The translations under genes and the position numbers were made by a program. A model generated the notes under the pieces. The model ran no database searches, was not told the origin of the DNA, and was given only the letters and a program-made list of their open reading frames with translations. A DNA stretch of 64,000 nucleotides from Thermoleophilaceae bacterium (lineage in GTDB: Bacteria > Actinomycetota > Thermoleophilia > Solirubrobacterales > JACPNS01), in NCBI GenBank assembly GCA_016462645.1, contig JAEMSX010000001.1:65999-129998 (forward strand), given 5' to 3'. This document shows, piece after piece, positions 1 through 64,000 of the stretch (positions are counted from its first letter, which is position 1; every line of letters begins with the position of its first letter).

Positions 1-1
1 G

Positions 2-361
2 CTCAACGCGCTCTGTCGCAAGTACGACAGCTCGGAAGCCGAGTTCTACTACATCAACACCTACGCGCAGGGCGAGATCCCGACCGACGAGATCGACTCG
101 ATGGCGACGAGCTATCGCGGTCTGCTGATGAAGGCAGGCGAGCTGAGGCCACCGGCGGAGTCGAAGGCCGAATTCGAGACCTACCTTGCCAGCCTGCGCT
201 CGCTCATCGTGCAGACGGGCCCGCTGAGAGCGGCGCATAAATCCGGCGACGCCGATCGAACCGATGCCCTGGACATCGCGTTCTCTGAGGAGCTGCTGAA
301 GCGGAGCAACGCAGCGCTTGCGCTCGGTGCCGAGAATTGCATCATGGACTCGGCCGACTGA
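2..361 (+). CDS. hypothetical protein, 5'-truncated by window edge
   Basis: Open frame from base 2 (LNALCRKYDSSEAEFYYINTYAQGEIPTDEIDSMATS...) to TGA at 359-361. Confidence 0.55.
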   Translation, partial: LNALCRKYDSSEAEFYYINTYAQGEIPTDEIDSMATSYRGLLMKAGELRPPAESKAEFETYLASLRSLIVQTGPLRAAHKSGDADRTDALDIAFSEELLKRSNAALALGAENCIMDSAD

Positions 362-412
362 ATTCATCCCGGTCTCCGGCGGAACTCCGCTGGTAATCTG
401 CCACCCACCCAC

Positions 413-484
413 GGCCCGATCGTCTAATGGTTAGGACGTCGGCTTTTCAAGCCGAAAACCGGGGTTCGACTCCCCGTCGGGCTA
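413..484 (+). tRNA. tRNA-Glu (anticodon TTC)
   Basis: Cloverleaf: acceptor GGCCCGA/TCGGGCT, anticodon stem TCGGC-TTTTCAA-GCCGA, T-arm CGGGG-TTCGACT-CCCCG. Confidence 0.95.
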
Positions 485-531
485 CTTCCCCGGCGACTGG
501 CGAGCAATCGCTCAAGTTGCCGCAGAACAAG

Positions 532-565
532 AAAAGGCGCCCTCCCAGGGGGCGCCTTTTCTCTA
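532..565 (+). terminator. Rho-independent terminator downstream of tRNA-Glu
   Basis: Perfect 11-bp stem AAAAGGCGCCC/GGGCGCCTTTT ending in a T run. Confidence 0.8.
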
Positions 566-668
566 CTGCAATGTGACTCGGGGGGAGTCGCGCGGGCTGC
601 TCGGAAACCGCGCGTCCGATGTCTGAAATACGAATTCAAGTTCGCGCGCGCCGGGCCTGCGCGCGTAC

Positions 669-1295
669 TCACTGTGCGAGAGAACTTGCAGGCGCGACGA
701 TGCGCCAGACAGCCTCGGTCAGCCCTTCGGCCGCGCGGCGGGCCTGGGCGTCGGTGGCGTCACGGCCGACCATCTGATGCAACGCGCGCTCGCCGGTCCA
801 GGCGATGATCTCGGCGAGCGTCAGGACCATCGGTTCGTCGAGCTCGGGGCGACGCTCACGCAGAGCAGGCGCCATCGAATCGGCGATCGCGTGGATGATC
901 GCCTGCCAGGTCTCATGCGAATCAGCGTCGTATTCGGCCATCTCGATCAGGCTTGAGAGCACGCCGGCGTGGCTGCGCCAGAGCGCTACCAGTTGATCAA
1001 CAGTCTGCGCAAGCTCGTCGCGACCGGCTTGCGGGTGCTCGAAGAACGACTCGGTGGCGGCCCGGAACGCGAACAGCTCGGTCTCGCCGAGTCGCTGCAC
1101 GAGCGCCCGCTTGTCGGCGAAGTGCAGATAGAACGTCGCGCGCGAGACGCCCGACGCCTCGACGATTCGATTGACACTCAGCCCCGCGAGCGAGGCGCCC
1201 GCGTCGAGCAGTTCGATCGTTCCGTCGAGGATGCGCTGCTCGGTCTCGGCCCGGCGAAGTCGACGATCCACTTTGGCTACAGACACCTCAGTCAT
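669..1295 (-). CDS. TetR family transcriptional regulator
   Basis: N-terminal HTH (RILDGTIELLDAG...LSVNRIVEASGVSRATFYLHFADKRALV); start overlaps the P450 stop. Confidence 0.9.
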   Translation of the reverse strand: MTEVSVAKVDRRLRRAETEQRILDGTIELLDAGASLAGLSVNRIVEASGVSRATFYLHFADKRALVQRLGETELFAFRAATESFFEHPQAGRDELAQTVDQLVALWRSHAGVLSSLIEMAEYDADSHETWQAIIHAIADSMAPALRERRPELDEPMVLTLAEIIAWTGERALHQMVGRDATDAQARRAAEGLTEAVWRIVAPASSLAQ

Positions 1296-2533
1296 CAGGA
1301 CTCAGGAGTAAAGCGCACCGGGATCAACTTGTGCTGGTTCAGGAACAGCGACTGCGCGCGCACGGGTTCTCCGGCGAGTTCCATGTCGGGGAAGCGACGC
1401 AGCGTCTCCTCAAGCATCACCTTCAGCTCCAGTCGCGCGAGCGCGGCTCCGAGGCAGAAGTGCCGCCCGCCGGCGCCGAAGGCCTGGTGCTGCACACGCG
1501 GGCGCGTCACGTCGAACACCTCGGGGTTCTCGTAGACGGTCTCGTCGCGGTTGCCCGAGATGTACCAGAGCGCGAGCTTGTCGCCCTCCTTGATCAGCTG
1601 ACCGTGCATCTCGATGTCGCGCGTCGCGGTGCGGCGCATGTAGCTGAAGGCCGGGAAGCAGCGCAGACACTCTTCGACCGCGTCCTCAATGCGCGAGGGG
1701 TCATCGATCAGCATCTGGCGCTGGTCCGGGTGCTCCATCAGCGCGAGCATGCTCTGGCCGTAGACGGCGCGCGTGCTGTCGTTCCCGGCAGCCATCAACA
1801 GACCGAACGTCGCCACAAGCTCCGCATCCGTGAGTTGATCGCCGTCCACTTCGGCCTGAGCGAGCGCGGTGGTCAGGTCATCGGTCGGGTTCGTGCGGGC
1901 CTCGGCGATCTTCGGCAGCACGTACTCAAACGCCTGGGCGATGACCGCGGTCACCCCTTCAAAATCCGGGCGGTAGTCCGGGTCTTCATAGCCGAGGATG
2001 ATGTTCGACCAGTCGACCAGCTGCGCATCGTCCTCCTCGGGCGTGCCGAGCAGCGAACCGATCACGCGCGCCGTGATGTGGGCGCCGACGTCCTTCACGA
2101 GATCGCACTCGCCGCGCTTGGCGACGCCGTCGAGGGCGTGATTGGTGATCGCCCGGATGACCTCGGTGTGGGCGGCGATGCGCCTCGGCGTGAAGGCCTG
2201 CTGAAAGAGCGCCTTCATGCGGTCGTGCTTGGGCGGATCCATCGCGATCGGCTGCATGCGCATCAGATCGAGCGGCACGCCGATGTCGTCGAGCAGCATG
2301 ATGCCGCCGCGCTCCGAAGAGAAAGTCGAGTAGTCCATGCTGATCGTCTTCAGGTCCTCGTGGCGGACGATCGACCAGAAGCCGGGCTCGCTCGGGAACT
2401 GGGAGATCGGGCTGAAGTGCAAAGGGCGCTCGGCGCGCAGCTGGGCGAAGACTTCGTACGGGGGATCGTCGCGCCAGAGCGCGTGGTCGGACAGATCGAT
2501 CGCTTCGAGTTCTTGCAAGGTGGCTGAGTTCAT
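1295..2533 (-). CDS. cytochrome P450
   Basis: Heme-Cys motif FGAGGRHFCLGAALARLE, I-helix AAGNDSTR, ExxR-type ECLRCFP; start chosen at ATG 2533 (ORF table gives 2542). Confidence 0.93.
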   Translation of the reverse strand: MNSATLQELEAIDLSDHALWRDDPPYEVFAQLRAERPLHFSPISQFPSEPGFWSIVRHEDLKTISMDYSTFSSERGGIMLLDDIGVPLDLMRMQPIAMDPPKHDRMKALFQQAFTPRRIAAHTEVIRAITNHALDGVAKRGECDLVKDVGAHITARVIGSLLGTPEEDDAQLVDWSNIILGYEDPDYRPDFEGVTAVIAQAFEYVLPKIAEARTNPTDDLTTALAQAEVDGDQLTDAELVATFGLLMAAGNDSTRAVYGQSMLALMEHPDQRQMLIDDPSRIEDAVEECLRCFPAFSYMRRTATRDIEMHGQLIKEGDKLALWYISGNRDETVYENPEVFDVTRPRVQHQAFGAGGRHFCLGAALARLELKVMLEETLRRFPDMELAGEPVRAQSLFLNQHKLIPVRFTPES

Positions 2534-2540
2534 GCGGACC

Positions 2541-2572
2541 ACTATACAGATAGATAGACAGTCTGTCTATCT
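2541..2572 (-). promoter_or_regulatory. sigma70-like promoter with embedded 21-bp palindromic operator for P450-tetR
   Basis: Perfect palindrome AGATAGACAG-T-CTGTCTATCT (2552-2572); minus-strand -35 TAGACA (2569-2564), 17-bp spacer, -10 TATAGT (2546-2541). Confidence 0.7.
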
Positions 2573-2587
2573 AATTGTCAGCTCCTT

Positions 2588-2632
2588 CAGAAAAAGAACG
2601 GGGCACCACCGCCTGCATGACGATGGTGCCCC
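2588..2632 (-). terminator. terminator of the MmpL gene
   Basis: GGGGCACCA...TGGTGCCCC stem (2600-2632) followed on the minus strand by TTCTTTTTC. Confidence 0.7.
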
Positions 2633-2676
2633 GCCCGGCCCGAGGAGGCCGCTTGTGTTTTCCCTACGCGACTGCC

Positions 2677-4977
2677 TTAGACAGTTGCGCCCTGTGCCTC
2701 GGAACCACGGGGCGCGGTCGGCGCGGTCGGCGCGGTCGGCGATGCCTCCCCCTTCACCTGCGGGAGCCACTCGAGCCAGCTCGGCAGGTACCAGTTGCGA
2801 TCACCCAGCAGCTTCATCGTGGCCGGCAGCAGCACTGCGCGGATGATCGTCGCGTCGATCAGGATCGCGGCGGAAAGGCCGACACCCATCTGCTTCATGG
2901 GCAGGAAGGTCAGCGAACCGAAGATCGCGAACACGGCGACCATCACGACCGCCGCGCTGGTCACAACGCCGGCCGTTGACCTGATGCCGAAGCGCACCGC
3001 GTCGTCGCTGCTCATGCCGCCGTCGTAGGCCTCCTTGATCCGCGAGAGGATGAACACGTGGTAGTCCATCGACAGGCCGAACAGGATCACGAACAGGAAC
3101 ATCGGCAGGAACGGAGCGATCGAGCCGTTGGGTTCAAAGCCGATCAACTCGTGGCCCCAACCGTTCTGGAACACCAGCACCAGCACGCCGTAGGCGGCGG
3201 CGACTGACAGCAGGTTGAGGATGATCGCCTTGATCGGAACGACGATCGATCGGAACGTGATCAGCAGCAACAGGAACGCCAGGCTGAGCACGAAGCCGAA
3301 GATCAGCGGAGCGCGGTCCTTCAGGTTGTCGCTGAAGTCAACCGACGACGCCGCGCCGCCGGTCGTGCTGACGGTCGCTCCGGGCACGGTCTCCAGCGTC
3401 TCCGGGATCACTTCGCCGCGGAGCTGACGGGTCTCGCGGATCGCCGTGTCCATGTCCGAGCCGCCGACCAGCGGGACCTCAAACCGGACGACCTTGCCGT
3501 CTTCGCTGTAGGTGACTTCCTCCGGCGCGGCGAAGCCCTTCGTGTTGGCAACGCGCATGCTGAACTCCGCGATCGCGGCCTTCGAAGCGGCTGAGTGCAC
3601 ATCAGCGTTCTCGTACACGACGGTCGCAGTCTCGGTCTTCGCCGGGAAGGCCTTGTCCATCTTGTCGTAGGCCTGGATCGTCGCGAGATTCGCCGGCAGA
3701 TCATTCGCGCTCATGTCCTGCGTCTTCATGTTCAACGCAGGCAGCGCGATCGCGACGAGCACGGCGGTGGCGAGCACAGCCGAGGCCAGCGGGCGCTTGA
3801 GCACCACGTCCACGATCCATGACCAGGCTCCGCCGACCTCGCGCTGCCCGGCGCGGCGCTCGCGGCGCTTGGCGATGAACGGGATGCGGCCGCGGTTGAG
3901 CTTGTCGCCGAGCGCGCTGAGCAGCGCCGGCAGGACGGTCAGCGAACCGACCATCGCGATCGCCACGACGATCATCGTTCCGATGCCGAACGAGATGAAC
4001 GTCTTGTCGCCCGAGAGCAACATGCCGGCCATCGCGGTGAGCACGGTGATGCCGCTGATCAGCACGGCGCGACCGGAAGTCGCCGCAGCCGCCTCGATCG
4101 CGGCGATGTCACCGCGGCCGGCCGCGCGCTCCTCGCGCTCGCGCTTGATGTAGAACAGCGAGTAGTCAACGCCCACCGCCATTCCGATCAGGATGATCAC
4201 CTCGGCGACTGACTCGTCCATCGGCGTCAGGTGACTGGGGATCGCGACCAGGCCGATCGTTGCCATCACGGCGGTGATCGCGAGCAGCACGGGGATTCCC
4301 GCGGCGACCAGCGCACCGAACGCGAAGAACAGGATGAACAGCGTGATCGGGAGCGACATGTTGCGCGCCTTGGCGAGGTCCTTGGAGAAGAGCCCTTCGA
4401 TCTCCTTCTCGACCGTCGCGTCGCCGACCTCGTAGACCGTCACCTGCGGATTGGCGGCAGCGGCGGACTTGACCTGCTTGACGATCGGGTCGATCTTGTC
4501 GGTCGCGTCTTCGAGCTTGCCGGAGATGTCAAAGGTCAGCCGCGCAGTGTGACCGTCCTCGGACACGAAGCCCGCGGGTCCGGCACGTGAGAACTGCGAC
4601 TGGAGGTTGACGACGTTGGGCGCGCCTTCGAGGTTGTCGACGATCGCCTTGACGGCGTTGTCGAACTGCGGGTCGCCGACCGTGTACTTCTCGCTCTGCA
4701 CCACGACGACCTCGTTGGCCGGCGCGGGCTTGTAGTGCTTGTGCAATGCCGCTTCGGCGGTTGCGCTTTCACCGGTGTAGTTCTGCCAGTCCTCGAGATT
4801 CTTCTGGCCGACAGATCCACCGATCATGAATGCGACGACGACGAAGGCGAACCATCCGACGATCGCCGTCTTCTTGTGCGTTGCGCTCCAGCGCCCGGCG
4901 CGTGCCGCGATATTGCGGTCGTTTGCCGGGTCGCCGACGTACTTCTCTTTGACTTTCTTGTTTCGCTTGAGTTGCAT
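2677..4977 (-). CDS. MMPL/RND family transporter
   Basis: Two blocks of TM helices with SMDYHVFILSRIKE and GMAVGVDYSLFYIKREREE motifs; ATG 4977 preceded by GAGGAGG on the minus strand. Confidence 0.88.
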   Translation of the reverse strand: MQLKRNKKVKEKYVGDPANDRNIAARAGRWSATHKKTAIVGWFAFVVVAFMIGGSVGQKNLEDWQNYTGESATAEAALHKHYKPAPANEVVVVQSEKYTVGDPQFDNAVKAIVDNLEGAPNVVNLQSQFSRAGPAGFVSEDGHTARLTFDISGKLEDATDKIDPIVKQVKSAAAANPQVTVYEVGDATVEKEIEGLFSKDLAKARNMSLPITLFILFFAFGALVAAGIPVLLAITAVMATIGLVAIPSHLTPMDESVAEVIILIGMAVGVDYSLFYIKREREERAAGRGDIAAIEAAAATSGRAVLISGITVLTAMAGMLLSGDKTFISFGIGTMIVVAIAMVGSLTVLPALLSALGDKLNRGRIPFIAKRRERRAGQREVGGAWSWIVDVVLKRPLASAVLATAVLVAIALPALNMKTQDMSANDLPANLATIQAYDKMDKAFPAKTETATVVYENADVHSAASKAAIAEFSMRVANTKGFAAPEEVTYSEDGKVVRFEVPLVGGSDMDTAIRETRQLRGEVIPETLETVPGATVSTTGGAASSVDFSDNLKDRAPLIFGFVLSLAFLLLLITFRSIVVPIKAIILNLLSVAAAYGVLVLVFQNGWGHELIGFEPNGSIAPFLPMFLFVILFGLSMDYHVFILSRIKEAYDGGMSSDDAVRFGIRSTAGVVTSAAVVMVAVFAIFGSLTFLPMKQMGVGLSAAILIDATIIRAVLLPATMKLLGDRNWYLPSWLEWLPQVKGEASPTAPTAPTAPRGSEAQGATV

Positions 4978-5161
4978 TTTGAGCCTCCTCGGGAACGTCT
5001 TGATTGGATGGATCAAGTCTTCACGCGGAGGCCTTCCATTCCAATCCGGCCTGCCGGGAACTTGGGGGGCAGCCTGCGCGAGTCCTGACGGTGGGGCTGC
5101 CCGCGACCGGGGTGGGGTTATCCGCACCCTTTTTGCTCGCGCAAGCGGTCAGAATGAGGCC

Positions 5162-5530
5162 GTGAGCAAGGACGTGAAAAAAGTTCTGGTCGTGGACGAC
5201 CACCCCGCTTTTCGCGCGAGCGCCAGGCGGCTGCTGGAATCAGAGGGCTATGCCGTGGTCGGCGAGGCCGGTGACGGCGCGGGCGCGCTCACCGCTGTAC
5301 GCGAACTCGTGCCGGATCTCGTGCTGCTGGATGTGCAGTTGCCCGACATCGACGGGTTCGAGATCGCCGAGCGCATCAACGCGTCGGCCAACGACCACGG
5401 ACCGGGGATCGTGCTGGTCTCAAGCCGCGACCGCACTGACTTCGGCCCACTGCTCGATGGCGCTGCGGTGCTCGGTTTCATCAGCAAAGCCGAGCTCACC
5501 GGCGAGGCGCTTTCGGAGCTGCTCAGGTGA
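5162..5530 (+). CDS. stand-alone response regulator receiver domain protein
   Basis: KKVLVVDDHPAFRASARRLLESEGYAVVGEA...VLLDVQLPDIDGFEIA; GTG start inferred; no output domain before the stop. Confidence 0.8.
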   Translation: MSKDVKKVLVVDDHPAFRASARRLLESEGYAVVGEAGDGAGALTAVRELVPDLVLLDVQLPDIDGFEIAERINASANDHGPGIVLVSSRDRTDFGPLLDGAAVLGFISKAELTGEALSELLR

Positions 5531-7290
5531 AGTCACTGCGCTTTGCGCTCATCTTCATCGGCGCGGTCGGCGTCGTGGTCGGCCTCCTGATGCTGACCGT
5601 GATCTTCTCCAGCGAACGCGAGGAGGTCCCGGTGATCGACGCGTTCCTCACGCTGGTCCCTTCCTGGTCGTTCATCGGCACCGGTCTTTTCGCCTGGTGG
5701 CGCAGGCCGAACAACCGCACCGGCATGTTGATGGTGCTGGTCGGATTCACCTGGCTGCTTGTCCCGCTCCAGCTCTCGGACTCACCCGCGCTGTTCGGCG
5801 TGTCGATGTTCACTTCGAACATCTCGTGGGTGATGCTCGCGTACCTGCTGCTCGCCTTCCCCGCCGGCCGACTCGAGTCTCCCTGGCACCGCTGGCTGAT
5901 GCTCGGCTTCGTCCTCGACGCGGTGGTGCTGGTCGCGCTGACCGGCGTGTTCAGCGGACCCGAACTCGAGACCTGGGACTGTTCGGACTGCCCGAAGAAT
6001 CCGGTCTCGATCTGGGAGTCCCCCGATCTCGCGCGGCTCTTCGACTCGATGGCGGCGATCGGCGGAGTGATTCTTCTGGTGATCCTCGTCGTCGTGCTCG
6101 TACGCCGATACCGCTCGCTCGGCAGCGTCAACCGTTCGGCGATCAGGCCGGTGCTCTCGGTCGGTGCTTTGACTGTTCTGCTGATCGGTGTGCTCATCAG
6201 CACCCAGGCGCTCGACCTCTCCGACACGATCACCCAGGTGGTCTTCGTCATCACGGTCGGCCTGATCAGCGCGATCCCGTTCGCGTTTCTGGTCGGCCTG
6301 CTGCGCAGCAGATTCTCGGCAGCCGGTGCCGTCAGTGAGCTGATCTCGACGTTGGGCGACACGAAGACCCAGGAGTTGGACATCCGCGGCGCACTCGCCG
6401 AAGCCCTCAGCGACGAATCGCTCGAGTTCCTCTACTGGCTCCCCGATCGCGAGCAGTTCGTCGACGGCACCGGGCGCGTCGCAGAGCTTCCGGAGAAGGG
6501 AAGCGGCCGCAGCTGGACCCCGGCAGAGCACGACGGCGAGTTGATCGCCGCGATCACCTACGACGACTCACTCGGCGACGACCGTCAGCAGATCAAGGCG
6601 ACCGGGTCCGCGGCAGCGCTCGCGCTGCGCAACCAACGACTCGAGGCCGAGCTGCGCGCGAACGTCGAGGAGCTGCGCGCCTCGCGCACCCGGATCGTGC
6701 AGACCTCCGACCGCGCGCGCCGCGAACTTGAACGCAATCTTCACGACGGCGCTCAACAGCACCTCGTTTCGATGGCGCTGACGCTGCGCATGGCGCAGAG
6801 CAAGATCGATGAAGACCCGGACGCGGCCAAGGAACTGCTGGGCCAGGCGTCCGCGGATCTCGCCGAGGCGACCACCGAGCTGCGCGAACTGGCACGCGGG
6901 ATCCACCCAGCCGTTCTCACCGACCGCGGCCTCGGAGCGGCGCTCGGCGCGCTCGCAACGCGCTCATCCGTGCCGGTCGAGCTCGGCGAAGTGCCTGAGG
7001 ACCGCCTCCCGCCGCCGGTCGAGTCGGCCGCCTACTTCGTGGTCGCCGAAGCCCTGACCAACGTCGCGCGCTATTCCCAGGCGACGCGGGCAGACGTCAG
7101 CGTGCAGATGGAGAACGGCCACGCACTGATCGAAGTCAAGGACAACGGCGTCGGCGGCGCGGACATCAACGGCGGCACAGGCCTGCGTGGTCTGCAGGAC
7201 CGCGTCGCCGCACTCGACGGGACGCTCACGATCACAAGCATCTCGAACGTCGGCACAACGATCAGGGCGGAGCTTCCATGCGTGCAGTGA
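5527..7290 (+). CDS. membrane sensor histidine kinase (HisKA_3/DesK-NarX type)
   Basis: N-terminal TM segments; RRELERNLHDGAQQHLVSMAL and ATPase block IEVKDNGVGGADINGGTGLRGLQDRV; ATGA overlap with the upstream receiver. Confidence 0.9.
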   Translation: MKSLRFALIFIGAVGVVVGLLMLTVIFSSEREEVPVIDAFLTLVPSWSFIGTGLFAWWRRPNNRTGMLMVLVGFTWLLVPLQLSDSPALFGVSMFTSNISWVMLAYLLLAFPAGRLESPWHRWLMLGFVLDAVVLVALTGVFSGPELETWDCSDCPKNPVSIWESPDLARLFDSMAAIGGVILLVILVVVLVRRYRSLGSVNRSAIRPVLSVGALTVLLIGVLISTQALDLSDTITQVVFVITVGLISAIPFAFLVGLLRSRFSAAGAVSELISTLGDTKTQELDIRGALAEALSDESLEFLYWLPDREQFVDGTGRVAELPEKGSGRSWTPAEHDGELIAAITYDDSLGDDRQQIKATGSAAALALRNQRLEAELRANVEELRASRTRIVQTSDRARRELERNLHDGAQQHLVSMALTLRMAQSKIDEDPDAAKELLGQASADLAEATTELRELARGIHPAVLTDRGLGAALGALATRSSVPVELGEVPEDRLPPPVESAAYFVVAEALTNVARYSQATRADVSVQMENGHALIEVKDNGVGGADINGGTGLRGLQDRVAALDGTLTITSISNVGTTIRAELPCVQ

Positions 7291-7922
7291 TTGCAGAAGA
7301 TTCAGTGCTGCTGCGCGAGGGCATTGCCCGTCTGCTCGCCGACGGCGGGATCGAAGTCGTCGGCCAGTCCGGCGACGGCGAGGACCTGCTGCGCAAGGTG
7401 CGCGCACACAAACCCGACATCGCGATCGTCGACATCCGCATGCCACCGACCAACACCGACGAGGGCCTGGTCGCAGCGAAGACGATTCGCGCTGAGAATC
7501 CTGAGGTCAGCGTGCTCGTGCTCTCCCAGTACATCGAGGAGTCGTACGCGCTTGATCTTCTGGCCGACAACGCTGAGGGCGTCGGCTACCTGCTGAAGGA
7601 CCGCGTCTCCGACCTCGACAACTTCCTCGACGCAGTCCGCCGCGTCGCAGGCGGCGGCTCCGCGCTCGACCCGGAGGTCGTCTCGCACATGCTCGGGCGC
7701 CGGCGCGTTGATGACCCGCTCGACGCGCTCTCCGAGCGCGAGCGCGCGGTGCTCGCGTTGATGGCCGAAGGTCGCAGCAACAAGGCGATCGCCGAAGCGC
7801 TCGTCGTGACCGGCAGCACCGTCGAGAAGCATGTGACGAACATCTTCGACAAGCTCGACCTCGACGCCACGCCGGTCGATCACCGCCGCGTGCTCGCGGT
7901 GCTGAAGTACCTCGAGAACTAG
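7278..7922 (+). CDS. NarL/FixJ family response regulator
   Basis: Receiver MRAVIAEDSVLLREGIARLL plus LuxR HTH LSERERAVLALMAEGRSNKAIAEALVVTGSTVEKHVTNIFDKL. Confidence 0.92.
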   Translation: MRAVIAEDSVLLREGIARLLADGGIEVVGQSGDGEDLLRKVRAHKPDIAIVDIRMPPTNTDEGLVAAKTIRAENPEVSVLVLSQYIEESYALDLLADNAEGVGYLLKDRVSDLDNFLDAVRRVAGGGSALDPEVVSHMLGRRRVDDPLDALSERERAVLALMAEGRSNKAIAEALVVTGSTVEKHVTNIFDKLDLDATPVDHRRVLAVLKYLEN

Positions 7923-8608
7923 CGGGCCTGCATGTAGTTGATCACGGCGAGCACGCGCCGGTGATCGTCGCTGGACTGCGCAAGATCGAGCTTGTCGAAG
8001 ATCTTGCTGATGTGCTTCTCGATCGCACCCTCGGTGACGAACAGCTCCGCGGCGATCGCCTTGTTGCTGCGGCCCTGCGCCATCAGCTCCAGCACTTCGC
8101 GCTCGCGGTCGGTCAACTCGGCGAACGGTCCGTCGACGGCGCGGGCGGGCGACATCAACTGACTGACCGCCTCGGGATCGAGCGCCATGCCGCCGGCGGC
8201 GACCCGCTTGACCGCGTCGACGAAGTCGGCGACGTTGGCAACGCGGTCCTTCAGCAGGTAGCCCACACCGCCGTCGCCGTCGGCGAGCAGCTCCGATGCG
8301 TAGGTCTGCTCGACGTACTGCGAGAGGATCAGGACCGGCAGGCCCTTCCAGCGATTGCGGGCTTCGATCGCTGCGCGCACGCCCTCGTCGTTGAAAGTCG
8401 GCGGCAGGCGCACGTCGCAGATCGCCACGTCGGGTCGCTCGGCCTCGAGCGCCGCGAGAAAGTCATCGGGGGTGTCGACCGCGGCGATCACCTTGCAGCC
8501 GTTGTCCTCGAGCATGCGCGTCAGGCCGTCGCGCAGGAGCGCGAGGTCCTCAACGATCGTCACGCGCAGGGGGTCGCTGTGTTGATCGCTCACCGGAAGC
8601 TCAGCCAT
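7919..8608 (-). CDS. NarL/FixJ family response regulator
   Basis: Receiver plus LuxR HTH LTDREREVLELMAQGRSNKAIAAELFVTEGAIEKHISKIFDKL. Confidence 0.92.
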   Translation of the reverse strand: MAELPVSDQHSDPLRVTIVEDLALLRDGLTRMLEDNGCKVIAAVDTPDDFLAALEAERPDVAICDVRLPPTFNDEGVRAAIEARNRWKGLPVLILSQYVEQTYASELLADGDGGVGYLLKDRVANVADFVDAVKRVAAGGMALDPEAVSQLMSPARAVDGPFAELTDREREVLELMAQGRSNKAIAAELFVTEGAIEKHISKIFDKLDLAQSSDDHRRVLAVINYMQAR

Positions 8609-9891
8609 GCGTCAATGATTGTCGGACCGCCGGCCGGGCTGTCGATCATCAGGCGGCCGTCCACGGCCTCAACTCGCGCGCGCAATCCGCGCAGGCCCTC
8701 GCCGTTCTCATCGGCGCGGCCGCTGCCGTTGTCGCTCACGCGCAGGTAGAACCACTCTTCGTTGCGCCAGGCGTTGATGTTGATCTTCTCGGCGCCGCTG
8801 TGCTTGATCGCGTTGGCGAGCGCCTCGCTGATCACGAAGTACGCCGTGGACTCGGCGCGCTCGCCGGGACGCTCATCGAGGTCGATCTTGATCTCGACGG
8901 GGATCGGGCTGCGCGCCGCGAGCGGAACAAGCGCCGCCTCGAGTCCGCGGTCGCGCAGGATCTGCGGACCGATGCCGCGCACCAGGTCGCGCAGCTCCGC
9001 GAGTGTCCGCTGCGCCTCGTCGCGAGCCTGCGCCACGAGCGCTTTTGCGGCCTCGGGATCGTCGTCGAACTTCTGCTCGGCGCGGCCGAGGTCGAGCGCG
9101 AGCGCCACTAGTCGTGCCTGCGCGCCGTCGTGGAGGTCGCGCTCGATGCGCGACATCTCCGTCGACTGCTGCGTCAGCGTCTCCTCGCGGGTGCGCTCGA
9201 GTTCGGTGACGCGGCCGCGCAGAAGCTCCTCCTCGCTCGTTCCGAGCAGCGCACGGGAGACCTCCTGGAGCACGTAACTCGCCCCGGCGCCCGCCCACGA
9301 CGCCACGACGACCATCGCGATTCCGAACGGAATGACCAGAAACGACTCGATGAAGTTGACGTTGTCACCGAGCAGGAATCCGATCGGGGTGAAGTCGCCC
9401 GGAAGCGCCCAGCCGAAGAGCGGATAGACGATCCAGCCGAACGCGACCAGCCAGAAGCTCAGCGCAACCGCGGCCACCGCAATGCCGAGCGTCGAGACGA
9501 ACACGAGCCACCCGAGGTCCTTCCAGGTCTGCTTGTCGGTCGCGAGCGCGATCGTCCGCTGGGTGCGCGAGCCCTCCTCCTGGTCGTAGACGACCTCCAG
9601 AGGCCGATCGTCGACCAGCTTCAGCCGCGAACGCTCGACGCCCGCACAACGCCTGAAGAACCAGAGGATCAGCAGCGTGATCGGCAGACCGATCACGATG
9701 ATCGCCATCGCGAACGCGATCGACAGTCCGACGGCCCACACGAACCCGGCGACCAGCGCGGCGGGAATCGTGCTCAGGAGGTAGAGCGTCTCGCGCCGCG
9801 TCTTCGGGTCGAACGGACGCGCCGCCAAGCGGTCCATCATCTCCGAGTCGAAGTCGAGCTCCTCGAAGGCGGCTTTGGGGTTGAATGCCAT
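8590..9891 (-). CDS. sensor histidine kinase (DesK type, N-terminal TM sensor)
   Basis: ERDLHDGAQARLVALALDLG; LRVSDNGSGRADENGEGLRGLRARVEA; ATG 9891 preferred over ORF start 9966. Confidence 0.88.
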   Translation of the reverse strand: MAFNPKAAFEELDFDSEMMDRLAARPFDPKTRRETLYLLSTIPAALVAGFVWAVGLSIAFAMAIIVIGLPITLLILWFFRRCAGVERSRLKLVDDRPLEVVYDQEEGSRTQRTIALATDKQTWKDLGWLVFVSTLGIAVAAVALSFWLVAFGWIVYPLFGWALPGDFTPIGFLLGDNVNFIESFLVIPFGIAMVVVASWAGAGASYVLQEVSRALLGTSEEELLRGRVTELERTREETLTQQSTEMSRIERDLHDGAQARLVALALDLGRAEQKFDDDPEAAKALVAQARDEAQRTLAELRDLVRGIGPQILRDRGLEAALVPLAARSPIPVEIKIDLDERPGERAESTAYFVISEALANAIKHSGAEKININAWRNEEWFYLRVSDNGSGRADENGEGLRGLRARVEAVDGRLMIDSPAGGPTIIDAWLSFR

Positions 9892-9995
9892 GCGTGCATC
9901 ATCGCCGACGCGCGCGCGGAAGCCAATACGGAGGACTGGCGAGTGCAGCGGGGGATAACCCGACACTGCACCCGCCAGTTTTGATCAACGCGTGA

Positions 9996-12119
9996 CTATC
10001 CGTGGCCGAAGCGCACGTCCGGCAGCAGCCGGTCGGCGAACTTCGGCAGGTACCAGGCCCACTTGCCCATGATGCGCAGCAGCACCGGCATCAGCAGGAG
10101 TCGGATCAGCATCGTGTCGAGCAGCACCGCGACTCCGAGGATCACGCCCATTTCCTTCGGCGGCAACGGACCCGAAAGCGCGAACGTGAAGAACACGGCG
10201 ACCATCACTGCACCGGCCGCGAAGATCACGCGCCCGGAGTGCGCGACGCCGCCGACCATCGCTTCATGCGGGTCGTGGCTGCGGTCCCAGTGCTCCTTTG
10301 CGCTTGAGAGCAGGAAGACCGTGTAGTCCATCGAGATCGCGAACATCATCGCGAAGAAGAACACCGGCCCCCATGCATCGAGGAAGCCCTGCGGCTGGAA
10401 GCCCAGGATGCTGTGCAGTGCACCGTCCTGGAAGACCCACTTGGCGACGCCGAACGCAGCACCGGCCGCAAGCAGGTTCGTGAGCACGCCGGCCGCCGCG
10501 ACAAGCGGGGCCTGCAGCGCGACGAGCAGCAACAGGAAGCCGAGCGCGAGCACGACTCCGATCACCAGCCAGGTCTTGTCGGCAAGCGCGGTCTCGAGGT
10601 CGTGGTTCTCGGCAACGACACCGCCGATCAGGGCTCCGCGTGGCAGCGCCGCGCGCAGACGGTCGATTGTCGGTCCGATCGTCGGCGACGACGGATCTGC
10701 GGCGGGCACCGCGTTGAACATCGTGTATCCGCCGTTGGCGGGCGAAGGCGCGACGGCCGCAATGCCCTTGTCGCTCTTCAGCACGACCGCAGTCTGGGCC
10801 GCGCCGGCATTCGGCGTCACGACCTGCATCGTTCCCGCGGCTCCGGGTCCGAGGCCCTTGGAGACCTGTTCGTAGCCGACGCGCGATTGATCGCCCTCGG
10901 GCACAACCTTGATCGACGGCATCGCCGTGTTCAGGTTCAGCACCGGCACGGCGAGCGCGACCAGGATGGCGAGCGCCAGCCCGCCGAAGGCCCACGGGTG
11001 CTTCCACAGTCGCTCCGCCCAGGCGGCGAACGCCGGCGAGCGGTGCTCGCCGCTGTGCGCCCACGGGAGCGCGAGCTTGTCAACGCGGGTACCCAGGCGT
11101 CCGAGCACTGCCGGCAGCAGTGTCATCGTCGCGGCGAGGATGAACAGCACCGCGAGCATGATCCCGAGGCTCATCGAGCGGAATGCCGGGCTCGGAACGA
11201 GCATCACGGCAGACAGCGAGATCAGCACGGTTGCGCCGGAGAACAGCACGGCCTTTCCGGCGGTGTCCATCGTCGCGGCAGTCGCCTCGCGCGGAGTCAT
11301 CTCCGAGCCGAACAACGCGCCGCGGAAGCGGTGCACGATGAACAGCGCGTAGTCGATGCCCAGCGCCAGCGCGAACATCAGAGCGAAGTTCATCGCCCAG
11401 ATCGAAACCGGCGTGACCTTCGTGACCAGGTAGAGCGAGCCCGCAGCAGAGACCAACGAGATGATCGTCAGCATCAGCGGCAGACCCGCGGCAACGAGCG
11501 AGCCGAAGGCGAACAGCAGGATCAGCAGAGTCACCGGCCAGGAGATCAGCTCGGATTTCATCATCGCGTCGCGGTTTGCGACGTTGAAGTCCGACCACAT
11601 GCCCGGGGCCCCGGTGAGGCTCGCGGTCACGCCGCCGGACCCGGCAGCCGGGATCGACTCTTTCAGGCGATCGGCCGCGCGGACCATTTCGTTGCTGTCA
11701 CGTGCGGCTCCGGCCTGGACCACGGCCGTCTTGCCGTCCTTCGAGATCGTCACGCCGACGCGCGGCGCGGCGACGGTGGTCACCGCGGGTTCCGCATTCA
11801 GCACCTCTGTCACGTTGGCGACAGTCGACTTGAACTCGGGCGAGGATGTGGTCAGCGTGTCGGAGTTGACCACGACCATCAGGCCGTAGCCGCCGAATCC
11901 ACCGAAGTTGCGATCGACGACTTCGCGGGCCGCGACAGACTCTGAGCCTGACGCTTCCCAGCCGGCGCCCGAAAGCGCGGTCTCGACCTTCGGCGCGAAG
12001 AAGCCGAGCACGAGCACGACCACGACCCACGAGATCATCACCGCGCGGAAGTGGTCGGCCATGTAGCCGCCGAAGCGGCCGATCGGCCCGTACTGGTTGG
12101 ACGATGAGTGTTCGCTCAT
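9996..12119 (-). CDS. MMPL/RND family transporter
   Basis: LALGIDYALFIVHRFRGAL, FAISMDYTVFLLSSAKE motifs; start MSEHSSSNQYGPIGRFGGYMADH at 12119 overlapping upstream gene. Confidence 0.88.
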   Translation of the reverse strand: MSEHSSSNQYGPIGRFGGYMADHFRAVMISWVVVVLVLGFFAPKVETALSGAGWEASGSESVAAREVVDRNFGGFGGYGLMVVVNSDTLTTSSPEFKSTVANVTEVLNAEPAVTTVAAPRVGVTISKDGKTAVVQAGAARDSNEMVRAADRLKESIPAAGSGGVTASLTGAPGMWSDFNVANRDAMMKSELISWPVTLLILLFAFGSLVAAGLPLMLTIISLVSAAGSLYLVTKVTPVSIWAMNFALMFALALGIDYALFIVHRFRGALFGSEMTPREATAATMDTAGKAVLFSGATVLISLSAVMLVPSPAFRSMSLGIMLAVLFILAATMTLLPAVLGRLGTRVDKLALPWAHSGEHRSPAFAAWAERLWKHPWAFGGLALAILVALAVPVLNLNTAMPSIKVVPEGDQSRVGYEQVSKGLGPGAAGTMQVVTPNAGAAQTAVVLKSDKGIAAVAPSPANGGYTMFNAVPAADPSSPTIGPTIDRLRAALPRGALIGGVVAENHDLETALADKTWLVIGVVLALGFLLLLVALQAPLVAAAGVLTNLLAAGAAFGVAKWVFQDGALHSILGFQPQGFLDAWGPVFFFAMMFAISMDYTVFLLSSAKEHWDRSHDPHEAMVGGVAHSGRVIFAAGAVMVAVFFTFALSGPLPPKEMGVILGVAVLLDTMLIRLLLMPVLLRIMGKWAWYLPKFADRLLPDVRFGHG

Positions 12120-12364
12120 TGTGTTGCCTCCGCTGCACACGCCGGGCGCGCTTTGGTGAACTTGGTGAGAATCAGCGATGCGCCGCAGACTCCGACGCTC
12201 GCGTACAGCAACTGGTTGACACCGACGAAGCCGGTCAGCAGCAGAAACCACGGCGAGACTGCGGCGGCCAGGATCGCCGAGACGATTGCCATTGTGCCCG
12301 CGAGCGCAAACAGCACACGCTCCAGGGGCCAGCGGTTGTTCCAGGTCTTCTGAGGTGAGCTCAT
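12116..12364 (-). CDS. DUF2892 (YgaP-like) small membrane protein
   Basis: 82 aa with two TM segments (FALAGTMAIVSAILAAAVSPWFLLLTGFVGVNQLLYASVGVCGASLIL); overlaps both neighbours by 4 nt. Confidence 0.6.
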   Translation of the reverse strand: MSSPQKTWNNRWPLERVLFALAGTMAIVSAILAAAVSPWFLLLTGFVGVNQLLYASVGVCGASLILTKFTKARPACAAEATQ

Positions 12365-13584
12365 AGGACGATCTTTCCTCTCTTACGGGATGAAATGAAG
12401 ACGCGCTCAAAAGCGAGCTTCGCCAGGTGGGCCTGCGGCCCAGCCATTGTGCGGGCCTTCGGGTGAAGGCCCCTCTCCCCGCGAGCGAGGACGTTGTCTG
12501 CCTTGAAGATCACGCCGCTGTTTCCGGCGTCGAGCACGCAGATCGCGCTCAGTTCGTCGAGCGGGAGTGCTTCGGTCTTGCCGGAGTTGATCTCCGCGGC
12601 GATGTTGTGCGCCGCGACCTTGGCCATCGTCTCGGTCATCTGACCGGTCTTCGGCACGCCCGCCGGGACGGCGGTCTCGTCCGGCGGCTTGATCGCGATC
12701 GCGACGCCCGCTGCGTAGATCTCCGGGTGATCCGGGTGGCGGTACTGCTCGTCCACGGGCACGAAGCCCATCGGATTCGCGAGCCCCGGCGTGTTTGCGA
12801 TCACGTCCACGCCACTGAACGGCGGGACGATCATCGAGTACTTGAAGGGCAGCTTGCGGCCGGAGGCGAGCTCGATCTCGTTCGCTGTCACGCGGTCGAT
12901 CGAGCTGTTCGGAAGCCCCTCGATGTCGAGACGGCCGAAGAACTTCTCGACGAGTGCGTTCGAGTTGCCGACGCCGCCCAGACCGAAGTGGCCAAGTTCC
13001 GGCTCAGCGCTGATGAAGGTCACCGGCGCAACGTCCTCAAGGCCCGCTTTCTTGATCTGGTGTTTCGTGTTGAGCAGGAACTCGTATGACGCGCCAAAAC
13101 ACGATCCGCCCTGGGCGGTGCCGACGACGACGGGACCGGGGTCCTTGAGGAACTCCTTCCATGCCGCGCCGGCGCGCTGGGCGTGTTCGAGGTTGCAGAC
13201 CGACTCGGTGTGGCCGGCTTCCGGGCCGAGGCCTTCGATCTTCTCGAAGGCGAGCCGCGGGCCGGTGCCGATGAAGAGGTAGTCGTATGCGAGTTCTTCG
13301 CCGCCGGCCGTGGTGACGGTGCGACCCTCGATATCGATCCGGGCAGCGGCGTCGTTCACGAAGCGGATGTTCTTGCGCCGGTAGATCGGCTCGAGCGGAA
13401 AGGTCACGTCCTTCGCGTCACGCAGACCGAACGGGAGCCAGATCAGCGAGGGGATGAACGTGAATTCGGCGCGCGGATCAACTACGACGATCTCGTGCGA
13501 GTCGTCGACGCGTTTGCGCAGTTCGAGCGCGGCGGTGAGGCCGGCGAAGCTTGATCCGAGGATCACTGTGCGGGTACTGGACAT
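12361..13584 (-). CDS. FAD/NAD(P)-dependent oxidoreductase, sulfide:quinone-reductase-like
   Basis: TVILGSSFAGLTAALELRK FAD motif; FIPSLIWLPFG; ATG 13584 with AAGGAG upstream. Confidence 0.75.
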   Translation of the reverse strand: MSSTRTVILGSSFAGLTAALELRKRVDDSHEIVVVDPRAEFTFIPSLIWLPFGLRDAKDVTFPLEPIYRRKNIRFVNDAAARIDIEGRTVTTAGGEELAYDYLFIGTGPRLAFEKIEGLGPEAGHTESVCNLEHAQRAGAAWKEFLKDPGPVVVGTAQGGSCFGASYEFLLNTKHQIKKAGLEDVAPVTFISAEPELGHFGLGGVGNSNALVEKFFGRLDIEGLPNSSIDRVTANEIELASGRKLPFKYSMIVPPFSGVDVIANTPGLANPMGFVPVDEQYRHPDHPEIYAAGVAIAIKPPDETAVPAGVPKTGQMTETMAKVAAHNIAAEINSGKTEALPLDELSAICVLDAGNSGVIFKADNVLARGERGLHPKARTMAGPQAHLAKLAFERVFISSRKRGKIVL

Positions 13585-13633
13585 GACTTTTTTGATGCTC
13601 CTTGGGTGTGAGCTGGAGTGGACGTGTAGGAAC

Positions 13634-13680
13634 ACTATACAACTTTACAGTTGTACATGCGTTATCATTGTTCAACGATA
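13634..13680. promoter_or_regulatory. candidate ArsR operator/promoter region between divergent genes
   Basis: IR TACAACT-TTAC-AGTTGTA (13638-13655) abutting minus-strand -10 TATAGT (13639-13634); second imperfect IR ATCATTG-TT-CAACGAT. Confidence 0.55.
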
Positions 13681-13707
13681 CGTACGAACCCTTGATTACG
13701 ATCCGAG

Positions 13708-14064
13708 ATGGCAATGAAAAAGACTCCCCACACTGAGCTGACCGGCCCGCTGGTCGACCTCGTCGCCGAGCGCTTCCGTGTGCTTGGCGAACCGATGCGA
13801 ATCCGCCTGCTGAACGAACTGCGCGAGCACGACGCCTCCGTCGGAGAGCTGCACGAAACCATCGGTGCCTCGCAGCAGAATGTCTCCAAGCACCTGGCGA
13901 TCCTGCATCAGGCAGGCATGGTCGAGCGGGTGAAGGTCGGCAACCAGACGCGTTACAGCATTTCCGATCCGAGCGTCTTTGAGCTCTGCGAGCTGGTCTG
14001 CGGCGGAGTGCGCCAACGCGTCGTCAGGCTCGATTCGATCCTGCGCGCGGGCGGCGCGGCTTAA
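13708..14064 (+). CDS. ArsR/SmtB family transcriptional regulator
   Basis: LGEPMRIRLLNELREHDASVGELHETIGASQQNVSKHLAILHQAGMVERVKVGNQTRYSI wHTH. Confidence 0.9.
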   Translation: MAMKKTPHTELTGPLVDLVAERFRVLGEPMRIRLLNELREHDASVGELHETIGASQQNVSKHLAILHQAGMVERVKVGNQTRYSISDPSVFELCELVCGGVRQRVVRLDSILRAGGAA

Positions 14065-14120
14065 CCGCCCCTGAACCTGTAATTGACAGCGTCTGAATGC
14101 CGCTCCCGTAGGCTTGAGCC

Positions 14121-14792
14121 ATGAGTAACTGGTCCCTATGGCTTCTGCTGGCGGGCGTCCCCCTCGTCCTTGGGCTGCTCGCCCAACTGTCCGTCAAGCG
14201 CACCTTCGCGAAGTACAGCGAGGTCGGCGCGGCAAACGGCATGAGCGGCGCTGATGCTGCCGCGGCGGTACTGCGCGAGTCGGGCCTGCCGGGCCTCACG
14301 ATCAACCCGATCGAAGGCCACCTCACCGACCACTACGACCCGCGCAACAAGACGCTGAACCTCTCAGCCGACGTGGGTCAGGCGCACAGCGTCGCCGCGA
14401 TCGGCGTGGCAGCGCACGAAGCCGGCCACGCGATCCAGGACGCGAAGGGCTACTGGCCGATGAGCGTTCGTCAGACGCTTGTGCCGGCGGCAAACATCGG
14501 ATCGACGCTCTGGTTCATGCCGGTCCTCCTCGGCTTCATCCTTCAGTCGACAGGCCTGATCACGGTCGGCCTGGTGCTGTTTGCAGCAGTCGTGCTGTTC
14601 CAGCTGATCACGCTGCCCGTCGAGTTCGACGCCTCGCACCGCGCGCTCGTCGCACTCGAGGACAACAACTTGCTCGCCGCAGGCGAGATCGACGGTGCCC
14701 GCGCAGTGCTGCGCGCAGCTTCACTGACATACGTGGCCGGCTTCGTCGCCGCCCTCGGTCAGCTGATCTACTTCTTCATCGCCAGCCGCTAA
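14121..14792 (+). CDS. YugP-like membrane zinc metallopeptidase
   Basis: HEAGHAIQ motif, GLTINPIEGHLTDHYDPRNKTLNLS, TM segments. Confidence 0.85.
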   Translation: MSNWSLWLLLAGVPLVLGLLAQLSVKRTFAKYSEVGAANGMSGADAAAAVLRESGLPGLTINPIEGHLTDHYDPRNKTLNLSADVGQAHSVAAIGVAAHEAGHAIQDAKGYWPMSVRQTLVPAANIGSTLWFMPVLLGFILQSTGLITVGLVLFAAVVLFQLITLPVEFDASHRALVALEDNNLLAAGEIDGARAVLRAASLTYVAGFVAALGQLIYFFIASR

Positions 14793-15541
14793 AGGATTTT
14801 GACCGGGATACCCGGCGGCGCGAGCTTGAACAGCGCGCGGATCTGATCGTTGGTGACGTGCACGCAGGGGTCTGAACTAGTGCCCGGGACCTGCTTGGGT
14901 TTGTTCGTGCCGTGGATGCCGACGGTCTTGTGGCCCGGCCAGTCGGTGGCGGTGCGCGCGTAGGCGGAGAGGCCGATCGCAAACGGTCCGAAGCGGCCGT
15001 TCTTGTCCGTGCTCGCGAGTCGGTTGCGCACGTAGAAGTTCCCGGCCGGCGTGGTGTGTCCGCTCCGGCCGATCGCGATCGGCGCGCTCCAGACGACCTG
15101 CTCGTTCTTGAACAGCTTGGCGGTGCGCTGGCCCCGGTCAATCTCGATGCGTGAATGCACGACGCGGTATTTGTCGAGCGCAGAACGGCGGATCCACCCG
15201 GTCGCCTGACTGCGCATCGGGAGGCGCGCCTCGGTCCAGACGGTGCCGTCGCTGTAGATGCGTTCGCGCAGCGTGAGGACGAGCTCGCTCGTTCTGTCCG
15301 GCGTGTGGCGGGTCAGAGTGCGCAGCTTCCTGCCGCGCTCGCCAGGACGGCTGAAGGCGCTGACCCGCTTGCTGACGAACGCCCAGCGCGAAGTGTCGAG
15401 TTCGTTGGAGAGCAGCGTCTCGGTGTACGACCCTTTGGCGCCCGCGGCCATGGCCGGGCCGGCCAGAGCAAACGCGCTGACGGTCACGGCAAATGTCACG
15501 GCAAGCAGCCGTGACAGCAAGGCGGAGGCGTGTGTGTCCAT
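14789..15541 (-). CDS. L,D-transpeptidase (YkuD)-like secreted protein with atypical active-site motif
   Basis: Signal peptide; TAKLFKNEQVVWSAPIAIGRSGHTTPAGNFYVRNRL; HGTNKPKQVPGTSSDPCVHVTND. Confidence 0.75.
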   Translation of the reverse strand: MDTHASALLSRLLAVTFAVTVSAFALAGPAMAAGAKGSYTETLLSNELDTSRWAFVSKRVSAFSRPGERGRKLRTLTRHTPDRTSELVLTLRERIYSDGTVWTEARLPMRSQATGWIRRSALDKYRVVHSRIEIDRGQRTAKLFKNEQVVWSAPIAIGRSGHTTPAGNFYVRNRLASTDKNGRFGPFAIGLSAYARTATDWPGHKTVGIHGTNKPKQVPGTSSDPCVHVTNDQIRALFKLAPPGIPVKIL

Positions 15542-15614
15542 CTCCCACAGTTATCGGAAGCTCCGCGCCCAGGCTGCAACTTACGACTGGACGGCTACCC
15601 TTTGAACTTCTCTG

Positions 15615-15688
15615 GGGCGCGTAACTCAGCTGGTTAGAGTGCCTCCCTTACAAGGAGGAAGTCGCAAGTTCGAATCTTGCCGTGCCCA
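15615..15688 (+). tRNA. tRNA-Val (anticodon TAC)
   Basis: Acceptor GGGCGCG/CGTGCCC, anticodon arm CCTCC-CTTACAA-GGAGG, T-arm GCAAG-TTCGAAT-CTTGC. Confidence 0.95.
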
Positions 15689-15822
15689 CTTCGCAAGACC
15701 TCAATCTCGCGCTAACACGGATCGATGTAGTTTGACCGAGCGATGGCGCTCACCGCATCGTTCCTTTCCAAATAGTCGTCGCCACCGGCAGTTGTCAATC
15801 TGCCACAATTCCTCCGCATCCA

Positions 15823-15896
15823 GGGGATGTAGCTCAGTTGGTTAGAGCGCCGCCCTGTCAAGGCGGAGGTCGCGAGTTCGAGTCTCGTCATTCCCG
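15823..15896 (+). tRNA. tRNA-Asp (anticodon GTC)
   Basis: Acceptor GGGGATG/CATTCCC, anticodon arm CCGCC-CTGTCAA-GGCGG, T-arm with TTCGAGT. Confidence 0.95.
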
Positions 15897-15908
15897 TTTT
15901 ACCTGGAG

Positions 15909-16418
15909 TTGATTGCATTGGGGATTTACTTTCGTCATCTGGCCGCAGCTGCGGCGATTGTCTGTCTGACGCTGTTTGCGGCCGGCTGTGGCGACGGCGA
16001 TTCCGAATCCGGACAACTTCCTGATCCCGGGGCCACCGGCAAGTCCAATAACGAAGTTGTCGTCGCTACCGGAGCGGTCAGCGCCGAAGTGAAGGCCAAG
16101 CAGGAGGCGCTCGCCAAGAAGGCCAAGAAGATCAAGGCCGCGGCGAAGAAGGCCGGCACGACAACACCCCCGGAGGGCATGGCCGGCCAGAAGTGCCGCT
16201 CAAAGTCGGGCTACAGCGACGTCACGACGCTCGGTTTCGACTGCTCCGCGGCCGACAAGCTGCTCGTCGTCGGCGACGATCGCTGGGTCGTCCTCCCCGC
16301 CAAGAAGACGAAGGTCGGGAAGTACGCGTGTACGCGCATCAGGGAGACCAAGTCCTACCTGAAGTTCCAGTGCACCAACCTCGGCAGGTCGATCCAGTTC
16401 AAGGTGCCCACGGGCTGA
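15909..16418 (+). CDS. putative lipoprotein
   Basis: Signal peptide with lipobox LFAAGC; Lys/Ala-rich linker; non-ATG (TTG) start. Confidence 0.55.
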   Translation: MIALGIYFRHLAAAAAIVCLTLFAAGCGDGDSESGQLPDPGATGKSNNEVVVATGAVSAEVKAKQEALAKKAKKIKAAAKKAGTTTPPEGMAGQKCRSKSGYSDVTTLGFDCSAADKLLVVGDDRWVVLPAKKTKVGKYACTRIRETKSYLKFQCTNLGRSIQFKVPTG

Positions 16419-16453
16419 GTCCTCGCCCGCGCTCTCGGTAGGCTCCGCCAGCA

Positions 16454-17608
16454 ATGGCCGACGAGCAGACCGTCGAAAAATCCTCCGAGCACAAGGTCAA
16501 GTCGCTCGAACTCTTCTTCGACCTTGTTTTCGTGCTTGCGTTCACGCAGGTCACGACAAAGCTCGCGCACGATCTCACCTGGGAAGGCCTGCTTCGCTCG
16601 CTGCTCGTACTCGCAGTGCTCTGGTGGGCGTGGTCTGGATTCGCCTGGCTGACCAACGCATTCGACCCTGAGTCCAAACTGCTGCGTCTACCGATCTTCG
16701 TCGCCATGGCGGCGCTGCTCGTCGCCTCGCTCGCGGTGCCTGAGGCCTTCGGTGAGTATGCGGCGTATTTCGCGGTCGCCTACTTCATCGTCCGCGCGAT
16801 CCACTGGTCGTTCTATCTGATCGGGACGAGCCGCCGCGACCGCGAGCAGTTCCAGGCCGTCATGACGCTCGTTCCTGTGTTCATTCTCGCGCCAGCGCTG
16901 ATCCTCGTGTCGGTCGCGTTCGACGGCTGGCTGCAGGCGGCGTTCTGGGTGCTGGCGATCGTCGTCGACTACGGCGGCGCGTACTTCCTGGCCGGCGAGG
17001 GCTGGCTCGTTGAGCCCGACCACTTTGCCGAGCGCTTCGGCCTGATCGTGATCATTGCGCTGGGCGAGTCGATCGTCTCGATCGGCGTCGGCGCCGAAGG
17101 CGTGACGCTGGACGCCAAGACGATTGTCGCCGCGATCCTCGCCATCACATTGGCGAGCGCGATGTGGTGGATGTATTTCGACGTCGTCGCGCTGGTGGCG
17201 GCCCGCGTGCTGCATCGGCTCGAAGGCGGTGATCGCGTGCGCATGGCACGCGACACCTACGCGATGCTGCACTACTTCCTGATCGCCGGAGTGATCCTCT
17301 GCGCGCTGGCGATCAAGAAGACCATCGGCCATCCGGAGGAGTACCTCAAAGAGATTCCGGCGATCGCCCTGGGACTCGGCATTGCGTTCTACGCCGGTGG
17401 GCTGGCGGCGATCCGCAAGCGCGACATCGGGAAGTGGAACTGGTTCCGGCTCGTCGTCGCGCTCGTGGCATTGGCGCTCATTCCGGCGTTCAAGGAGCTC
17501 AGCGCGCTCGTGTCGCTCTCGATCGCCACCGCGCTGCTGGTCGCGCTGGTCGGGACCGAGGCCTGGTACTACCGCGACGTTCGGGCGCGGGTCCGCTCGA
17601 CTGCTTAG
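16454..17608 (+). CDS. low temperature requirement protein A (LtrA) family membrane protein
   Basis: KSLELFFDLVFVLAFTQVTTKLAHDLTWEGLLRSLLVLAVLWWAW; FAERFGLIVIIALGESIV. Confidence 0.9.
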   Translation: MADEQTVEKSSEHKVKSLELFFDLVFVLAFTQVTTKLAHDLTWEGLLRSLLVLAVLWWAWSGFAWLTNAFDPESKLLRLPIFVAMAALLVASLAVPEAFGEYAAYFAVAYFIVRAIHWSFYLIGTSRRDREQFQAVMTLVPVFILAPALILVSVAFDGWLQAAFWVLAIVVDYGGAYFLAGEGWLVEPDHFAERFGLIVIIALGESIVSIGVGAEGVTLDAKTIVAAILAITLASAMWWMYFDVVALVAARVLHRLEGGDRVRMARDTYAMLHYFLIAGVILCALAIKKTIGHPEEYLKEIPAIALGLGIAFYAGGLAAIRKRDIGKWNWFRLVVALVALALIPAFKELSALVSLSIATALLVALVGTEAWYYRDVRARVRSTA

Positions 17609-19803
17609 GCGCCGAACGCGGCGTCGTGTGAGCGGTAGATCTCCATCAGCTCTTCCTGCACGTTGCGTCGCTCGCCCGGGCTCGGTGGCGTGAGCCGCTC
17701 CCAGGTTCCGTCGGTCTCGAGCTCCCAGGCGTTCGAGTTGTCGGCAAGGCAACGGTCGAGCGTGTCGAAAAGTTGATCCTTCAGGACCTCATCCTCGACC
17801 GGGGTGACAAGCTCAACTCGGTTGTCGAGGTTGCGGCGCATCAGGTCGGCTGATCCGATCAGCGCGGTGCGCTCGTCGCCGCGGACGAATCCGTAGATGC
17901 GCGAGTGCTCGAGGAAGCGCCCGACCACGGAGTTGACGCGGATGTTCTCGGAGACTCCGGGGACCCCCGGGCGCAGGCAACAGATGCCACGCACGTTCAG
18001 CTCGATCGGTACGCCGGCGCGGGACGCCTGGTAGAGCGCCTCGATGCAGGCGACGTCCACGAGCGAGTTCATCTTCATACGAATTTGCGACGGGACGCCG
18101 GATTCGTGGGCGGCGATCGTCTTGTCGATCTGGTCAAGGATTCCTGAACGCATCTGGCTCGGGGCGATCAGCACCTTGCGCATCTCGTTCGGGCGCGCAA
18201 ATCCGGTCAGGTAGTTGAACATGTCGGTGACGTCCGCGCCAATCTCTGGATCCGTCGTGAAGAGGCCGAAGTCGGTGTAGAGGCGGGCCGTCGTGGAGTG
18301 GTAATTGCCGGTGCCGATGTGCACGTAGTTGCGCACGCCGTTGCCCTCGCGGCGCACCACCAACAGGCACTTTGTGTGGGTCTTCAGCGCCGGCGGTCCG
18401 TAGACGACGTGCACGCCCGACTGCTCAAGCTCGCGCGCCCATTGGATGTTCGCGCGCTCATCGAAGCGCGCCTTCAGCTCGACCAGCGCCACTGCCTGCT
18501 TCCCGCGCTCGGAGGCGCGGATCAGTGCCGGCACGAGCGGCGAGTCGTCGCTGGTGCGGTAGACGGTGAGTTTGATCGCGAGCACGTCGGGGTCGTTGAC
18601 GGCCTCGGTGACAAAGCGCTCAACCGTGGCACTGAAGGACTCATATGGGTGGTGGACGAGGAAGTCGCCTTCACGCATCGCGGCGAACACCGGCATCGGC
18701 TCGCCGTCCGCGTCGCGCAGGCGTGACGGTACGATCGGCGACCACTTGGCGTCGCGCAGCTCGGCGTGCCCGGGGAGCTTGACGATCTCCCAGAGATCCA
18801 CGAGGTCGAGCAGGCCGTCGATCTCATACAGATCGCGCTCTTCGATCTCGAGTGACTCGATCAGTTCCTCGCGCAGTTCACGAGCGATTCCCGTCGGCAC
18901 CTCGACGCGTACGACTTCGCCGAAGCGGCGGCGGCGCAGTTCGTCTTCGACGGCGCGGAGCAGATCGTCGGCCTCATCGGACACGGTGAAGTCGGCGTCA
19001 CGCGTGACGCGGAAGGCCGCGCAGGCGATCACCTCCGTGCCCGGGAAGAGCGCGGAGAGGTTGTCGGCAATGACCTCTTCGAGCGGGATCAGGAAGTCAC
19101 CAATCTCGACAAAGCGCGGAAGAATCTCCTTCGGGACCTTCACACGCGCGAACGTGGTCTGGTCGAGCTGCGGGTCGCGCAGCAGCACCGCGAGACTGAG
19201 CGAGAGGTTCGAGATGTACGGGAACGGCCGCCCCGGTCCAACCGCCAGCGGCGTGAGCACCGGGTAGATCTGTGCCTGAAAGATCCGTGTGAGTTCCTCG
19301 CGCTGCTCGCTGCTGAGGTCCTCGACGTGGCAGATATGGATGCCGTGTTCGGACAGCTGAGGAATCAGCTCCTGGCTCAGCAGGTGCGACTGGCGGGCGA
19401 GCTGCTCGCGCGCGCGTGCGCCGACACCGTCCACGGTTTCATCGGGGGTGCGGCCGTCGGGTCCGCGCTTCTCGATGCCGGCGTCGATCAGGTCGTGCAT
19501 GCCGGCCAGGCGGATCATGATGAACTCGTCGAGGTTCGAGGAGAAGATCGCCGTGAACTTGACGCGCTCCAGGAGCGGCAGGTCCTTCTGCTCGGCCAAC
19601 TGCAACACGCGATCGTTGAAGTCCATCCACGAGAGCTCACGGTTGAAGAAGTACTGGCGGTCGCGCAGATCGACCTCGTCGGCCTGGAGTTCACGCGCCG
19701 CGGTTTCCGCCGTCGTGCGGGTGGCGGGGACCGGCGTCGATTCGAATGCGTCGCGCGGAATGACGCTGTGAAGTGGGGATTGAGTTGCGTCAGGGTCGGT
19801 CAT
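17605..19803 (-). CDS. ppk1: polyphosphate kinase 1
   Basis: FFNRELSWMDFNDRVLQLA; YHSTTARLYTDFGLFT; IRVNSVVGRFLEHSRIY. Confidence 0.96.
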   Translation of the reverse strand: MTDPDATQSPLHSVIPRDAFESTPVPATRTTAETAARELQADEVDLRDRQYFFNRELSWMDFNDRVLQLAEQKDLPLLERVKFTAIFSSNLDEFIMIRLAGMHDLIDAGIEKRGPDGRTPDETVDGVGARAREQLARQSHLLSQELIPQLSEHGIHICHVEDLSSEQREELTRIFQAQIYPVLTPLAVGPGRPFPYISNLSLSLAVLLRDPQLDQTTFARVKVPKEILPRFVEIGDFLIPLEEVIADNLSALFPGTEVIACAAFRVTRDADFTVSDEADDLLRAVEDELRRRRFGEVVRVEVPTGIARELREELIESLEIEERDLYEIDGLLDLVDLWEIVKLPGHAELRDAKWSPIVPSRLRDADGEPMPVFAAMREGDFLVHHPYESFSATVERFVTEAVNDPDVLAIKLTVYRTSDDSPLVPALIRASERGKQAVALVELKARFDERANIQWARELEQSGVHVVYGPPALKTHTKCLLVVRREGNGVRNYVHIGTGNYHSTTARLYTDFGLFTTDPEIGADVTDMFNYLTGFARPNEMRKVLIAPSQMRSGILDQIDKTIAAHESGVPSQIRMKMNSLVDVACIEALYQASRAGVPIELNVRGICCLRPGVPGVSENIRVNSVVGRFLEHSRIYGFVRGDERTALIGSADLMRRNLDNRVELVTPVEDEVLKDQLFDTLDRCLADNSNAWELETDGTWERLTPPSPGERRNVQEELMEIYRSHDAAFGA

Positions 19804-20702
19804 GTGAGTAATTCCAGCAGCTTTCCCTCGCGAAGTCCGCCTTTCCCGATCCGAAGTGGACGTTCGAGTCGGTCGCCGATGTCCTCAAGGATCATCACGC
19901 CGGCCGGGAGGACCTGCACGCGCTCGGGGTCAAGGCCGAATTCCTCGGCGACTTCCGAGGCGTCGTTGCGCGTGATCAGGCGGATTGCGCGCTCCATCGT
20001 CTCGTGCTCGAGGACGTTTCCGACCATCCGGCGCATCGAAGACGCGCTGCCGCCGATCGCGATCGCGTAGTCGACGGTCGGGAAGGGAAACTCATCGAAC
20101 ATCCCGGCGATCGCCCCACGCGCGGCGGCAAGATCGTCCACGCTGGGCGGGTCACTGTGGATGTGACGCTCGGTGATCATCCCGGATCCAATGCGGAACG
20201 AGGTTGACCATTTGACGCCTTCCTCGAGCGTGCCGACGGCGATCTCCGTCGATCCGCCACCGACGTCGACGACAGCGATCGTGCCCGCCTGATCGGGCTG
20301 CATCGAATGGGTGGCGCCGAGGAACGCGAGGCGGGCCTCGTCGTGCTCGTCCAGGACTTCAATGCGCACGCCGCTCTGGTCCTCCACGGACTCAACAAGC
20401 TCTTCACCGTTTGTGGCGTCGCGGGTCGCGGCCGTGGCCATCGCGTGGACGTCGTCGGCGCCGAGCACTTTGGCGAGCTTGACCTGGGTTGCGATCGTTC
20501 GGGCGAGCTCGTCAATCTTCTTCTGCGAGATCGAGCCGTCGTCTTTGAGACCGCGTCCGAGGCGCGTGAACGCGCGCTGGCTCAGGAGCTGGCGAAAGCT
20601 GTCGCCGTTCTTCTCGGCCACCAACAGTCGCGTGGTGTTCGAACCGATGTCGATGACCGCTGCCGGGTGCTTTCCGTTGCCGTTCTTTGCATCCTCTGCC
20701 AT
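19800..20702 (-). CDS. ppx: Ppx/GppA family exopolyphosphatase
   Basis: AVIDIGSNTTRLLVAE; VVDVGGGSTEIAVG; 4-nt overlap with ppk. Confidence 0.9.
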   Translation of the reverse strand: MAEDAKNGNGKHPAAVIDIGSNTTRLLVAEKNGDSFRQLLSQRAFTRLGRGLKDDGSISQKKIDELARTIATQVKLAKVLGADDVHAMATAATRDATNGEELVESVEDQSGVRIEVLDEHDEARLAFLGATHSMQPDQAGTIAVVDVGGGSTEIAVGTLEEGVKWSTSFRIGSGMITERHIHSDPPSVDDLAAARGAIAGMFDEFPFPTVDYAIAIGGSASSMRRMVGNVLEHETMERAIRLITRNDASEVAEEFGLDPERVQVLPAGVMILEDIGDRLERPLRIGKGGLREGKLLELLT

Positions 20703-20718
20703 AGCGCTATCTCACAGA

Positions 20719-21840
20719 TCAGAGCGGACTGATTTCGCGCAGGCGCTCAGAAAGCAGGCGACTGAAGATCTTCTGCACCGGGCCTGTCGGTTGCTCGATC
20801 GCGATCGACTGGCTGGCATCATCGCCGATCAGGGCGCGCATCGCCAGTCGCCGGTCGGCGGTGAGCAGCATCGCCTCGATCTCGCGACTGAAGGGACTGG
20901 TGTCCTCGCGGTCGCCGAGCCGGTTCTCGATGGCGCTGATCGCGGAGTCGGCCTGCTCGCTCGCGAGGCCGCCCTGTTTTATGCGGAAGTCCGTGACGTC
21001 GCCGACGGCGTAGACATTGCTGGTTCCGATCACGAGCTGGTTGTCATCCACGTGCACGAAGCCGGCATCGTTGGTCGGCAGTCCCTCCGGCGCGCGGCCC
21101 GTCAGGCGGGGCATCGCGAAGACGCGATCCACCGGATAGCTGGAGCGGTCACTGAGGTGGGCGGTCGTGCCGTCATAGGACTCGAGCGTGGTGTTCGTGT
21201 GCACGGCGACACCGAGCTCGGCGCACATCCGCGCGACCGCGAGACTGTTCTCGGCGCCGAAGACGTCGAGCGGGTCGGATTCCGGCGTGGCGATCGCGAT
21301 CGCGATCTGTTGGGCCGACTGGCGTTCGGCGCGATCAGCGCACATCAGTGCGAACTCATACAGCGGCAGGTGCCAGGTCGGGCCGGGCGGTGCCGAGAAG
21401 AGCACGTTGCGCACGCTGCCGTCGTCGATCTCCTGAACGATCTCCTTGAGCCGATCGAGCGAACCGGGCGTGCCGAAGGTCACCACCGGGGCGGGAACGA
21501 CCGCGTGGGTCTCGGTACCGGTCGCGACCACAAGCGCATCGAAGTTGAACTCATCGCCTTCGGGCGACCATGCCTTGCCGGCGGCGGCGTCCACACGCTC
21601 GATCGTGCCCTTCCACTGCGTCACGTTCGGGTTGCGGATGACGTCCGCCACGGCGTACCTGGCGGTGGTCTGCACGCCGAACGGCTCCATCACCATGTTT
21701 GGTCGGTACTGGAACTCGATCTGCGGCGAGATCAGCGCGATCGCCGCGTCGAGGTGCGGGCTGCGCGAAAGTCCGAGCGTCGCTTCGAGCGCACCCGGCC
21801 CGCTACCGGCAATCAGAATCTCAGGACGCGACTCGCTCAT
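20719..21840 (-). CDS. FAD/NAD(P)-dependent oxidoreductase
   Basis: ILIAGSGPGALEATLGLSR; VYAVGDVTDFRIKQGGLASEQAD. Confidence 0.8.
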   Translation of the reverse strand: MSESRPEILIAGSGPGALEATLGLSRSPHLDAAIALISPQIEFQYRPNMVMEPFGVQTTARYAVADVIRNPNVTQWKGTIERVDAAAGKAWSPEGDEFNFDALVVATGTETHAVVPAPVVTFGTPGSLDRLKEIVQEIDDGSVRNVLFSAPPGPTWHLPLYEFALMCADRAERQSAQQIAIAIATPESDPLDVFGAENSLAVARMCAELGVAVHTNTTLESYDGTTAHLSDRSSYPVDRVFAMPRLTGRAPEGLPTNDAGFVHVDDNQLVIGTSNVYAVGDVTDFRIKQGGLASEQADSAISAIENRLGDREDTSPFSREIEAMLLTADRRLAMRALIGDDASQSIAIEQPTGPVQKIFSRLLSERLREISPL

Positions 21841-21884
21841 GGACAGAATCTACAAGCGAGCCGTGACCTCCTGTTAACGGCTGG

Positions 21885-23255
21885 CTAAATCGCCGGGTTC
21901 GTCTTGACCAGATGCTTGCGCTGGAGCTCGTGCAGGCCACCGGTTTCCATCAATGTCGTGCACGCTTCCTCGATGTCAGCGGCGAGCGCCTCGACCATCG
22001 TGTACGTGAAGGTCTCCTTCACCAGCGCGCGCAGGACAGTGACATCCTCGGCGTTCGGAGGCAGCGTGTAAGCCGGAACCATCCAGCCGCGACGCGCGGA
22101 CAGACTGCCCGCGATGTCGAACTCGTCAAAGCCGTAGTCCTTGTTGAGCTTGAACGCGACGAGCGGCAGCTGCGGGTTGCCTTCGTCGATCAGATCGAAG
22201 TACCCGGTGGCTTTGATGCGGCTTGCGAGTTCGTTCGCGTTCGCCTGCATCAGGTGCATCACGCCCGAGTACCCACTGCGTCCGAGGCGCACGAACTGGT
22301 AGTACTGCGCGAGCAGCATCGAGGAGCCGGTCGAGAAGTTCAGCGTGAAGGTCGCGTCCTCCTTGCCGAGGTAGTTCTCCATGAAAACGAGGTCCTTGCA
22401 GAGGTCATCCTCCTCGCGGAACACCAGCCAGCCGACACCGGGGAAGACGAGGCCGAACTTGTGGCCCGAGGCGTTGATCGAGCGAACCTGCTCGAGTCGG
22501 AAGTCCCACTTCTCCTGCGGGTAGAGGAACGGCCAGACAAACCCGCCACTGGCGCCGTCGATGTGCAGCGGGACGTCCGGTCCACCGCTGTTCTTCAGCT
22601 CGACGAGCATGTCGTTGATGCCCTCGACGTCGTCGGCGTGCCCGGTGAAAGTCGTGCCGACCACTGCGGCGACGCCGATCGTGTTCTCGTCGATGAACGG
22701 TTTGACGTCATCTGCGTCAATCGTGTACTTGCCATCCGAAAGCGGCACGATGCGCGGCTCGACATCGAAGTAGCGACAGAACTTGTCCCAGACGACATGC
22801 ACGTCGCCGCCGAAGATCAGATTCGGCTTGTCAGTCGGCTTGCTCGCCGCCTCCTGACGCTCCTTCCACTTCCACTTCAGGTTCAGCGCGCCGAGCATGA
22901 TCGCTTCGCTCGATCCCTGCGTGCGACAGCCGGTCGTCTTGCCGGGGGCGTTGAAGAGGTCGGCGATGATGCGGATGCAGCGCTGCTCGATTTCGGCCGT
23001 CTGCGGGTACTCGGCGTGGTCGATGAAGTTGCGATGGTTGTTCTCGGCGATCAGGCGCTGGGCGTCCGGCTCCATCCACGTGGTCACGAACGTGGCGAGG
23101 TTGCGCATCGGCTCGCTGTCGAGATAGAGCTCGGCGGTGATCAGCTGCCTTGTCAGTTCCGGGTCCAGGCCCTCGTCGGGGAGGCGATGCGTCGGAAGGT
23201 GTTCAGCGGCAAGTTTGGCGACGGCGCTCACGCCGGAATCATTTAGAGGAGACAT
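21885..23255 (-). CDS. gadB: glutamate decarboxylase (PLP-dependent)
   Basis: TGCRTQGSSEAIMLGALNLKWKW; HIDGASGGFVWPFLYP; SINASGHKFGLVFPGVGW. Confidence 0.95.
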   Translation of the reverse strand: MSPLNDSGVSAVAKLAAEHLPTHRLPDEGLDPELTRQLITAELYLDSEPMRNLATFVTTWMEPDAQRLIAENNHRNFIDHAEYPQTAEIEQRCIRIIADLFNAPGKTTGCRTQGSSEAIMLGALNLKWKWKERQEAASKPTDKPNLIFGGDVHVVWDKFCRYFDVEPRIVPLSDGKYTIDADDVKPFIDENTIGVAAVVGTTFTGHADDVEGINDMLVELKNSGGPDVPLHIDGASGGFVWPFLYPQEKWDFRLEQVRSINASGHKFGLVFPGVGWLVFREEDDLCKDLVFMENYLGKEDATFTLNFSTGSSMLLAQYYQFVRLGRSGYSGVMHLMQANANELASRIKATGYFDLIDEGNPQLPLVAFKLNKDYGFDEFDIAGSLSARRGWMVPAYTLPPNAEDVTVLRALVKETFTYTMVEALAADIEEACTTLMETGGLHELQRKHLVKTNPAI

Positions 23256-23346
23256 GCGCGCACTCTACAGACGCGCCGCACGTCCGGATTCGCAGGTCGT
23301 CCAGCGACCCGACCGAGCGGTATTCTGCCCCGGGGGATACGCGGAA

Positions 23347-24036
23347 GTGACGACGACAAGACCACGCCAGAAGCGCAGTCGCGAGCGTGTCGAGAAGATC
23401 CTGCTTGCGGCCGCCGATGAGCTGGCCCGCACCGCCGATGCCGACGCCCTGACCACCACCTCGGTGTCCAGGAGTTCGGGAATCCCCGTCGCGACGATCT
23501 ACCGCTACTTCGCCGACCGGTCGGCGATCATCTCGGCCCTGATCGACCAGGAGCAGGACGAGATCAACGACCTCGTCAACGAGCGAATCGACGAACTCGA
23601 GGTGGTCACTCTCGACGCGCTCCAGGACACGATGGTGCGGGCGCACTTTGACTATCTGTCCGCGAGCCGGCGATCGATGGTGCTCTGGTTCGGCGCGCGC
23701 AGCAGCAAAGCCGTGCTCGGGCGCGTCGAGCGTCGCTATGCCTACATGGGCGAGTGGCTGATGAGCGGAGCCGTGCGAAGCGGGATGATCCGCGAGGACG
23801 CGCCGATCTACGGCGGGGAGATCATCGTCTGGATGATCGATCGCGCGTACGAGTACATCGCCCGCGCCGATCGGGATCCAGAGACCGTCGACGAGATCCT
23901 CGGCCTTGCGATCCGGATGGTTTCCCGCTCCGTCGACGAGTTCGCGACTGAACGTGGTCGCGAGGGAATCTCCCGCGAGCAGTTCTGGGCGGCGTTCGGC
24001 ACGTTCCAGCCGCCGAGCGGTCCGCTGGCGAAGTAG
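23347..24036 (+). CDS. TetR family transcriptional regulator
   Basis: ADALTTTSVSRSSGIPVATIYRYFADRSAIISALI; GTG start at 23347 preferred because the longer ORF runs into gadB. Confidence 0.85.
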   Translation: MTTTRPRQKRSRERVEKILLAAADELARTADADALTTTSVSRSSGIPVATIYRYFADRSAIISALIDQEQDEINDLVNERIDELEVVTLDALQDTMVRAHFDYLSASRRSMVLWFGARSSKAVLGRVERRYAYMGEWLMSGAVRSGMIREDAPIYGGEIIVWMIDRAYEYIARADRDPETVDEILGLAIRMVSRSVDEFATERGREGISREQFWAAFGTFQPPSGPLAK

Positions 24037-24047
24037 CGGCTTAAAGC

Positions 24048-24085
24048 GAAAGGACCGCCCCGAAGGACGGCCCTTTCTTGTTTCC
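24048..24085 (+). terminator. terminator after TetR gene
   Basis: GAAAGG-A-CCG...CGG-C-CCTTTC stem then TTGTTTCC. Confidence 0.6.
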
Positions 24086-24134
24086 TGTCTTATTACCTGT
24101 GCGACGGACAGTGAGAGTCAGCGTCCTGGCCGGT

Positions 24135-24246
24135 GGGACACGCTGTTGAAACAGCAAAGCCGACCGCTTCCGCTCACCGGTGCAAGGTTTGGATTCCTCT
24201 GAGTGGCTCGCACCACCGTTCAGAGTTCCCGCACCTCCAGCGTCCC
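24135..24246. ncRNA. candidate structured RNA, family and strand unresolved
   Basis: Nested helices: GGGAC..GTCCC closing, GCTG..CAGC, GGTGC..GCACC, GGA..TCC, CTCTGA..TCAGAG, GTGG..CCAC; sits in a 305-bp gap between convergent genes. Confidence 0.35.
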
Positions 24247-24341
24247 GCAAAACAATTGATTCAGTCGGACCACCTCCTCTCTCTGGTGGAAGCATTTAAC
24301 CACGCAGAGAGGCGGAGGTGTCCAGTAGTTTCTTCGCGGGC

Positions 24342-25010
24342 CTAGGCCGGCTGCTTGGAGGGGTCCGGCACGATGCGGATGTACGGCTTGGGCGACTCCC
24401 AGCCGTCCGGGTACTTCTCCTTGGCGGCCTCGTCGCTGACCGAGCCGGCGATGATCACGTCGTCGCCCTTGTTCCACTGCGCCGGGGTGGCAACAGCTTC
24501 CTTGGCGGTCAGCTGCAGCGAGTCGATCACGCGGAGGATCTCGTCGAAGTTGCGACCGGTCGTCATCGGGTAGATCAGGATCAGCTTGATCTTCTTGTCG
24601 GGACCGATCACGTAGACGTTGCGCAGCGCCGCATTCTGAGCCGGGGTGCGCAGCGTCGGGTCGGTGTCGATCAGCTCGAGCATGCCGTAGGCGTTTGCGA
24701 TCGAGTGGTCGGTGTCTCCGATGATCGGATACTGCGGGCGCGTGCCCTGCGTCTCCTCGATGTCGTCCGCCCACTGCTCGTGGTTTTCGACGGGGTCGGT
24801 GGAGATGCCGATCACCTTCACGCCACGCTCGGTGAACTCGGGCTCGATGCTGGCGAGATAGCCGAGCTCGGTGGTGCAGACGGGCGTGAAGTCGCGCGGG
24901 TGCGAGAACAGCACGGCCCAGCCGTCACCGATCCAGTCGTGGAAGTTGATCGTGCCTTGTGTTGTTTCTGCGTCGAAATTCGGCGCGTCGGAACCAATTG
25001 TCAGTGACAT
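24342..25010 (-). CDS. peroxiredoxin (AhpC/TSA family, 1-Cys Prx6-like)
   Basis: WAVLFSHPRDFTPVCTTELGYLA; DPVENHEQWADDIEE; IYPMTTGRNFDEILRVIDSLQL. Confidence 0.93.
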   Translation of the reverse strand: MSLTIGSDAPNFDAETTQGTINFHDWIGDGWAVLFSHPRDFTPVCTTELGYLASIEPEFTERGVKVIGISTDPVENHEQWADDIEETQGTRPQYPIIGDTDHSIANAYGMLELIDTDPTLRTPAQNAALRNVYVIGPDKKIKLILIYPMTTGRNFDEILRVIDSLQLTAKEAVATPAQWNKGDDVIIAGSVSDEAAKEKYPDGWESPKPYIRIVPDPSKQPA

Positions 25011-25114
25011 CCTTGAATCTCCTGGGGTAAATAGAGGCGTCTCCGCATAATACCCCTAATGCCGATCAGTTTTGTCAGTGTTTATTACGAAAGGGGGGCG
25101 ACCCCGACCACCAG

Positions 25115-28100
25115 CTAACAGCCGGTGGTCGAGATCGTTTGTTGCGTTGGCACATTCGCGCCGGCTGAATGCGGCGTGAACACTGAGTCGACCGTTGACG
25201 ACGGCACGCAGTTGGCAGTGCGCGGGTCGGAAACGACGAACAGCTTGCTCGATGCCATGCGACCGTTGATCAGCTGGCGATCCGGCTGATTGAGGTCGAG
25301 GTGGATCGATGAGAGCGGCAGGTCAGGGATGTTCTTGAACTCGACCTTGATGCGCTTCAGGCATGAACCCGTACAGAGCGGATCGACGTTGACGATGTCG
25401 GTCTGTCCGAACAGTCGGATCGAGATGCCCTGACCGTCCAGCGCCACACCCAAATACGGGAGCGGGAGCTGGTTCACGAGGTAGACCGTTCCGTAGAGCG
25501 GCTCGGTCAGCAACGGACTGATGATCTCCATGCTTCCGACGACTGCGTTGTACGGACACTGACTTTCGTCAAACGAACCCTTCGAGTCCGGCGCGGCAGA
25601 TCCCGGGCAACGGTCTTCGGCGTTTCCGAACGACGCGTAGTTGGCCCCGAAGACCTTCGGCTCGTTGACTGTGATCGTCGAGATCGTCGAGTTGCCTTCC
25701 GGCAACGTGACGTCAGTGATGATCCCGGTCGTGCCGCCGGCGACGGTGTTCGGGAACTCCTGCGTGATCGTCGGTTCGAACGGCAGGGCGTCGCAGCCCG
25801 TCGCCTGGTAGGCGATCGTCTGGTCCGGCGTGCGGTTGCCTTCGGTGTCGCCGAAGTTCGCCGAGAACTCGCCCGGCGCGCAGCGCGACGGGTTGGTCAG
25901 CAGCGGGAACGGCGAGCCGGCCGAACCGGCGACGTGCATCTTGAAGTCGTTCACCCAGAACTGCGTGAACTTCTCGGGGTCGTAGATGTCTCCGACCACG
26001 GTCGGGATCGAGTCACTGAAGACGCGCATCTGCTGCGCGTTGTTGATCAGTTGCATGCGCAGCGGAATGATCACGTCAGCGAACGGCTTGACCGGACTGT
26101 AGACGCGGATCACCATGCCGGCAACATCCGAGGCTTCCTGGGGGTCGGTCAGGTACACGTCGCCCGGCGTGCGTTTGAGCCCGGACAGTCCGCCGATCTG
26201 GTAGTCGACGTCGACGGTTCCGATCTTCGTGTCCTCAGGGCAGACTGCCGTGACGATGTCGCCGCACTTCGCGAACGAGTTGAGCGATCCGATCAGGCCC
26301 TTCGGGAGGGTCAGGTCAACGGCCTTCAGCTGTCCGGCTGCATCGGGGTCGATGTCGACGTCGAGATCCGGGTGTGCGCCGGCCTGCTGGGTCGAGGTGC
26401 TCATGGAGTACGCGACGCTCCACGGGCCGACGGAGAAGTCCATCGCGGACGCGAAGCTCACGCGTGGGCCTGCAGTCGCACGGGTGCTGAAGGTCCAGTC
26501 GCCATCGGCGAGCGGATCCGTGACGACGTAGTCCGGCAGGTTTGTCGCAGTTCCGCACGGCGCCCATTCCGGCGCGGTGCCCTCGCGGACAAGCGAACAG
26601 TCAAAGGTGGCGTCCGGATACAACTGAGCGTCCCCATAGACCAGCTTGAAGACCGGCGTGCGATCGGTCAGGCGCCCCTGGCCGACGTAGTCGTCGACGG
26701 CGGGCGCCATCGGGCGACGCTGGCCCGGGATGAAGTACACGGAGTCGGTGCCGATCTGGCCGTTGGCGTCAGTCGCCTCGACCTCGAGGCGAAACAGGTC
26801 GCCCGTCTCGTAGCGCCCGATGCTCGCGCCGTCCGCGCACGCGCGCCGCTCGGTCTCGTACTCATATGGCTCGTCGTAGACCGCGTAGACGACGCATTCG
26901 ATCTTCGTGATCGCGGTGCCGGAGGGGCTCGTGGCCGTGAAATTCGTCGTCACGTCGTTGAGCAACGTTGTGCTGCGGTCCGTCGGGGAGGTGATCTCCA
27001 CGACTGGGAGCTTGGGCGTTGCGACGGTGAAGTCGCGAATCACGTGGCTGAAGTTGCCGAGCGCATCGCGTGAGAACACGGTCAGATCGTGTGCGCCGTC
27101 TTCCAGGCCCGCAAACGTTGTCGGCGATGTGCACGCGGTGAGCGGGCCGCTGTCCACCCAGCAGTAGTCAACTGCGCCGGGCTCGGTCGTGAACTCCAGG
27201 GTCAGAGTCCCCGAGGTGAGAACCGCGTTCTGCGCGGGTGAGGTCACATTGATCGTCGGCGGCGTGGCATCGACCGTGAAGCCGTACTGCGATGGCGAAG
27301 GATCGTTTACGCCGTCGTAGACCGCGCGAACGCTGAGGACGTGGCTGCCGTCAGCAAGCGGAGTGGCCGGCTTGAAGCCAGATACACAAGGCGCGAATCC
27401 GGCGTAGTCGATCTGGCACTCAAACGTGGCGCCGAATTGCGGAGACGTGAACGTGAAGCTCGGCTGACGCAGGCGCGTCTGAGCCGGCATCGCCGAGGTG
27501 ATCGTCGTGTCGGGCGCGCAGCCGGTCTGCAAGTAGTACGTGCCGTAGAGCATCGCGGCACCGGCGTAGCCGTTGATCTCCGCCCATGCAGTTGCATCCG
27601 GGCACGAGTTCGAGGGATTGTTGACGAGCTTCGAAGTGAGGTTCACGCTCGCGCTGCTCCACGGTACCTGCGGAAGATCCCTGAAGTTGAGCCGAATTTC
27701 GCCACCGGTGTAGCTTTCGGAGGCAACGTCAAGCGAGCCGCGAAGGATCATCCGCGTTCCGCTTGAACCGCGGAGCACGTATCCGAACGTGATCGGGTCG
27801 CGCGAGGTGAGGTAGATGTCCGCGGTCATCGACCCGACGAGGAGCGAGACCGCAAGCGACGCCGTTCCGATCTGTGATTCCGCGGGACAGGTCACGCTCG
27901 AGAGCTGCGCTTCACTGCATGGCGACAACGCGTTCAGGGTGCTGTTGTTGATCGTGGTGCCGCGCTCGAGGTCGACGGCGATGTCCTTGATGTGGGAGTG
28001 CTGGATCGGAAGATCCTGGTCGGCTTCAGGCACATAGACCGTCGCCGAAAGACCGGTTGGCTGGCCCGCCCTGGTGTTGGTTGCGGCAATGCTGAAGCTC

Positions 28101-28927
28101 GGCTCTGACTTGACCAGGTTGCAGCCGGTCGGTGTGTAGCTGGAAGAGCGGGTGGCAGTCACGTCCAGATAGGACAGGAACCTTGCCTCCGAGACGGCGG
28201 CGTCGCAGCGCGTCGGCGCGGTGACCAGCGACGGGACGGGATACGAAGTGAAGCCCGACCGCGCGTCAAGCGTCATCGTGAGATTGGAGATCGTGATGTC
28301 GGTTGAGAAGCCAAGGTTGGACTTGACCTTGTACGGGATCTCCGGAATCGTGATCGTTGTGCCGTACTCCTTGTCGAGGCCCGAGCGAACTCTGCTCAGT
28401 GCGACGGCGTTGGAACCCTTGATGAGAAACTTCTGAATCTTGCTCGAAGCATTGACGACGAGTCCGAAGCTCATCAGGCTTCCCGCGTCAGGCGTGATCG
28501 AGTAGACCGTTCCGGCGACCGTGTAGTTCGAGAAGCCCACGCGGTACGTGACCGAGAGCGATCCGACCTTGGTCTGCGCGCTGCAAGATCCGGAGTTGAA
28601 GGTGGTCGTCGGGCAGGGAGTCGGCACTGCCTTCGGGTTCAGGAGCATTCCCGCGGGAAGCTCGAATTCCAGCGTCCTCAGGTCGTCGTTGTTCCTGTTG
28701 GCCTGCGTTGCATCGTTCGAAGCCGAGAGCGTGATCGCCGGGTGTGATCCGGCCTGCGTGCTTGATGCGCCCAGGGCGTAGCCGTTGGCGACGAATGCGG
28801 CGCTCGCGCTGCTTGAAGAGATTGAGAGCGCAAGCAGTGCGGCGGCAGTGACTGCCAGCGCGAAGATCGCTCGAAGACGTGTTGACCGGCCGCGGCTCAG
28901 TGCGCCGGAAATCATCCCGTAGGACAT
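25115..28927 (-). CDS. large secreted multi-domain protein with repeated two-Cys modules and Ig-like domains
   Basis: 1270 aa, signal peptide ...LALSISSSSASAAF; repeated STQAGSHP/LPxG..C..C..xIG..Y units. Confidence 0.8.
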   Translation of the reverse strand: MSYGMISGALSRGRSTRLRAIFALAVTAAALLALSISSSSASAAFVANGYALGASSTQAGSHPAITLSASNDATQANRNNDDLRTLEFELPAGMLLNPKAVPTPCPTTTFNSGSCSAQTKVGSLSVTYRVGFSNYTVAGTVYSITPDAGSLMSFGLVVNASSKIQKFLIKGSNAVALSRVRSGLDKEYGTTITIPEIPYKVKSNLGFSTDITISNLTMTLDARSGFTSYPVPSLVTAPTRCDAAVSEARFLSYLDVTATRSSSYTPTGCNLVKSEPSFSIAATNTRAGQPTGLSATVYVPEADQDLPIQHSHIKDIAVDLERGTTINNSTLNALSPCSEAQLSSVTCPAESQIGTASLAVSLLVGSMTADIYLTSRDPITFGYVLRGSSGTRMILRGSLDVASESYTGGEIRLNFRDLPQVPWSSASVNLTSKLVNNPSNSCPDATAWAEINGYAGAAMLYGTYYLQTGCAPDTTITSAMPAQTRLRQPSFTFTSPQFGATFECQIDYAGFAPCVSGFKPATPLADGSHVLSVRAVYDGVNDPSPSQYGFTVDATPPTINVTSPAQNAVLTSGTLTLEFTTEPGAVDYCWVDSGPLTACTSPTTFAGLEDGAHDLTVFSRDALGNFSHVIRDFTVATPKLPVVEITSPTDRSTTLLNDVTTNFTATSPSGTAITKIECVVYAVYDEPYEYETERRACADGASIGRYETGDLFRLEVEATDANGQIGTDSVYFIPGQRRPMAPAVDDYVGQGRLTDRTPVFKLVYGDAQLYPDATFDCSLVREGTAPEWAPCGTATNLPDYVVTDPLADGDWTFSTRATAGPRVSFASAMDFSVGPWSVAYSMSTSTQQAGAHPDLDVDIDPDAAGQLKAVDLTLPKGLIGSLNSFAKCGDIVTAVCPEDTKIGTVDVDYQIGGLSGLKRTPGDVYLTDPQEASDVAGMVIRVYSPVKPFADVIIPLRMQLINNAQQMRVFSDSIPTVVGDIYDPEKFTQFWVNDFKMHVAGSAGSPFPLLTNPSRCAPGEFSANFGDTEGNRTPDQTIAYQATGCDALPFEPTITQEFPNTVAGGTTGIITDVTLPEGNSTISTITVNEPKVFGANYASFGNAEDRCPGSAAPDSKGSFDESQCPYNAVVGSMEIISPLLTEPLYGTVYLVNQLPLPYLGVALDGQGISIRLFGQTDIVNVDPLCTGSCLKRIKVEFKNIPDLPLSSIHLDLNQPDRQLINGRMASSKLFVVSDPRTANCVPSSTVDSVFTPHSAGANVPTQQTISTTGC

Positions 28928-28981
28928 TCAGGTTCCCCCCTATTTTGATTACTCGCCGGTAATGTCGAATTACCACCGATT

Positions 28982-29016
28982 GGATCATTTTTGCGAACAC
29001 CGCTGTTCGCTGATCC
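28982..29016. promoter_or_regulatory. inverted repeat between divergent genes
   Basis: GGATCA-TTTTT-GCGAACA-CCGC-TGTTCGC-TGATCC. Confidence 0.4.
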
Positions 29017-29157
29017 CGGATCAATGTAGCGGAAACCGATGGTTCAAATTGGCTGGTTGGCCAGTTTTGGGGATGCGTTCGGTCGCGCACCTAGAATCGA
29101 AACTTCGCAGTAGCCGGCGCTGTTCTAGTTGACAGGCAGCGCAACTGCCAGCGCCCC

Positions 29158-30411
29158 ATGGCAGCAACTCGCCCCCCATTCCCCGCTCGTTCGATCGTCC
29201 TTCCCACGATTCTCTTCAGCGTGCTTGTGCTCAGCGGGGCGCTCGCGGCGCAGCCATCCACCGCGAAGACGTTGGGGCCGAACGCATTTGAAGCGGAGGC
29301 GGGCCAGTTGCACCAGCGGCTGCAGGCCATCGCCGCGCAGACCTCCCCCGGCCAGTACCCGCTCGGCACCGGTCTCGACGGCGTGCTGCGGTTTGCCCCT
29401 GGCGCGGACTGGACCTCGGGCTTCTGGGCCGGCGCGCTCTGGCGCGACGTCGACCTCGCTCCATCGGCGAGCAGAATCAATCTCGCATACAACGCGACTG
29501 TCGATCACCTCGGATTCGAGCGCGCGCAGACCCACGACCTCGGCTTCATGTACGGCGAGAGTTCAGTCGCCGCGTACGAGCGTGTTTGCAAGGCACCGAC
29601 CACGAGCGACTGCGCGAAGTTCCGCGCCAGCGGGCTGATTGCCGCGGACACGTTGGTCAAGCTCGCGCGCACAACCGGCCAGGGCATCATCCCGCTCGGC
29701 GCTCGGACGTGCTCGGACTGCAAACCGGGCGGCGCCGAGACGATCGTCGACAGCATGATGAACCTCCCGCTGCTCTACTGGGCGAGCAGGCAGACCGGCA
29801 ACCCGAAGTACAACAACCTCGCCAAGTGGCACGCCGGCTGGGTCTACAGAAACCTCCTGCGCCCGGACGGCTCGACCTTTCAAGCCGCGAGCTATCCGCG
29901 CAGATCCAAACGGCCCCGGCTTGTGCTGCACACCCACCAGGGACTCGCAGACGACTCCACATGGTCGCGCGGTCAGGCCTGGAGCATCTACGGATTCGCG
30001 GACGCGGGCCTGCAATTCCGCAACAAGTACTTCCTGCGGGCCGCCGAGCGCAATGCGCATTACGCGATCACGCACCTGCCCGGCTACGGCGTGCCGATGT
30101 GGGACTACGACGCGATCAAGGGTGCCCCGATTGACGTCTCGGCCGGAGTGATCACGGCCGCCGGGCTCTTCCATCTCGCCCGCGCGTGCGAGGCGGTCGC
30201 AAACACCTGCCGCCGATCCGCCTACTGGGCGGTCGTGGCCGGCCAGCTCTTGAAGAACTCGCTCAAGCAGATCCGCAAGATCTTCCCGGTCGGCATCCTC
30301 GGCGATCAGGTCTACACGCTCGCCGGCAGAGAGACCTGGGAGGATGACGGCGAACTCGTATTCGGTCTCGACTACGCGCTTGAGGCGATAAAGCTCGCGC
30401 GGGAGCGCTGA
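29158..30411 (+). CDS. glycoside hydrolase family 88-like (unsaturated glucuronyl hydrolase) protein
   Basis: GADWTSGFWAGALW; TWSRGQAWSIYGFADAG; VPMWDYDA; DDGELVFGLDYALEAIKL. Confidence 0.8.
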   Translation: MAATRPPFPARSIVLPTILFSVLVLSGALAAQPSTAKTLGPNAFEAEAGQLHQRLQAIAAQTSPGQYPLGTGLDGVLRFAPGADWTSGFWAGALWRDVDLAPSASRINLAYNATVDHLGFERAQTHDLGFMYGESSVAAYERVCKAPTTSDCAKFRASGLIAADTLVKLARTTGQGIIPLGARTCSDCKPGGAETIVDSMMNLPLLYWASRQTGNPKYNNLAKWHAGWVYRNLLRPDGSTFQAASYPRRSKRPRLVLHTHQGLADDSTWSRGQAWSIYGFADAGLQFRNKYFLRAAERNAHYAITHLPGYGVPMWDYDAIKGAPIDVSAGVITAAGLFHLARACEAVANTCRRSAYWAVVAGQLLKNSLKQIRKIFPVGILGDQVYTLAGRETWEDDGELVFGLDYALEAIKLARER

Positions 30412-30446
30412 CCGCAGCTGTCGTGCCGCACTGGGATACTGCTCCG

Positions 30447-30812
30447 ATGGACGCAACTGAGAAACACAACACACGCTTGATCACGATCGACGAGCTCGGC
30501 GATTCGCAAGTCGCCGTGGTTGAGGACACGCCGCACGGCACGCTCGCCGTGGGGATGAGCGGCGACGAGCCGTTCGCCGTCTCAAACACATGTCGCCACC
30601 TCTTTGCATCACTCGGCAAGGGCGATGTCGAAGACGGTCAATTGAGGTGCCCGTCACACCGGGCGCTCTACGACGTGAAGACCGGCAAGATGACGCGCGG
30701 ACCGCAGGGCGGCTTCAAGCCGATCGCCGGGCCGGTCAAGGCGACGCTGGGTGCGCGGGCGCTGAAGGTCTACCCCGTCGAAATGCGCGACGGCGCGATC
30801 TGGCTGACGTAG
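30447..30812 (+). CDS. Rieske [2Fe-2S] domain protein
   Basis: CRHLFASLG...LRCPSHRALYDVKTGKMTRGP. Confidence 0.88.
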   Translation: MDATEKHNTRLITIDELGDSQVAVVEDTPHGTLAVGMSGDEPFAVSNTCRHLFASLGKGDVEDGQLRCPSHRALYDVKTGKMTRGPQGGFKPIAGPVKATLGARALKVYPVEMRDGAIWLT

Positions 30813-30819
30813 AGCGCGG

Positions 30820-32418
30820 TCAGTCAAGCCTGCAGAAGAGCCAGGCGTTCACCCCGGGGTTCGCGGGGTCGCCACCGGGTCCGTATCCGACCGGGACTGC
30901 GTGGGCGTGCATCGCGTGATCGTGCTTCTCGGGGTGTCCGCCGATCGGCTCGACCGACCCCGCGTCAAACACTCGCGCGCCGGCGACCGCTTCGTCATGC
31001 ACCGACGGCTGGCCCGCCGCGCGCACCGTCGATGTCGACGACCCGCTGTGCACGTACTTGATCGTCGCCATCATCCCGCTGTCCTCGTGGAAGAGGATGT
31101 GGCAGTGGAATACCGCGATGCCTTCGTAGGTGCGCGGTTGGAAACGGATCTTGATGCTGCCCGACCTCGGGAGGATGTAGTTGTCGATCGGCGCCTGCGG
31201 GGTCCGCTTGTTGCCGTTGACCTCGACGACCTGGAAATCGTTCGTGTGGAGGTGGATCGGATGATCTTCGGTGGTCTGATTGATGAAGGTCCACTCCTCC
31301 ACCCCGTTGATCTTCGCGACGGTGTCGATCCGGTCGGGGTCGAACTGCTTGCCGTTGATCAGGGCCTGGAACTGGGGCGCGTTGTTCGGGCCGAACGAGA
31401 GGACCCATGTGCGCCGCGTCGTCACCTTCGATTTGGAGAGGTCGTTGAAGGCGCGGATCTTTCTGGGAATCGCGGTGAAGGGATGTTCGTCGCCGGAGAC
31501 TTTCAGCGTCAGCAGGTCCTGCCCGGGGAAGGAGTTGAAGCCCTCGAATGACGGATACTGCTTGAGCTTGAACGTGCCCTTGCTCTTCGCGCGGACGAGC
31601 ACCTCGAACCGCGAGCCGGGTGGGATCATGATCGTCTTTGCCTTGATCGCGACGCGCGTCGGATTGCCGTCCTCACCGACGATCCACATGTCATGACCTT
31701 CGAGGCCGACCTTGAGAAATCCCTCGTTGCTGATGTTGGCGATCTGCCACCGCTCGACGTCGCCCGGGTGCATGCTGATCGTCTGGTCGGATCTGCGATT
31801 GACGAGCGTGGTCGTCTGCAAGTCGTTCTGATCGTTCGGGTTGACCAGCGAGCTGCCGTCGGGAGTGAACTCAGCAAGACTGAGTGCGATCTGGCGGCGC
31901 TTGAACTTCTTCAGCGACTTGACCTCGGCCTCCCCGCCCTTGATCGAGACGAGTCCGGCCATGCCGCGAAACACCTGACTGTTGACCTGGCCGTGCAGAT
32001 GCGGGTGGTACCAGTAGAGACCGTTGGGATGATCGTGCGGAATCTTGACCAGCACGTGGTAGCTCTTGCCCGGGCGGAAGCGACGCAGGACGTTGTCCGC
32101 AATTCCCGCCGGTGAGACGTGCAGGCCGTGGAAGTGGATGTTGGTTTCCTCGGGGAGCTTGTTGATCACCCGCAGATCGATCGTGTCGCCGGGCTTTACG
32201 TTCAACGTCGGTCCGATGTACTGATCGTTGTAGGTGTAGGCGCCATGGACGCGCCTGCCGTCGATCATCGCGCTGCCGGGAGCCGCGGTGAAGGTGGCCT
32301 TGAGCACTCCGTTCCTGCTGTGGAGTTGCTCGGGCTGGGAGAAGGCCGAAGCCTGCGGCGCGAGAACGAGGGCGGCGAGCAGGACGGCTGGAGCAAGGGC
32401 GAGTCTTATGAGGCGCAT
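30820..32418 (-). CDS. multicopper oxidase
   Basis: Cu motifs NIHFHGLH, YWYHPHLHGQ, HPIHLHTNDF, FHCHILFHEDSGMM; signal peptide. Confidence 0.93.
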   Translation of the reverse strand: MRLIRLALAPAVLLAALVLAPQASAFSQPEQLHSRNGVLKATFTAAPGSAMIDGRRVHGAYTYNDQYIGPTLNVKPGDTIDLRVINKLPEETNIHFHGLHVSPAGIADNVLRRFRPGKSYHVLVKIPHDHPNGLYWYHPHLHGQVNSQVFRGMAGLVSIKGGEAEVKSLKKFKRRQIALSLAEFTPDGSSLVNPNDQNDLQTTTLVNRRSDQTISMHPGDVERWQIANISNEGFLKVGLEGHDMWIVGEDGNPTRVAIKAKTIMIPPGSRFEVLVRAKSKGTFKLKQYPSFEGFNSFPGQDLLTLKVSGDEHPFTAIPRKIRAFNDLSKSKVTTRRTWVLSFGPNNAPQFQALINGKQFDPDRIDTVAKINGVEEWTFINQTTEDHPIHLHTNDFQVVEVNGNKRTPQAPIDNYILPRSGSIKIRFQPRTYEGIAVFHCHILFHEDSGMMATIKYVHSGSSTSTVRAAGQPSVHDEAVAGARVFDAGSVEPIGGHPEKHDHAMHAHAVPVGYGPGGDPANPGVNAWLFCRLD

Positions 32419-32464
32419 CTGTCTGATTTCGGGACGTCCGCGGGATTTCCTTACCCGTGCGTGA

Positions 32465-34918
32465 CTATGAGTCCAGAACGGCGCGGACTTTGTCCGCCAG
32501 CGCCACAGCGCGAAACGGTTTCTCGATGAAGTTGATCTCGGACTCGGCTATCCCCTCGCGGATGACCAAGTCGGCCGGGTAGCCCGAGGTGAAGAGAACT
32601 TTCAGTCCGGGCATCTTCTCGGCCAGGATCTCCGCGAGCTCGCGTCCGTTCAGACCCGGCATCACGATGTCCGTGAGCAGCAGGTCGATCTCTCCAGGGT
32701 GTTCGTCGGCGAGTTCCAGTGCCTCTTCTGCGCTGGACGCGCTCAGAATCTTGTAACCGTGGCGGCCGAGCGCCCTGATGACGAGGGGCCGGAGCGACTC
32801 GGAATCCTCCACGTGGAGGATCGTCTCCCGCGTATCCGGCGGTGGCGGGCGTTCGGACGGTGCGGACGGTTCGGGCGTGGCCTCCTCAAGCGTCGTCGGG
32901 AGGAAGACTTTGAAAGTCGTGCCGACACCGAACTCACTTTCCACCGTGATCTGACCACCCGACTGAAGGATTATTCCGTGCACCGTCGCCAGCCCAAGAC
33001 CGGTGCCTTCGGATTTCGTCGTGTAGAAAGGCTCAAAGACCTTGGACTGCGCGACCGCGTCCATGCCGACCCCGCTGTCACTGAGCTCGAGCAGCACGTA
33101 CGTGCCGGCCTCAGGGACGAACTGACGCGCGACGTCGCTCTCATCGAGCTCGACCAGCGACGTCCTGATCTCAATCCGGCCACCTTCCGGCATCGCATCG
33201 CGGGCATTGATTGCGAGGTTCATGATCACCTGCTGCAGCTGGGCGCGATCGACGAGCACGGGACGCACCCCCGCGCCGAGTTCCTCGCTGAGCGTGATGT
33301 TCTCGCCGATCAGCCGGTGAGCCAGCGACATCGTCTCGCTGAGCACCTGATTCAGATCAGTTGGCTCCGGCTTGAGCACCTGCTGGCGGCTGAAGGCGAG
33401 CAGCTGTCGCGTGAGCTCGGCGGCGTGCTCGGCGGCACGATCGATCTGCAGAAGGTCGTCACGCAGCGACTCATCTTTGAGATCCATCAGCGCGAGCTCG
33501 GCCGACGCGCGAATGGCCGTGAGCGCATTGTTGAAGTCGTGCGCGATGCCTCCTGCGAGTTGTCCGATCGCCTCGAGCTTCTGGGCCTGACGCGCACGCT
33601 GCTCGAATTCCTTTCTCTCTGTCACGTCGGTCTGCACGCCGATGAAGTGCGTCAGCGTCCCGCCGTCATCGAGCACCGGCGAAATGGCCAGGTGGTTCCA
33701 GAACGTGGTCCCGTCCTTGCGGTAGTTGATCAACTCAACCTCACAGCTGCGGCCGGCGGCCAGGGCCTCGCCAATCTGCTTGACGGTCTCAGGGTCAGTC
33801 CTCGCTCCCTGGAGAATCCGGCAATTCCTGCCGATCAACTCCTCCGGCGCGTAGCCCGTGAGGTTCGCGAACGCCGGCGTCGCGTAGATGATCGGGTTGT
33901 CCTCCGCGAGGGCGTCAGTGATCACGACGCCCTGATTGGCCGCAGCAAGCGCGCGGTCTCGCATCTGCAACTCGGCTTCGGACTCTTTGCGTCGCTGCTC
34001 CAGCGCATGCCAGTCCATCCAGATCGAAAGGCTCGGCGTCATCTCCGACAGCGCGGCGACCAGCTCCTCGGTGAAGAAACCCTTCTCTGATGCATACAAG
34101 GCGAGCACGGCCACGACCTTTCCTTCCTGACGGATCGGAAACGCGGCGCTTGAAGCGAACCCGACGCGTTTTGCGGCCTCGTGCCAGGGCGCGGTCGCCG
34201 CGGAGCCCAAGAAGTCGTTCTCGACACTCACCTCACCCTTTCGATAGGCGATACCGGTCGGTCCCTGAGAGTTGACGCTCAGCGGGTCAGTGGTGATCTC
34301 AAACCCCGGCTGAAGAATCGTGCCGACGTAGCTTTCATCAACGCCGGCAGAAGCGATTCGGACAAAATTCCCCTCCACCGGCTCGCCGATCCAGGCGAGG
34401 TGAAACTTGCCCAGTTCGACCGCGATCTCACAGATTTCGCGAAACAGTTCATCCCTGTCGCCGCTCGCGACCATCGCGGCGTTTGCGCGCGCGAGCATCG
34501 CGTAGAGATCTCTCCGGATCTGAAGCTCATCCTGGAGCGCGCGCAGATCGGTCACGTCAAAGCTGGTGCAGGCGACGCCGACGATCTCGCCGTCCTTCAT
34601 CACGGGACAGAATGTTCCGATCCAGTCGCGTCGGTCGGGCGTCAGTTCGCTGAGATCGATCTCAAGGTTGAACATCGACTCACCATTGAGCGCGCGGGTC
34701 AGCAACACCTCGACCTCCGGCCAGACGCGCGGGATCACCTTTGAGACCTTCTCGCCCAACATCTGCTCCCGCGGCGTGTTGACCTGCTCTGCGGCAGCCT
34801 GGTTCGCGTAGACAAAGCGGAGAGAGCGATCGACCAGCGCAAGCGGCGATGTGACGCTCTCGACCAGGGCGGTCAGAAACTCCGTGGGTGGAGTCGATGG
34901 CAGACCGGAGCCGTTCAC
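32465..34918 (-). CDS. PAS/GAF hybrid histidine kinase with C-terminal receiver
   Basis: PAS motifs; GQLAGGIAHDFNNALTAIRASAELAL; GTGLGLATVHGII; receiver ILHVEDSESLRPLV...LLTDIVMPGLNG. Confidence 0.92.
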   Translation of the reverse strand: MNGSGLPSTPPTEFLTALVESVTSPLALVDRSLRFVYANQAAAEQVNTPREQMLGEKVSKVIPRVWPEVEVLLTRALNGESMFNLEIDLSELTPDRRDWIGTFCPVMKDGEIVGVACTSFDVTDLRALQDELQIRRDLYAMLARANAAMVASGDRDELFREICEIAVELGKFHLAWIGEPVEGNFVRIASAGVDESYVGTILQPGFEITTDPLSVNSQGPTGIAYRKGEVSVENDFLGSAATAPWHEAAKRVGFASSAAFPIRQEGKVVAVLALYASEKGFFTEELVAALSEMTPSLSIWMDWHALEQRRKESEAELQMRDRALAAANQGVVITDALAEDNPIIYATPAFANLTGYAPEELIGRNCRILQGARTDPETVKQIGEALAAGRSCEVELINYRKDGTTFWNHLAISPVLDDGGTLTHFIGVQTDVTERKEFEQRARQAQKLEAIGQLAGGIAHDFNNALTAIRASAELALMDLKDESLRDDLLQIDRAAEHAAELTRQLLAFSRQQVLKPEPTDLNQVLSETMSLAHRLIGENITLSEELGAGVRPVLVDRAQLQQVIMNLAINARDAMPEGGRIEIRTSLVELDESDVARQFVPEAGTYVLLELSDSGVGMDAVAQSKVFEPFYTTKSEGTGLGLATVHGIILQSGGQITVESEFGVGTTFKVFLPTTLEEATPEPSAPSERPPPPDTRETILHVEDSESLRPLVIRALGRHGYKILSASSAEEALELADEHPGEIDLLLTDIVMPGLNGRELAEILAEKMPGLKVLFTSGYPADLVIREGIAESEINFIEKPFRAVALADKVRAVLDS

Positions 34919-36519
34919 GCGATCGGTTGCGGGGTGTTCGGCAACGGCTGCAGACGCTTCCGCTTCACAGTCGCAAGCTTACGCTTCAGTCGTTGGTACT
35001 GGCGCTCCTGCTCGGCAGTGCGCGTGTACCCCGCGTATGCGAGATTCTGCTTCTCGAGCGGGTCGTTCTTGAGGTCATACATCTCCCACTCGCTGGCGAC
35101 CTTGCCGTCCACGTCGTAGTACTCGGCGAGCTTCCAGCGCGTCTCGCGGATGCTGACGATGTGGTTGGGCGGCGGCAGATATGGGCCGTTGGCCTGACCT
35201 GACTGGTAGTCGTCGTAGGTGAAGACGATGTAGTCCTGCGGCGGTTTGGCCGAAGGGCGCAGAACGATGCGCGAATAGTCGACCCCCTGCCAATCATCGC
35301 GCGCGGCGTTCGGCGTGTCAACGAGGCTCGCGAGCGTCGGGAGCAGGTCGACATGCGAGACGAGCGCACTCGACTGTTCGGCGCGCGGGAAGAGTCTGGG
35401 GTTGGAGAAGACCAGCGGCACGCGCAGTGACTCCTCGTAGAAGTTGAAATTCTTCTGGCGCAGGCCGCCATGCGCGAGTCCCATCTCGCCGTGATCGGCC
35501 GTCGCGATCACGACCGTGTCGTCGAGCAGATCGTTGCGCTTGAGCCTGTCGAGCAGGTGCACGAGATGGCGGTCGGACGACTTCATCAGATTGGCGTAGA
35601 AGTTCAGGTAGTTGAGCTTCATCTGGTCGTCTCTGAGCACGCCACTCCCGAGGTCGAAGAGCTTCACGAACAGCTCCTGCACGCGCGGTTTGGTGGAGAG
35701 GTCCTCGTCCACCGTCTCCGGCAGCTCGATGTCGCCCTTCAGCCAGGCGTCCTCGTATCCAGCCTCCGTGAGGCTCCTCGGGTACATCAGCACGTCATGC
35801 GGATTGACGAGCGAGACGACGAGAAAAAATGGTTGGTCCTTGCCCGCGCGAGTGTCGATGTACTGCAGCGCGCCCTCTTCACCGGCGTGCACCGATCCGA
35901 CCTGGTCCATGAAGCGGCCGTCATTGTTGTAGGTTCCGCCGCCGGCCTCGGGCGGGTTCTGGTTTGCGCCTGCATCCTGTGGGTTCCAGCGCGCGAAGCC
36001 GTACTTTGCGATGTCGCCCGGGACGAAGAGGTCGCCCGCCGGCTTGTTCAGGTGCCACTTGCCCTTCCAGCTGACGTTGTATCCCGCGGCGAGCATCACG
36101 GAGGCGAAGTTCTTCAGCCCGACCGGAGTCTCGACCTGCGGGTACTGGCTCGCCGGCATATCCGACTCGAGCGTGTACTTCACGCCCGTCTGGGCCGGGA
36201 AGTACCCGGTTGCCATCGTCGATCTCGCCGGTGAGCACATGCACGCGTTCGTGAACGCGTTCTTGAACTTGAGCCCGTGGCGCTCAAGCCGCGTCATGCC
36301 CGGAAGGTTCTTCTGCGACCAGCCCTTGGGGAAGTGCTGAATCGCTCGGTTCTGGTCGGTGATGAAGAGCACGATGTTCTTGCCCGCGAATCCGCCGTCG
36401 GATCCAGATTTCGCCGACGCGCGAGCGATCTCAGCGAGCGCGTTCTCGTAGCGCGCGAGCAGCACCGCAGGGGCGATCGCGCCGGCGCGCGCGAACAGCT
36501 GTGAGCGCGTGAGTCTCAT
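34915..36519 (-). CDS. type I sulfatase family protein
   Basis: CSPARSTMATGYFP formylglycine-type CxPxR signature; VVIATADHGEMGLAHG. Confidence 0.88.
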   Translation of the reverse strand: MRLTRSQLFARAGAIAPAVLLARYENALAEIARASAKSGSDGGFAGKNIVLFITDQNRAIQHFPKGWSQKNLPGMTRLERHGLKFKNAFTNACMCSPARSTMATGYFPAQTGVKYTLESDMPASQYPQVETPVGLKNFASVMLAAGYNVSWKGKWHLNKPAGDLFVPGDIAKYGFARWNPQDAGANQNPPEAGGGTYNNDGRFMDQVGSVHAGEEGALQYIDTRAGKDQPFFLVVSLVNPHDVLMYPRSLTEAGYEDAWLKGDIELPETVDEDLSTKPRVQELFVKLFDLGSGVLRDDQMKLNYLNFYANLMKSSDRHLVHLLDRLKRNDLLDDTVVIATADHGEMGLAHGGLRQKNFNFYEESLRVPLVFSNPRLFPRAEQSSALVSHVDLLPTLASLVDTPNAARDDWQGVDYSRIVLRPSAKPPQDYIVFTYDDYQSGQANGPYLPPPNHIVSIRETRWKLAEYYDVDGKVASEWEMYDLKNDPLEKQNLAYAGYTRTAEQERQYQRLKRKLATVKRKRLQPLPNTPQPIA

Positions 36520-38228
36520 CCGAGCTCACTCACCCCGAGTCGCATCTGCTGACGGAAGACGGCGATCCGCCCGGATGGCTGCGCGACCCGCATCGTCACC
36601 GTGACCGTCGCGGAACCGTTGGCGCTCAGCGCGCGACGGACGGAATCCGGCATCACCACGGAGACGTCGTCGCTGTCTCCGACAGCGATGTTGAACGAGC
36701 CGCCGCGGCGGGACCCGCTTGCACTTCCACTCAGTGCGATCGAGATACCGCCGGGACAGCGTCTCTCGGCCGTGCCGCTGCAGGTGACCGGGATGGAGAT
36801 CACACTTCCGTTGGGAACGCCGAGCCTGTTCGGGACACTGACAGTGACGTGGCCGGCTTTCGGCTCGGCCCGGTCGAATGCGGCGACGGCGTTGCTGGAG
36901 TATGAGCCGACGTACACGCTTCGGCCGTCGCGGCTGATCGCCAGCGCGTTGGCGTTGCCGAGCGCCGTGGCGGTTGTGCATCCGGCGGTCGCGACGTTGA
37001 CGAAGCAGCCGTGGGCGCCGGCACGCTGAGTGATCGTGCCGGTGAATCCGGTGCGATCGAAGACGGTGACCGCACTGCTTGCGAACGAACCGACGTAGAC
37101 CGTCCTGCCATCCGGGCTGACCGCGATTCCCTCGGGCTGATCGAGCTCGATCCCCGTGTTGCAGCGCCCGAGGTCGCGCGTGCGGTCGGTGAAACATCCG
37201 GCAACTCCCGAGAGCTGCGTCAGCCGGCCGGAAGTCGTGCTGCGTCTGAAGATCGCGACCGACGAGCCCACGCCCGATGCGACGTAGAGATTCTTGTTGT
37301 CCGGGCTGACCTGCATCGAGTCGGCGCCCACCAGTCCGTCACCGGAGGCGCAGCCGCCCGCCCCGTTGTGGGCGACGCAGCCGGCCGGTCCCGTGGGTTG
37401 CGAGAGCTCGCCGTTCGCGCCGTTGCGGCGGAAGACCGCGACTGCGTTGCCGATCGCCGCGCCGACGTAGACATTTCCGCCGTCGGGGCTGATCGTCATG
37501 CCCTCGGCGCCCTTCAGTGCGCGGCCGGTGCGGCAGCCGCTGGTGGCGACCTCAACCGTGCAGCCGGCGCCGCCTGACTTCTGAACGATCCTTCCGCTGC
37601 TGCTGCGGTCGAAGCTGACGATCGCGCCGCTTGCGAACGAACCGGCGTAAACATTGCCGCCACCGGGGCTGACCACGACGACATCGACCCCGTCGAGCGC
37701 GCGGCCCACGGCGCACCCGAGCTCGGCGCTCCTGGCGACGCATCCGGCCGAGCCGCTCTTCTGTTTCAGCGTGCCGGTCTTCGTGTTGCGGTCGAACACC
37801 GCGATCGCGCTACCGACGATCGACGCGACATAGACGCTCCTGCCATCGCGGCTGACGGCGACGGAAGTGGGTTTCAGCATGCCGCGACCAGTGGCGCCGT
37901 TGCGCTGGACGAGCTTGCCCGACCGCGGGGAGCGGTCAAAGGCAACCACGCGGTCACTGTTGAACGCGGCGGCGTAAAGGTTCTTTCCATCTGGGCTCAG
38001 GGCGACCGCGTGCGACCCGAAGAACGGTGCGATACCGAGCATCGCGCGGCCGCTGGTGCATCCGGTGATCGGCGCGGATCCGTCAGCGACGCAACCGGCT
38101 GGTGCGGCCAGCTGTCTGAGCGAACCGACCGTCGCCCCATCGGCGGTGCTGGAGAACAGCAACGAGAGCGTCAGCCCGCTGAGAAGAAGTATCAGCGCGG
38201 CGAGCTGGCGAATGTCCGGACTGCACAC
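36516..38228 (-). CDS. secreted beta-propeller (YncE/lactonase-like) protein with Cys-pair repeats
   Basis: Seven ISPDG.xVYVGS..S.AV..F.R repeats; six GC[VTF]x(6-9)GC inserts. Confidence 0.82.
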   Translation of the reverse strand: MCSPDIRQLAALILLLSGLTLSLLFSSTADGATVGSLRQLAAPAGCVADGSAPITGCTSGRAMLGIAPFFGSHAVALSPDGKNLYAAAFNSDRVVAFDRSPRSGKLVQRNGATGRGMLKPTSVAVSRDGRSVYVASIVGSAIAVFDRNTKTGTLKQKSGSAGCVARSAELGCAVGRALDGVDVVVVSPGGGNVYAGSFASGAIVSFDRSSSGRIVQKSGGAGCTVEVATSGCRTGRALKGAEGMTISPDGGNVYVGAAIGNAVAVFRRNGANGELSQPTGPAGCVAHNGAGGCASGDGLVGADSMQVSPDNKNLYVASGVGSSVAIFRRSTTSGRLTQLSGVAGCFTDRTRDLGRCNTGIELDQPEGIAVSPDGRTVYVGSFASSAVTVFDRTGFTGTITQRAGAHGCFVNVATAGCTTATALGNANALAISRDGRSVYVGSYSSNAVAAFDRAEPKAGHVTVSVPNRLGVPNGSVISIPVTCSGTAERRCPGGISIALSGSASGSRRGGSFNIAVGDSDDVSVVMPDSVRRALSANGSATVTVTMRVAQPSGRIAVFRQQMRLGVSELG

Positions 38229-38396
38229 ACACGGAGCATCCCACTTATTGGGTACCAGTGCTTCACCTGGTGGCGGACCCGGTCTCCGGGGTCGTCGATT
38301 CGAGCGATCTTCAGCTGGGTTTCGATCGCCACGCGCCCGGGTCAGCCCGGGCGGCGAACCGCGGTCCCACCGGGTCCTGCGCGCTTCGACCGAAGA

Positions 38397-38428
38397 CTGG
38401 GTCCGATCGGCGGACCGATCGAACCCAG
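38397..38428. terminator. strong hairpin downstream of 38436-39206
   Basis: CTGGGT-C-CGATCGG-CGGA-CCGATCG-A-ACCCAG; no T run. Confidence 0.4.
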
Positions 38429-38435
38429 CAGTTGG

Positions 38436-39206
38436 TTAGTTGACTTTGAAGCCGGTCAGCTGAAATGCGCAGCTGTTGCCCTCGGGCAGCGACTTCGGCG
38501 GATCGATCGGTGACCCGTTGCGCGCCCACGCGAGGACGTCAAACATCAAGCCCCTGCCCTCGGGACCGAGCACCGAGGCCGCCGTTGCATAGTCATACGA
38601 GCTCGAGTTTTCTCCGCTGTAGGTGTAGGAGAGCTGGCGGTCGGTCTCGAGCGTGCTCGGGTTCAGCGACGGGTTGCCGTCGGCGTCATCCGAGGTGCTG
38701 TATCCGATCAGCAGTGAGCCCGGTGCCGAGGTGCGCGCGTACGTCTCGTAGTACGTGCGCTTGGCGTCGGTCTCCGTGAAGCACTTCGCGTAGATCGTGA
38801 TCGCGCCGTGGGAGACGAGCGGGATCTCCTTCGCGGAAGCGCGCGCGACGTCAGGGTTGTCGTCGCTGGCTGACGAGGTCGCAGTTGCGTAGGCGATCGC
38901 CTGATTGGTTGCCGAGCCTGCCTGATCCGCGCCGGCGGCGCGCGGGACCGTTCCGAGCGTCGCCTCGTTGACCTGGTTTCCGGTCAGCGTGTTGGATCTG
39001 ATGTCGGACGCCGTGATCGTGCGGTTCTTCAGCTTGGCCGACGTGACCGAGTTCTTCTTGAGCTGCTTCGTGCCGACGCTCTTCGCGGGAAGCGTTGCCG
39101 CCGCGTAGCTCACACCGCCCAGCGCGAGGAAGAGCGCGAGTGAGGCGGCGAGATTCGCGAAGGTGATGTGCCGGCGAATTGTGCCGGGAATGCGATTCGT
39201 GTTCAT
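38436..39206 (-). CDS. secreted hypothetical protein with lineage-type N-terminal motif
   Basis: RRHITFANLAASLALFLALGGVSYAAATLPAKSVGTKQLKKNSVTSAKLKN. Confidence 0.75.
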   Translation of the reverse strand: MNTNRIPGTIRRHITFANLAASLALFLALGGVSYAAATLPAKSVGTKQLKKNSVTSAKLKNRTITASDIRSNTLTGNQVNEATLGTVPRAAGADQAGSATNQAIAYATATSSASDDNPDVARASAKEIPLVSHGAITIYAKCFTETDAKRTYYETYARTSAPGSLLIGYSTSDDADGNPSLNPSTLETDRQLSYTYSGENSSSYDYATAASVLGPEGRGLMFDVLAWARNGSPIDPPKSLPEGNSCAFQLTGFKVN

Positions 39207-39340
39207 TGTGGTTCTGATCCTTTGGGGATGGGATGGTTGGATGAGAACCAGTCAAGAGTCTTGGCGCGCGAAATTCTTCGCTTGAATCGGCCAATTCCTC
39301 GCTGATTGTCGAGATGGCCGGATGCGGCCATGCGGGCTCG

Positions 39341-41788
39341 CTACTCGACGACCCGGAGCGTCGACGGCACGTCCATCCGCGTCAGTCTTCGGACGAGCAG
39401 CAGTGGGGCGATCGTGACGGCGAGCACGCCGGCAAAGATCGCCGTCAGGATGGTGCCGAGCGACAAATGCTGGATCAGGCCGAGTTCGGGCCAGGTGTCG
39501 GCAAACAGCGCGCTGATCATCCAGCCGATCGCAAGCAGGCCGATTCCGATCCCGAGCAGCGTGCCGAGCAGGCCGATGATGAGGTTCTCGCCCGCGGCGA
39601 TCCCGAGCGCGCGGCGAACCGGCATCCCGTAGGCGAACATCGTCGCGAACTCGCGCCGCCGCTCCTCGATCGAAATGCTCGCCAGGTTGAATGCCATGAG
39701 CAGCGCGAGCAGGAACGTTGCGAATGCCGCGACCCGGATGATGCTCTTGAACTGATCGACCTGGTCGGAAAGCGCGTCGGCATCGGCGGTCACCGGGCGT
39801 GTCGTCACAACAATCGGGCTGGTTGCGAGCGACCGCTGCAGATCGCCGATGCTCATTCCCTGTTCCGGGATGACCGAAAGCGCGTTTGACGCGCCGGCCA
39901 GCCCGATCTTCTGGGCCAGCTCGGTGTCAGCGAACGCGAAGACTCGGAACGGGTCGCTGGTCAAGCCGCTCACGGTCAGCGGAAGTACCTGATCGGTCGT
40001 GACCCCATCAGCACCGCGGCCCACGACAGCGACGTTGATCCTGTCGCCGAGCTTGACGCCGAGGTCATCGGCCGCCTTCGGCGCGATCGCGATCTCATCC
40101 GCGCCCTGCGGCGCGCGCCCCTGCTCGTAGGTGGGCTGCCAGACCCCGCCGGTGGTCGGCTGGATCGTCACGACGGCGGTGATCCCTTCGGCACCGGGAG
40201 CATTCAGTTGCGCCGGGACATCGAGTCTCGGCGTCGCGCGTTCCACGCCGGGCGCATTCTCGATCGAGCGCACCGGGGCGGAATCTGTCGGGTGCAGACC
40301 GTCGAGCGTGACGTTCAGGCGGCTCGGCGCGTCGCCGGCAAGCTCAGCGCGGTTCTGGTCGATCGTCGCGCTGTAGCTGTCGATGATCCCGAGCAGCGCC
40401 ACCATCGCGCCGATCACCGCCGCAAGACCGACCACTGCCAACCCCGTTCGGCGCGGAGTGCGCGAGGTGTTGCGCCACGGCATCTGCGCGATCGAGCCGC
40501 CGGGAAAGTGAATGCGGGTGGCGGCACGCACCATCCCGCCCTGTGCCGAGCGGTCGTTGACGCGGATCGCTTCAACGGGCTGAACTCGCACGGCCCGCCA
40601 GACGGGCCAGATGATCGCGAGAAACGGAATCAGGAAGGCGATCGTCGCGGCCGGAAGGTAGCGCTCGACGCTGAACGGATCAGTCCAGACCGAGAGCGGG
40701 AGATACGACTCGAACACGCTCGCGAACGCATCGGAGATCCAGACCGCGAGCGCCGCGCCGATCAGCGTGCCGAGGATCGCAATCTCGAAGCCGAGCATCA
40801 GGGGCCGGATCGCCAGGCGCGACGGCGGCGACCCCAGCGCCATCCCCACCCCGATCTCGCGCCGCTCGGCCTCGACGGCGCGACTGACCAGGTTGAACGC
40901 GGCGATCGCCGCGCCGAGCAGCACAAGCAGGCCGAAGAAGCCGAACATCCGCTGGTCGTTCTTGGCGTCGCGGTAGAGGATCTTGTAGGTCTGCTCCTCG
41001 GATCCGAGCGTCACGCTCGCGCCCGGCAGTGTGCTTTTGAGCCGGCCGGCGAGCACCGCCCTGGCGGCGGCAGGGTCGGCGCCTTCGGCAAGCCGGATCT
41101 CCGCTTCGTTGACCTGCCCGGGACGACCGGCGACCTTTTGGACGGCCTCGAGCGGTGCGTAGATCACGCCGAGTGTCGACTCGCCGCCAAGTCCGGAATC
41201 GGAGGTGATCAGGAAATACTGCGGCGACTGACCCTGGCCGACGTAGTTGATCTCCGATCCCCCCGCCAGCGCGAGCGTGCCGGTCTCGGGCAGGTCATAG
41301 AACTTCGCGTAGCTCGCGTCGAGCACGGCCACGGGCTTGGCATCGCTGTCGGCGGTGAACGACTTTCCGGCGTCGATGTTGACCGTGTCGACCGCCTTCA
41401 GGGCGTCCCCCGTCACCGGAATGCCGACCAGCAGGCCCGGCGTGAGGACGGCGTCCTTTCCCGCCGGCCTGCCGTCGATCTGGGTCGGCGCCAGCAGTCG
41501 CTCCTGAACGACCGGTGCTCCCTCGAGCTCAGCACCGGCGCCCCGCACCGCGCGCTCGAGCTCGCCCTGCTTGACGAAGTCGCCGTCCGCGAGCGTCACG
41601 CGCAGATCGTGCAGTTTCTGGAACTTGAAGCTGGCGGTTGCCGAATCCTCACGAAACTGCCGCAACCCGCCCAGCCCCGCGAAGACCGCGACGCCGAGCG
41701 CCATCACGAGTGCTGTCGCCACAACCTGCAGCCACCTGCGTCGCAGGTCCCGCATCGACCACCGGAGCCAGAAGATGACGCGGCGCAT
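39341..41788 (-). CDS. ABC transporter permease (FtsX/MacB type)
   Basis: Two FtsX-like TM blocks with large extracytoplasmic domain; adjacent ATPase. Confidence 0.9.
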   Translation of the reverse strand: MRRVIFWLRWSMRDLRRRWLQVVATALVMALGVAVFAGLGGLRQFREDSATASFKFQKLHDLRVTLADGDFVKQGELERAVRGAGAELEGAPVVQERLLAPTQIDGRPAGKDAVLTPGLLVGIPVTGDALKAVDTVNIDAGKSFTADSDAKPVAVLDASYAKFYDLPETGTLALAGGSEINYVGQGQSPQYFLITSDSGLGGESTLGVIYAPLEAVQKVAGRPGQVNEAEIRLAEGADPAAARAVLAGRLKSTLPGASVTLGSEEQTYKILYRDAKNDQRMFGFFGLLVLLGAAIAAFNLVSRAVEAERREIGVGMALGSPPSRLAIRPLMLGFEIAILGTLIGAALAVWISDAFASVFESYLPLSVWTDPFSVERYLPAATIAFLIPFLAIIWPVWRAVRVQPVEAIRVNDRSAQGGMVRAATRIHFPGGSIAQMPWRNTSRTPRRTGLAVVGLAAVIGAMVALLGIIDSYSATIDQNRAELAGDAPSRLNVTLDGLHPTDSAPVRSIENAPGVERATPRLDVPAQLNAPGAEGITAVVTIQPTTGGVWQPTYEQGRAPQGADEIAIAPKAADDLGVKLGDRINVAVVGRGADGVTTDQVLPLTVSGLTSDPFRVFAFADTELAQKIGLAGASNALSVIPEQGMSIGDLQRSLATSPIVVTTRPVTADADALSDQVDQFKSIIRVAAFATFLLALLMAFNLASISIEERRREFATMFAYGMPVRRALGIAAGENLIIGLLGTLLGIGIGLLAIGWMISALFADTWPELGLIQHLSLGTILTAIFAGVLAVTIAPLLLVRRLTRMDVPSTLRVVE

Positions 41789-41794
41789 CGCGCC

Positions 41795-42541
41795 CTACCA
41801 GTGCAGGTCAGCGATTGTCGCCGGGCCGCCCTCGGGTGGGGCGTCTCCGATGATGCGGCCGCTCGAGAGTTCGACTATTCGATCTGCCGTGCGCGCGATC
41901 TCGCGGTTGTGCGTGACCACCACGACCGCGCGGTCGGACTTGCCGTCGGCTGCCGATGCGTCACGCGTCTGCTCGTGCAGTAGTTGGAGGATCTGAACGC
42001 CCGTCCTGAAGTCGAGTTCGCCGGTCGGCTCGTCAGCCAGCAGGACCGGGTTCCCGGTGGCGAGTGACCGCGCGATCGCAACACGTTGCTGCTCGCCGCC
42101 CGAGAGTTCGTGCGGGAAGTGCTCGACGCGATCTCCGAGGTCGACGCGCCCCAGCATCTCGAGCGCGGCCTCGCGCGAGTTCTCGCGCCCCGCGATCTCG
42201 GCGCCGAACTCCACGTTCTCCAGCGCGGTGAGACCGGGGAAGAGGTTGAAAGTCTGGAAGATGAAGCTGACCTCGCTGCGGCGGATGTCCGCGAGCTCAC
42301 CGCGTGAGGCGCCGGTGACGCTTTTGTCACCGACGCGGACGTTTCCGGTCGTGGCGACGTCGAGCGCCCCGATCATGTTCAGCAGCGTCGTCTTCCCGCT
42401 TCCGCTGGCACCCAGTACCGCGACGAACTCTCCCGGCGAGACGGCGAGACTCACCCCATCGAGCGCCTTGACCGTGGAATCGCCCACCTCGTAGTGGCGG
42501 CCGACATCGGTCAGCTCAATCAGCGGGGGAGACAGATCCAT
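41795..42541 (-). CDS. ABC transporter ATP-binding protein (LolD/MacB type)
   Basis: Walker A GASGSGKTTLL, signature LSGGEQQRVAIAR, Walker B VLLADEPTGELD. Confidence 0.95.
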   Translation of the reverse strand: MDLSPPLIELTDVGRHYEVGDSTVKALDGVSLAVSPGEFVAVLGASGSGKTTLLNMIGALDVATTGNVRVGDKSVTGASRGELADIRRSEVSFIFQTFNLFPGLTALENVEFGAEIAGRENSREAALEMLGRVDLGDRVEHFPHELSGGEQQRVAIARSLATGNPVLLADEPTGELDFRTGVQILQLLHEQTRDASAADGKSDRAVVVVTHNREIARTADRIVELSSGRIIGDAPPEGGPATIADLHW

Positions 42542-42595
42542 ATATCTGTGTTTTACACGGAAATCGCTTTGGCTGCTCGGTGGAAACTACGGCCG

Positions 42596-44851
42596 TCAGC
42601 AGATATCCGGGGCGTATGTGGCGCCGTTGTTTGCCTCATTGCTCTCCGCCACCTGGCCCGCCGAGTCGGCCGTGCCCGTGAGCAGCAGGCAGCCGAAGCC
42701 GGTGGACTGCGACGCGCTCGCGCCCGGCGCCAGGCCGGCCACGGGATAGTTGAAGGTCTGCGGAGTCCCGGTGATGATCTGGACATTGAACGCGCCGCTC
42801 GGCGCGTTGCCGACGTTCTTCACGGTGAAGCCGCTCGGCTCGAACTGCGTGAACGTGATGTCCGGCGCGGTCGGCGGCGGCGGCGGTTGCGGCACGAACG
42901 TTTCGATGGTCTCGAGCTTGTAGGTCATCTGCGCTTTGTCGCCGCCCCAGTTGAGGCGACCGCCGTGCGCGCTTCCGCCCTTCACAAGGCGCTGCTCGGT
43001 CGAACCCGGGTAATAGGCCGTGACGACGGAGTTGCGGGCATCGAACTTGTTGACGTCGCCCTGATCGTCAGCGCCGTAGAGGATGTCGTCCTCGCGCAGG
43101 TCCATCCAGACAGGGACCGACAGCCCGCTCGGCCCGTTGGCCCTGAAGCCCGGAATCGTGTAGCTGCGGTGATCGTCCTCGAGCCACTTGTTCACGGTGG
43201 CCTTGCCGAGCTGGACGCCGTTGACGCGAACGGTCACCTCGCCGAGCTTGTAGCCGCCCGCGACCCCGTCGCTCGACTTCTCGATGCGCAGCAGGCGGAT
43301 GTCGCGGATGCTGAGGCCCGCGCGCGCGGCGGCGTCGATCGGCAAGGAGTACGTGTCGTCGTCGCCCCGCTCGAAATCGTCATAGAGACGCTTGTCGAGC
43401 TGGAAACGCTGGCCCGAGTTGATGCGCAGGTAGATGTTGTCGTCGGTGCCCGCGTAGCGCGAGTCGCTCGTCTTCAGCCGCACCGTGATCTCGCGCACCG
43501 GCGCGTTGAAGGTCGCGTTCTTGGCGATCGGTTTGATGAACGTGAAGGGGTAGTACGGGTCCGGGAAGCTGAAGCGATCGTGCGCCTGGATGATCGGGCT
43601 GATGAATTCCTGGCCGGCGATCTTCGCGCGCGAGTAGTCGTCGGCGTCATCGGCCAGGGGATCGGTGAGATCGCTGCTCGCGTAATTGAGCAGTTGGTAG
43701 CGGACGAAGCGCGTGTTCGCCTGGATCGGCTGAGAACTGGGGATCGGCGCCTTGGTGTCGTCGACCAGACCGAAGCGGATGCTCCACATGAACGGCAGGA
43801 TCTTCTCGAACTTCTTGCGCACCGGCGTCTTGCCAACGCCTTTGAAGTAGGCCGCAGTCTCCTGCTGCGCTCCGACCAGGCTGCCGCCCCATCCGCGGTG
43901 ACCGGCGTTGTCGGGAGTCCACGGCTCGCCCTCGCCCGACCAGTGTCCGGCGTAAGTCGACATGTAGTAGCCGCCGCGCACGTCTTTTCGTGCGTCGCCG
44001 GCGTACTTGTTGAAGCTCATCGTCCGAGCCCAGAGCGCCGGGTCGTTCAGCCAGTTCCGGATCGCCTGGATCCACTGCCGTGAGGCGAAGTAGGCCGCCA
44101 TGTACGTGTTGTTGAAGACATTCGGATTGACGGCCTTGGCGCCGGGCCAGTCCTTGGCCATCGCCTTGCTCGCGGGGTCGCGGAAGTAGCCGTGAACGCG
44201 GTGCCCCGGGGTGGTGCCGGTGAAGACGTCCTGACCGTCGCGCGTCGCGCGCGGGATGTCCCACCAGGTTGGGGTGAGCCCGAAGTTGAGCGTGTCCCAG
44301 CCGGGAGCGGCGAAGATGCCGATGCCCTTGGGCTCACTGAAGTTGGTGTGCGCGTAGAAGTCCTGGACGGTGTGGAGTGACATGCCGATCAGCGCAAGCA
44401 GGCCGAGCGGATCCTGTTGTTCCTTGAGCGTCTGGGTGGTCCAGTAGACCTGACTGCGGATGCGATCCCACTCGTCGGTTGAGCCTTTGGTGGTGGCCGC
44501 GTTGGGGATCGTTGAGTCGAAGTGCGAGTGGTAGGAGCTCTCGGTGAGCTGCTTGCTCCAGTGCTCGCGGGCGCCGTAGGCGCCGCCGAGGAGTTCGTTC
44601 AGCACGGGCGCGTGACCGGAGTACGGATTGCTGCCGGAGGTGCCGTACATGTCCATGAACCAGTTGTCGGCCCGGGCGATCGTGGCGGCGGTGAGGTTTG
44701 ATCCCTCGTCGCGCATCGCCGACTCGGTCATGTCGCCGTGGGGGGCGGTGTCGAAGGCGGAGGCCGTCGGGACGAATGCCGCGCTCAGCGCCAACGTGGC
44801 GAACGCGTATAGAGCGGCGGCTCTGGGGTGCTTTCCGATCCCGCGAGGCAT
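42596..44851 (-). CDS. secreted Het-C/VWA7- or zinc-dependent-phospholipase-C-like protein with C-terminal CARDB-type domain
   Basis: FDTAPHGDMTESAM...; IGMSLHTVQDFYAHTNFSE; C-terminal CARDB-like PDITFTQFEPSGFTVKNVGNAPSGAFNV; ATG 44851. Confidence 0.6.
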   Translation of the reverse strand: MPRGIGKHPRAAALYAFATLALSAAFVPTASAFDTAPHGDMTESAMRDEGSNLTAATIARADNWFMDMYGTSGSNPYSGHAPVLNELLGGAYGAREHWSKQLTESSYHSHFDSTIPNAATTKGSTDEWDRIRSQVYWTTQTLKEQQDPLGLLALIGMSLHTVQDFYAHTNFSEPKGIGIFAAPGWDTLNFGLTPTWWDIPRATRDGQDVFTGTTPGHRVHGYFRDPASKAMAKDWPGAKAVNPNVFNNTYMAAYFASRQWIQAIRNWLNDPALWARTMSFNKYAGDARKDVRGGYYMSTYAGHWSGEGEPWTPDNAGHRGWGGSLVGAQQETAAYFKGVGKTPVRKKFEKILPFMWSIRFGLVDDTKAPIPSSQPIQANTRFVRYQLLNYASSDLTDPLADDADDYSRAKIAGQEFISPIIQAHDRFSFPDPYYPFTFIKPIAKNATFNAPVREITVRLKTSDSRYAGTDDNIYLRINSGQRFQLDKRLYDDFERGDDDTYSLPIDAAARAGLSIRDIRLLRIEKSSDGVAGGYKLGEVTVRVNGVQLGKATVNKWLEDDHRSYTIPGFRANGPSGLSVPVWMDLREDDILYGADDQGDVNKFDARNSVVTAYYPGSTEQRLVKGGSAHGGRLNWGGDKAQMTYKLETIETFVPQPPPPPTAPDITFTQFEPSGFTVKNVGNAPSGAFNVQIITGTPQTFNYPVAGLAPGASASQSTGFGCLLLTGTADSAGQVAESNEANNGATYAPDIC

Positions 44852-44928
44852 GAGTCCACTATGCCAGATTCGTGCTTGATTTTTGGTATCGAACCTGCTG
44901 CTCGTCGGCAATCACAGACTGCGGTGAC

Positions 44929-45627
44929 TCACTGGTCGCGCGTCAACCGCTGCTCGAGTCCGTCCAGGATCAACGCCAGGCCGTACTCGAACTCCTCACC
45001 GAAATCGAAGCCGCTATGAGCAATGTGGCCCACGACGATCTCAGCGAGATGCGGGAAGGCCTCGGCGAACGCGGTCATGTCCTTGTCGGCTTCAACGTGG
45101 CGAACCTGCTCGCCGATCACGTCGGCCAGTTCGTCCGGCGTGTCGAAGGGCACGCTCGCCTCCTGCAGCGCGAAGCCGTAGATGTAGGCGTCGAGCACGG
45201 AATTGGCATGGATCGCGAGCTCGATCGAGAAGCCGGCCTCGCGGAGGACACCGAGCACGTCGTTGTGCAGCCGAAGACTCTCCGGGCCCGGCCTCGTGCG
45301 GGACTCCATCAATCCGTTGGCCCAGCGGTGGCGCGCCAGCGCGGCTCTGCCCGAGTTGGCGCGGTGACGCATCGCGGCTTTCCAGTCCGCGGTGTCGGCG
45401 GGAACTTCAATCTCAGCGAAGACGATCTCGACCATGCCGTCGAGGAGTTCGTCCTTGTTGGGCACGTAGTAGTAGAGCGACATTGCCCCGACCCCAAGCT
45501 CTTCGGCGAGCTTGCGCATCGTCAGCGCCTCGAAGCCGAGGTGGTCGGCGAGCTCGACAGCGGCGCTCAGCACCCGGTCCCTGCTCAGTTGAACGCGCTC
45601 CCTGCTGGATGTTTGCGGCTCGGACAA
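44929..45627 (-). CDS. TetR/AcrR family transcriptional regulator (TetR_C-like)
   Basis: RVLSAAVELADHLGFEALTMRKLAEELGVGAMSLYYYVPNKDELLDGM; TTG start 45627 with GAGGAAGAG upstream. Confidence 0.85.
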   Translation of the reverse strand: MSEPQTSSRERVQLSRDRVLSAAVELADHLGFEALTMRKLAEELGVGAMSLYYYVPNKDELLDGMVEIVFAEIEVPADTADWKAAMRHRANSGRAALARHRWANGLMESRTRPGPESLRLHNDVLGVLREAGFSIELAIHANSVLDAYIYGFALQEASVPFDTPDELADVIGEQVRHVEADKDMTAFAEAFPHLAEIVVGHIAHSGFDFGEEFEYGLALILDGLEQRLTRDQ

Positions 45628-45651
45628 GTCTCTTCCTCGAGTCTGGTTTCT

Positions 45652-45695
45652 CGTACATTGTACTGCTATCGTACATTGTACTAGTACGTTGTACG
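45652..45695. promoter_or_regulatory. triple GTAC-N3-GTAC operator array
   Basis: GTACATTGTAC (45653-45663), GTACATTGTAC (45671-45681), GTACGTTGTAC (45684-45694). Confidence 0.7.
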
Positions 45696-45750
45696 AAAAT
45701 GCTTTCGCGGCAGTTTCACACACAACTGAGCAAGAAAGAGACCGACAATC

Positions 45751-46521
45751 ATGAACAGCAACACTCAAGAAGCCGCGGCCGTCGAGCAGTCGCCGAAGCA
45801 GCGTGAAAGGGCTCGAATCGCGGGCTGGCTGATGGCCGCGACGTTCGTCACGTCGATCCCGGCCGCGCTGTATCTCTACACGCCGGTGCTCAACGAGAGC
45901 ACCTACGTCCTCGGCGCGGGCGAAGACGCCCGCGTCACGCTCGGAGCCCTGCTCGAAATCCTCCTGATGATCGGCAACGTTGGCACCGCGGTCGTGATGT
46001 TCCCGATCCTCCGGCGCTACAGCGAGACGCTCTCGCTCAGTTACGTCGCCTCGCGCACGATCGAGTCGACGATCATCGGCGTCGGCGTGCTCAGCCTGCT
46101 CTCCATCCTGACCCTGCGGGACAACCTGGCGGCGTCGGTCGGCGCGGACAGCGGAGCACTCGACATCGCGGCGCAGAGCCTCGTCGCGATCCACGACTGG
46201 ACGTTCCTGCTCGGTCCGGGATTCTGCGTCGGAGTCAACGGCATCCTGCTCGGCTGGATGATGTATCGGACTGGGCTGATGCCGCGCAAGCTCGCGATGC
46301 TCGGCGTCATCGGCGGTCCGATGGTCTTCGCTTCGGCCATCTTCGTCCTGTTCGGCGTCTACGAACAGGATGGCCTGCACGCTCTGTTCACTGTCCCCGA
46401 GGCACTCTTCGAGCTGTCGTTCGCGATCTACCTGATCGTCAAGGGGTTCAAGGCTTCGCCGATCCTTGACGACTCGCGATATGCCGGTGAAGGCGGGGCG
46501 TCAGCTCCGGCCAATGCGTAA
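45751..46521 (+). CDS. DUF4386-like membrane protein
   Basis: ARIAGWLMAATFVTSIPAALYLYTPVL...; six or so TM segments. Confidence 0.75.
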   Translation: MNSNTQEAAAVEQSPKQRERARIAGWLMAATFVTSIPAALYLYTPVLNESTYVLGAGEDARVTLGALLEILLMIGNVGTAVVMFPILRRYSETLSLSYVASRTIESTIIGVGVLSLLSILTLRDNLAASVGADSGALDIAAQSLVAIHDWTFLLGPGFCVGVNGILLGWMMYRTGLMPRKLAMLGVIGGPMVFASAIFVLFGVYEQDGLHALFTVPEALFELSFAIYLIVKGFKASPILDDSRYAGEGGASAPANA

Positions 46522-48117
46522 CAGCCGCAGCGACCGGCTGGATGACCGGACGGCCTTCTGGCGCGACCCGAGCAGCACGGTGGACTTCACCATCAACCCC
46601 CGGCGAGCGCGCGAGACGAGTGCTCTGCCGGTGCGGTTGAGCGGCAGATAGATCCGCTGGGTGCGCCCTTCCGGAACTGAGATGATCGCTCGCCCTACTT
46701 GCGTTGTGCGCATGCGGCGGTACACACGGCGGCGTGCGGTCAGGATCACCTCGCCCTTGCAGGGATCGCCGGTGCACTTGACCTTCAGAAGCGCGCGCCC
46801 GCGGCGGTCGAGCTTGACGCGAGAAGTGAGAACAACGGCCTTCGCGCGGCCGGCGGCAGTCGGTTTGGTGGCCGGTGGTACGGGGGTCGTCGGAGTTGTG
46901 GCGGGCGGAGTCGGTGCCGGAGTGGGCGTCGCCGAGCCGACGCATCCGGAGACCTGCGGCCCCGAATCGGAATCGATCGTGACGCGCATCGTCGTGACTC
47001 CGGAGTCCAGCCCGGCCTGGACCTGCGACGGGCCGACATCTGAGAAAGAGAATCCGTAGGAGTCGGAGTACTGATTGATGATCTGCGCGTACTGGTGGAA
47101 GTACGGGGAGAACGCCGGGGGCGTGTTCCAGGCGGCTGCGAACGGCGGCTGGCGGTTCCAGTCGGCGCTGGCGTTTCCGTACTTGCCGCCCCAGTAGCCG
47201 AGCGCGAAGCCGGCTGCGATGTCGCGGTAGATCACGGCGTAGACGTCGTTGTCGGCGACCGCGGCCGGAGCGCCGCCGACGGTGTAGTTGCCGTTGCCGC
47301 TGTAGACGCCCCCCAGCAGGGCGGCGCCGGTGATCGCCAACGGTGCGCCGGCGACGGTCGGGTTGGAAGTGTTCGAAGGCGTTGTGATCGTGCCGTTGAG
47401 GGTGATCGATCCGTCGGGCCCGAAGGTGCCGGTGTAGTTGGTCGTCTGCAACGGATTGCCGAAGAAGGTGCTGTTGACCGTGATCGTCTTGCCTGACATC
47501 GACGCCAGATACCCGGTCATCTGCGGGTAGGTCGCCGGCGGACTGATCTGCGGCGAAAGGAAGCGCGAAAACCCGCCCGTCGCGGTGTTGATCTGCGCGC
47601 CGGACACGCCGGCGATCGCTTGGAGCTTGGGCAGGATCGTGTTGGTGTGACAACGGAAAGCGAGCGACTCGAGCACGTTGGCGTTCGCGTCGAGCGTCTG
47701 GACGTCGATCGGGATTCCGAAGAAGTCGACTGAGGTCAGGTTCACCACGCCCGGGTTGGTGAATTCGATCTTGTCATTGCGCACCGGGTAGTCCATCGGT
47801 TCGGCCGGGCCGACGCCCTGGCCGTAGGAGACAAACAGCCGGCCGGCGGTGATGTCGCCGAGCGTGAAGCTGTTGTTGCTCAGCGCGCTCAGCTGGACCG
47901 GGGTGTCCGCGACCATCTGACCATCGGCGCTTGAGCCGTTGTGCAGCGTCAGCCAGACGTTGTCGTCGGTCTGGGCCGAGTTGTTCACGACCTCAACGTT
48001 GATCGGCGGGTTTGCGCTCGCGGCGTCGGCGGCGGCCGAGGCCAGCAGCGCGGAGCAGAAGAGAATGAGGCCGAGGATGAGCGCGCGCCGGTGCGCCAGG
48101 CCGATGCGGATGGTCAT
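46501..48117 (-). CDS. secreted GH64/thaumatin-like (beta-1,3-glucanase-like) protein
   Basis: NVWLTLHNGSS...DYPVRNDKIEFTNPGVVNLTSVDFFGIPIDVQTL; signal peptide. Confidence 0.5.
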   Translation of the reverse strand: MTIRIGLAHRRALILGLILFCSALLASAAADAASANPPINVEVVNNSAQTDDNVWLTLHNGSSADGQMVADTPVQLSALSNNSFTLGDITAGRLFVSYGQGVGPAEPMDYPVRNDKIEFTNPGVVNLTSVDFFGIPIDVQTLDANANVLESLAFRCHTNTILPKLQAIAGVSGAQINTATGGFSRFLSPQISPPATYPQMTGYLASMSGKTITVNSTFFGNPLQTTNYTGTFGPDGSITLNGTITTPSNTSNPTVAGAPLAITGAALLGGVYSGNGNYTVGGAPAAVADNDVYAVIYRDIAAGFALGYWGGKYGNASADWNRQPPFAAAWNTPPAFSPYFHQYAQIINQYSDSYGFSFSDVGPSQVQAGLDSGVTTMRVTIDSDSGPQVSGCVGSATPTPAPTPPATTPTTPVPPATKPTAAGRAKAVVLTSRVKLDRRGRALLKVKCTGDPCKGEVILTARRRVYRRMRTTQVGRAIISVPEGRTQRIYLPLNRTGRALVSRARRGLMVKSTVLLGSRQKAVRSSSRSLRLLRIGRS

Positions 48118-48216
48118 TGCTCGACTATCGGTGCGGTGCCGGGCCGGCTGAAGGATCCGCCGGCTCGCTGGATCGGCCGTCCACTGAAGGCCCCATCGCC
48201 GTCAGTCTGCGAAGCA

Positions 48217-48289
48217 AGCCGACGCGCGGATTCGAACCGCGGACCCCTTCATTACGAGTGAAGTGCTCTACCAACTGAGCTACGTCGGC
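48217..48289 (-). tRNA. tRNA-Thr (anticodon CGT)
   Basis: Minus-strand cloverleaf GCCGACG...CTTCA-CTCGTAA-TGAAG...CGCGG-TTCGAAT-CCGCG-CGTCGGC. Confidence 0.93.
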
Positions 48290-48352
48290 GCGTGGAATGA
48301 GGTATCGGCAGAAGCCGCCAATCCCCAAGCGCCCGCAAATAGTAATCGCCCG

Positions 48353-48721
48353 TCAGCGGCCGCGAAATTTCTGCATCGCGCGGCGGTCGCGCTTGGTTGG
48401 GCGACCCGCGCCGGCGTCTCGTTCGGCGACACGGGGATTGAACTCGCGCTTGCGGGGTTCGGGCGGCGGAGAGTGATCGATGAAGCACTCCGCCGCCAGA
48501 GCCGCGCCGACGCGCTTCTCGATCAGGCGAACCACCTCGAGCACGCGCTCACGATCGCCAACTCGCGCGACGACCCGATCGCCGACGCGCACCGATGAAG
48601 CCGGTTTGACCGATCGATCGTTCACGCGAACTTTCCCGCCGGCGCACGCATCCGAAGCGTCACCGCGCGTCTTGAAGACGCGCACCGCGACCAGCCAGCG
48701 ATCAACTCGAACCGATTCCAT
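48353..48721 (-). CDS. S4 domain RNA-binding protein (Hsp15-like)
   Basis: VRVDRWLVAVRVFKTRGDASDACAGGKVRVNDRSVKPASSVRVGDRV. Confidence 0.88.
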   Translation of the reverse strand: MESVRVDRWLVAVRVFKTRGDASDACAGGKVRVNDRSVKPASSVRVGDRVVARVGDRERVLEVVRLIEKRVGAALAAECFIDHSPPPEPRKREFNPRVAERDAGAGRPTKRDRRAMQKFRGR

Positions 48722-48890
48722 CGCGGCGATTCTCGCACCGCCCCAACCCCACGGCTACCTACTACTCAGTTATGCTGCCCGACAAGGATCGCGCGGATGG
48801 GGAGTCTGCGCAGGCGCTTGAGTCCGCTCAAGATTCGGCGCCACAAACAAATGCACGGACGCTCGGCTCGGCTTGTCCTTAGGGGGACTG

Positions 48891-51800
48891 ATGACTACTC
48901 GGATCGATGCTGTGCGCATTCGCGCATGCCTCACCTTCGCGCTCACGCTCGCATTCTTCGCATTTGTCGGCACCGGCCAAGCGGCCGCGGCTGACTTCAC
49001 CTGGTCGAGCAGTGTCTCGACCACGCAGGCGGGCGGGCACCCGAACCTCACCCTCAACTACGCGAGTTCGAGCACCCAGTCGCTCACCCGCCTCGACGTG
49101 GATCTCCCGCAGGGCATGATGCACCGCAACCGCCTCTCCGGCGCCTGCAGCAATCCGCTCTACCTTGCGGACAACTGCCCGGCCGGCTCGACGCTCGGCA
49201 CCGTCTCTGCCCGGATCGTCGTGGCGCGCGTGCCGGTCACCGTTGCCGGCACGATCTACCAACTGGCTGAACCCACCGGCGACGCCGACGCGACGTTCGG
49301 CATCGTCCTGCGCCCGCCCCTTTCCGCCCTTGGACTGACCGGCAAGATCTTCGTGCGCAACCAGATCAGCTTCACCAACGGTGGCGGACTGCGCAGCTCA
49401 CTGGTCGGTCCGCTGGACTCGGTCACTGTGCTCGGCGCCACGCTCCCCTCGCGCATCTCGCAGCTTCGCCTGACCTACAACGCGCAGACGCCCACGGGCG
49501 GCCTCGCGCTGATCAGCAACCCGACCGGCTGCAAGTCGCAGGCCTTCACGGTGCGCGGCACGTTCTCCGACGGCTCCACGCGCGACCACAGCTCCAGCTT
49601 CACCACCACGGGCTGCCCGGCCGTGCCGTTCGCCCCGACGGCCGGCGCTGAACTGGACAACAACTTCGCCGGTGAGCGCTCGAGCTTCGCGCTGCTGCTC
49701 GGCAACAACGGATCGAGCTCCGTTTCCGCGCTGCACGCCGGCCACGTGGTCGTGATCGGTCACGACTTCTCAGAGGTCGGCGAGTTCGACTTCGAGCAGA
49801 TTGACGGTGGCGTGCTCTGCAGCGACGGCTCGATCTCGACTCCTGAAGGCTGCCCGGCAGCCAGCCAGCTGGGCGAGATATCCGCAGACATCGAAGGCTT
49901 TGGCACGGTAACGGGCAAGACGTTCGCGACCTTCTCGCCGGGCCACAAGACGATCAGCGAGATCACCCTTCGTCAGGGCGTGACGGTTCGCTTCGCCGGT
50001 GAGATCGGCGGAGCAGACAAGTCCACGATCAGCTTCACCGGTCTGCCCCAGTTGCCGATCACTGCGTTCCGCTTCCGCGCAACCAAGCCGATCCTCAGGC
50101 TCAACAACACCTGCGCGATTCGACTGACGCGTATGTCCTCGCACACCTTCGGCGACGGACACGCGGTGAACCAGGTCGCGATCCCCGCCGCCGAATGCAG
50201 GCCACCGGCCGCGCCGACGATCACCGACGGCCCGGACCGCGGCATCACGATCAACACCTCGCACGTTGAGTACCGCTTCACCGGGAAGGAGGTCGACACG
50301 GCCTGGGAGTGCGCGATCGACGACGGGCCCTTCGCGGCCTGCGCCTCACCGTTTGTCGATGACTGGCAGGGCGAGGGCGCGCACTCATTCTCCGTGCGCG
50401 GGGTGCGCGGCGGCCTCACCGGACCGGCGACCACCGCCACGTTCTCGATCGACACGATTCCGCCGACCGTCAGTTTCGTCGGCGATGAGTACACCGACGC
50501 AGACGGTGACGGCGTCGCAGACAAGCCCTTCCGGCCCGATGACTTCGAATTCACGTTCGACGTCGCCGACGACGGCTCGGGGCTGAACTTCGACAAGCTC
50601 GACGCCGCCTTCCAGAGCGCCAGCGACCCGGACGCGCCATCCACGCGCAGCGTCAAGCAGCCCCGCCCGCACACTCAGGGTCACGTGCAGGTCGGCGGGG
50701 CTGCGCTCGCGCCGCCCGGCCCCGGAACCGCCACGGCAACAGCTGTCGACCTTGCCGGAAACGCCACAACGATCGCAATCGGACTGATCATCGACAGCGA
50801 GCCGCCGGAGGTCGTGATCAACGAGCGGCGCGCGCATTTCACAGACGCGTCAAACGCCGAGGTTCCGATCGAAATCAGTGACGACAGCCTGAAGTACCCG
50901 CAGGGCGAGGTCACCGCGGAATGCGAGCGCAAGGGCTGGGACGGCACCGTGAAGGGCAGCGCGAAGATCGTCACCGACCGCGACACCGGGCGATCGAAGG
51001 GCTTCTGTTCGTTCACGGATGTTCCCGAGGGCAGCTTCAAGGTCACCGTGCGCGGCTGGGATCCGGTCAAGAAGGAGTCCGTTGCCGAAGGCGACCTGAT
51101 CGTCGATCGCTCGCCGCCGGAGATCAAGTTCACCAATCCTGAAGACGCTGACGCAGACAACGATGGCTTCGCCGACGGGCGCTTCCGCCCGGCTTCCTTC
51201 GAAGTCCCCGCCGAGTTCGTCGATGACGGCAGCGGGGTCGATCCCGACGGCTCGACGTGTCGCGGCAAGGGGATCGTGAAGGGCATCGGCGGCACAGTCA
51301 CGCCCAATGGCATGACCTGCACTCTCGAGGGACTGCCCGATGGCGACGTCGAGGTGGAGTTCGCCGCGCGCAACTACGTCGGCACGGTCACGATCGTCAA
51401 GCGCAGCTTCACCGTGGACACCACCGGGCCGACGCTGAGCTTCGTCGAACCCGGCGACCTTGACGCCGACGGCGACGGCTTCGCCGATGAGCGCTACCGC
51501 GCGGCGCAGATCGACTTTGAGGTGCGTGCCGACGACCCCGGCAGCGGTGTCGACCCGAACTCCGGCGCCTGCCGCGTCACGCCGCGCAAGGGCGGAGTGG
51601 TCACCGGCACCATCATCATCAACAACGGGAGCCTGCGCTGCTCGTTCGCGGATCTGCCCGACGGAGATGCGGACGTCGAGATCCGCGCTGCGGACCATCG
51701 GGGTCACGTGACCGTGTTGAAGGCCGCGGTGACGGTCGACACGACGCCGCCGGCCATGAGCTTCGTCGACCCCGGCGACCTTGACGCCGACGGCGACGGT

Positions 51801-52439
51801 TTCTCCGACAACCGCGTGCGCGCGGCGCGAATCGGCTTTGAGGTCCTCGTCGAGGATCAGGGCAGCGGCGTCGACTCGAACTCCGGCGCCTGCGTCGCCA
51901 AGCCGCGCAAGGGCGGCGTGATCACCGGCAGCGTGATCATCAGCAACGGAAACCTGCGCTGCTCGCTCGAGAACCTGCCCGACGGAGACACCGACATCGA
52001 GATCCGCGCTGCGGACCATCGCGGCCATGTGACCGTGCTGAAGGCCGCCGTGACGGTCGAGTCGCCGCCACCGCCGGTCGATCCGGTCCTCACGATCACG
52101 GCGCCCTCATCGGGCCAGTCGATCACCCAGGGCAGCAGCATGATGATCGGCTTCTCAATGGTGGGGACCGGCCCGTTCACCTACCGGTGCGCGGTCGACA
52201 ACATCATCGTGCTGGCAAGCTGCGTCTCGGGAGCGTCGATCAGCACCGCCGGCATGAGCACCGGCACCCATATCTTGAAGGTCGTCGCTTATGACGCCGT
52301 CGGGAGCTACGAAGCCACTCGCGCGTTCAACATCGTCGCGGACGACAGCCCGCCGGTCTGCGCCGCGATCTACCCGCCGCCGCCCGGCTGCCCGGGCTAC
52401 ATCCCGCCCGGCGGAGGTGGCGTGATCACGCTGCCGTAG
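48891..52439 (+). CDS. large secreted repeat protein with two-Cys modules and DxDxDG-containing tandem repeats
   Basis: Start ATG 48891 with AGGGGGA; signal peptide; SVSTTQAGGHPNLTL; tandem TLSFVEPGDLDADGDGFADE units. Confidence 0.85.
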   Translation: MTTRIDAVRIRACLTFALTLAFFAFVGTGQAAAADFTWSSSVSTTQAGGHPNLTLNYASSSTQSLTRLDVDLPQGMMHRNRLSGACSNPLYLADNCPAGSTLGTVSARIVVARVPVTVAGTIYQLAEPTGDADATFGIVLRPPLSALGLTGKIFVRNQISFTNGGGLRSSLVGPLDSVTVLGATLPSRISQLRLTYNAQTPTGGLALISNPTGCKSQAFTVRGTFSDGSTRDHSSSFTTTGCPAVPFAPTAGAELDNNFAGERSSFALLLGNNGSSSVSALHAGHVVVIGHDFSEVGEFDFEQIDGGVLCSDGSISTPEGCPAASQLGEISADIEGFGTVTGKTFATFSPGHKTISEITLRQGVTVRFAGEIGGADKSTISFTGLPQLPITAFRFRATKPILRLNNTCAIRLTRMSSHTFGDGHAVNQVAIPAAECRPPAAPTITDGPDRGITINTSHVEYRFTGKEVDTAWECAIDDGPFAACASPFVDDWQGEGAHSFSVRGVRGGLTGPATTATFSIDTIPPTVSFVGDEYTDADGDGVADKPFRPDDFEFTFDVADDGSGLNFDKLDAAFQSASDPDAPSTRSVKQPRPHTQGHVQVGGAALAPPGPGTATATAVDLAGNATTIAIGLIIDSEPPEVVINERRAHFTDASNAEVPIEISDDSLKYPQGEVTAECERKGWDGTVKGSAKIVTDRDTGRSKGFCSFTDVPEGSFKVTVRGWDPVKKESVAEGDLIVDRSPPEIKFTNPEDADADNDGFADGRFRPASFEVPAEFVDDGSGVDPDGSTCRGKGIVKGIGGTVTPNGMTCTLEGLPDGDVEVEFAARNYVGTVTIVKRSFTVDTTGPTLSFVEPGDLDADGDGFADERYRAAQIDFEVRADDPGSGVDPNSGACRVTPRKGGVVTGTIIINNGSLRCSFADLPDGDADVEIRAADHRGHVTVLKAAVTVDTTPPAMSFVDPGDLDADGDGFSDNRVRAARIGFEVLVEDQGSGVDSNSGACVAKPRKGGVITGSVIISNGNLRCSLENLPDGDTDIEIRAADHRGHVTVLKAAVTVESPPPPVDPVLTITAPSSGQSITQGSSMMIGFSMVGTGPFTYRCAVDNIIVLASCVSGASISTAGMSTGTHILKVVAYDAVGSYEATRAFNIVADDSPPVCAAIYPPPPGCPGYIPPGGGGVITLP
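51129..52070 (+). repeat. three tandem ~104-107-codon protein repeats (two at exact 321-bp period)
   Basis: Units start near 51129, 51438 and 51759; the last two are highly similar at DNA level. Confidence 0.85.
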
Positions 52440-52449
52440 GCTGCGATGG

Positions 52450-53043
52450 ATGCAGAACGCCAGCCGATCCCGCCTTGAGCTCCTCGTCGGAGTCTCTGCG
52501 CTGGGTTTCTCCGTTCTCTATCTCGCTTCAGACATCATCGAGGCCGCTCAGGGGGAGTTCTCGGTGGGCCAGCTCTGGCTCACGCTGATCGCCGAGCTCG
52601 CGATCCCCTTCTTCGTCTTCGGCCTCTACTGGATCAGGCGAAGCGAGTTCGGCCCGATTGGGACGTTCAGCGCCTATCTCTACGCATACGCCTACGTCTT
52701 CTTCACCTTCACCGTCGCCTACGCGCTGATCGACGACACGCCCGACTACGAAACGCTCAGCGACGACCTCGCCCCATGGATGCTGATCCACGGCGCGATC
52801 ATGCTCGTCGCGGGAATTGGATTCGGCTACTCGATCATCAAGAGCCGGCCGTATCCGCGCTGGACCGGGATCGCGCTGATCGCGGGCGTCGTTCTCGTGA
52901 GCGCGACGCAGGGCGCGCCTGTCGGGATCGAACTCGTGGCCGCCGCTGCGCGCGACCTCGCATTCGCCGGAATGGGCCTGTCGCTCCTTCTGACCCAGCC
53001 GGAGAGACGCGCCGCGGCCAGATCACATAGCTTGAAACCGTGA
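52450..53043 (+). CDS. hypothetical membrane protein
   Basis: Multiple predicted TM segments, GC-rich coding composition, operonic overlap with the next gene. Confidence 0.65.
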   Translation: MQNASRSRLELLVGVSALGFSVLYLASDIIEAAQGEFSVGQLWLTLIAELAIPFFVFGLYWIRRSEFGPIGTFSAYLYAYAYVFFTFTVAYALIDDTPDYETLSDDLAPWMLIHGAIMLVAGIGFGYSIIKSRPYPRWTGIALIAGVVLVSATQGAPVGIELVAAAARDLAFAGMGLSLLLTQPERRAAARSHSLKP

Positions 53044-53354
53044 ACGATTCAGACGAGAACACCGCCGCGAAGCGCTCGACGGGCACGGCCGCGCCGTTCA
53101 ACATCGCCTGGTTGATCTTCTTTGGCCTGCTGATCTTCTCGCCCGGCACGCTTGATGACATCTGGAACTGGGTTCAGGACCTCGCGACGGTCTGGGAAGT
53201 CGTGATCTGGCTCCTGACGCTGCCGTACATGCTCGCGCTCGCGATCTGGGAGTCGGACTGGCAGACCTGGATCCGGATCGTCCTTGTGGTTCTGATCGCG
53301 CTGATCTGGACCGGGATGACGAACTCGCCAAAGCCGGCCGGGCGCAAGGACTGA
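53040..53354 (+). CDS. hypothetical membrane protein
   Basis: 104 aa, TM segments, ATG overlaps the previous stop. Confidence 0.6.
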   Translation: MNDSDENTAAKRSTGTAAPFNIAWLIFFGLLIFSPGTLDDIWNWVQDLATVWEVVIWLLTLPYMLALAIWESDWQTWIRIVLVVLIALIWTGMTNSPKPAGRKD

Positions 53355-53358
53355 ACTG

Positions 53359-54330
53359 GTGCGCGCGATGGAGTTCAGGGCGGTTGGCCGGCCGCTCGAA
53401 CCGGTCGATCGCGATGCGCCGGTTGCCGGCGTCGATCAGCTCCTTCTGACCGTCGAAGCCTGCGGCGTCTGTCGCACCGATCTCCACCTGATTGACGGTG
53501 AAGTCGCGATCGCCGACCCGCCGCGGATTCTCGGTCACCAGATCGTCGGACGCGCGATCGACGGCCGGCGCTTCGGCGTCCCGTGGCTCGGCTGGACCTG
53601 CGGCGCATGCAAGTACTGCACGAGCGGTCGCGAGAATCTCTGCCCGCAAGCGCAGTTCACCGGCTGCGACATCGACGGGGGCTTCGCCGAGCAGACAGTT
53701 GTCGACAAGCGCTACGCCTTCCCGCTTCCGGACGACGCAGGCGCGGCCGACCTCGCCCCGCTGCTCTGCGCGGGGCTGATCGGCTATCGCTGCCTGCGCA
53801 TGTGTGGCGACGCGCAGCGCCTCGGAATCTACGGCTTCGGTGCGGCCGCGCACTTGATCACCCAGGTCGCCGTGCACCAGGGCCGGGAGGTCTACGCCTT
53901 CACCCGCGCCGGCGACGACGCGGCGCAGTCGGACGCGCGCGAGCTCGGGGCAGTCTGGGCTGGGGGCTCCGAGGAGCGACCGCCGGACGAGCTCGACGCG
54001 GCGATCATCTTCGCCCCGGTCGGCGCGCTGGTCCCGCTGGCGCTCGCGGCGATCGCGCCCGGCGGCACGGTCGTCTGCGGCGGGATCCACATGAGCGAGA
54101 TTCCCGCCTTCAGCTACGACCTGCTCTGGGGAGAGCGACAGCTTCGATCCGTGGCCAATCTCACGCGCCTCGACGGCGAGGAGTTCCTCGAGCTCGCGCC
54201 GAGCATTCCGGTTGTGAGCAAGACGACGATCTACTCGCTTGACCAGACCAACGAGGCTCTGGCCGACCTGCGAGCCGGCAACTTCACCGGCTCCGCGGTG
54301 ATCGTTCCCGGCACCCCCATGAGCCCGTAA
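53359..54330 (+). CDS. zinc-dependent alcohol dehydrogenase family protein
   Basis: CGVCRTDLHLIDGE; GHQIVGRA; CGACKYCTSGRENLCPQAQFTGCDIDGGFAEQ. Confidence 0.92.
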   Translation: MRAMEFRAVGRPLEPVDRDAPVAGVDQLLLTVEACGVCRTDLHLIDGEVAIADPPRILGHQIVGRAIDGRRFGVPWLGWTCGACKYCTSGRENLCPQAQFTGCDIDGGFAEQTVVDKRYAFPLPDDAGAADLAPLLCAGLIGYRCLRMCGDAQRLGIYGFGAAAHLITQVAVHQGREVYAFTRAGDDAAQSDARELGAVWAGGSEERPPDELDAAIIFAPVGALVPLALAAIAPGGTVVCGGIHMSEIPAFSYDLLWGERQLRSVANLTRLDGEEFLELAPSIPVVSKTTIYSLDQTNEALADLRAGNFTGSAVIVPGTPMSP

Positions 54331-54339
54331 GCTGACTCC

Positions 54340-55098
54340 ATGCCCGAAGTGAAGTACGAACGCGTCGGAGCCGCGGCAATCGTCACGATCAACCGCCCCG
54401 AACGACGCAACGCCGTCGACGGCGCGACGGCCGATCAGCTGCAGGCCGCCTACGAGCAGTTCGTCGCCGACGACGACGCGCTGTGCATGGTGCTGACCGG
54501 CGCGGGCGGCGAAGCATTCTGCGCGGGCGCCGACCTGAAGGCGCTCGACTCCTACGGCCCGCGCATCCTTGCCGGCAGCGACCCGATGGGGTTCACGCGT
54601 CAGACCAGCCCGAAGCCCACGATCGCCGCGATCAGCGGTTGGGCACTCGCGGGCGGATTTGAGCTTGCGCTGTGGTGCGACCTGCGGATCTGCGCCGAAG
54701 GGACGACGTTCGGCTTTCCCGAACGACGCTGGGGCGTCCCGTTGATCGACGGCGGTACTCAGCGGATCGCCCGCGTGGTCGGCCTCGGACGCGCGCTTGA
54801 CCTGGTGCTGACCGGAAGGATGGTCGAGCTTGACGAGGCCGAATCGATCGGCCTGGTCACGCGGCGGGTGCCGAAGGGCGAGCACCTGAACGCGGCGCTC
54901 GAGCTGGCCCAGCAGCTCGCGCAGTTCCCACCGGAGACGATGCTGGCCGACCGCGCGTCGCTGCTGGCGGGATTCGGTCGACCACTCGAGGAAGGCCTTC
55001 AGCTCGAAGCCGAGGCCGGACTCAAGACGCTCGAAGTCGCGATGAAGGGCGCGGAGCGATTTGCGGGCGGCGCCGGACGCGGCGGCGCGGGCGTCTAA
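54340..55098 (+). CDS. enoyl-CoA hydratase/isomerase family protein
   Basis: IVTINRPERRNAVDG; GEAFCAGADLKAL; PTIAAISGWALAGGFELALWCDLRI. Confidence 0.92.
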   Translation: MPEVKYERVGAAAIVTINRPERRNAVDGATADQLQAAYEQFVADDDALCMVLTGAGGEAFCAGADLKALDSYGPRILAGSDPMGFTRQTSPKPTIAAISGWALAGGFELALWCDLRICAEGTTFGFPERRWGVPLIDGGTQRIARVVGLGRALDLVLTGRMVELDEAESIGLVTRRVPKGEHLNAALELAQQLAQFPPETMLADRASLLAGFGRPLEEGLQLEAEAGLKTLEVAMKGAERFAGGAGRGGAGV

Positions 55099-55925
55099 AC
55101 GATCGTCGGTTTGTTCGACGCGTACGGCTCGCCGGCCGGAGCGCCGATCGCGATGATCCGAACTCCGTCGTCCCCCGCGTGCCACTTGCGCACAACGTCG
55201 GGCTCGATGCTGACCATCTCGCCTTCAGTCAGCTCGATCCTGTCGTCGTCCACCTCAACGACACCCGAACCACGGGCGATCACGTAGACCTCCTGCTGCC
55301 TGTCCTCCTCATGCATGTGCCGGGGATAGGCGCTGTCGTTGCCGCCGTGTGGCTGGACATCAAGCTCATTGAGTCCGAATGAAGTCACTCCGAGCGCTCG
55401 GCCCAGTGGATAGAGCGTGACGCCCTCAAAGACTCCGGTGAGTGCGCCGCAGCCCTCGATCGGCACGGCCAGGTAGTCCTCGGTCGACTCGTAGCCCTCG
55501 GTCGCCCTGATCCCGGGGAGTCCTGACGGATCGGGTTCAGGCGCGCCCAACTCCAGGGGCGCGAAAGGCTCATAGGCCTGACCCGGCGTGCCGCCCACAA
55601 TCAGGACTTGCAGACCGTCGGGACCGGAGATCAGAGTGCGACTCGCGGTCGGTCCGACCCGAACCGCGACGCCGGGATCGATGTGCACGCGCTCCGCGCC
55701 GACGTCGATCCAGCCGCTCCCCTTGAGCGGGATGTAGACCTCTTCCTGCCCGTCAAAGGTATGGACGTGGCGCGGGATGCGGTCGAAGTTCGGCGGAAGG
55801 TCCATCACGCCGAGTCCGAATGCCTGGACGCCCAGCGAGCCTCGGGCCCGCCTGTAACTTCCGCGCCAGATCGCTTCCATCTCTTCGATTGGCATGTGCG
55901 TGACGCCGGCGATTGTTTCACTCAT
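55095..55925 (-). CDS. bicupin protein
   Basis: Two cupin motifs: PRHVHTFDGQEEVYIPLKGSG and YPRHMHEEDRQQEVYVIARGSG. Confidence 0.82.
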   Translation of the reverse strand: MSETIAGVTHMPIEEMEAIWRGSYRRARGSLGVQAFGLGVMDLPPNFDRIPRHVHTFDGQEEVYIPLKGSGWIDVGAERVHIDPGVAVRVGPTASRTLISGPDGLQVLIVGGTPGQAYEPFAPLELGAPEPDPSGLPGIRATEGYESTEDYLAVPIEGCGALTGVFEGVTLYPLGRALGVTSFGLNELDVQPHGGNDSAYPRHMHEEDRQQEVYVIARGSGVVEVDDDRIELTEGEMVSIEPDVVRKWHAGDDGVRIIAIGAPAGEPYASNKPTIV

Positions 55926-55939
55926 ACGATTCCTCAGCT

Positions 55940-56518
55940 GTGGTGGACTCCACTCAACATATCCGCGAGGCGCTGCTCTCCGATGCGCGCAAGCATAAAC
56001 CGCACGACGAGGCCGAACGGCGTCACCAGCTCGCGATGATCGACTGGCTGAGCGACCCGAGCACCGATGGTCCGTTCGATCGCAACGTGTTCGATCCCGG
56101 ACACGCGACGGGCAGCTGTTTCGTGGTCGGCACAGACGGTCGCGCGGCGCTGATCTTCCACAAGAACCTCAAGCTCTGGGTGCAGCCCGGCGGCCACGCC
56201 GAGCCGGGCGAGAGCGATCCGGCCGTCGTTTCCGCGCGCGAGGCTGAGGAAGAACTCGGGATTTCGCTGGGCGGCGTCGTGCCCGAGCTGTTTGACCTTG
56301 ACGTGCACCGGATCGGCGCGCGCGGCGGGACGCCCGCCCACTTCCACTTCGACTTTCGCACGCTCGCGGTGATCGAACCTGCGGAACTCGCGCCCGCCAC
56401 CGATGCCGCGGAGGCCCGCTGGCTGACCCGCGCGGAGATCTCCGCGATCGGCGTGGACGTCGGCGTGCGGCGGATGGCGGACAAAGCAGTCTTAATGGGA
56501 TTGCTGGCGTCCCGGTAA
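55940..56518 (+). CDS. NUDIX hydrolase
   Basis: Nudix box GHAEPGESDPAVVSAREAEEELGI; GTG start inferred (ORF table 55913). Confidence 0.9.
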   Translation: MVDSTQHIREALLSDARKHKPHDEAERRHQLAMIDWLSDPSTDGPFDRNVFDPGHATGSCFVVGTDGRAALIFHKNLKLWVQPGGHAEPGESDPAVVSAREAEEELGISLGGVVPELFDLDVHRIGARGGTPAHFHFDFRTLAVIEPAELAPATDAAEARWLTRAEISAIGVDVGVRRMADKAVLMGLLASR

Positions 56519-56542
56519 TCGCCGCGGTCCATAATCCGAAAC

Positions 56543-57478
56543 TTGCTCGGACGCACAAATTCGGTGAGACGCAATCTCCTGGCGCTGCTGATCGCTTCGC
56601 CTTGGCTGGCCGCGGCATGTATACGCATCTTCTCGCTCGACTACGTCTGGCCGCTGATCCCGCTGGTCGCGTTCACGCCGCAGATGCTCGTGCTGATGTC
56701 AATCCCCCTCATCGCGGCGTTCGCGATGCGCGCGAAGTACATGGCGATCGTGCTGGTCGTGACCGCCGGGGTCCTGGTGGCGCTGCTGCTTCCGCGCGCG
56801 ATCGGCAATGAGCAACCCGAGGCGCACGGCCGGACGATCACGATCTTCAGCGCGAACCTGCTCGCCGGCGCCGCTCAGCCCGCGCCGCTGCTCGCGGCGA
56901 TCGAGCGGAGCGATCCCGACATCATCGCGCTGCAGGAGGCGACGCCGGGAAACCTGGAGATGCTCAAAGGGGCGGGCGTGCTCACCGAGTACCCGCACTT
57001 CGCGGGAAGCCCGGAAGTCGGGACGCGGGGCTACTTCACGCTGTCGCGCTGGCCCCTGAAGGAGATCCCGGGGAGCGGGCTGATCGACGGGCGCTGGCCG
57101 GAGATGCGCGTGGTGGGCACCGGGATGATCTTCCGCAACATCCACCCGAGCCCGCCGCTCAAATTTGGCAACACGCCGAAGTGGAAACAGGCGCTCAGCG
57201 AGATTCCCAGCTCGCGCGGCAACCGCGTGATCTCCGGCGACTTCAACGCGACGCTCGACCACCGCGACTTTCGTTCGGTGCTGAGCCGTGGCTATCGCGA
57301 CTCGGCCGACCAGACCGGCAACGGATTCAAATGGACGTGGGTGGTGACGCGCACGGGACGTCTTGTGATCGACCACGTGCTTGTTCCACCCGGCGTGGAG
57401 GTTCAGGACTTCCGGGTCATCGATCTGCCCGGCAGTGATCACAACGCTGTGGTCGCGAAGCTGCGGCTCCCGGGCTAG
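56543..57478 (+). CDS. endonuclease/exonuclease/phosphatase family protein with N-terminal TM helices
   Basis: FSANLLAGAAQPAPLLAAIERSDPDIIALQEATP; VISGDFNATLDH; IDLPGSDHNAVVAKL. Confidence 0.88.
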   Translation: MLGRTNSVRRNLLALLIASPWLAAACIRIFSLDYVWPLIPLVAFTPQMLVLMSIPLIAAFAMRAKYMAIVLVVTAGVLVALLLPRAIGNEQPEAHGRTITIFSANLLAGAAQPAPLLAAIERSDPDIIALQEATPGNLEMLKGAGVLTEYPHFAGSPEVGTRGYFTLSRWPLKEIPGSGLIDGRWPEMRVVGTGMIFRNIHPSPPLKFGNTPKWKQALSEIPSSRGNRVISGDFNATLDHRDFRSVLSRGYRDSADQTGNGFKWTWVVTRTGRLVIDHVLVPPGVEVQDFRVIDLPGSDHNAVVAKLRLPG

Positions 57479-58008
57479 AAAGCGTCGACGATCTTGCGCA
57501 CGGTGCGAACGTTGCGCGCGGTCGTGAAGCGGACGGCCTTGGACTTCTTCAGCGCCTCGGCCGCGGGACTCTTCGCTCCCCCGTTCGGCGCCCAGAGGTA
57601 GAACTCGCGGCCCTTCAGCGCGCAGGCTTCGCCGTCCGGGTACTCGGCCTCGAGCACCGGTCCGATCGCCGCGGCGCGCGGAGGCTCCGGCATGAAGAAC
57701 ACGAACGACTTCGACTCGTCAGTGACGGCGTCGCCGAACGGGTCGTGTGCGAGGACAGACTCGAGCTGCTTCTTCGTGCGGCAGACGACATCGACCTGAA
57801 AGCCGAAGCGCTCACTGATCGCGTCGCTGACGATCCCGTCGATCGCCTTCGGCGAAGCGTGGAGATGGAAGACGGCGTTGCCGCTGTTGAGCAGCGTCTT
57901 GACGTCGGTCGCGCCGAGCTCTTCGAGCAGTTCGCGCAGTTCGGCCATCGGAACCCTGGTGGTCGGGCCGACGTTCACTCCGCGCAGGAGCGCGGCAAAA
58001 CGCGCCAC
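57475..58008 (-). CDS. DUF1697 family protein
   Basis: FAALLRGVNVGPTTRVPMAELRELLEELGATDVKTLLNSGNAVF. Confidence 0.88.
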   Translation of the reverse strand: MARFAALLRGVNVGPTTRVPMAELRELLEELGATDVKTLLNSGNAVFHLHASPKAIDGIVSDAISERFGFQVDVVCRTKKQLESVLAHDPFGDAVTDESKSFVFFMPEPPRAAAIGPVLEAEYPDGEACALKGREFYLWAPNGGAKSPAAEALKKSKAVRFTTARNVRTVRKIVDAF

Positions 58009-58012
58009 CCGA

Positions 58013-59140
58013 TCAGACTCCGGCGAGCAACCGGTCGAGCCGGAAGCTCAGGGCCTGCAGGGTCAGCTCTTCGGCGACGTTGCGGCGGAGCTGGCGACGG
58101 GTCGCCTCGACGGCCATCGCCGCATCGATCAACGGTGCGAGCTTGCGCCCCTCGGCGGACTTGACGACAGATGCCGCGCGGTCGCGGGCGAGGATCAGGT
58201 CCGGAGCGCCGCCGGCCGCCGCGGCGATGTCGCGCAGCAGCAGCGCGCAGATTCTCAGTGAGCGATCGAGTGAGTCAGACCGGACGCGGCGCGCGATGCG
58301 GTGCGCGGCCTGCTCGCCCTCCTTCTGGGCGGCCGTCTTCTCGCGACCCTTTGGGAACGCTTCGAGGTCGGCTTCGAGCTTCGCGAGCACGCGCTGTTCC
58401 TCGAGTTCGCCTGCGGCCTGAGCGCGCGCAAGCACACCCTCCCACGGTCGCTCACGGCCGCTGATTCCGTTCAGCGCGCAGCCGACGATCCTTCCGGCCT
58501 CGCTGCGCATCGCGTCGCCCTCGTCGCCGGCGAGTTCGCGGGCGAGCGCGAAATCTCCGCCGCTGAGCGCGGCGCAGCTGGCGGCGCGTTCGGCCTCAAT
58601 CCCTTCGGTGGTGAGCGTCTCGGCGATCACGCTCACCGGCACGGCGTCAAAGCGCACCGACTGGCAGCGCGAGGTGATCGTCGGGAGTACGCGCTCGGGC
58701 TGCGCGGTCAGGAGGATGAAGTGGACATAGTCGGCGGGCTCCTCCAGGGTCTTCAGGAGTTTGTTCGCGACCTTCTCGGACATCGTGTCGACGCGCTCAA
58801 GCACGAAGACCCGCTTGGTGCCCTCCATCGGCGTGCGCGTGGCGCCGCGAACGACCGCGACGTCGATGTCTTCGATCAGCATCTCGTGCGCGCCGCTGGG
58901 CGTGACCCACGTGAGGTCCGGGTGCGAGCCGCGCATCGCTCGGTCGCCTGCGGATTCGGGATCGCGCGCGCCGTCGGCCAGCAGGGCCGCGGCGAACGCA
59001 CGGGCGGCATCGGCCTTGCCGACGCCGCGCGGACCATGAAAGAGATAGGCGTGGGATGCGTCGCCGCTGTCGAGCGACGAAGTGAGCAGCGCACGCGCGT
59101 GCGCGTGGCGTTCAGTGGCCTGGAGGACCGCAGCGCTCAC
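58013..59140 (-). CDS. holB: DNA polymerase III subunit delta'
   Basis: HAYLFHGPRGVGKADAARAFAAALL; ANKLLKTLEEPADYVHFILLT; TITSRCQ. Confidence 0.9.
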   Translation of the reverse strand: MSAAVLQATERHAHARALLTSSLDSGDASHAYLFHGPRGVGKADAARAFAAALLADGARDPESAGDRAMRGSHPDLTWVTPSGAHEMLIEDIDVAVVRGATRTPMEGTKRVFVLERVDTMSEKVANKLLKTLEEPADYVHFILLTAQPERVLPTITSRCQSVRFDAVPVSVIAETLTTEGIEAERAASCAALSGGDFALARELAGDEGDAMRSEAGRIVGCALNGISGRERPWEGVLARAQAAGELEEQRVLAKLEADLEAFPKGREKTAAQKEGEQAAHRIARRVRSDSLDRSLRICALLLRDIAAAAGGAPDLILARDRAASVVKSAEGRKLAPLIDAAMAVEATRRQLRRNVAEELTLQALSFRLDRLLAGV

Positions 59141-59757
59141 GCGAGCGTCAGGCCCAGTCGGTCGAACACGATCTCGCGCACGTCGAGTGCGACGTCGTCC
59201 GGGCCGCGGTCGCCGTCGACGCGGATGATCCGATCGGGGTTGTCGATCGCCAGCTGGTCGTAGGCCTCTGCGACCTTGCGCTGGAAGCTCTCGCCTTCGT
59301 CCTCGAAGCGGTCGTGCTCCTCGGCGCCGCGGGAGATTGCCACTGCTGGGTCGATCTCGATCAGCAGCGTCATGTTCGGCATCAGCGTGTCGGCCGCCCA
59401 GTGGTTGAGGGTCTTGATCGCATCCACACCGAGGCCGCGGGCGACGCCCTGGTAGGCGAGCGACGAGTCGATGAAGCGGTCGGCGATCACGATCCTGCCT
59501 TCGTCGAGCGCCGGGCGGATGACGGACGCGACCAGATCCGCGCGCGCGGCGGCGAACAGCAACGCCTCGGCGCGCGGGCTGAGCGGCACCTCCGGGTCCT
59601 TGAGGATGCCGCGCACGCGCTCGCTGAAGATCGTCCCGCCGGGCTCGCGCACGAAGAGCGCGCGCTCACCCAGCTCCTCGGCCAGAACGATCGCCTGCGT
59701 GCTCTTGCCCGAGCGGTCAATGCCCTCGAAACTGATGAAGTAGCCGCCGTCGGTCAT
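59137..59757 (-). CDS. tmk: thymidylate kinase
   Basis: ISFEGIDRSGKSTQAIVLAEEL; VREPGGT; DRFIDSSLAYQGVARGLG. Confidence 0.95.
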   Translation of the reverse strand: MTDGGYFISFEGIDRSGKSTQAIVLAEELGERALFVREPGGTIFSERVRGILKDPEVPLSPRAEALLFAAARADLVASVIRPALDEGRIVIADRFIDSSLAYQGVARGLGVDAIKTLNHWAADTLMPNMTLLIEIDPAVAISRGAEEHDRFEDEGESFQRKVAEAYDQLAIDNPDRIIRVDGDRGPDDVALDVREIVFDRLGLTLA

Positions 59758-59774
59758 TGCGTCCAGCCTACGCC

Positions 59775-60737
59775 ATGCGCTTGAATATGGCGGTGGCCGC
59801 TCATGAGATCAACGAGGTCTCGGTCGAGGGATTCGACGGACTGCAGCTGGTCTCTCCGGAGGGCGTGACGGCGACCTTTGTTCCCGGCGCCGGAATGGTG
59901 TGCAGCTCGCTGACCCACGTCGGCGCTGAGCTGCTGGAGACGCGCGGCGGGGTTGCACGGTATGTCGAGCGCCGGTCGACGATGGGGATTCCCTTCTTGT
60001 ATCCGTGGGGGAATCGGCTCGGCGGGTTGGCATACGGAGACGTGACGCTCGACCCGGAGACGCAGGTGCCGCCGCTGCGCCTCGACCCGAACGGGCTGCC
60101 GATTCACGGCGCGCTGGCGGCAAACCCGGACTGGCAGGTCACCGACACCCACGCAGAGGATTCATCGGCGCTGTTCGTCGCGCGACATGAGTTCTCCGAA
60201 CACCCGGAGCTGGTGGCGGTGTTTCCGTTTCCGCATGTCGTGGAGCAGCTCGTGATGCTGGCCGGATCGACGCTTTCGATTGCGACGCGGGTGACCCCGA
60301 CCGGCGACAAGCCGGTGCCGATCGCTTTCGGGTGGCACCCGTACTTCACGCTGCCGGGGGTGGATGCTTCGGAGTGGGTGATTGATCTTCCGCTCGAGGA
60401 GAGACTGGTCACCGATGAAAAGATGATTCCCACTGGGGAGATCGTGCTTGATCCGATCCTCCCGGGGCCGCTTGGCGAGCGTGTGTTTGACGATGGATAT
60501 GTCGGCGTCGATGACGGGACCGTGTTCTCGATCAGCGGCGGCGGGCGGCGGCTGGTTCTGAGCTTCAACGCCGGCTACCCGGTCGCAGTCGTCTGGCGCC
60601 CCGAGGGCGGGCAGTTCATCTGCGTCGAGCCGATGACCGCGCAGACGAATGCGCTCGCGAGCGGCGCCGGGTTGGAGTTCGCGCAGCCCGGCGGGAGCTT
60701 CACGGCGACGTTTTCGCTGACGGTCGCTTCGGACTAG
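59775..60737 (+). CDS. aldose 1-epimerase family protein
   Basis: FVPGAGMVCSSLTHVGAELLE; PIAFGWHPYFTLPG; ICVEPMTAQTNAL. Confidence 0.85.
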   Translation: MRLNMAVAAHEINEVSVEGFDGLQLVSPEGVTATFVPGAGMVCSSLTHVGAELLETRGGVARYVERRSTMGIPFLYPWGNRLGGLAYGDVTLDPETQVPPLRLDPNGLPIHGALAANPDWQVTDTHAEDSSALFVARHEFSEHPELVAVFPFPHVVEQLVMLAGSTLSIATRVTPTGDKPVPIAFGWHPYFTLPGVDASEWVIDLPLEERLVTDEKMIPTGEIVLDPILPGPLGERVFDDGYVGVDDGTVFSISGGGRRLVLSFNAGYPVAVVWRPEGGQFICVEPMTAQTNALASGAGLEFAQPGGSFTATFSLTVASD

Positions 60738-61297
60738 AAGAAGCGGGCGTTGAGTTCCGCGCGGATGGCGTGGGCTCGCATATAGCTCTCGTAGTCATTC
60801 ATGTCGGTGAAGGCGGACAGGCCTCTTTCTGCGGCGAGCCAGCCCGGGCGCAGGTGTTCGTCTACGTAGGCGTTGTGGGTGGAGTAGCGGTAGGTGGGGC
60901 CAGTTGGGTGGTTGGCGTGGACGTAGGCGGTCGTCCAGCGAAGGTCCTTCTGGCTCCTGAGGTGCCGAGAGCGGAAAGGTCCGGCGAACAGAGGGCCGCT
61001 GGTGCCGTACTTGCGGTTGTAGTAGCGGACGTAGGCGATCGTCAGACTGTTCATCAACCGCGTCAGCGCGCCCGACTCGGATTGCCAGACGATCAGGTGG
61101 AAGTGTGTCGTCATCAGGCAGACCGCGCTCACCTGGACGCCGGCGATCGATCCGCCTCTGCCGAGACGGGCGGCGAGGAGGCCAAGAAACGCGTCGCGGT
61201 CCGCGTCATCGCGGAATGCCGCTCGGCCGTCGCGAGCCCGGTTGTAGACGTGGTGTGGACCGCGCCGGGTGCGATCGCTGACGTTGCGTCGGGGCAT
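60734..61297 (-). mobile_element. REP-associated tyrosine transposase (RAYT / Y1 transposase, TnpA_REP)
   Basis: HHVYNRARDGRAAFRDDADRDAFLGLL; MTTHFHLIVW HUH motif; LMNSLTIAYVRYYNRKYGTSGPLFAGPFRSR. Confidence 0.92.
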
Positions 61298-61387
61298 GAC
61301 AACAGCCAACCGACTCGCGCGTTGCGTTTCAAGACCTGTTCGCAAAACCTCCGCGACGACAGCGTTACAAAACGGCCACGGTTTCGT

Positions 61388-61416
61388 CCATCCCTCTCCC
61401 CGGGGGAGAGGGATGG
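61388..61416. repeat. perfect 14-bp-arm palindrome, REP-like or terminator
   Basis: CCATCCCTCTCCCC-G-GGGGAGAGGGATGG between RAYT and the cyclase. Confidence 0.75.
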
Positions 61417-61433
61417 GCCGAAAAGCCGCTTGC

Positions 61434-63272
61434 CTAGGAGGTCGGCGTCCAGATCGGTTCTGGGGGGAGGTCTTCGCCCGGGGCCGGGGGCTGCGCCGGG
61501 TCGAGGTCGGAGACGTCCTCGTCGTCGACCAGGCCCCAGACGCGCAGGCTCGCCTCGCGTCCGCGAACGGCCATCTCCTCCACGAACTCGAAGTCGGCCG
61601 GCGGCTCGCTCAGAGCGTCGTAGGTCTCCTGCGAGATGTAGAGCTGGTACGGCGTGCCCTTGGTCATTCCCTCCAGCCGCGCCGCGGTGTTGGTCGTGTC
61701 GCCGATCGCGGTGTACTCCAGGCGGCGCTCGCTTCCGACGTTGCCGCTCATCACCGGTCCGGTGTTCAGGCCGATCCCCATCTTGAAGCCGGAGCCGAGG
61801 CCGGCATCGGCCATGCGCTGGTTGAAGAAGTGCATCCGGGCGAGCATCTCGCGGGCGGCCGCGAGTGCCTTGTCGGCGTGGTCGTCGGTCTCGACCGGCG
61901 CGCCGAAGACGGCCATGATCCCGTCGCCCATGAACGAGACGAGCGTGCCGTGGTGATCGAGGATCGCTTCGCTCATCTCAGTCAGGTAGTCGTTCAGCGT
62001 CGCGATCACGAGCTCGGGCTGGAGCTTCTCCGAGAACGTCGTGAACCCGCGCAGGTCAGAGAACAGCAGCGTCGCCACCACGCGCTTGCCGCCGAGTTTG
62101 TTCCCGTCGCCGGCCTCATCGAGAACTTGGTCAACGACGCTGTCGGGGGCGAAGCGGGCGAACTCATTGCGCACGCGTTCCCTTTCAAAAGCGGCCGAGA
62201 GGAAGTTCACTCCCAGCGAGGCGACCATCGAAAGGGCCAGCGCGATCAGCGGATATGTGACCGGCAGGATGTAGCCGAGGTTGAAGACGTAGATCACCAA
62301 CAGCACATAGAAGATCGCGCCGCCCAAACAGATCAGGAAGGCTTCGCGTGGATCGACCCGCAGATTCAGCAGCGGCTCTGCGAAGCCGAAAAGCAGGATC
62401 AGCAGCAGCACCACAAACCACGGTGACTTGCTCATCGGGAAGACATTGAGGATCGTTGCGATCGCGTTCGCGTGAATCTCCGGGCCGGCCATGGCTTTCG
62501 AGCTCGAGGTGCGGTGGACATCGTGCAAGGTCTCGTTCGTCGCACCGACGACCACGATCTTCCCCTTGACCGCACGCTTGTTGAAGTGACCGGTGTAGAC
62601 CGCCGAGAACGGCACCTGCTGGATTCGTCCCTCCCCGCCGATGAAGTTGATCCATGCCGACTTGTGCGGGAAGTTCTCCTTGCCGGGCATGGTGCCGGTG
62701 GCGCGCGTGACCGCCGCAACCGAAAGCGTCGGGATCCCGCCGCGCATCCGATTGAACCGCCTGATCACCCCGTCAGTGTCGGTGGCGAGGATCGAGTTTC
62801 CGACGGTCGCGTTCATCGCTTTGACGTTGTCGTTGCCGCCCATCACCGGGGTCTCGCCGGTCCTGGGATCGGTCTCGGACGTCGCGAGCACGACGTTTCC
62901 GGCATTCGTGATCGACTCGGCGAGCACGTAGTCGTCGTTCTCGTACGGCGGCAGGCTCGGCTCCGAGTACATGATGTCCTCGACGATCACCTTCGCGCCG
63001 GCTTTGGAAAGATTGTCGATCACCGTCGCCTGAACCGACCGACGGAACGGCCAGCGCAGCCGCAGCTCCGAGAACGTCTCATCGTCGATCGAGACCAGCA
63101 CGACGTTCTTGGCCTCCTGACTGGGGAGATTTCCGCGGATGTCGAAACGCTGGTCGACGGTCGAGAGCTCAAGCGTCTTCATACCGCCCGCCGCCCAGAG
63201 CAGGATCACGAGCGCGGTCGTCAGGGCGCTGAGCGCGAACAGCCATGCGTACTTGCGCTTACCCGAGAGCAC
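61434..63272 (-). CDS. adenylate/guanylate cyclase with N-terminal CHASE2 sensor
   Basis: CHASE2 IRGNLPSQEAKNVVLVSIDDETF; TM helices; VATLLFSDLRGFTTFSEKL and FMGDGIMAVFGAP class III cyclase motifs. Confidence 0.93.
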   Translation of the reverse strand: MLSGKRKYAWLFALSALTTALVILLWAAGGMKTLELSTVDQRFDIRGNLPSQEAKNVVLVSIDDETFSELRLRWPFRRSVQATVIDNLSKAGAKVIVEDIMYSEPSLPPYENDDYVLAESITNAGNVVLATSETDPRTGETPVMGGNDNVKAMNATVGNSILATDTDGVIRRFNRMRGGIPTLSVAAVTRATGTMPGKENFPHKSAWINFIGGEGRIQQVPFSAVYTGHFNKRAVKGKIVVVGATNETLHDVHRTSSSKAMAGPEIHANAIATILNVFPMSKSPWFVVLLLILLFGFAEPLLNLRVDPREAFLICLGGAIFYVLLVIYVFNLGYILPVTYPLIALALSMVASLGVNFLSAAFERERVRNEFARFAPDSVVDQVLDEAGDGNKLGGKRVVATLLFSDLRGFTTFSEKLQPELVIATLNDYLTEMSEAILDHHGTLVSFMGDGIMAVFGAPVETDDHADKALAAAREMLARMHFFNQRMADAGLGSGFKMGIGLNTGPVMSGNVGSERRLEYTAIGDTTNTAARLEGMTKGTPYQLYISQETYDALSEPPADFEFVEEMAVRGREASLRVWGLVDDEDVSDLDPAQPPAPGEDLPPEPIWTPTS

Positions 63273-63275
63273 GCG

Positions 63276-63512
63276 TCACCGTTTGTAGAAGGTGAAGAAC
63301 GACTTGCCCGCCTTCAGGTTGAAGTTCCTGCTGTGGAATTGATCGAACGCGAGGCCCGAGACGGTGCCGATCCCGCCCTCGGTGTCGGTGTGACTCCGCG
63401 CGATCGTGGCCTGCACCGCGGCAGACGAGTGATCGGGGCAGTACCCGTAGACGCTGCTGCTGCCGGAGCTCGGATTGTCGGAATACCAGACGAACTTGGC
63501 CGACCAGCGCGA
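63276..63512 (-). pseudogene. coding-like fragment without a start codon, downstream of and in frame with the FecR CDS
   Basis: SRWSAKFVWYSDNPSSGSSSVYGYCPDHSSAAVQATIARSHTDTEGGIGTVSGLAFDQFHSRNFNLKAGKSFFTFYKR*; in-frame stops at 63525 and 63513. Confidence 0.4.
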
Positions 63513-63524
63513 TCAGCCGAGGTC

Positions 63525-64000
63525 TCACAAGCAACCCTTCTTCGGCTTCGACTTCTTCTTGTTCAGTTTCTTCAGGCGCTGGCTCTCGGTCAGCGGCTTG
63601 TATTCGACGAAGCGCGTCTCACCGGCCTTCAGGTCAAAGCAGTTGCCGTGTGTCGGCCGCACGTTCACGATCCCGCGATCGACGCGGAAGTAGGTGCCGT
63701 TCTCGTAGTTGGCGACGTACCACTTGGTTCCGCGCACGGTCGCCGACCCACCGCTGCCGCTTGTGCGGAACTTGCCCTTGCCGTTGCCCCAGAGTCCGTT
63801 CTTCTTCTTGCCGCGCTTGGCGATCTGAATTGCTTTGAACGGGTTCGCCGCGAAGCGCGGGTAGGCGCTCGCGGCCGAGGTCGTGGTGTCGATCAGATCG
63901 TCGCGCAACTTCATGATCGCGAGCGGCTGATCGCCCGTGCCCTGGAAGACCTGGAAGATGCCACCCCAGAATTCCGCTTCGTAGGTCGTGCCGTCGGCGT
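63525..64000 (-). CDS. FecR domain-like protein, 5'-truncated by window edge
   Basis: Frame open to the window end (ADGTTYEAEFWGGIFQVFQGTGDQPLAIMKLRDD...); GKFRTSGSGGSATVRGTKWYVANYENGTYFRVDRGIVNVRP..FDLKAGE. Confidence 0.75.
   Translation of the reverse strand, partial: ADGTTYEAEFWGGIFQVFQGTGDQPLAIMKLRDDLIDTTTSAASAYPRFAANPFKAIQIAKRGKKKNGLWGNGKGKFRTSGSGGSATVRGTKWYVANYENGTYFRVDRGIVNVRPTHGNCFDLKAGETRFVEYKPLTESQRLKKLNKKKSKPKKGCL

What the first reader, a model, noticed from the sequence alone, without database searches (positions are those of the whole stretch)
24036..24342. Candidate structured RNA gene in an anomalously long convergent intergenic gap
The TetR gene (+) and peroxiredoxin gene (-) converge but are separated by 305 bp, whereas nearly all other convergent pairs here overlap or almost touch. 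After the TetR terminator (24048-24085), 24135-24246 forms a nested series of helices: GGGAC(24135-39)/GTCCC(24242-46), GCTG/CAGC, GGTGC(24179-83)/GCACC(24231-35), GGA/TCC, CTCTGA(24197-202)/TCAGAG(24220-25), GTGG/CCAC with loop CTCGCA. An alternative local hairpin GCTGT-TGAA-ACAGC competes with the inner closing helix. A second hairpin, CCTCTCT..GTGG..CCAC..AGAGAGG, lies at about 24271-24312. I could not match it to SRP RNA, tmRNA, 6S or a known riboswitch by motif, and no convincing ORF is present. Convergent flanks argue for an independently transcribed RNA rather than a UTR.
Basis: partly seen in the sequence, partly recalled or inferred. Interest (0 to 1): 0.68.

Follow-up and report, generated by a model that had tools for sequence, protein, structure and literature searches.

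The report
Actinobacterial RNA with conserved mini-ORF
The long gap holds a real gene for a structured RNA of about 245 bases, on the opposite strand to the one proposed; it is a distant relative of a known but unexplained actinobacterial RNA (Ms_IGR-5), and across the phylum this RNA carries a near-perfect ribosome-binding site and a tiny reading frame that stays open even where its peptide changes, which suggests that it catches or senses ribosomes.

Summary
The gap (305 bp, TetR and peroxiredoxin convergent) is real and holds a conserved single-copy RNA gene, but on the MINUS strand (about 24287 to 24043). The 24271-24312 hairpin covers the putative promoter and TSS and is not kept in the closest relative.

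Relatives match Rfam RF02471 (Ms_IGR-5, Actinobacteria sRNA) below its cut-off at the same loci; the window's own copy does not match it directly.

Comparing over 230 elements shows features I found described nowhere: (1) a 5' stretch that pairs end to end with the 16S rRNA 3' tail (-30 kcal/mol); (2) a 10-15 codon ORF behind it: stop at one position in 159/162 elements (TAG, TGA or TAA), in-frame ATG/GTG/TTG start in 124/162 against 10 and 0 in the other frames, intact in 22/22 independently found members that read the same motif in another frame, so translation rather than the peptide seems selected; (3) helices P1, P4, P2 and a crossing pairing PK that tie the ORF into the fold, with compensatory changes.

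Best explanation: a free-standing RNA that captures or senses ribosomes, its fold excluding translation. Expression and function here are inferred, not shown.

The parts
24043..24287 (-). RNA gene, about 245 nt (5' end near 24287, 3' end near 24043), Ms_IGR-5-like
   Evidence: Conserved in relatives, RF02471 matches in relatives, own model R1 63.1 bits at 24214-24290 minus (the window copy was in the training set). Ends predicted, not measured.
24294..24302 (-). Putative extended -10 box, TGGTTAAAT
   Evidence: Aligned with TGCTTCAAT and similar in relatives; TAnnnT-like consensus over 230 elements
24267..24282 (-). SD1: AGAGAGGAGGUGGUCC, complementary to all 16 bases of the 16S 3' tail GGAUCACCUCCUUUCU
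   Evidence: 16S tails of relatives; duplex -30.0 kcal/mol against -10.2 for a plain AGGAGG leader
24220..24264 (-). Mini-ORF, 14 codons plus stop TGA, inferred start CTG: LNQLFCGTLEVREL*
   Evidence: Conserved ORF statistics; translation of the own copy. The CTG start is inferred from position only.
24232..24238 (-). SD2: second SD-like motif GGAGGUG inside the ORF, 9 nt before the stop
   Evidence: Invariant in alignment A1 (part of the search motif, so ascertained); kept as GGAGGT in 21 of the 22 divergent members that were read in another frame
24281..24286 (-). P1, 5' arm (CCAGAG)
   Evidence: Covariation with 24237-24242
24237..24242 (-). P1, 3' arm, inside the ORF; one A-G mismatch in the own copy
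24242..24246 (-). PK, 5' strand (GGGAC), inside the ORF
   Evidence: XGAC/GUCN complementarity in 177 of 197 elements
24135..24139 (-). PK, 3' strand (GUCCC), in the P3 loop
24228..24235 (-). P4, 5' strand (GGUGCGGG), overlaps SD2
   Evidence: Own partner better than swapped partners
24179..24186 (-). P4, 3' strand (UUGCACC region)
24220..24225 (-). P2, 5' strand (CUCUGA), contains the stop codon
   Evidence: partner triplets change with the stop type
24197..24202 (-). P2, 3' strand (UCAGAG)
24128..24165 (-). P3 hairpin: stem GGUCGG (24165-24160) / CCGGCC (24133-24128), loop with GUCCC and an own small hairpin
   Evidence: Sequence; equivalent hairpins in relatives
24043..24077 (-). Terminator-like hairpin with short U run, shared with TetR on the other strand
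   Evidence: Sequence and fold; each relative has its own GC-rich hairpin near this place

Best explanation
The gap encodes, on the minus strand, a free-standing RNA of about 245 nt: a divergent homologue of the actinobacterial sRNA family Ms_IGR-5. Its 5' end shows a ribosome-binding site complementary to the whole 3' tail of 16S rRNA, followed by a 10-15 codon ORF that usually begins with a weak start codon (UUG most often; CUG, AUC, AUA or AUU in some lineages) and ends 9 nt after a second SD-like motif. Without a ribosome the RNA folds so that P1, PK, P4 and P2 all use bases of the ORF, while most of SD1 stays unpaired. A 30S subunit that binds SD1 and translates the ORF must open this fold. 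I infer an RNA that captures ribosomes and switches between a free and a ribosome-occupied form, so sensing or buffering initiation capacity. Shown by comparison: conservation, strand signals, ORF, pairings, homology of close relatives to RF02471. Inferred: transcription here, ribosome capture, the switch, and any output on other genes.
For: Conservation and single copy; RF02471 in relatives at the same loci; SD1 complementary to the 16S tail, -30 kcal/mol; ORF: stop at one place in 159/162, in-frame start 124/162 against 10 and 0, 8/8 in RF02471 hits outside my motif, 22/22 in divergent members found by the model, read in another frame; P1 covariation; PK covariation; P4, P2; varied neighbours. 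Published: ribosomal reads on Ms_IGR-5 in M. abscessus and M. smegmatis (PMC4974804); expression in S. lividans (PMC8079986) and a separate sRNA unit in S. avermitilis (PMC8780764).
Against: No expression or binding data for this organism. The window copy has no RF02471 hit of its own and no ATG/GTG/TTG at the right place. The free minimum-energy fold of the window RNA keeps P4 and P2 but not P1. Sequences are related, so counts are not independent events. Ribosome reads on an RNA do not prove translation. No output or target is known.
Confidence: 0.58

Rival explanations
1. A dual-function or plain coding RNA: the mini-ORF makes a short peptide that acts on its own, and the structures tune its translation.
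For: ORF conserved; EV and RT motifs recur in most lineages.
Against: Codons 2-4 are free; R/C/L/P changes follow P1 base pairing; in two Thermoleophilia families the ORF reads the motif in another frame and gives unrelated peptides.
Confidence: 0.15
2. A 30S sponge: the RNA simply masks the 16S 3' tail (for example on entry to stationary phase), and translation of the ORF is incidental.
For: 16-bp complementarity, far beyond a normal SD; weak start codons.
Against: Does not explain the strictly kept stop and frame.
Confidence: 0.15
3. An ordinary noncoding base-pairing sRNA; the ORF pattern is a by-product of RNA structure.
For: RF02471 is filed as an sRNA; the stop codon lies inside helix P2.
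Against: Structure does not explain why only TAG, TGA or TAA occur at that place, why starts fall in one frame at SD spacing, or why a frame change downstream is matched upstream in 22/22 members.
Confidence: 0.08
4. A cis leader or attenuator of a downstream gene.
For: Short ORF with alternative structures resembles leader-peptide attenuators.
Against: Downstream gene here is convergent and a terminator intervenes; neighbours differ between lineages and are often convergent; S. avermitilis lists it as a separate sRNA unit (PMC8780764).
Confidence: 0.03

Closest known systems
Ms_IGR-5, Rfam RF02471 (Actinobacteria sRNA)
   Same: Same strand, same 5' end (GGAAGGAGGUGGUCCGA), GGAC, GAGGUG, GCUAG, GAAUCC, CACC and GUCC blocks in order; relatives match the model end to end
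   Different: This clade scores below the cut-off and the window copy not at all. The mini-ORF, P1 and PK are not in the Rfam consensus structure as printed
Ms1 / scr3559 and 6S RNA
   Same: Widespread free-standing structured RNAs of Actinobacteria
   Different: They bind RNA polymerase (PMC11077062, PMC9130861). No Rfam match to 6S here. In S. lividans, Ms_IGR-5 and the other listed sRNAs are separate loci; that its map position excludes scr3559 is my own reckoning
Dual-function sRNAs such as SgrS/SgrT (own knowledge)
   Same: An sRNA with a short ORF
   Different: Here the peptide is not kept between lineages while ORF and structure are
Leader-peptide attenuators (own knowledge)
   Same: Short ORF whose translation excludes RNA helices
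   Different: No conserved downstream gene; free-standing with its own terminator
infC/IF3-type start discrimination (own knowledge)
   Same: Use of AUU/AUC/AUA/CUG-like weak start codons
   Different: Only the codon choice resembles it; a link to IF3 is a guess

Membership tests
RF02471 Ms_IGR-5 | Score at or above the gathering cut-off of 45 bits, own copy | tested here: not met
   No RF02471 match for the window at E up to 10
RF02471 Ms_IGR-5 | Homology through intermediates | tested here: met
   Same-order relatives G005, G008, G010 match RF02471 (E 1.6e-6, 7.9e-7, 0.002) at the loci found with the window DNA; a model with P1 covers both groups
RF02471 Ms_IGR-5 | Transcribed sRNA | not testable with these tools
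   Shown by others for Streptomyces and mycobacteria; not for this organism
6S / Ms1 RNA | Rfam match | tested here: not met
   No match
6S / Ms1 RNA | Binding to RNA polymerase | not testable with these tools
   Needs RIP-seq
tmRNA | Rfam match, tRNA-like ends | tested here: not met
   No match in cmscan
Leader-peptide attenuator | Conserved same-strand gene downstream | tested here: not met
   Convergent gene downstream here; varied neighbours elsewhere
Dual-function sRNA with functional peptide | Peptide sequence conserved | tested here: not met
   Unrelated peptides in divergent families
Dual-function sRNA with functional peptide | Conserved translated ORF | tested here: inconclusive
   ORF conserved; translation itself not measured here

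The most novel reading that the evidence does not exclude
A phylum-wide class of trans-acting translation-sensor RNAs: the peptide does not matter, but the RNA is kept translatable so that ribosome occupancy of a mini-ORF, started at a full-length Shine-Dalgarno with a weak start codon, sets the fold and hence the activity of a separate RNA.
Probability: 0.35. Interest if true: 0.87.

Novelty: new variant of a known kind. Interest (0 to 1): 0.72.

Why it matters
RF02471 is named in few open-access papers and I found no functional study of it. The data here give it a defined anatomy (5' end complementary to the 16S tail, conserved mini-ORF, compensated pseudoknot), extend it to Thermoleophilia, Acidimicrobiia and other lineages that the Rfam model misses or scores low, and turn an unknown sRNA into specific tests in Mycolicibacterium smegmatis and Streptomyces. 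Selection for being translated without selection on the peptide would be unusual for a free-standing bacterial RNA.

Tried and rejected
Peroxiredoxin 3' UTR: rejected, the element is not tied to the peroxiredoxin. Repeat or mobile element: one copy in the genome. SRP, tmRNA, RNase P, 6S: no Rfam hit. Weak ryfA and CC2171 hits: 55 bits or more below cut-off, taken as chance. GUCC/GGAC pairing next to SD1: nearly invariant, and where GGAC varies it follows the PK partner, so not claimed. My first PK script picked terminator hairpins and was tightened. PepX of S. venezuelae (19 aa): no sign of a relation.

Full report
OBSERVATION. The TetR stop is at 24034-24036 and the peroxiredoxin stop at 24342, leaving 305 bp; Pfam confirms both names. 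Both strands fold better than shuffles, the minus strand more so: z -4.26, no shuffle of 100 as good, against z -2.05, 3 of 100. Rfam at gathering scores finds only tRNAs in the window.

CONSERVATION. A plain DNA search finds the element in 41 of 61 relatives, strongest at window 24228-24289 (a few of those matches are to the terminator region only), and once in the own genome. It is not tied to the peroxiredoxin. Aligning relatives shows that the conserved part begins, on the MINUS strand, with a -10-like box (TGCTTCAAT; own TGGTTAAAT), six bases, then ACCAGAGAAAGGAGGTGGTCC. Over 230 elements the position frequencies give A and C at the 5' end (91% each), a TAnnnT-like box just upstream and a weak TTG about 23 bases further.

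IDENTITY. At relaxed threshold relatives match RF02471 Ms_IGR-5 on that strand over the whole model with 17-38 bits, cut-off 45; hits in G005, G008 and G010 fall at the places found with the window DNA. In a phylum sample RF02471 itself is in 60 of 199 genomes, 19 over the cut-off. The window copy has no RF02471 hit even at E 10, so it is a divergent homologue by transitive evidence, not a Rfam-grade member. Papers: RNA-seq validated in S. lividans (PMC8079986); a separate sRNA unit in S. avermitilis (PMC8780764); significant ribosomal reads in M. abscessus and M. smegmatis (PMC4974804). I found no functional study; searches were limited to the held open-access library and supplements could not be searched.

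PHYLUM-WIDE SET. Listed organisms include Streptomyces, Mycobacterium, Cellulomonas, Nocardioides, Micromonospora, Acidimicrobiia and Conexibacter. A few hits inside coding sequence (L109, L118, L123, L134, L144) were judged chance and dropped. In mycobacteria the gene lies between a pabC-like and a FABP/nitrobindin-like gene (Rv0812 and Rv0813c in M. tuberculosis, from memory). Other lineages have other neighbours.

MINI-ORF. In 162 distinct elements collected without requiring an ORF, a stop stands exactly five codons after the start of GAG-GTG in 159 (126 TAG, 21 TGA, 12 TAA). In-frame stops between SD1 and GAG occur in 4, against 105 and 137 in the other frames. An ATG/GTG/TTG start 4-14 nt after AGGAGG is in frame in 124, against 10 and 0. 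In the enlarged set of 230 (here the stop was required) starts are TTG 108, ATG 48, GTG 18, and all 56 others have CTG 25, ATC 16, ATA 10, ATT 3 or ACG 2 there. Two tests used members my motif had not selected: eight RF02471 hits, 8/8 with the ORF, two of them with CTG (read by eye), and 22 divergent Thermoleophilia members found with the covariance model, 22/22 with a 10-14 codon ORF, 18 with ATG/GTG/TTG. In the latter the stop is shifted by one base relative to GGAGGUG and the upstream part is shifted to match, so the peptides (such as LSDHCGGGSS* or VSDSTGSGGTSQ*) are unrelated to GTLEVxGR* or RTREVAVR*. I take this as selection for translation, not for the peptide. The window copy reads LNQLFCGTLEVREL* from an inferred CTG; alone this would be weak.

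RIBOSOME SITE. The 16S tail in ten rRNA copies from relatives, including the same genus, reads GGAUCACCUCCUUUCU. The window RNA pairs with all 16 bases (two G-U), -30.0 kcal/mol, against -10.2 for a plain AGGAGG leader; Streptomyces and Mycobacterium examples give -29.9 and -29.3. A second SD-like GGAGGUG or GAGGUG sits 9 nt before the stop in most members (this motif was part of the search).

STRUCTURE. P1 pairs the bases just upstream of SD1 with ORF codons: 87% of cells paired, 92 cells changed on both sides against 38.8 +/- 4.2 shuffled, score 0.486 against 0.146 shuffled and at most 0.095 when slid (raw counts, where the register printed as 'shifted +1' is the right one). PK pairs ORF XGAC with GUCN in a 3' hairpin loop: G-C 148, T-A 14, C-G 11, A-T 4; 177 of 197 complementary against 128.4 by permutation, maximum 142 in 10,000 (examples, such as GUGACC/GGUCAC, AGACC/GGUCU, GCGACC/GGUCGC). 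The loop hairpin was chosen by its stem only. P4 and P2 pair better with their own partner than with swapped ones while an upstream control does not (7.83 against 7.04; 6.19 against 5.75; control 5.12 against 5.05). PK crosses P1 and P3 and shares base 24242 with P1, so PK and the last P1 pair may alternate. The unconstrained minimum-energy fold of the window RNA keeps P4 and P2 but not P1 (-99.2 kcal/mol; a constrained fold, in which P3 was entered one base off, gave -74.8), so P1 rests on covariation, not on energy.

MECHANISM (inferred). All four conserved pairings use ORF bases, so a translating ribosome and the fold exclude each other, while most of SD1 is left unpaired. A very strong SD with weak start codons suggests capture of 30S subunits with slow or conditional initiation. 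SD2 at about optimal spacing to the last sense codon could favour a pause at termination. The output on the cell is unknown.

DISTRIBUTION. Model R1 finds members in 82 of 149 class genomes and 93 of 247 phylum genomes, mostly one per genome; several families (f6, f12, f25, f27, f41) gave no match there, which may be loss or model limits. Counts are over related genomes and are not independent events.

Noticed in passing
L150 (contig labelled Acidobacteriota MAG REEB240): A good element with promoter, SD1, ORF and GGGACC in a contig labelled Acidobacteriota; possibly a misbinned actinobacterial contig.
   Followed up: no
Elements of family f19 (L318-L328): A subgroup with AUA or AUC at the start position, no GGAC and a longer loop (GGGTATCTTCTGGGA before GAGGTG); its PK and P1 equivalents were not worked out.
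   Followed up: no
G279, G314, G405, G507, G532: Two matches in one genome; could be true second copies or assembly duplicates (G279's two copies differ in sequence).
   Followed up: no
RF02471 consensus structure: The Rfam model pairs the SD1 bases GGUGGU with GCUGCC near the stop; in Thermoleophilia most of those pairs are broken, while P1 and PK, which covary, are not in the model.
   Followed up: partly
24142-24155: Small hairpin GCTGT-TGAA-ACAGC lies inside the P3 loop of the window copy; most relatives have no insertion there.
   Followed up: partly
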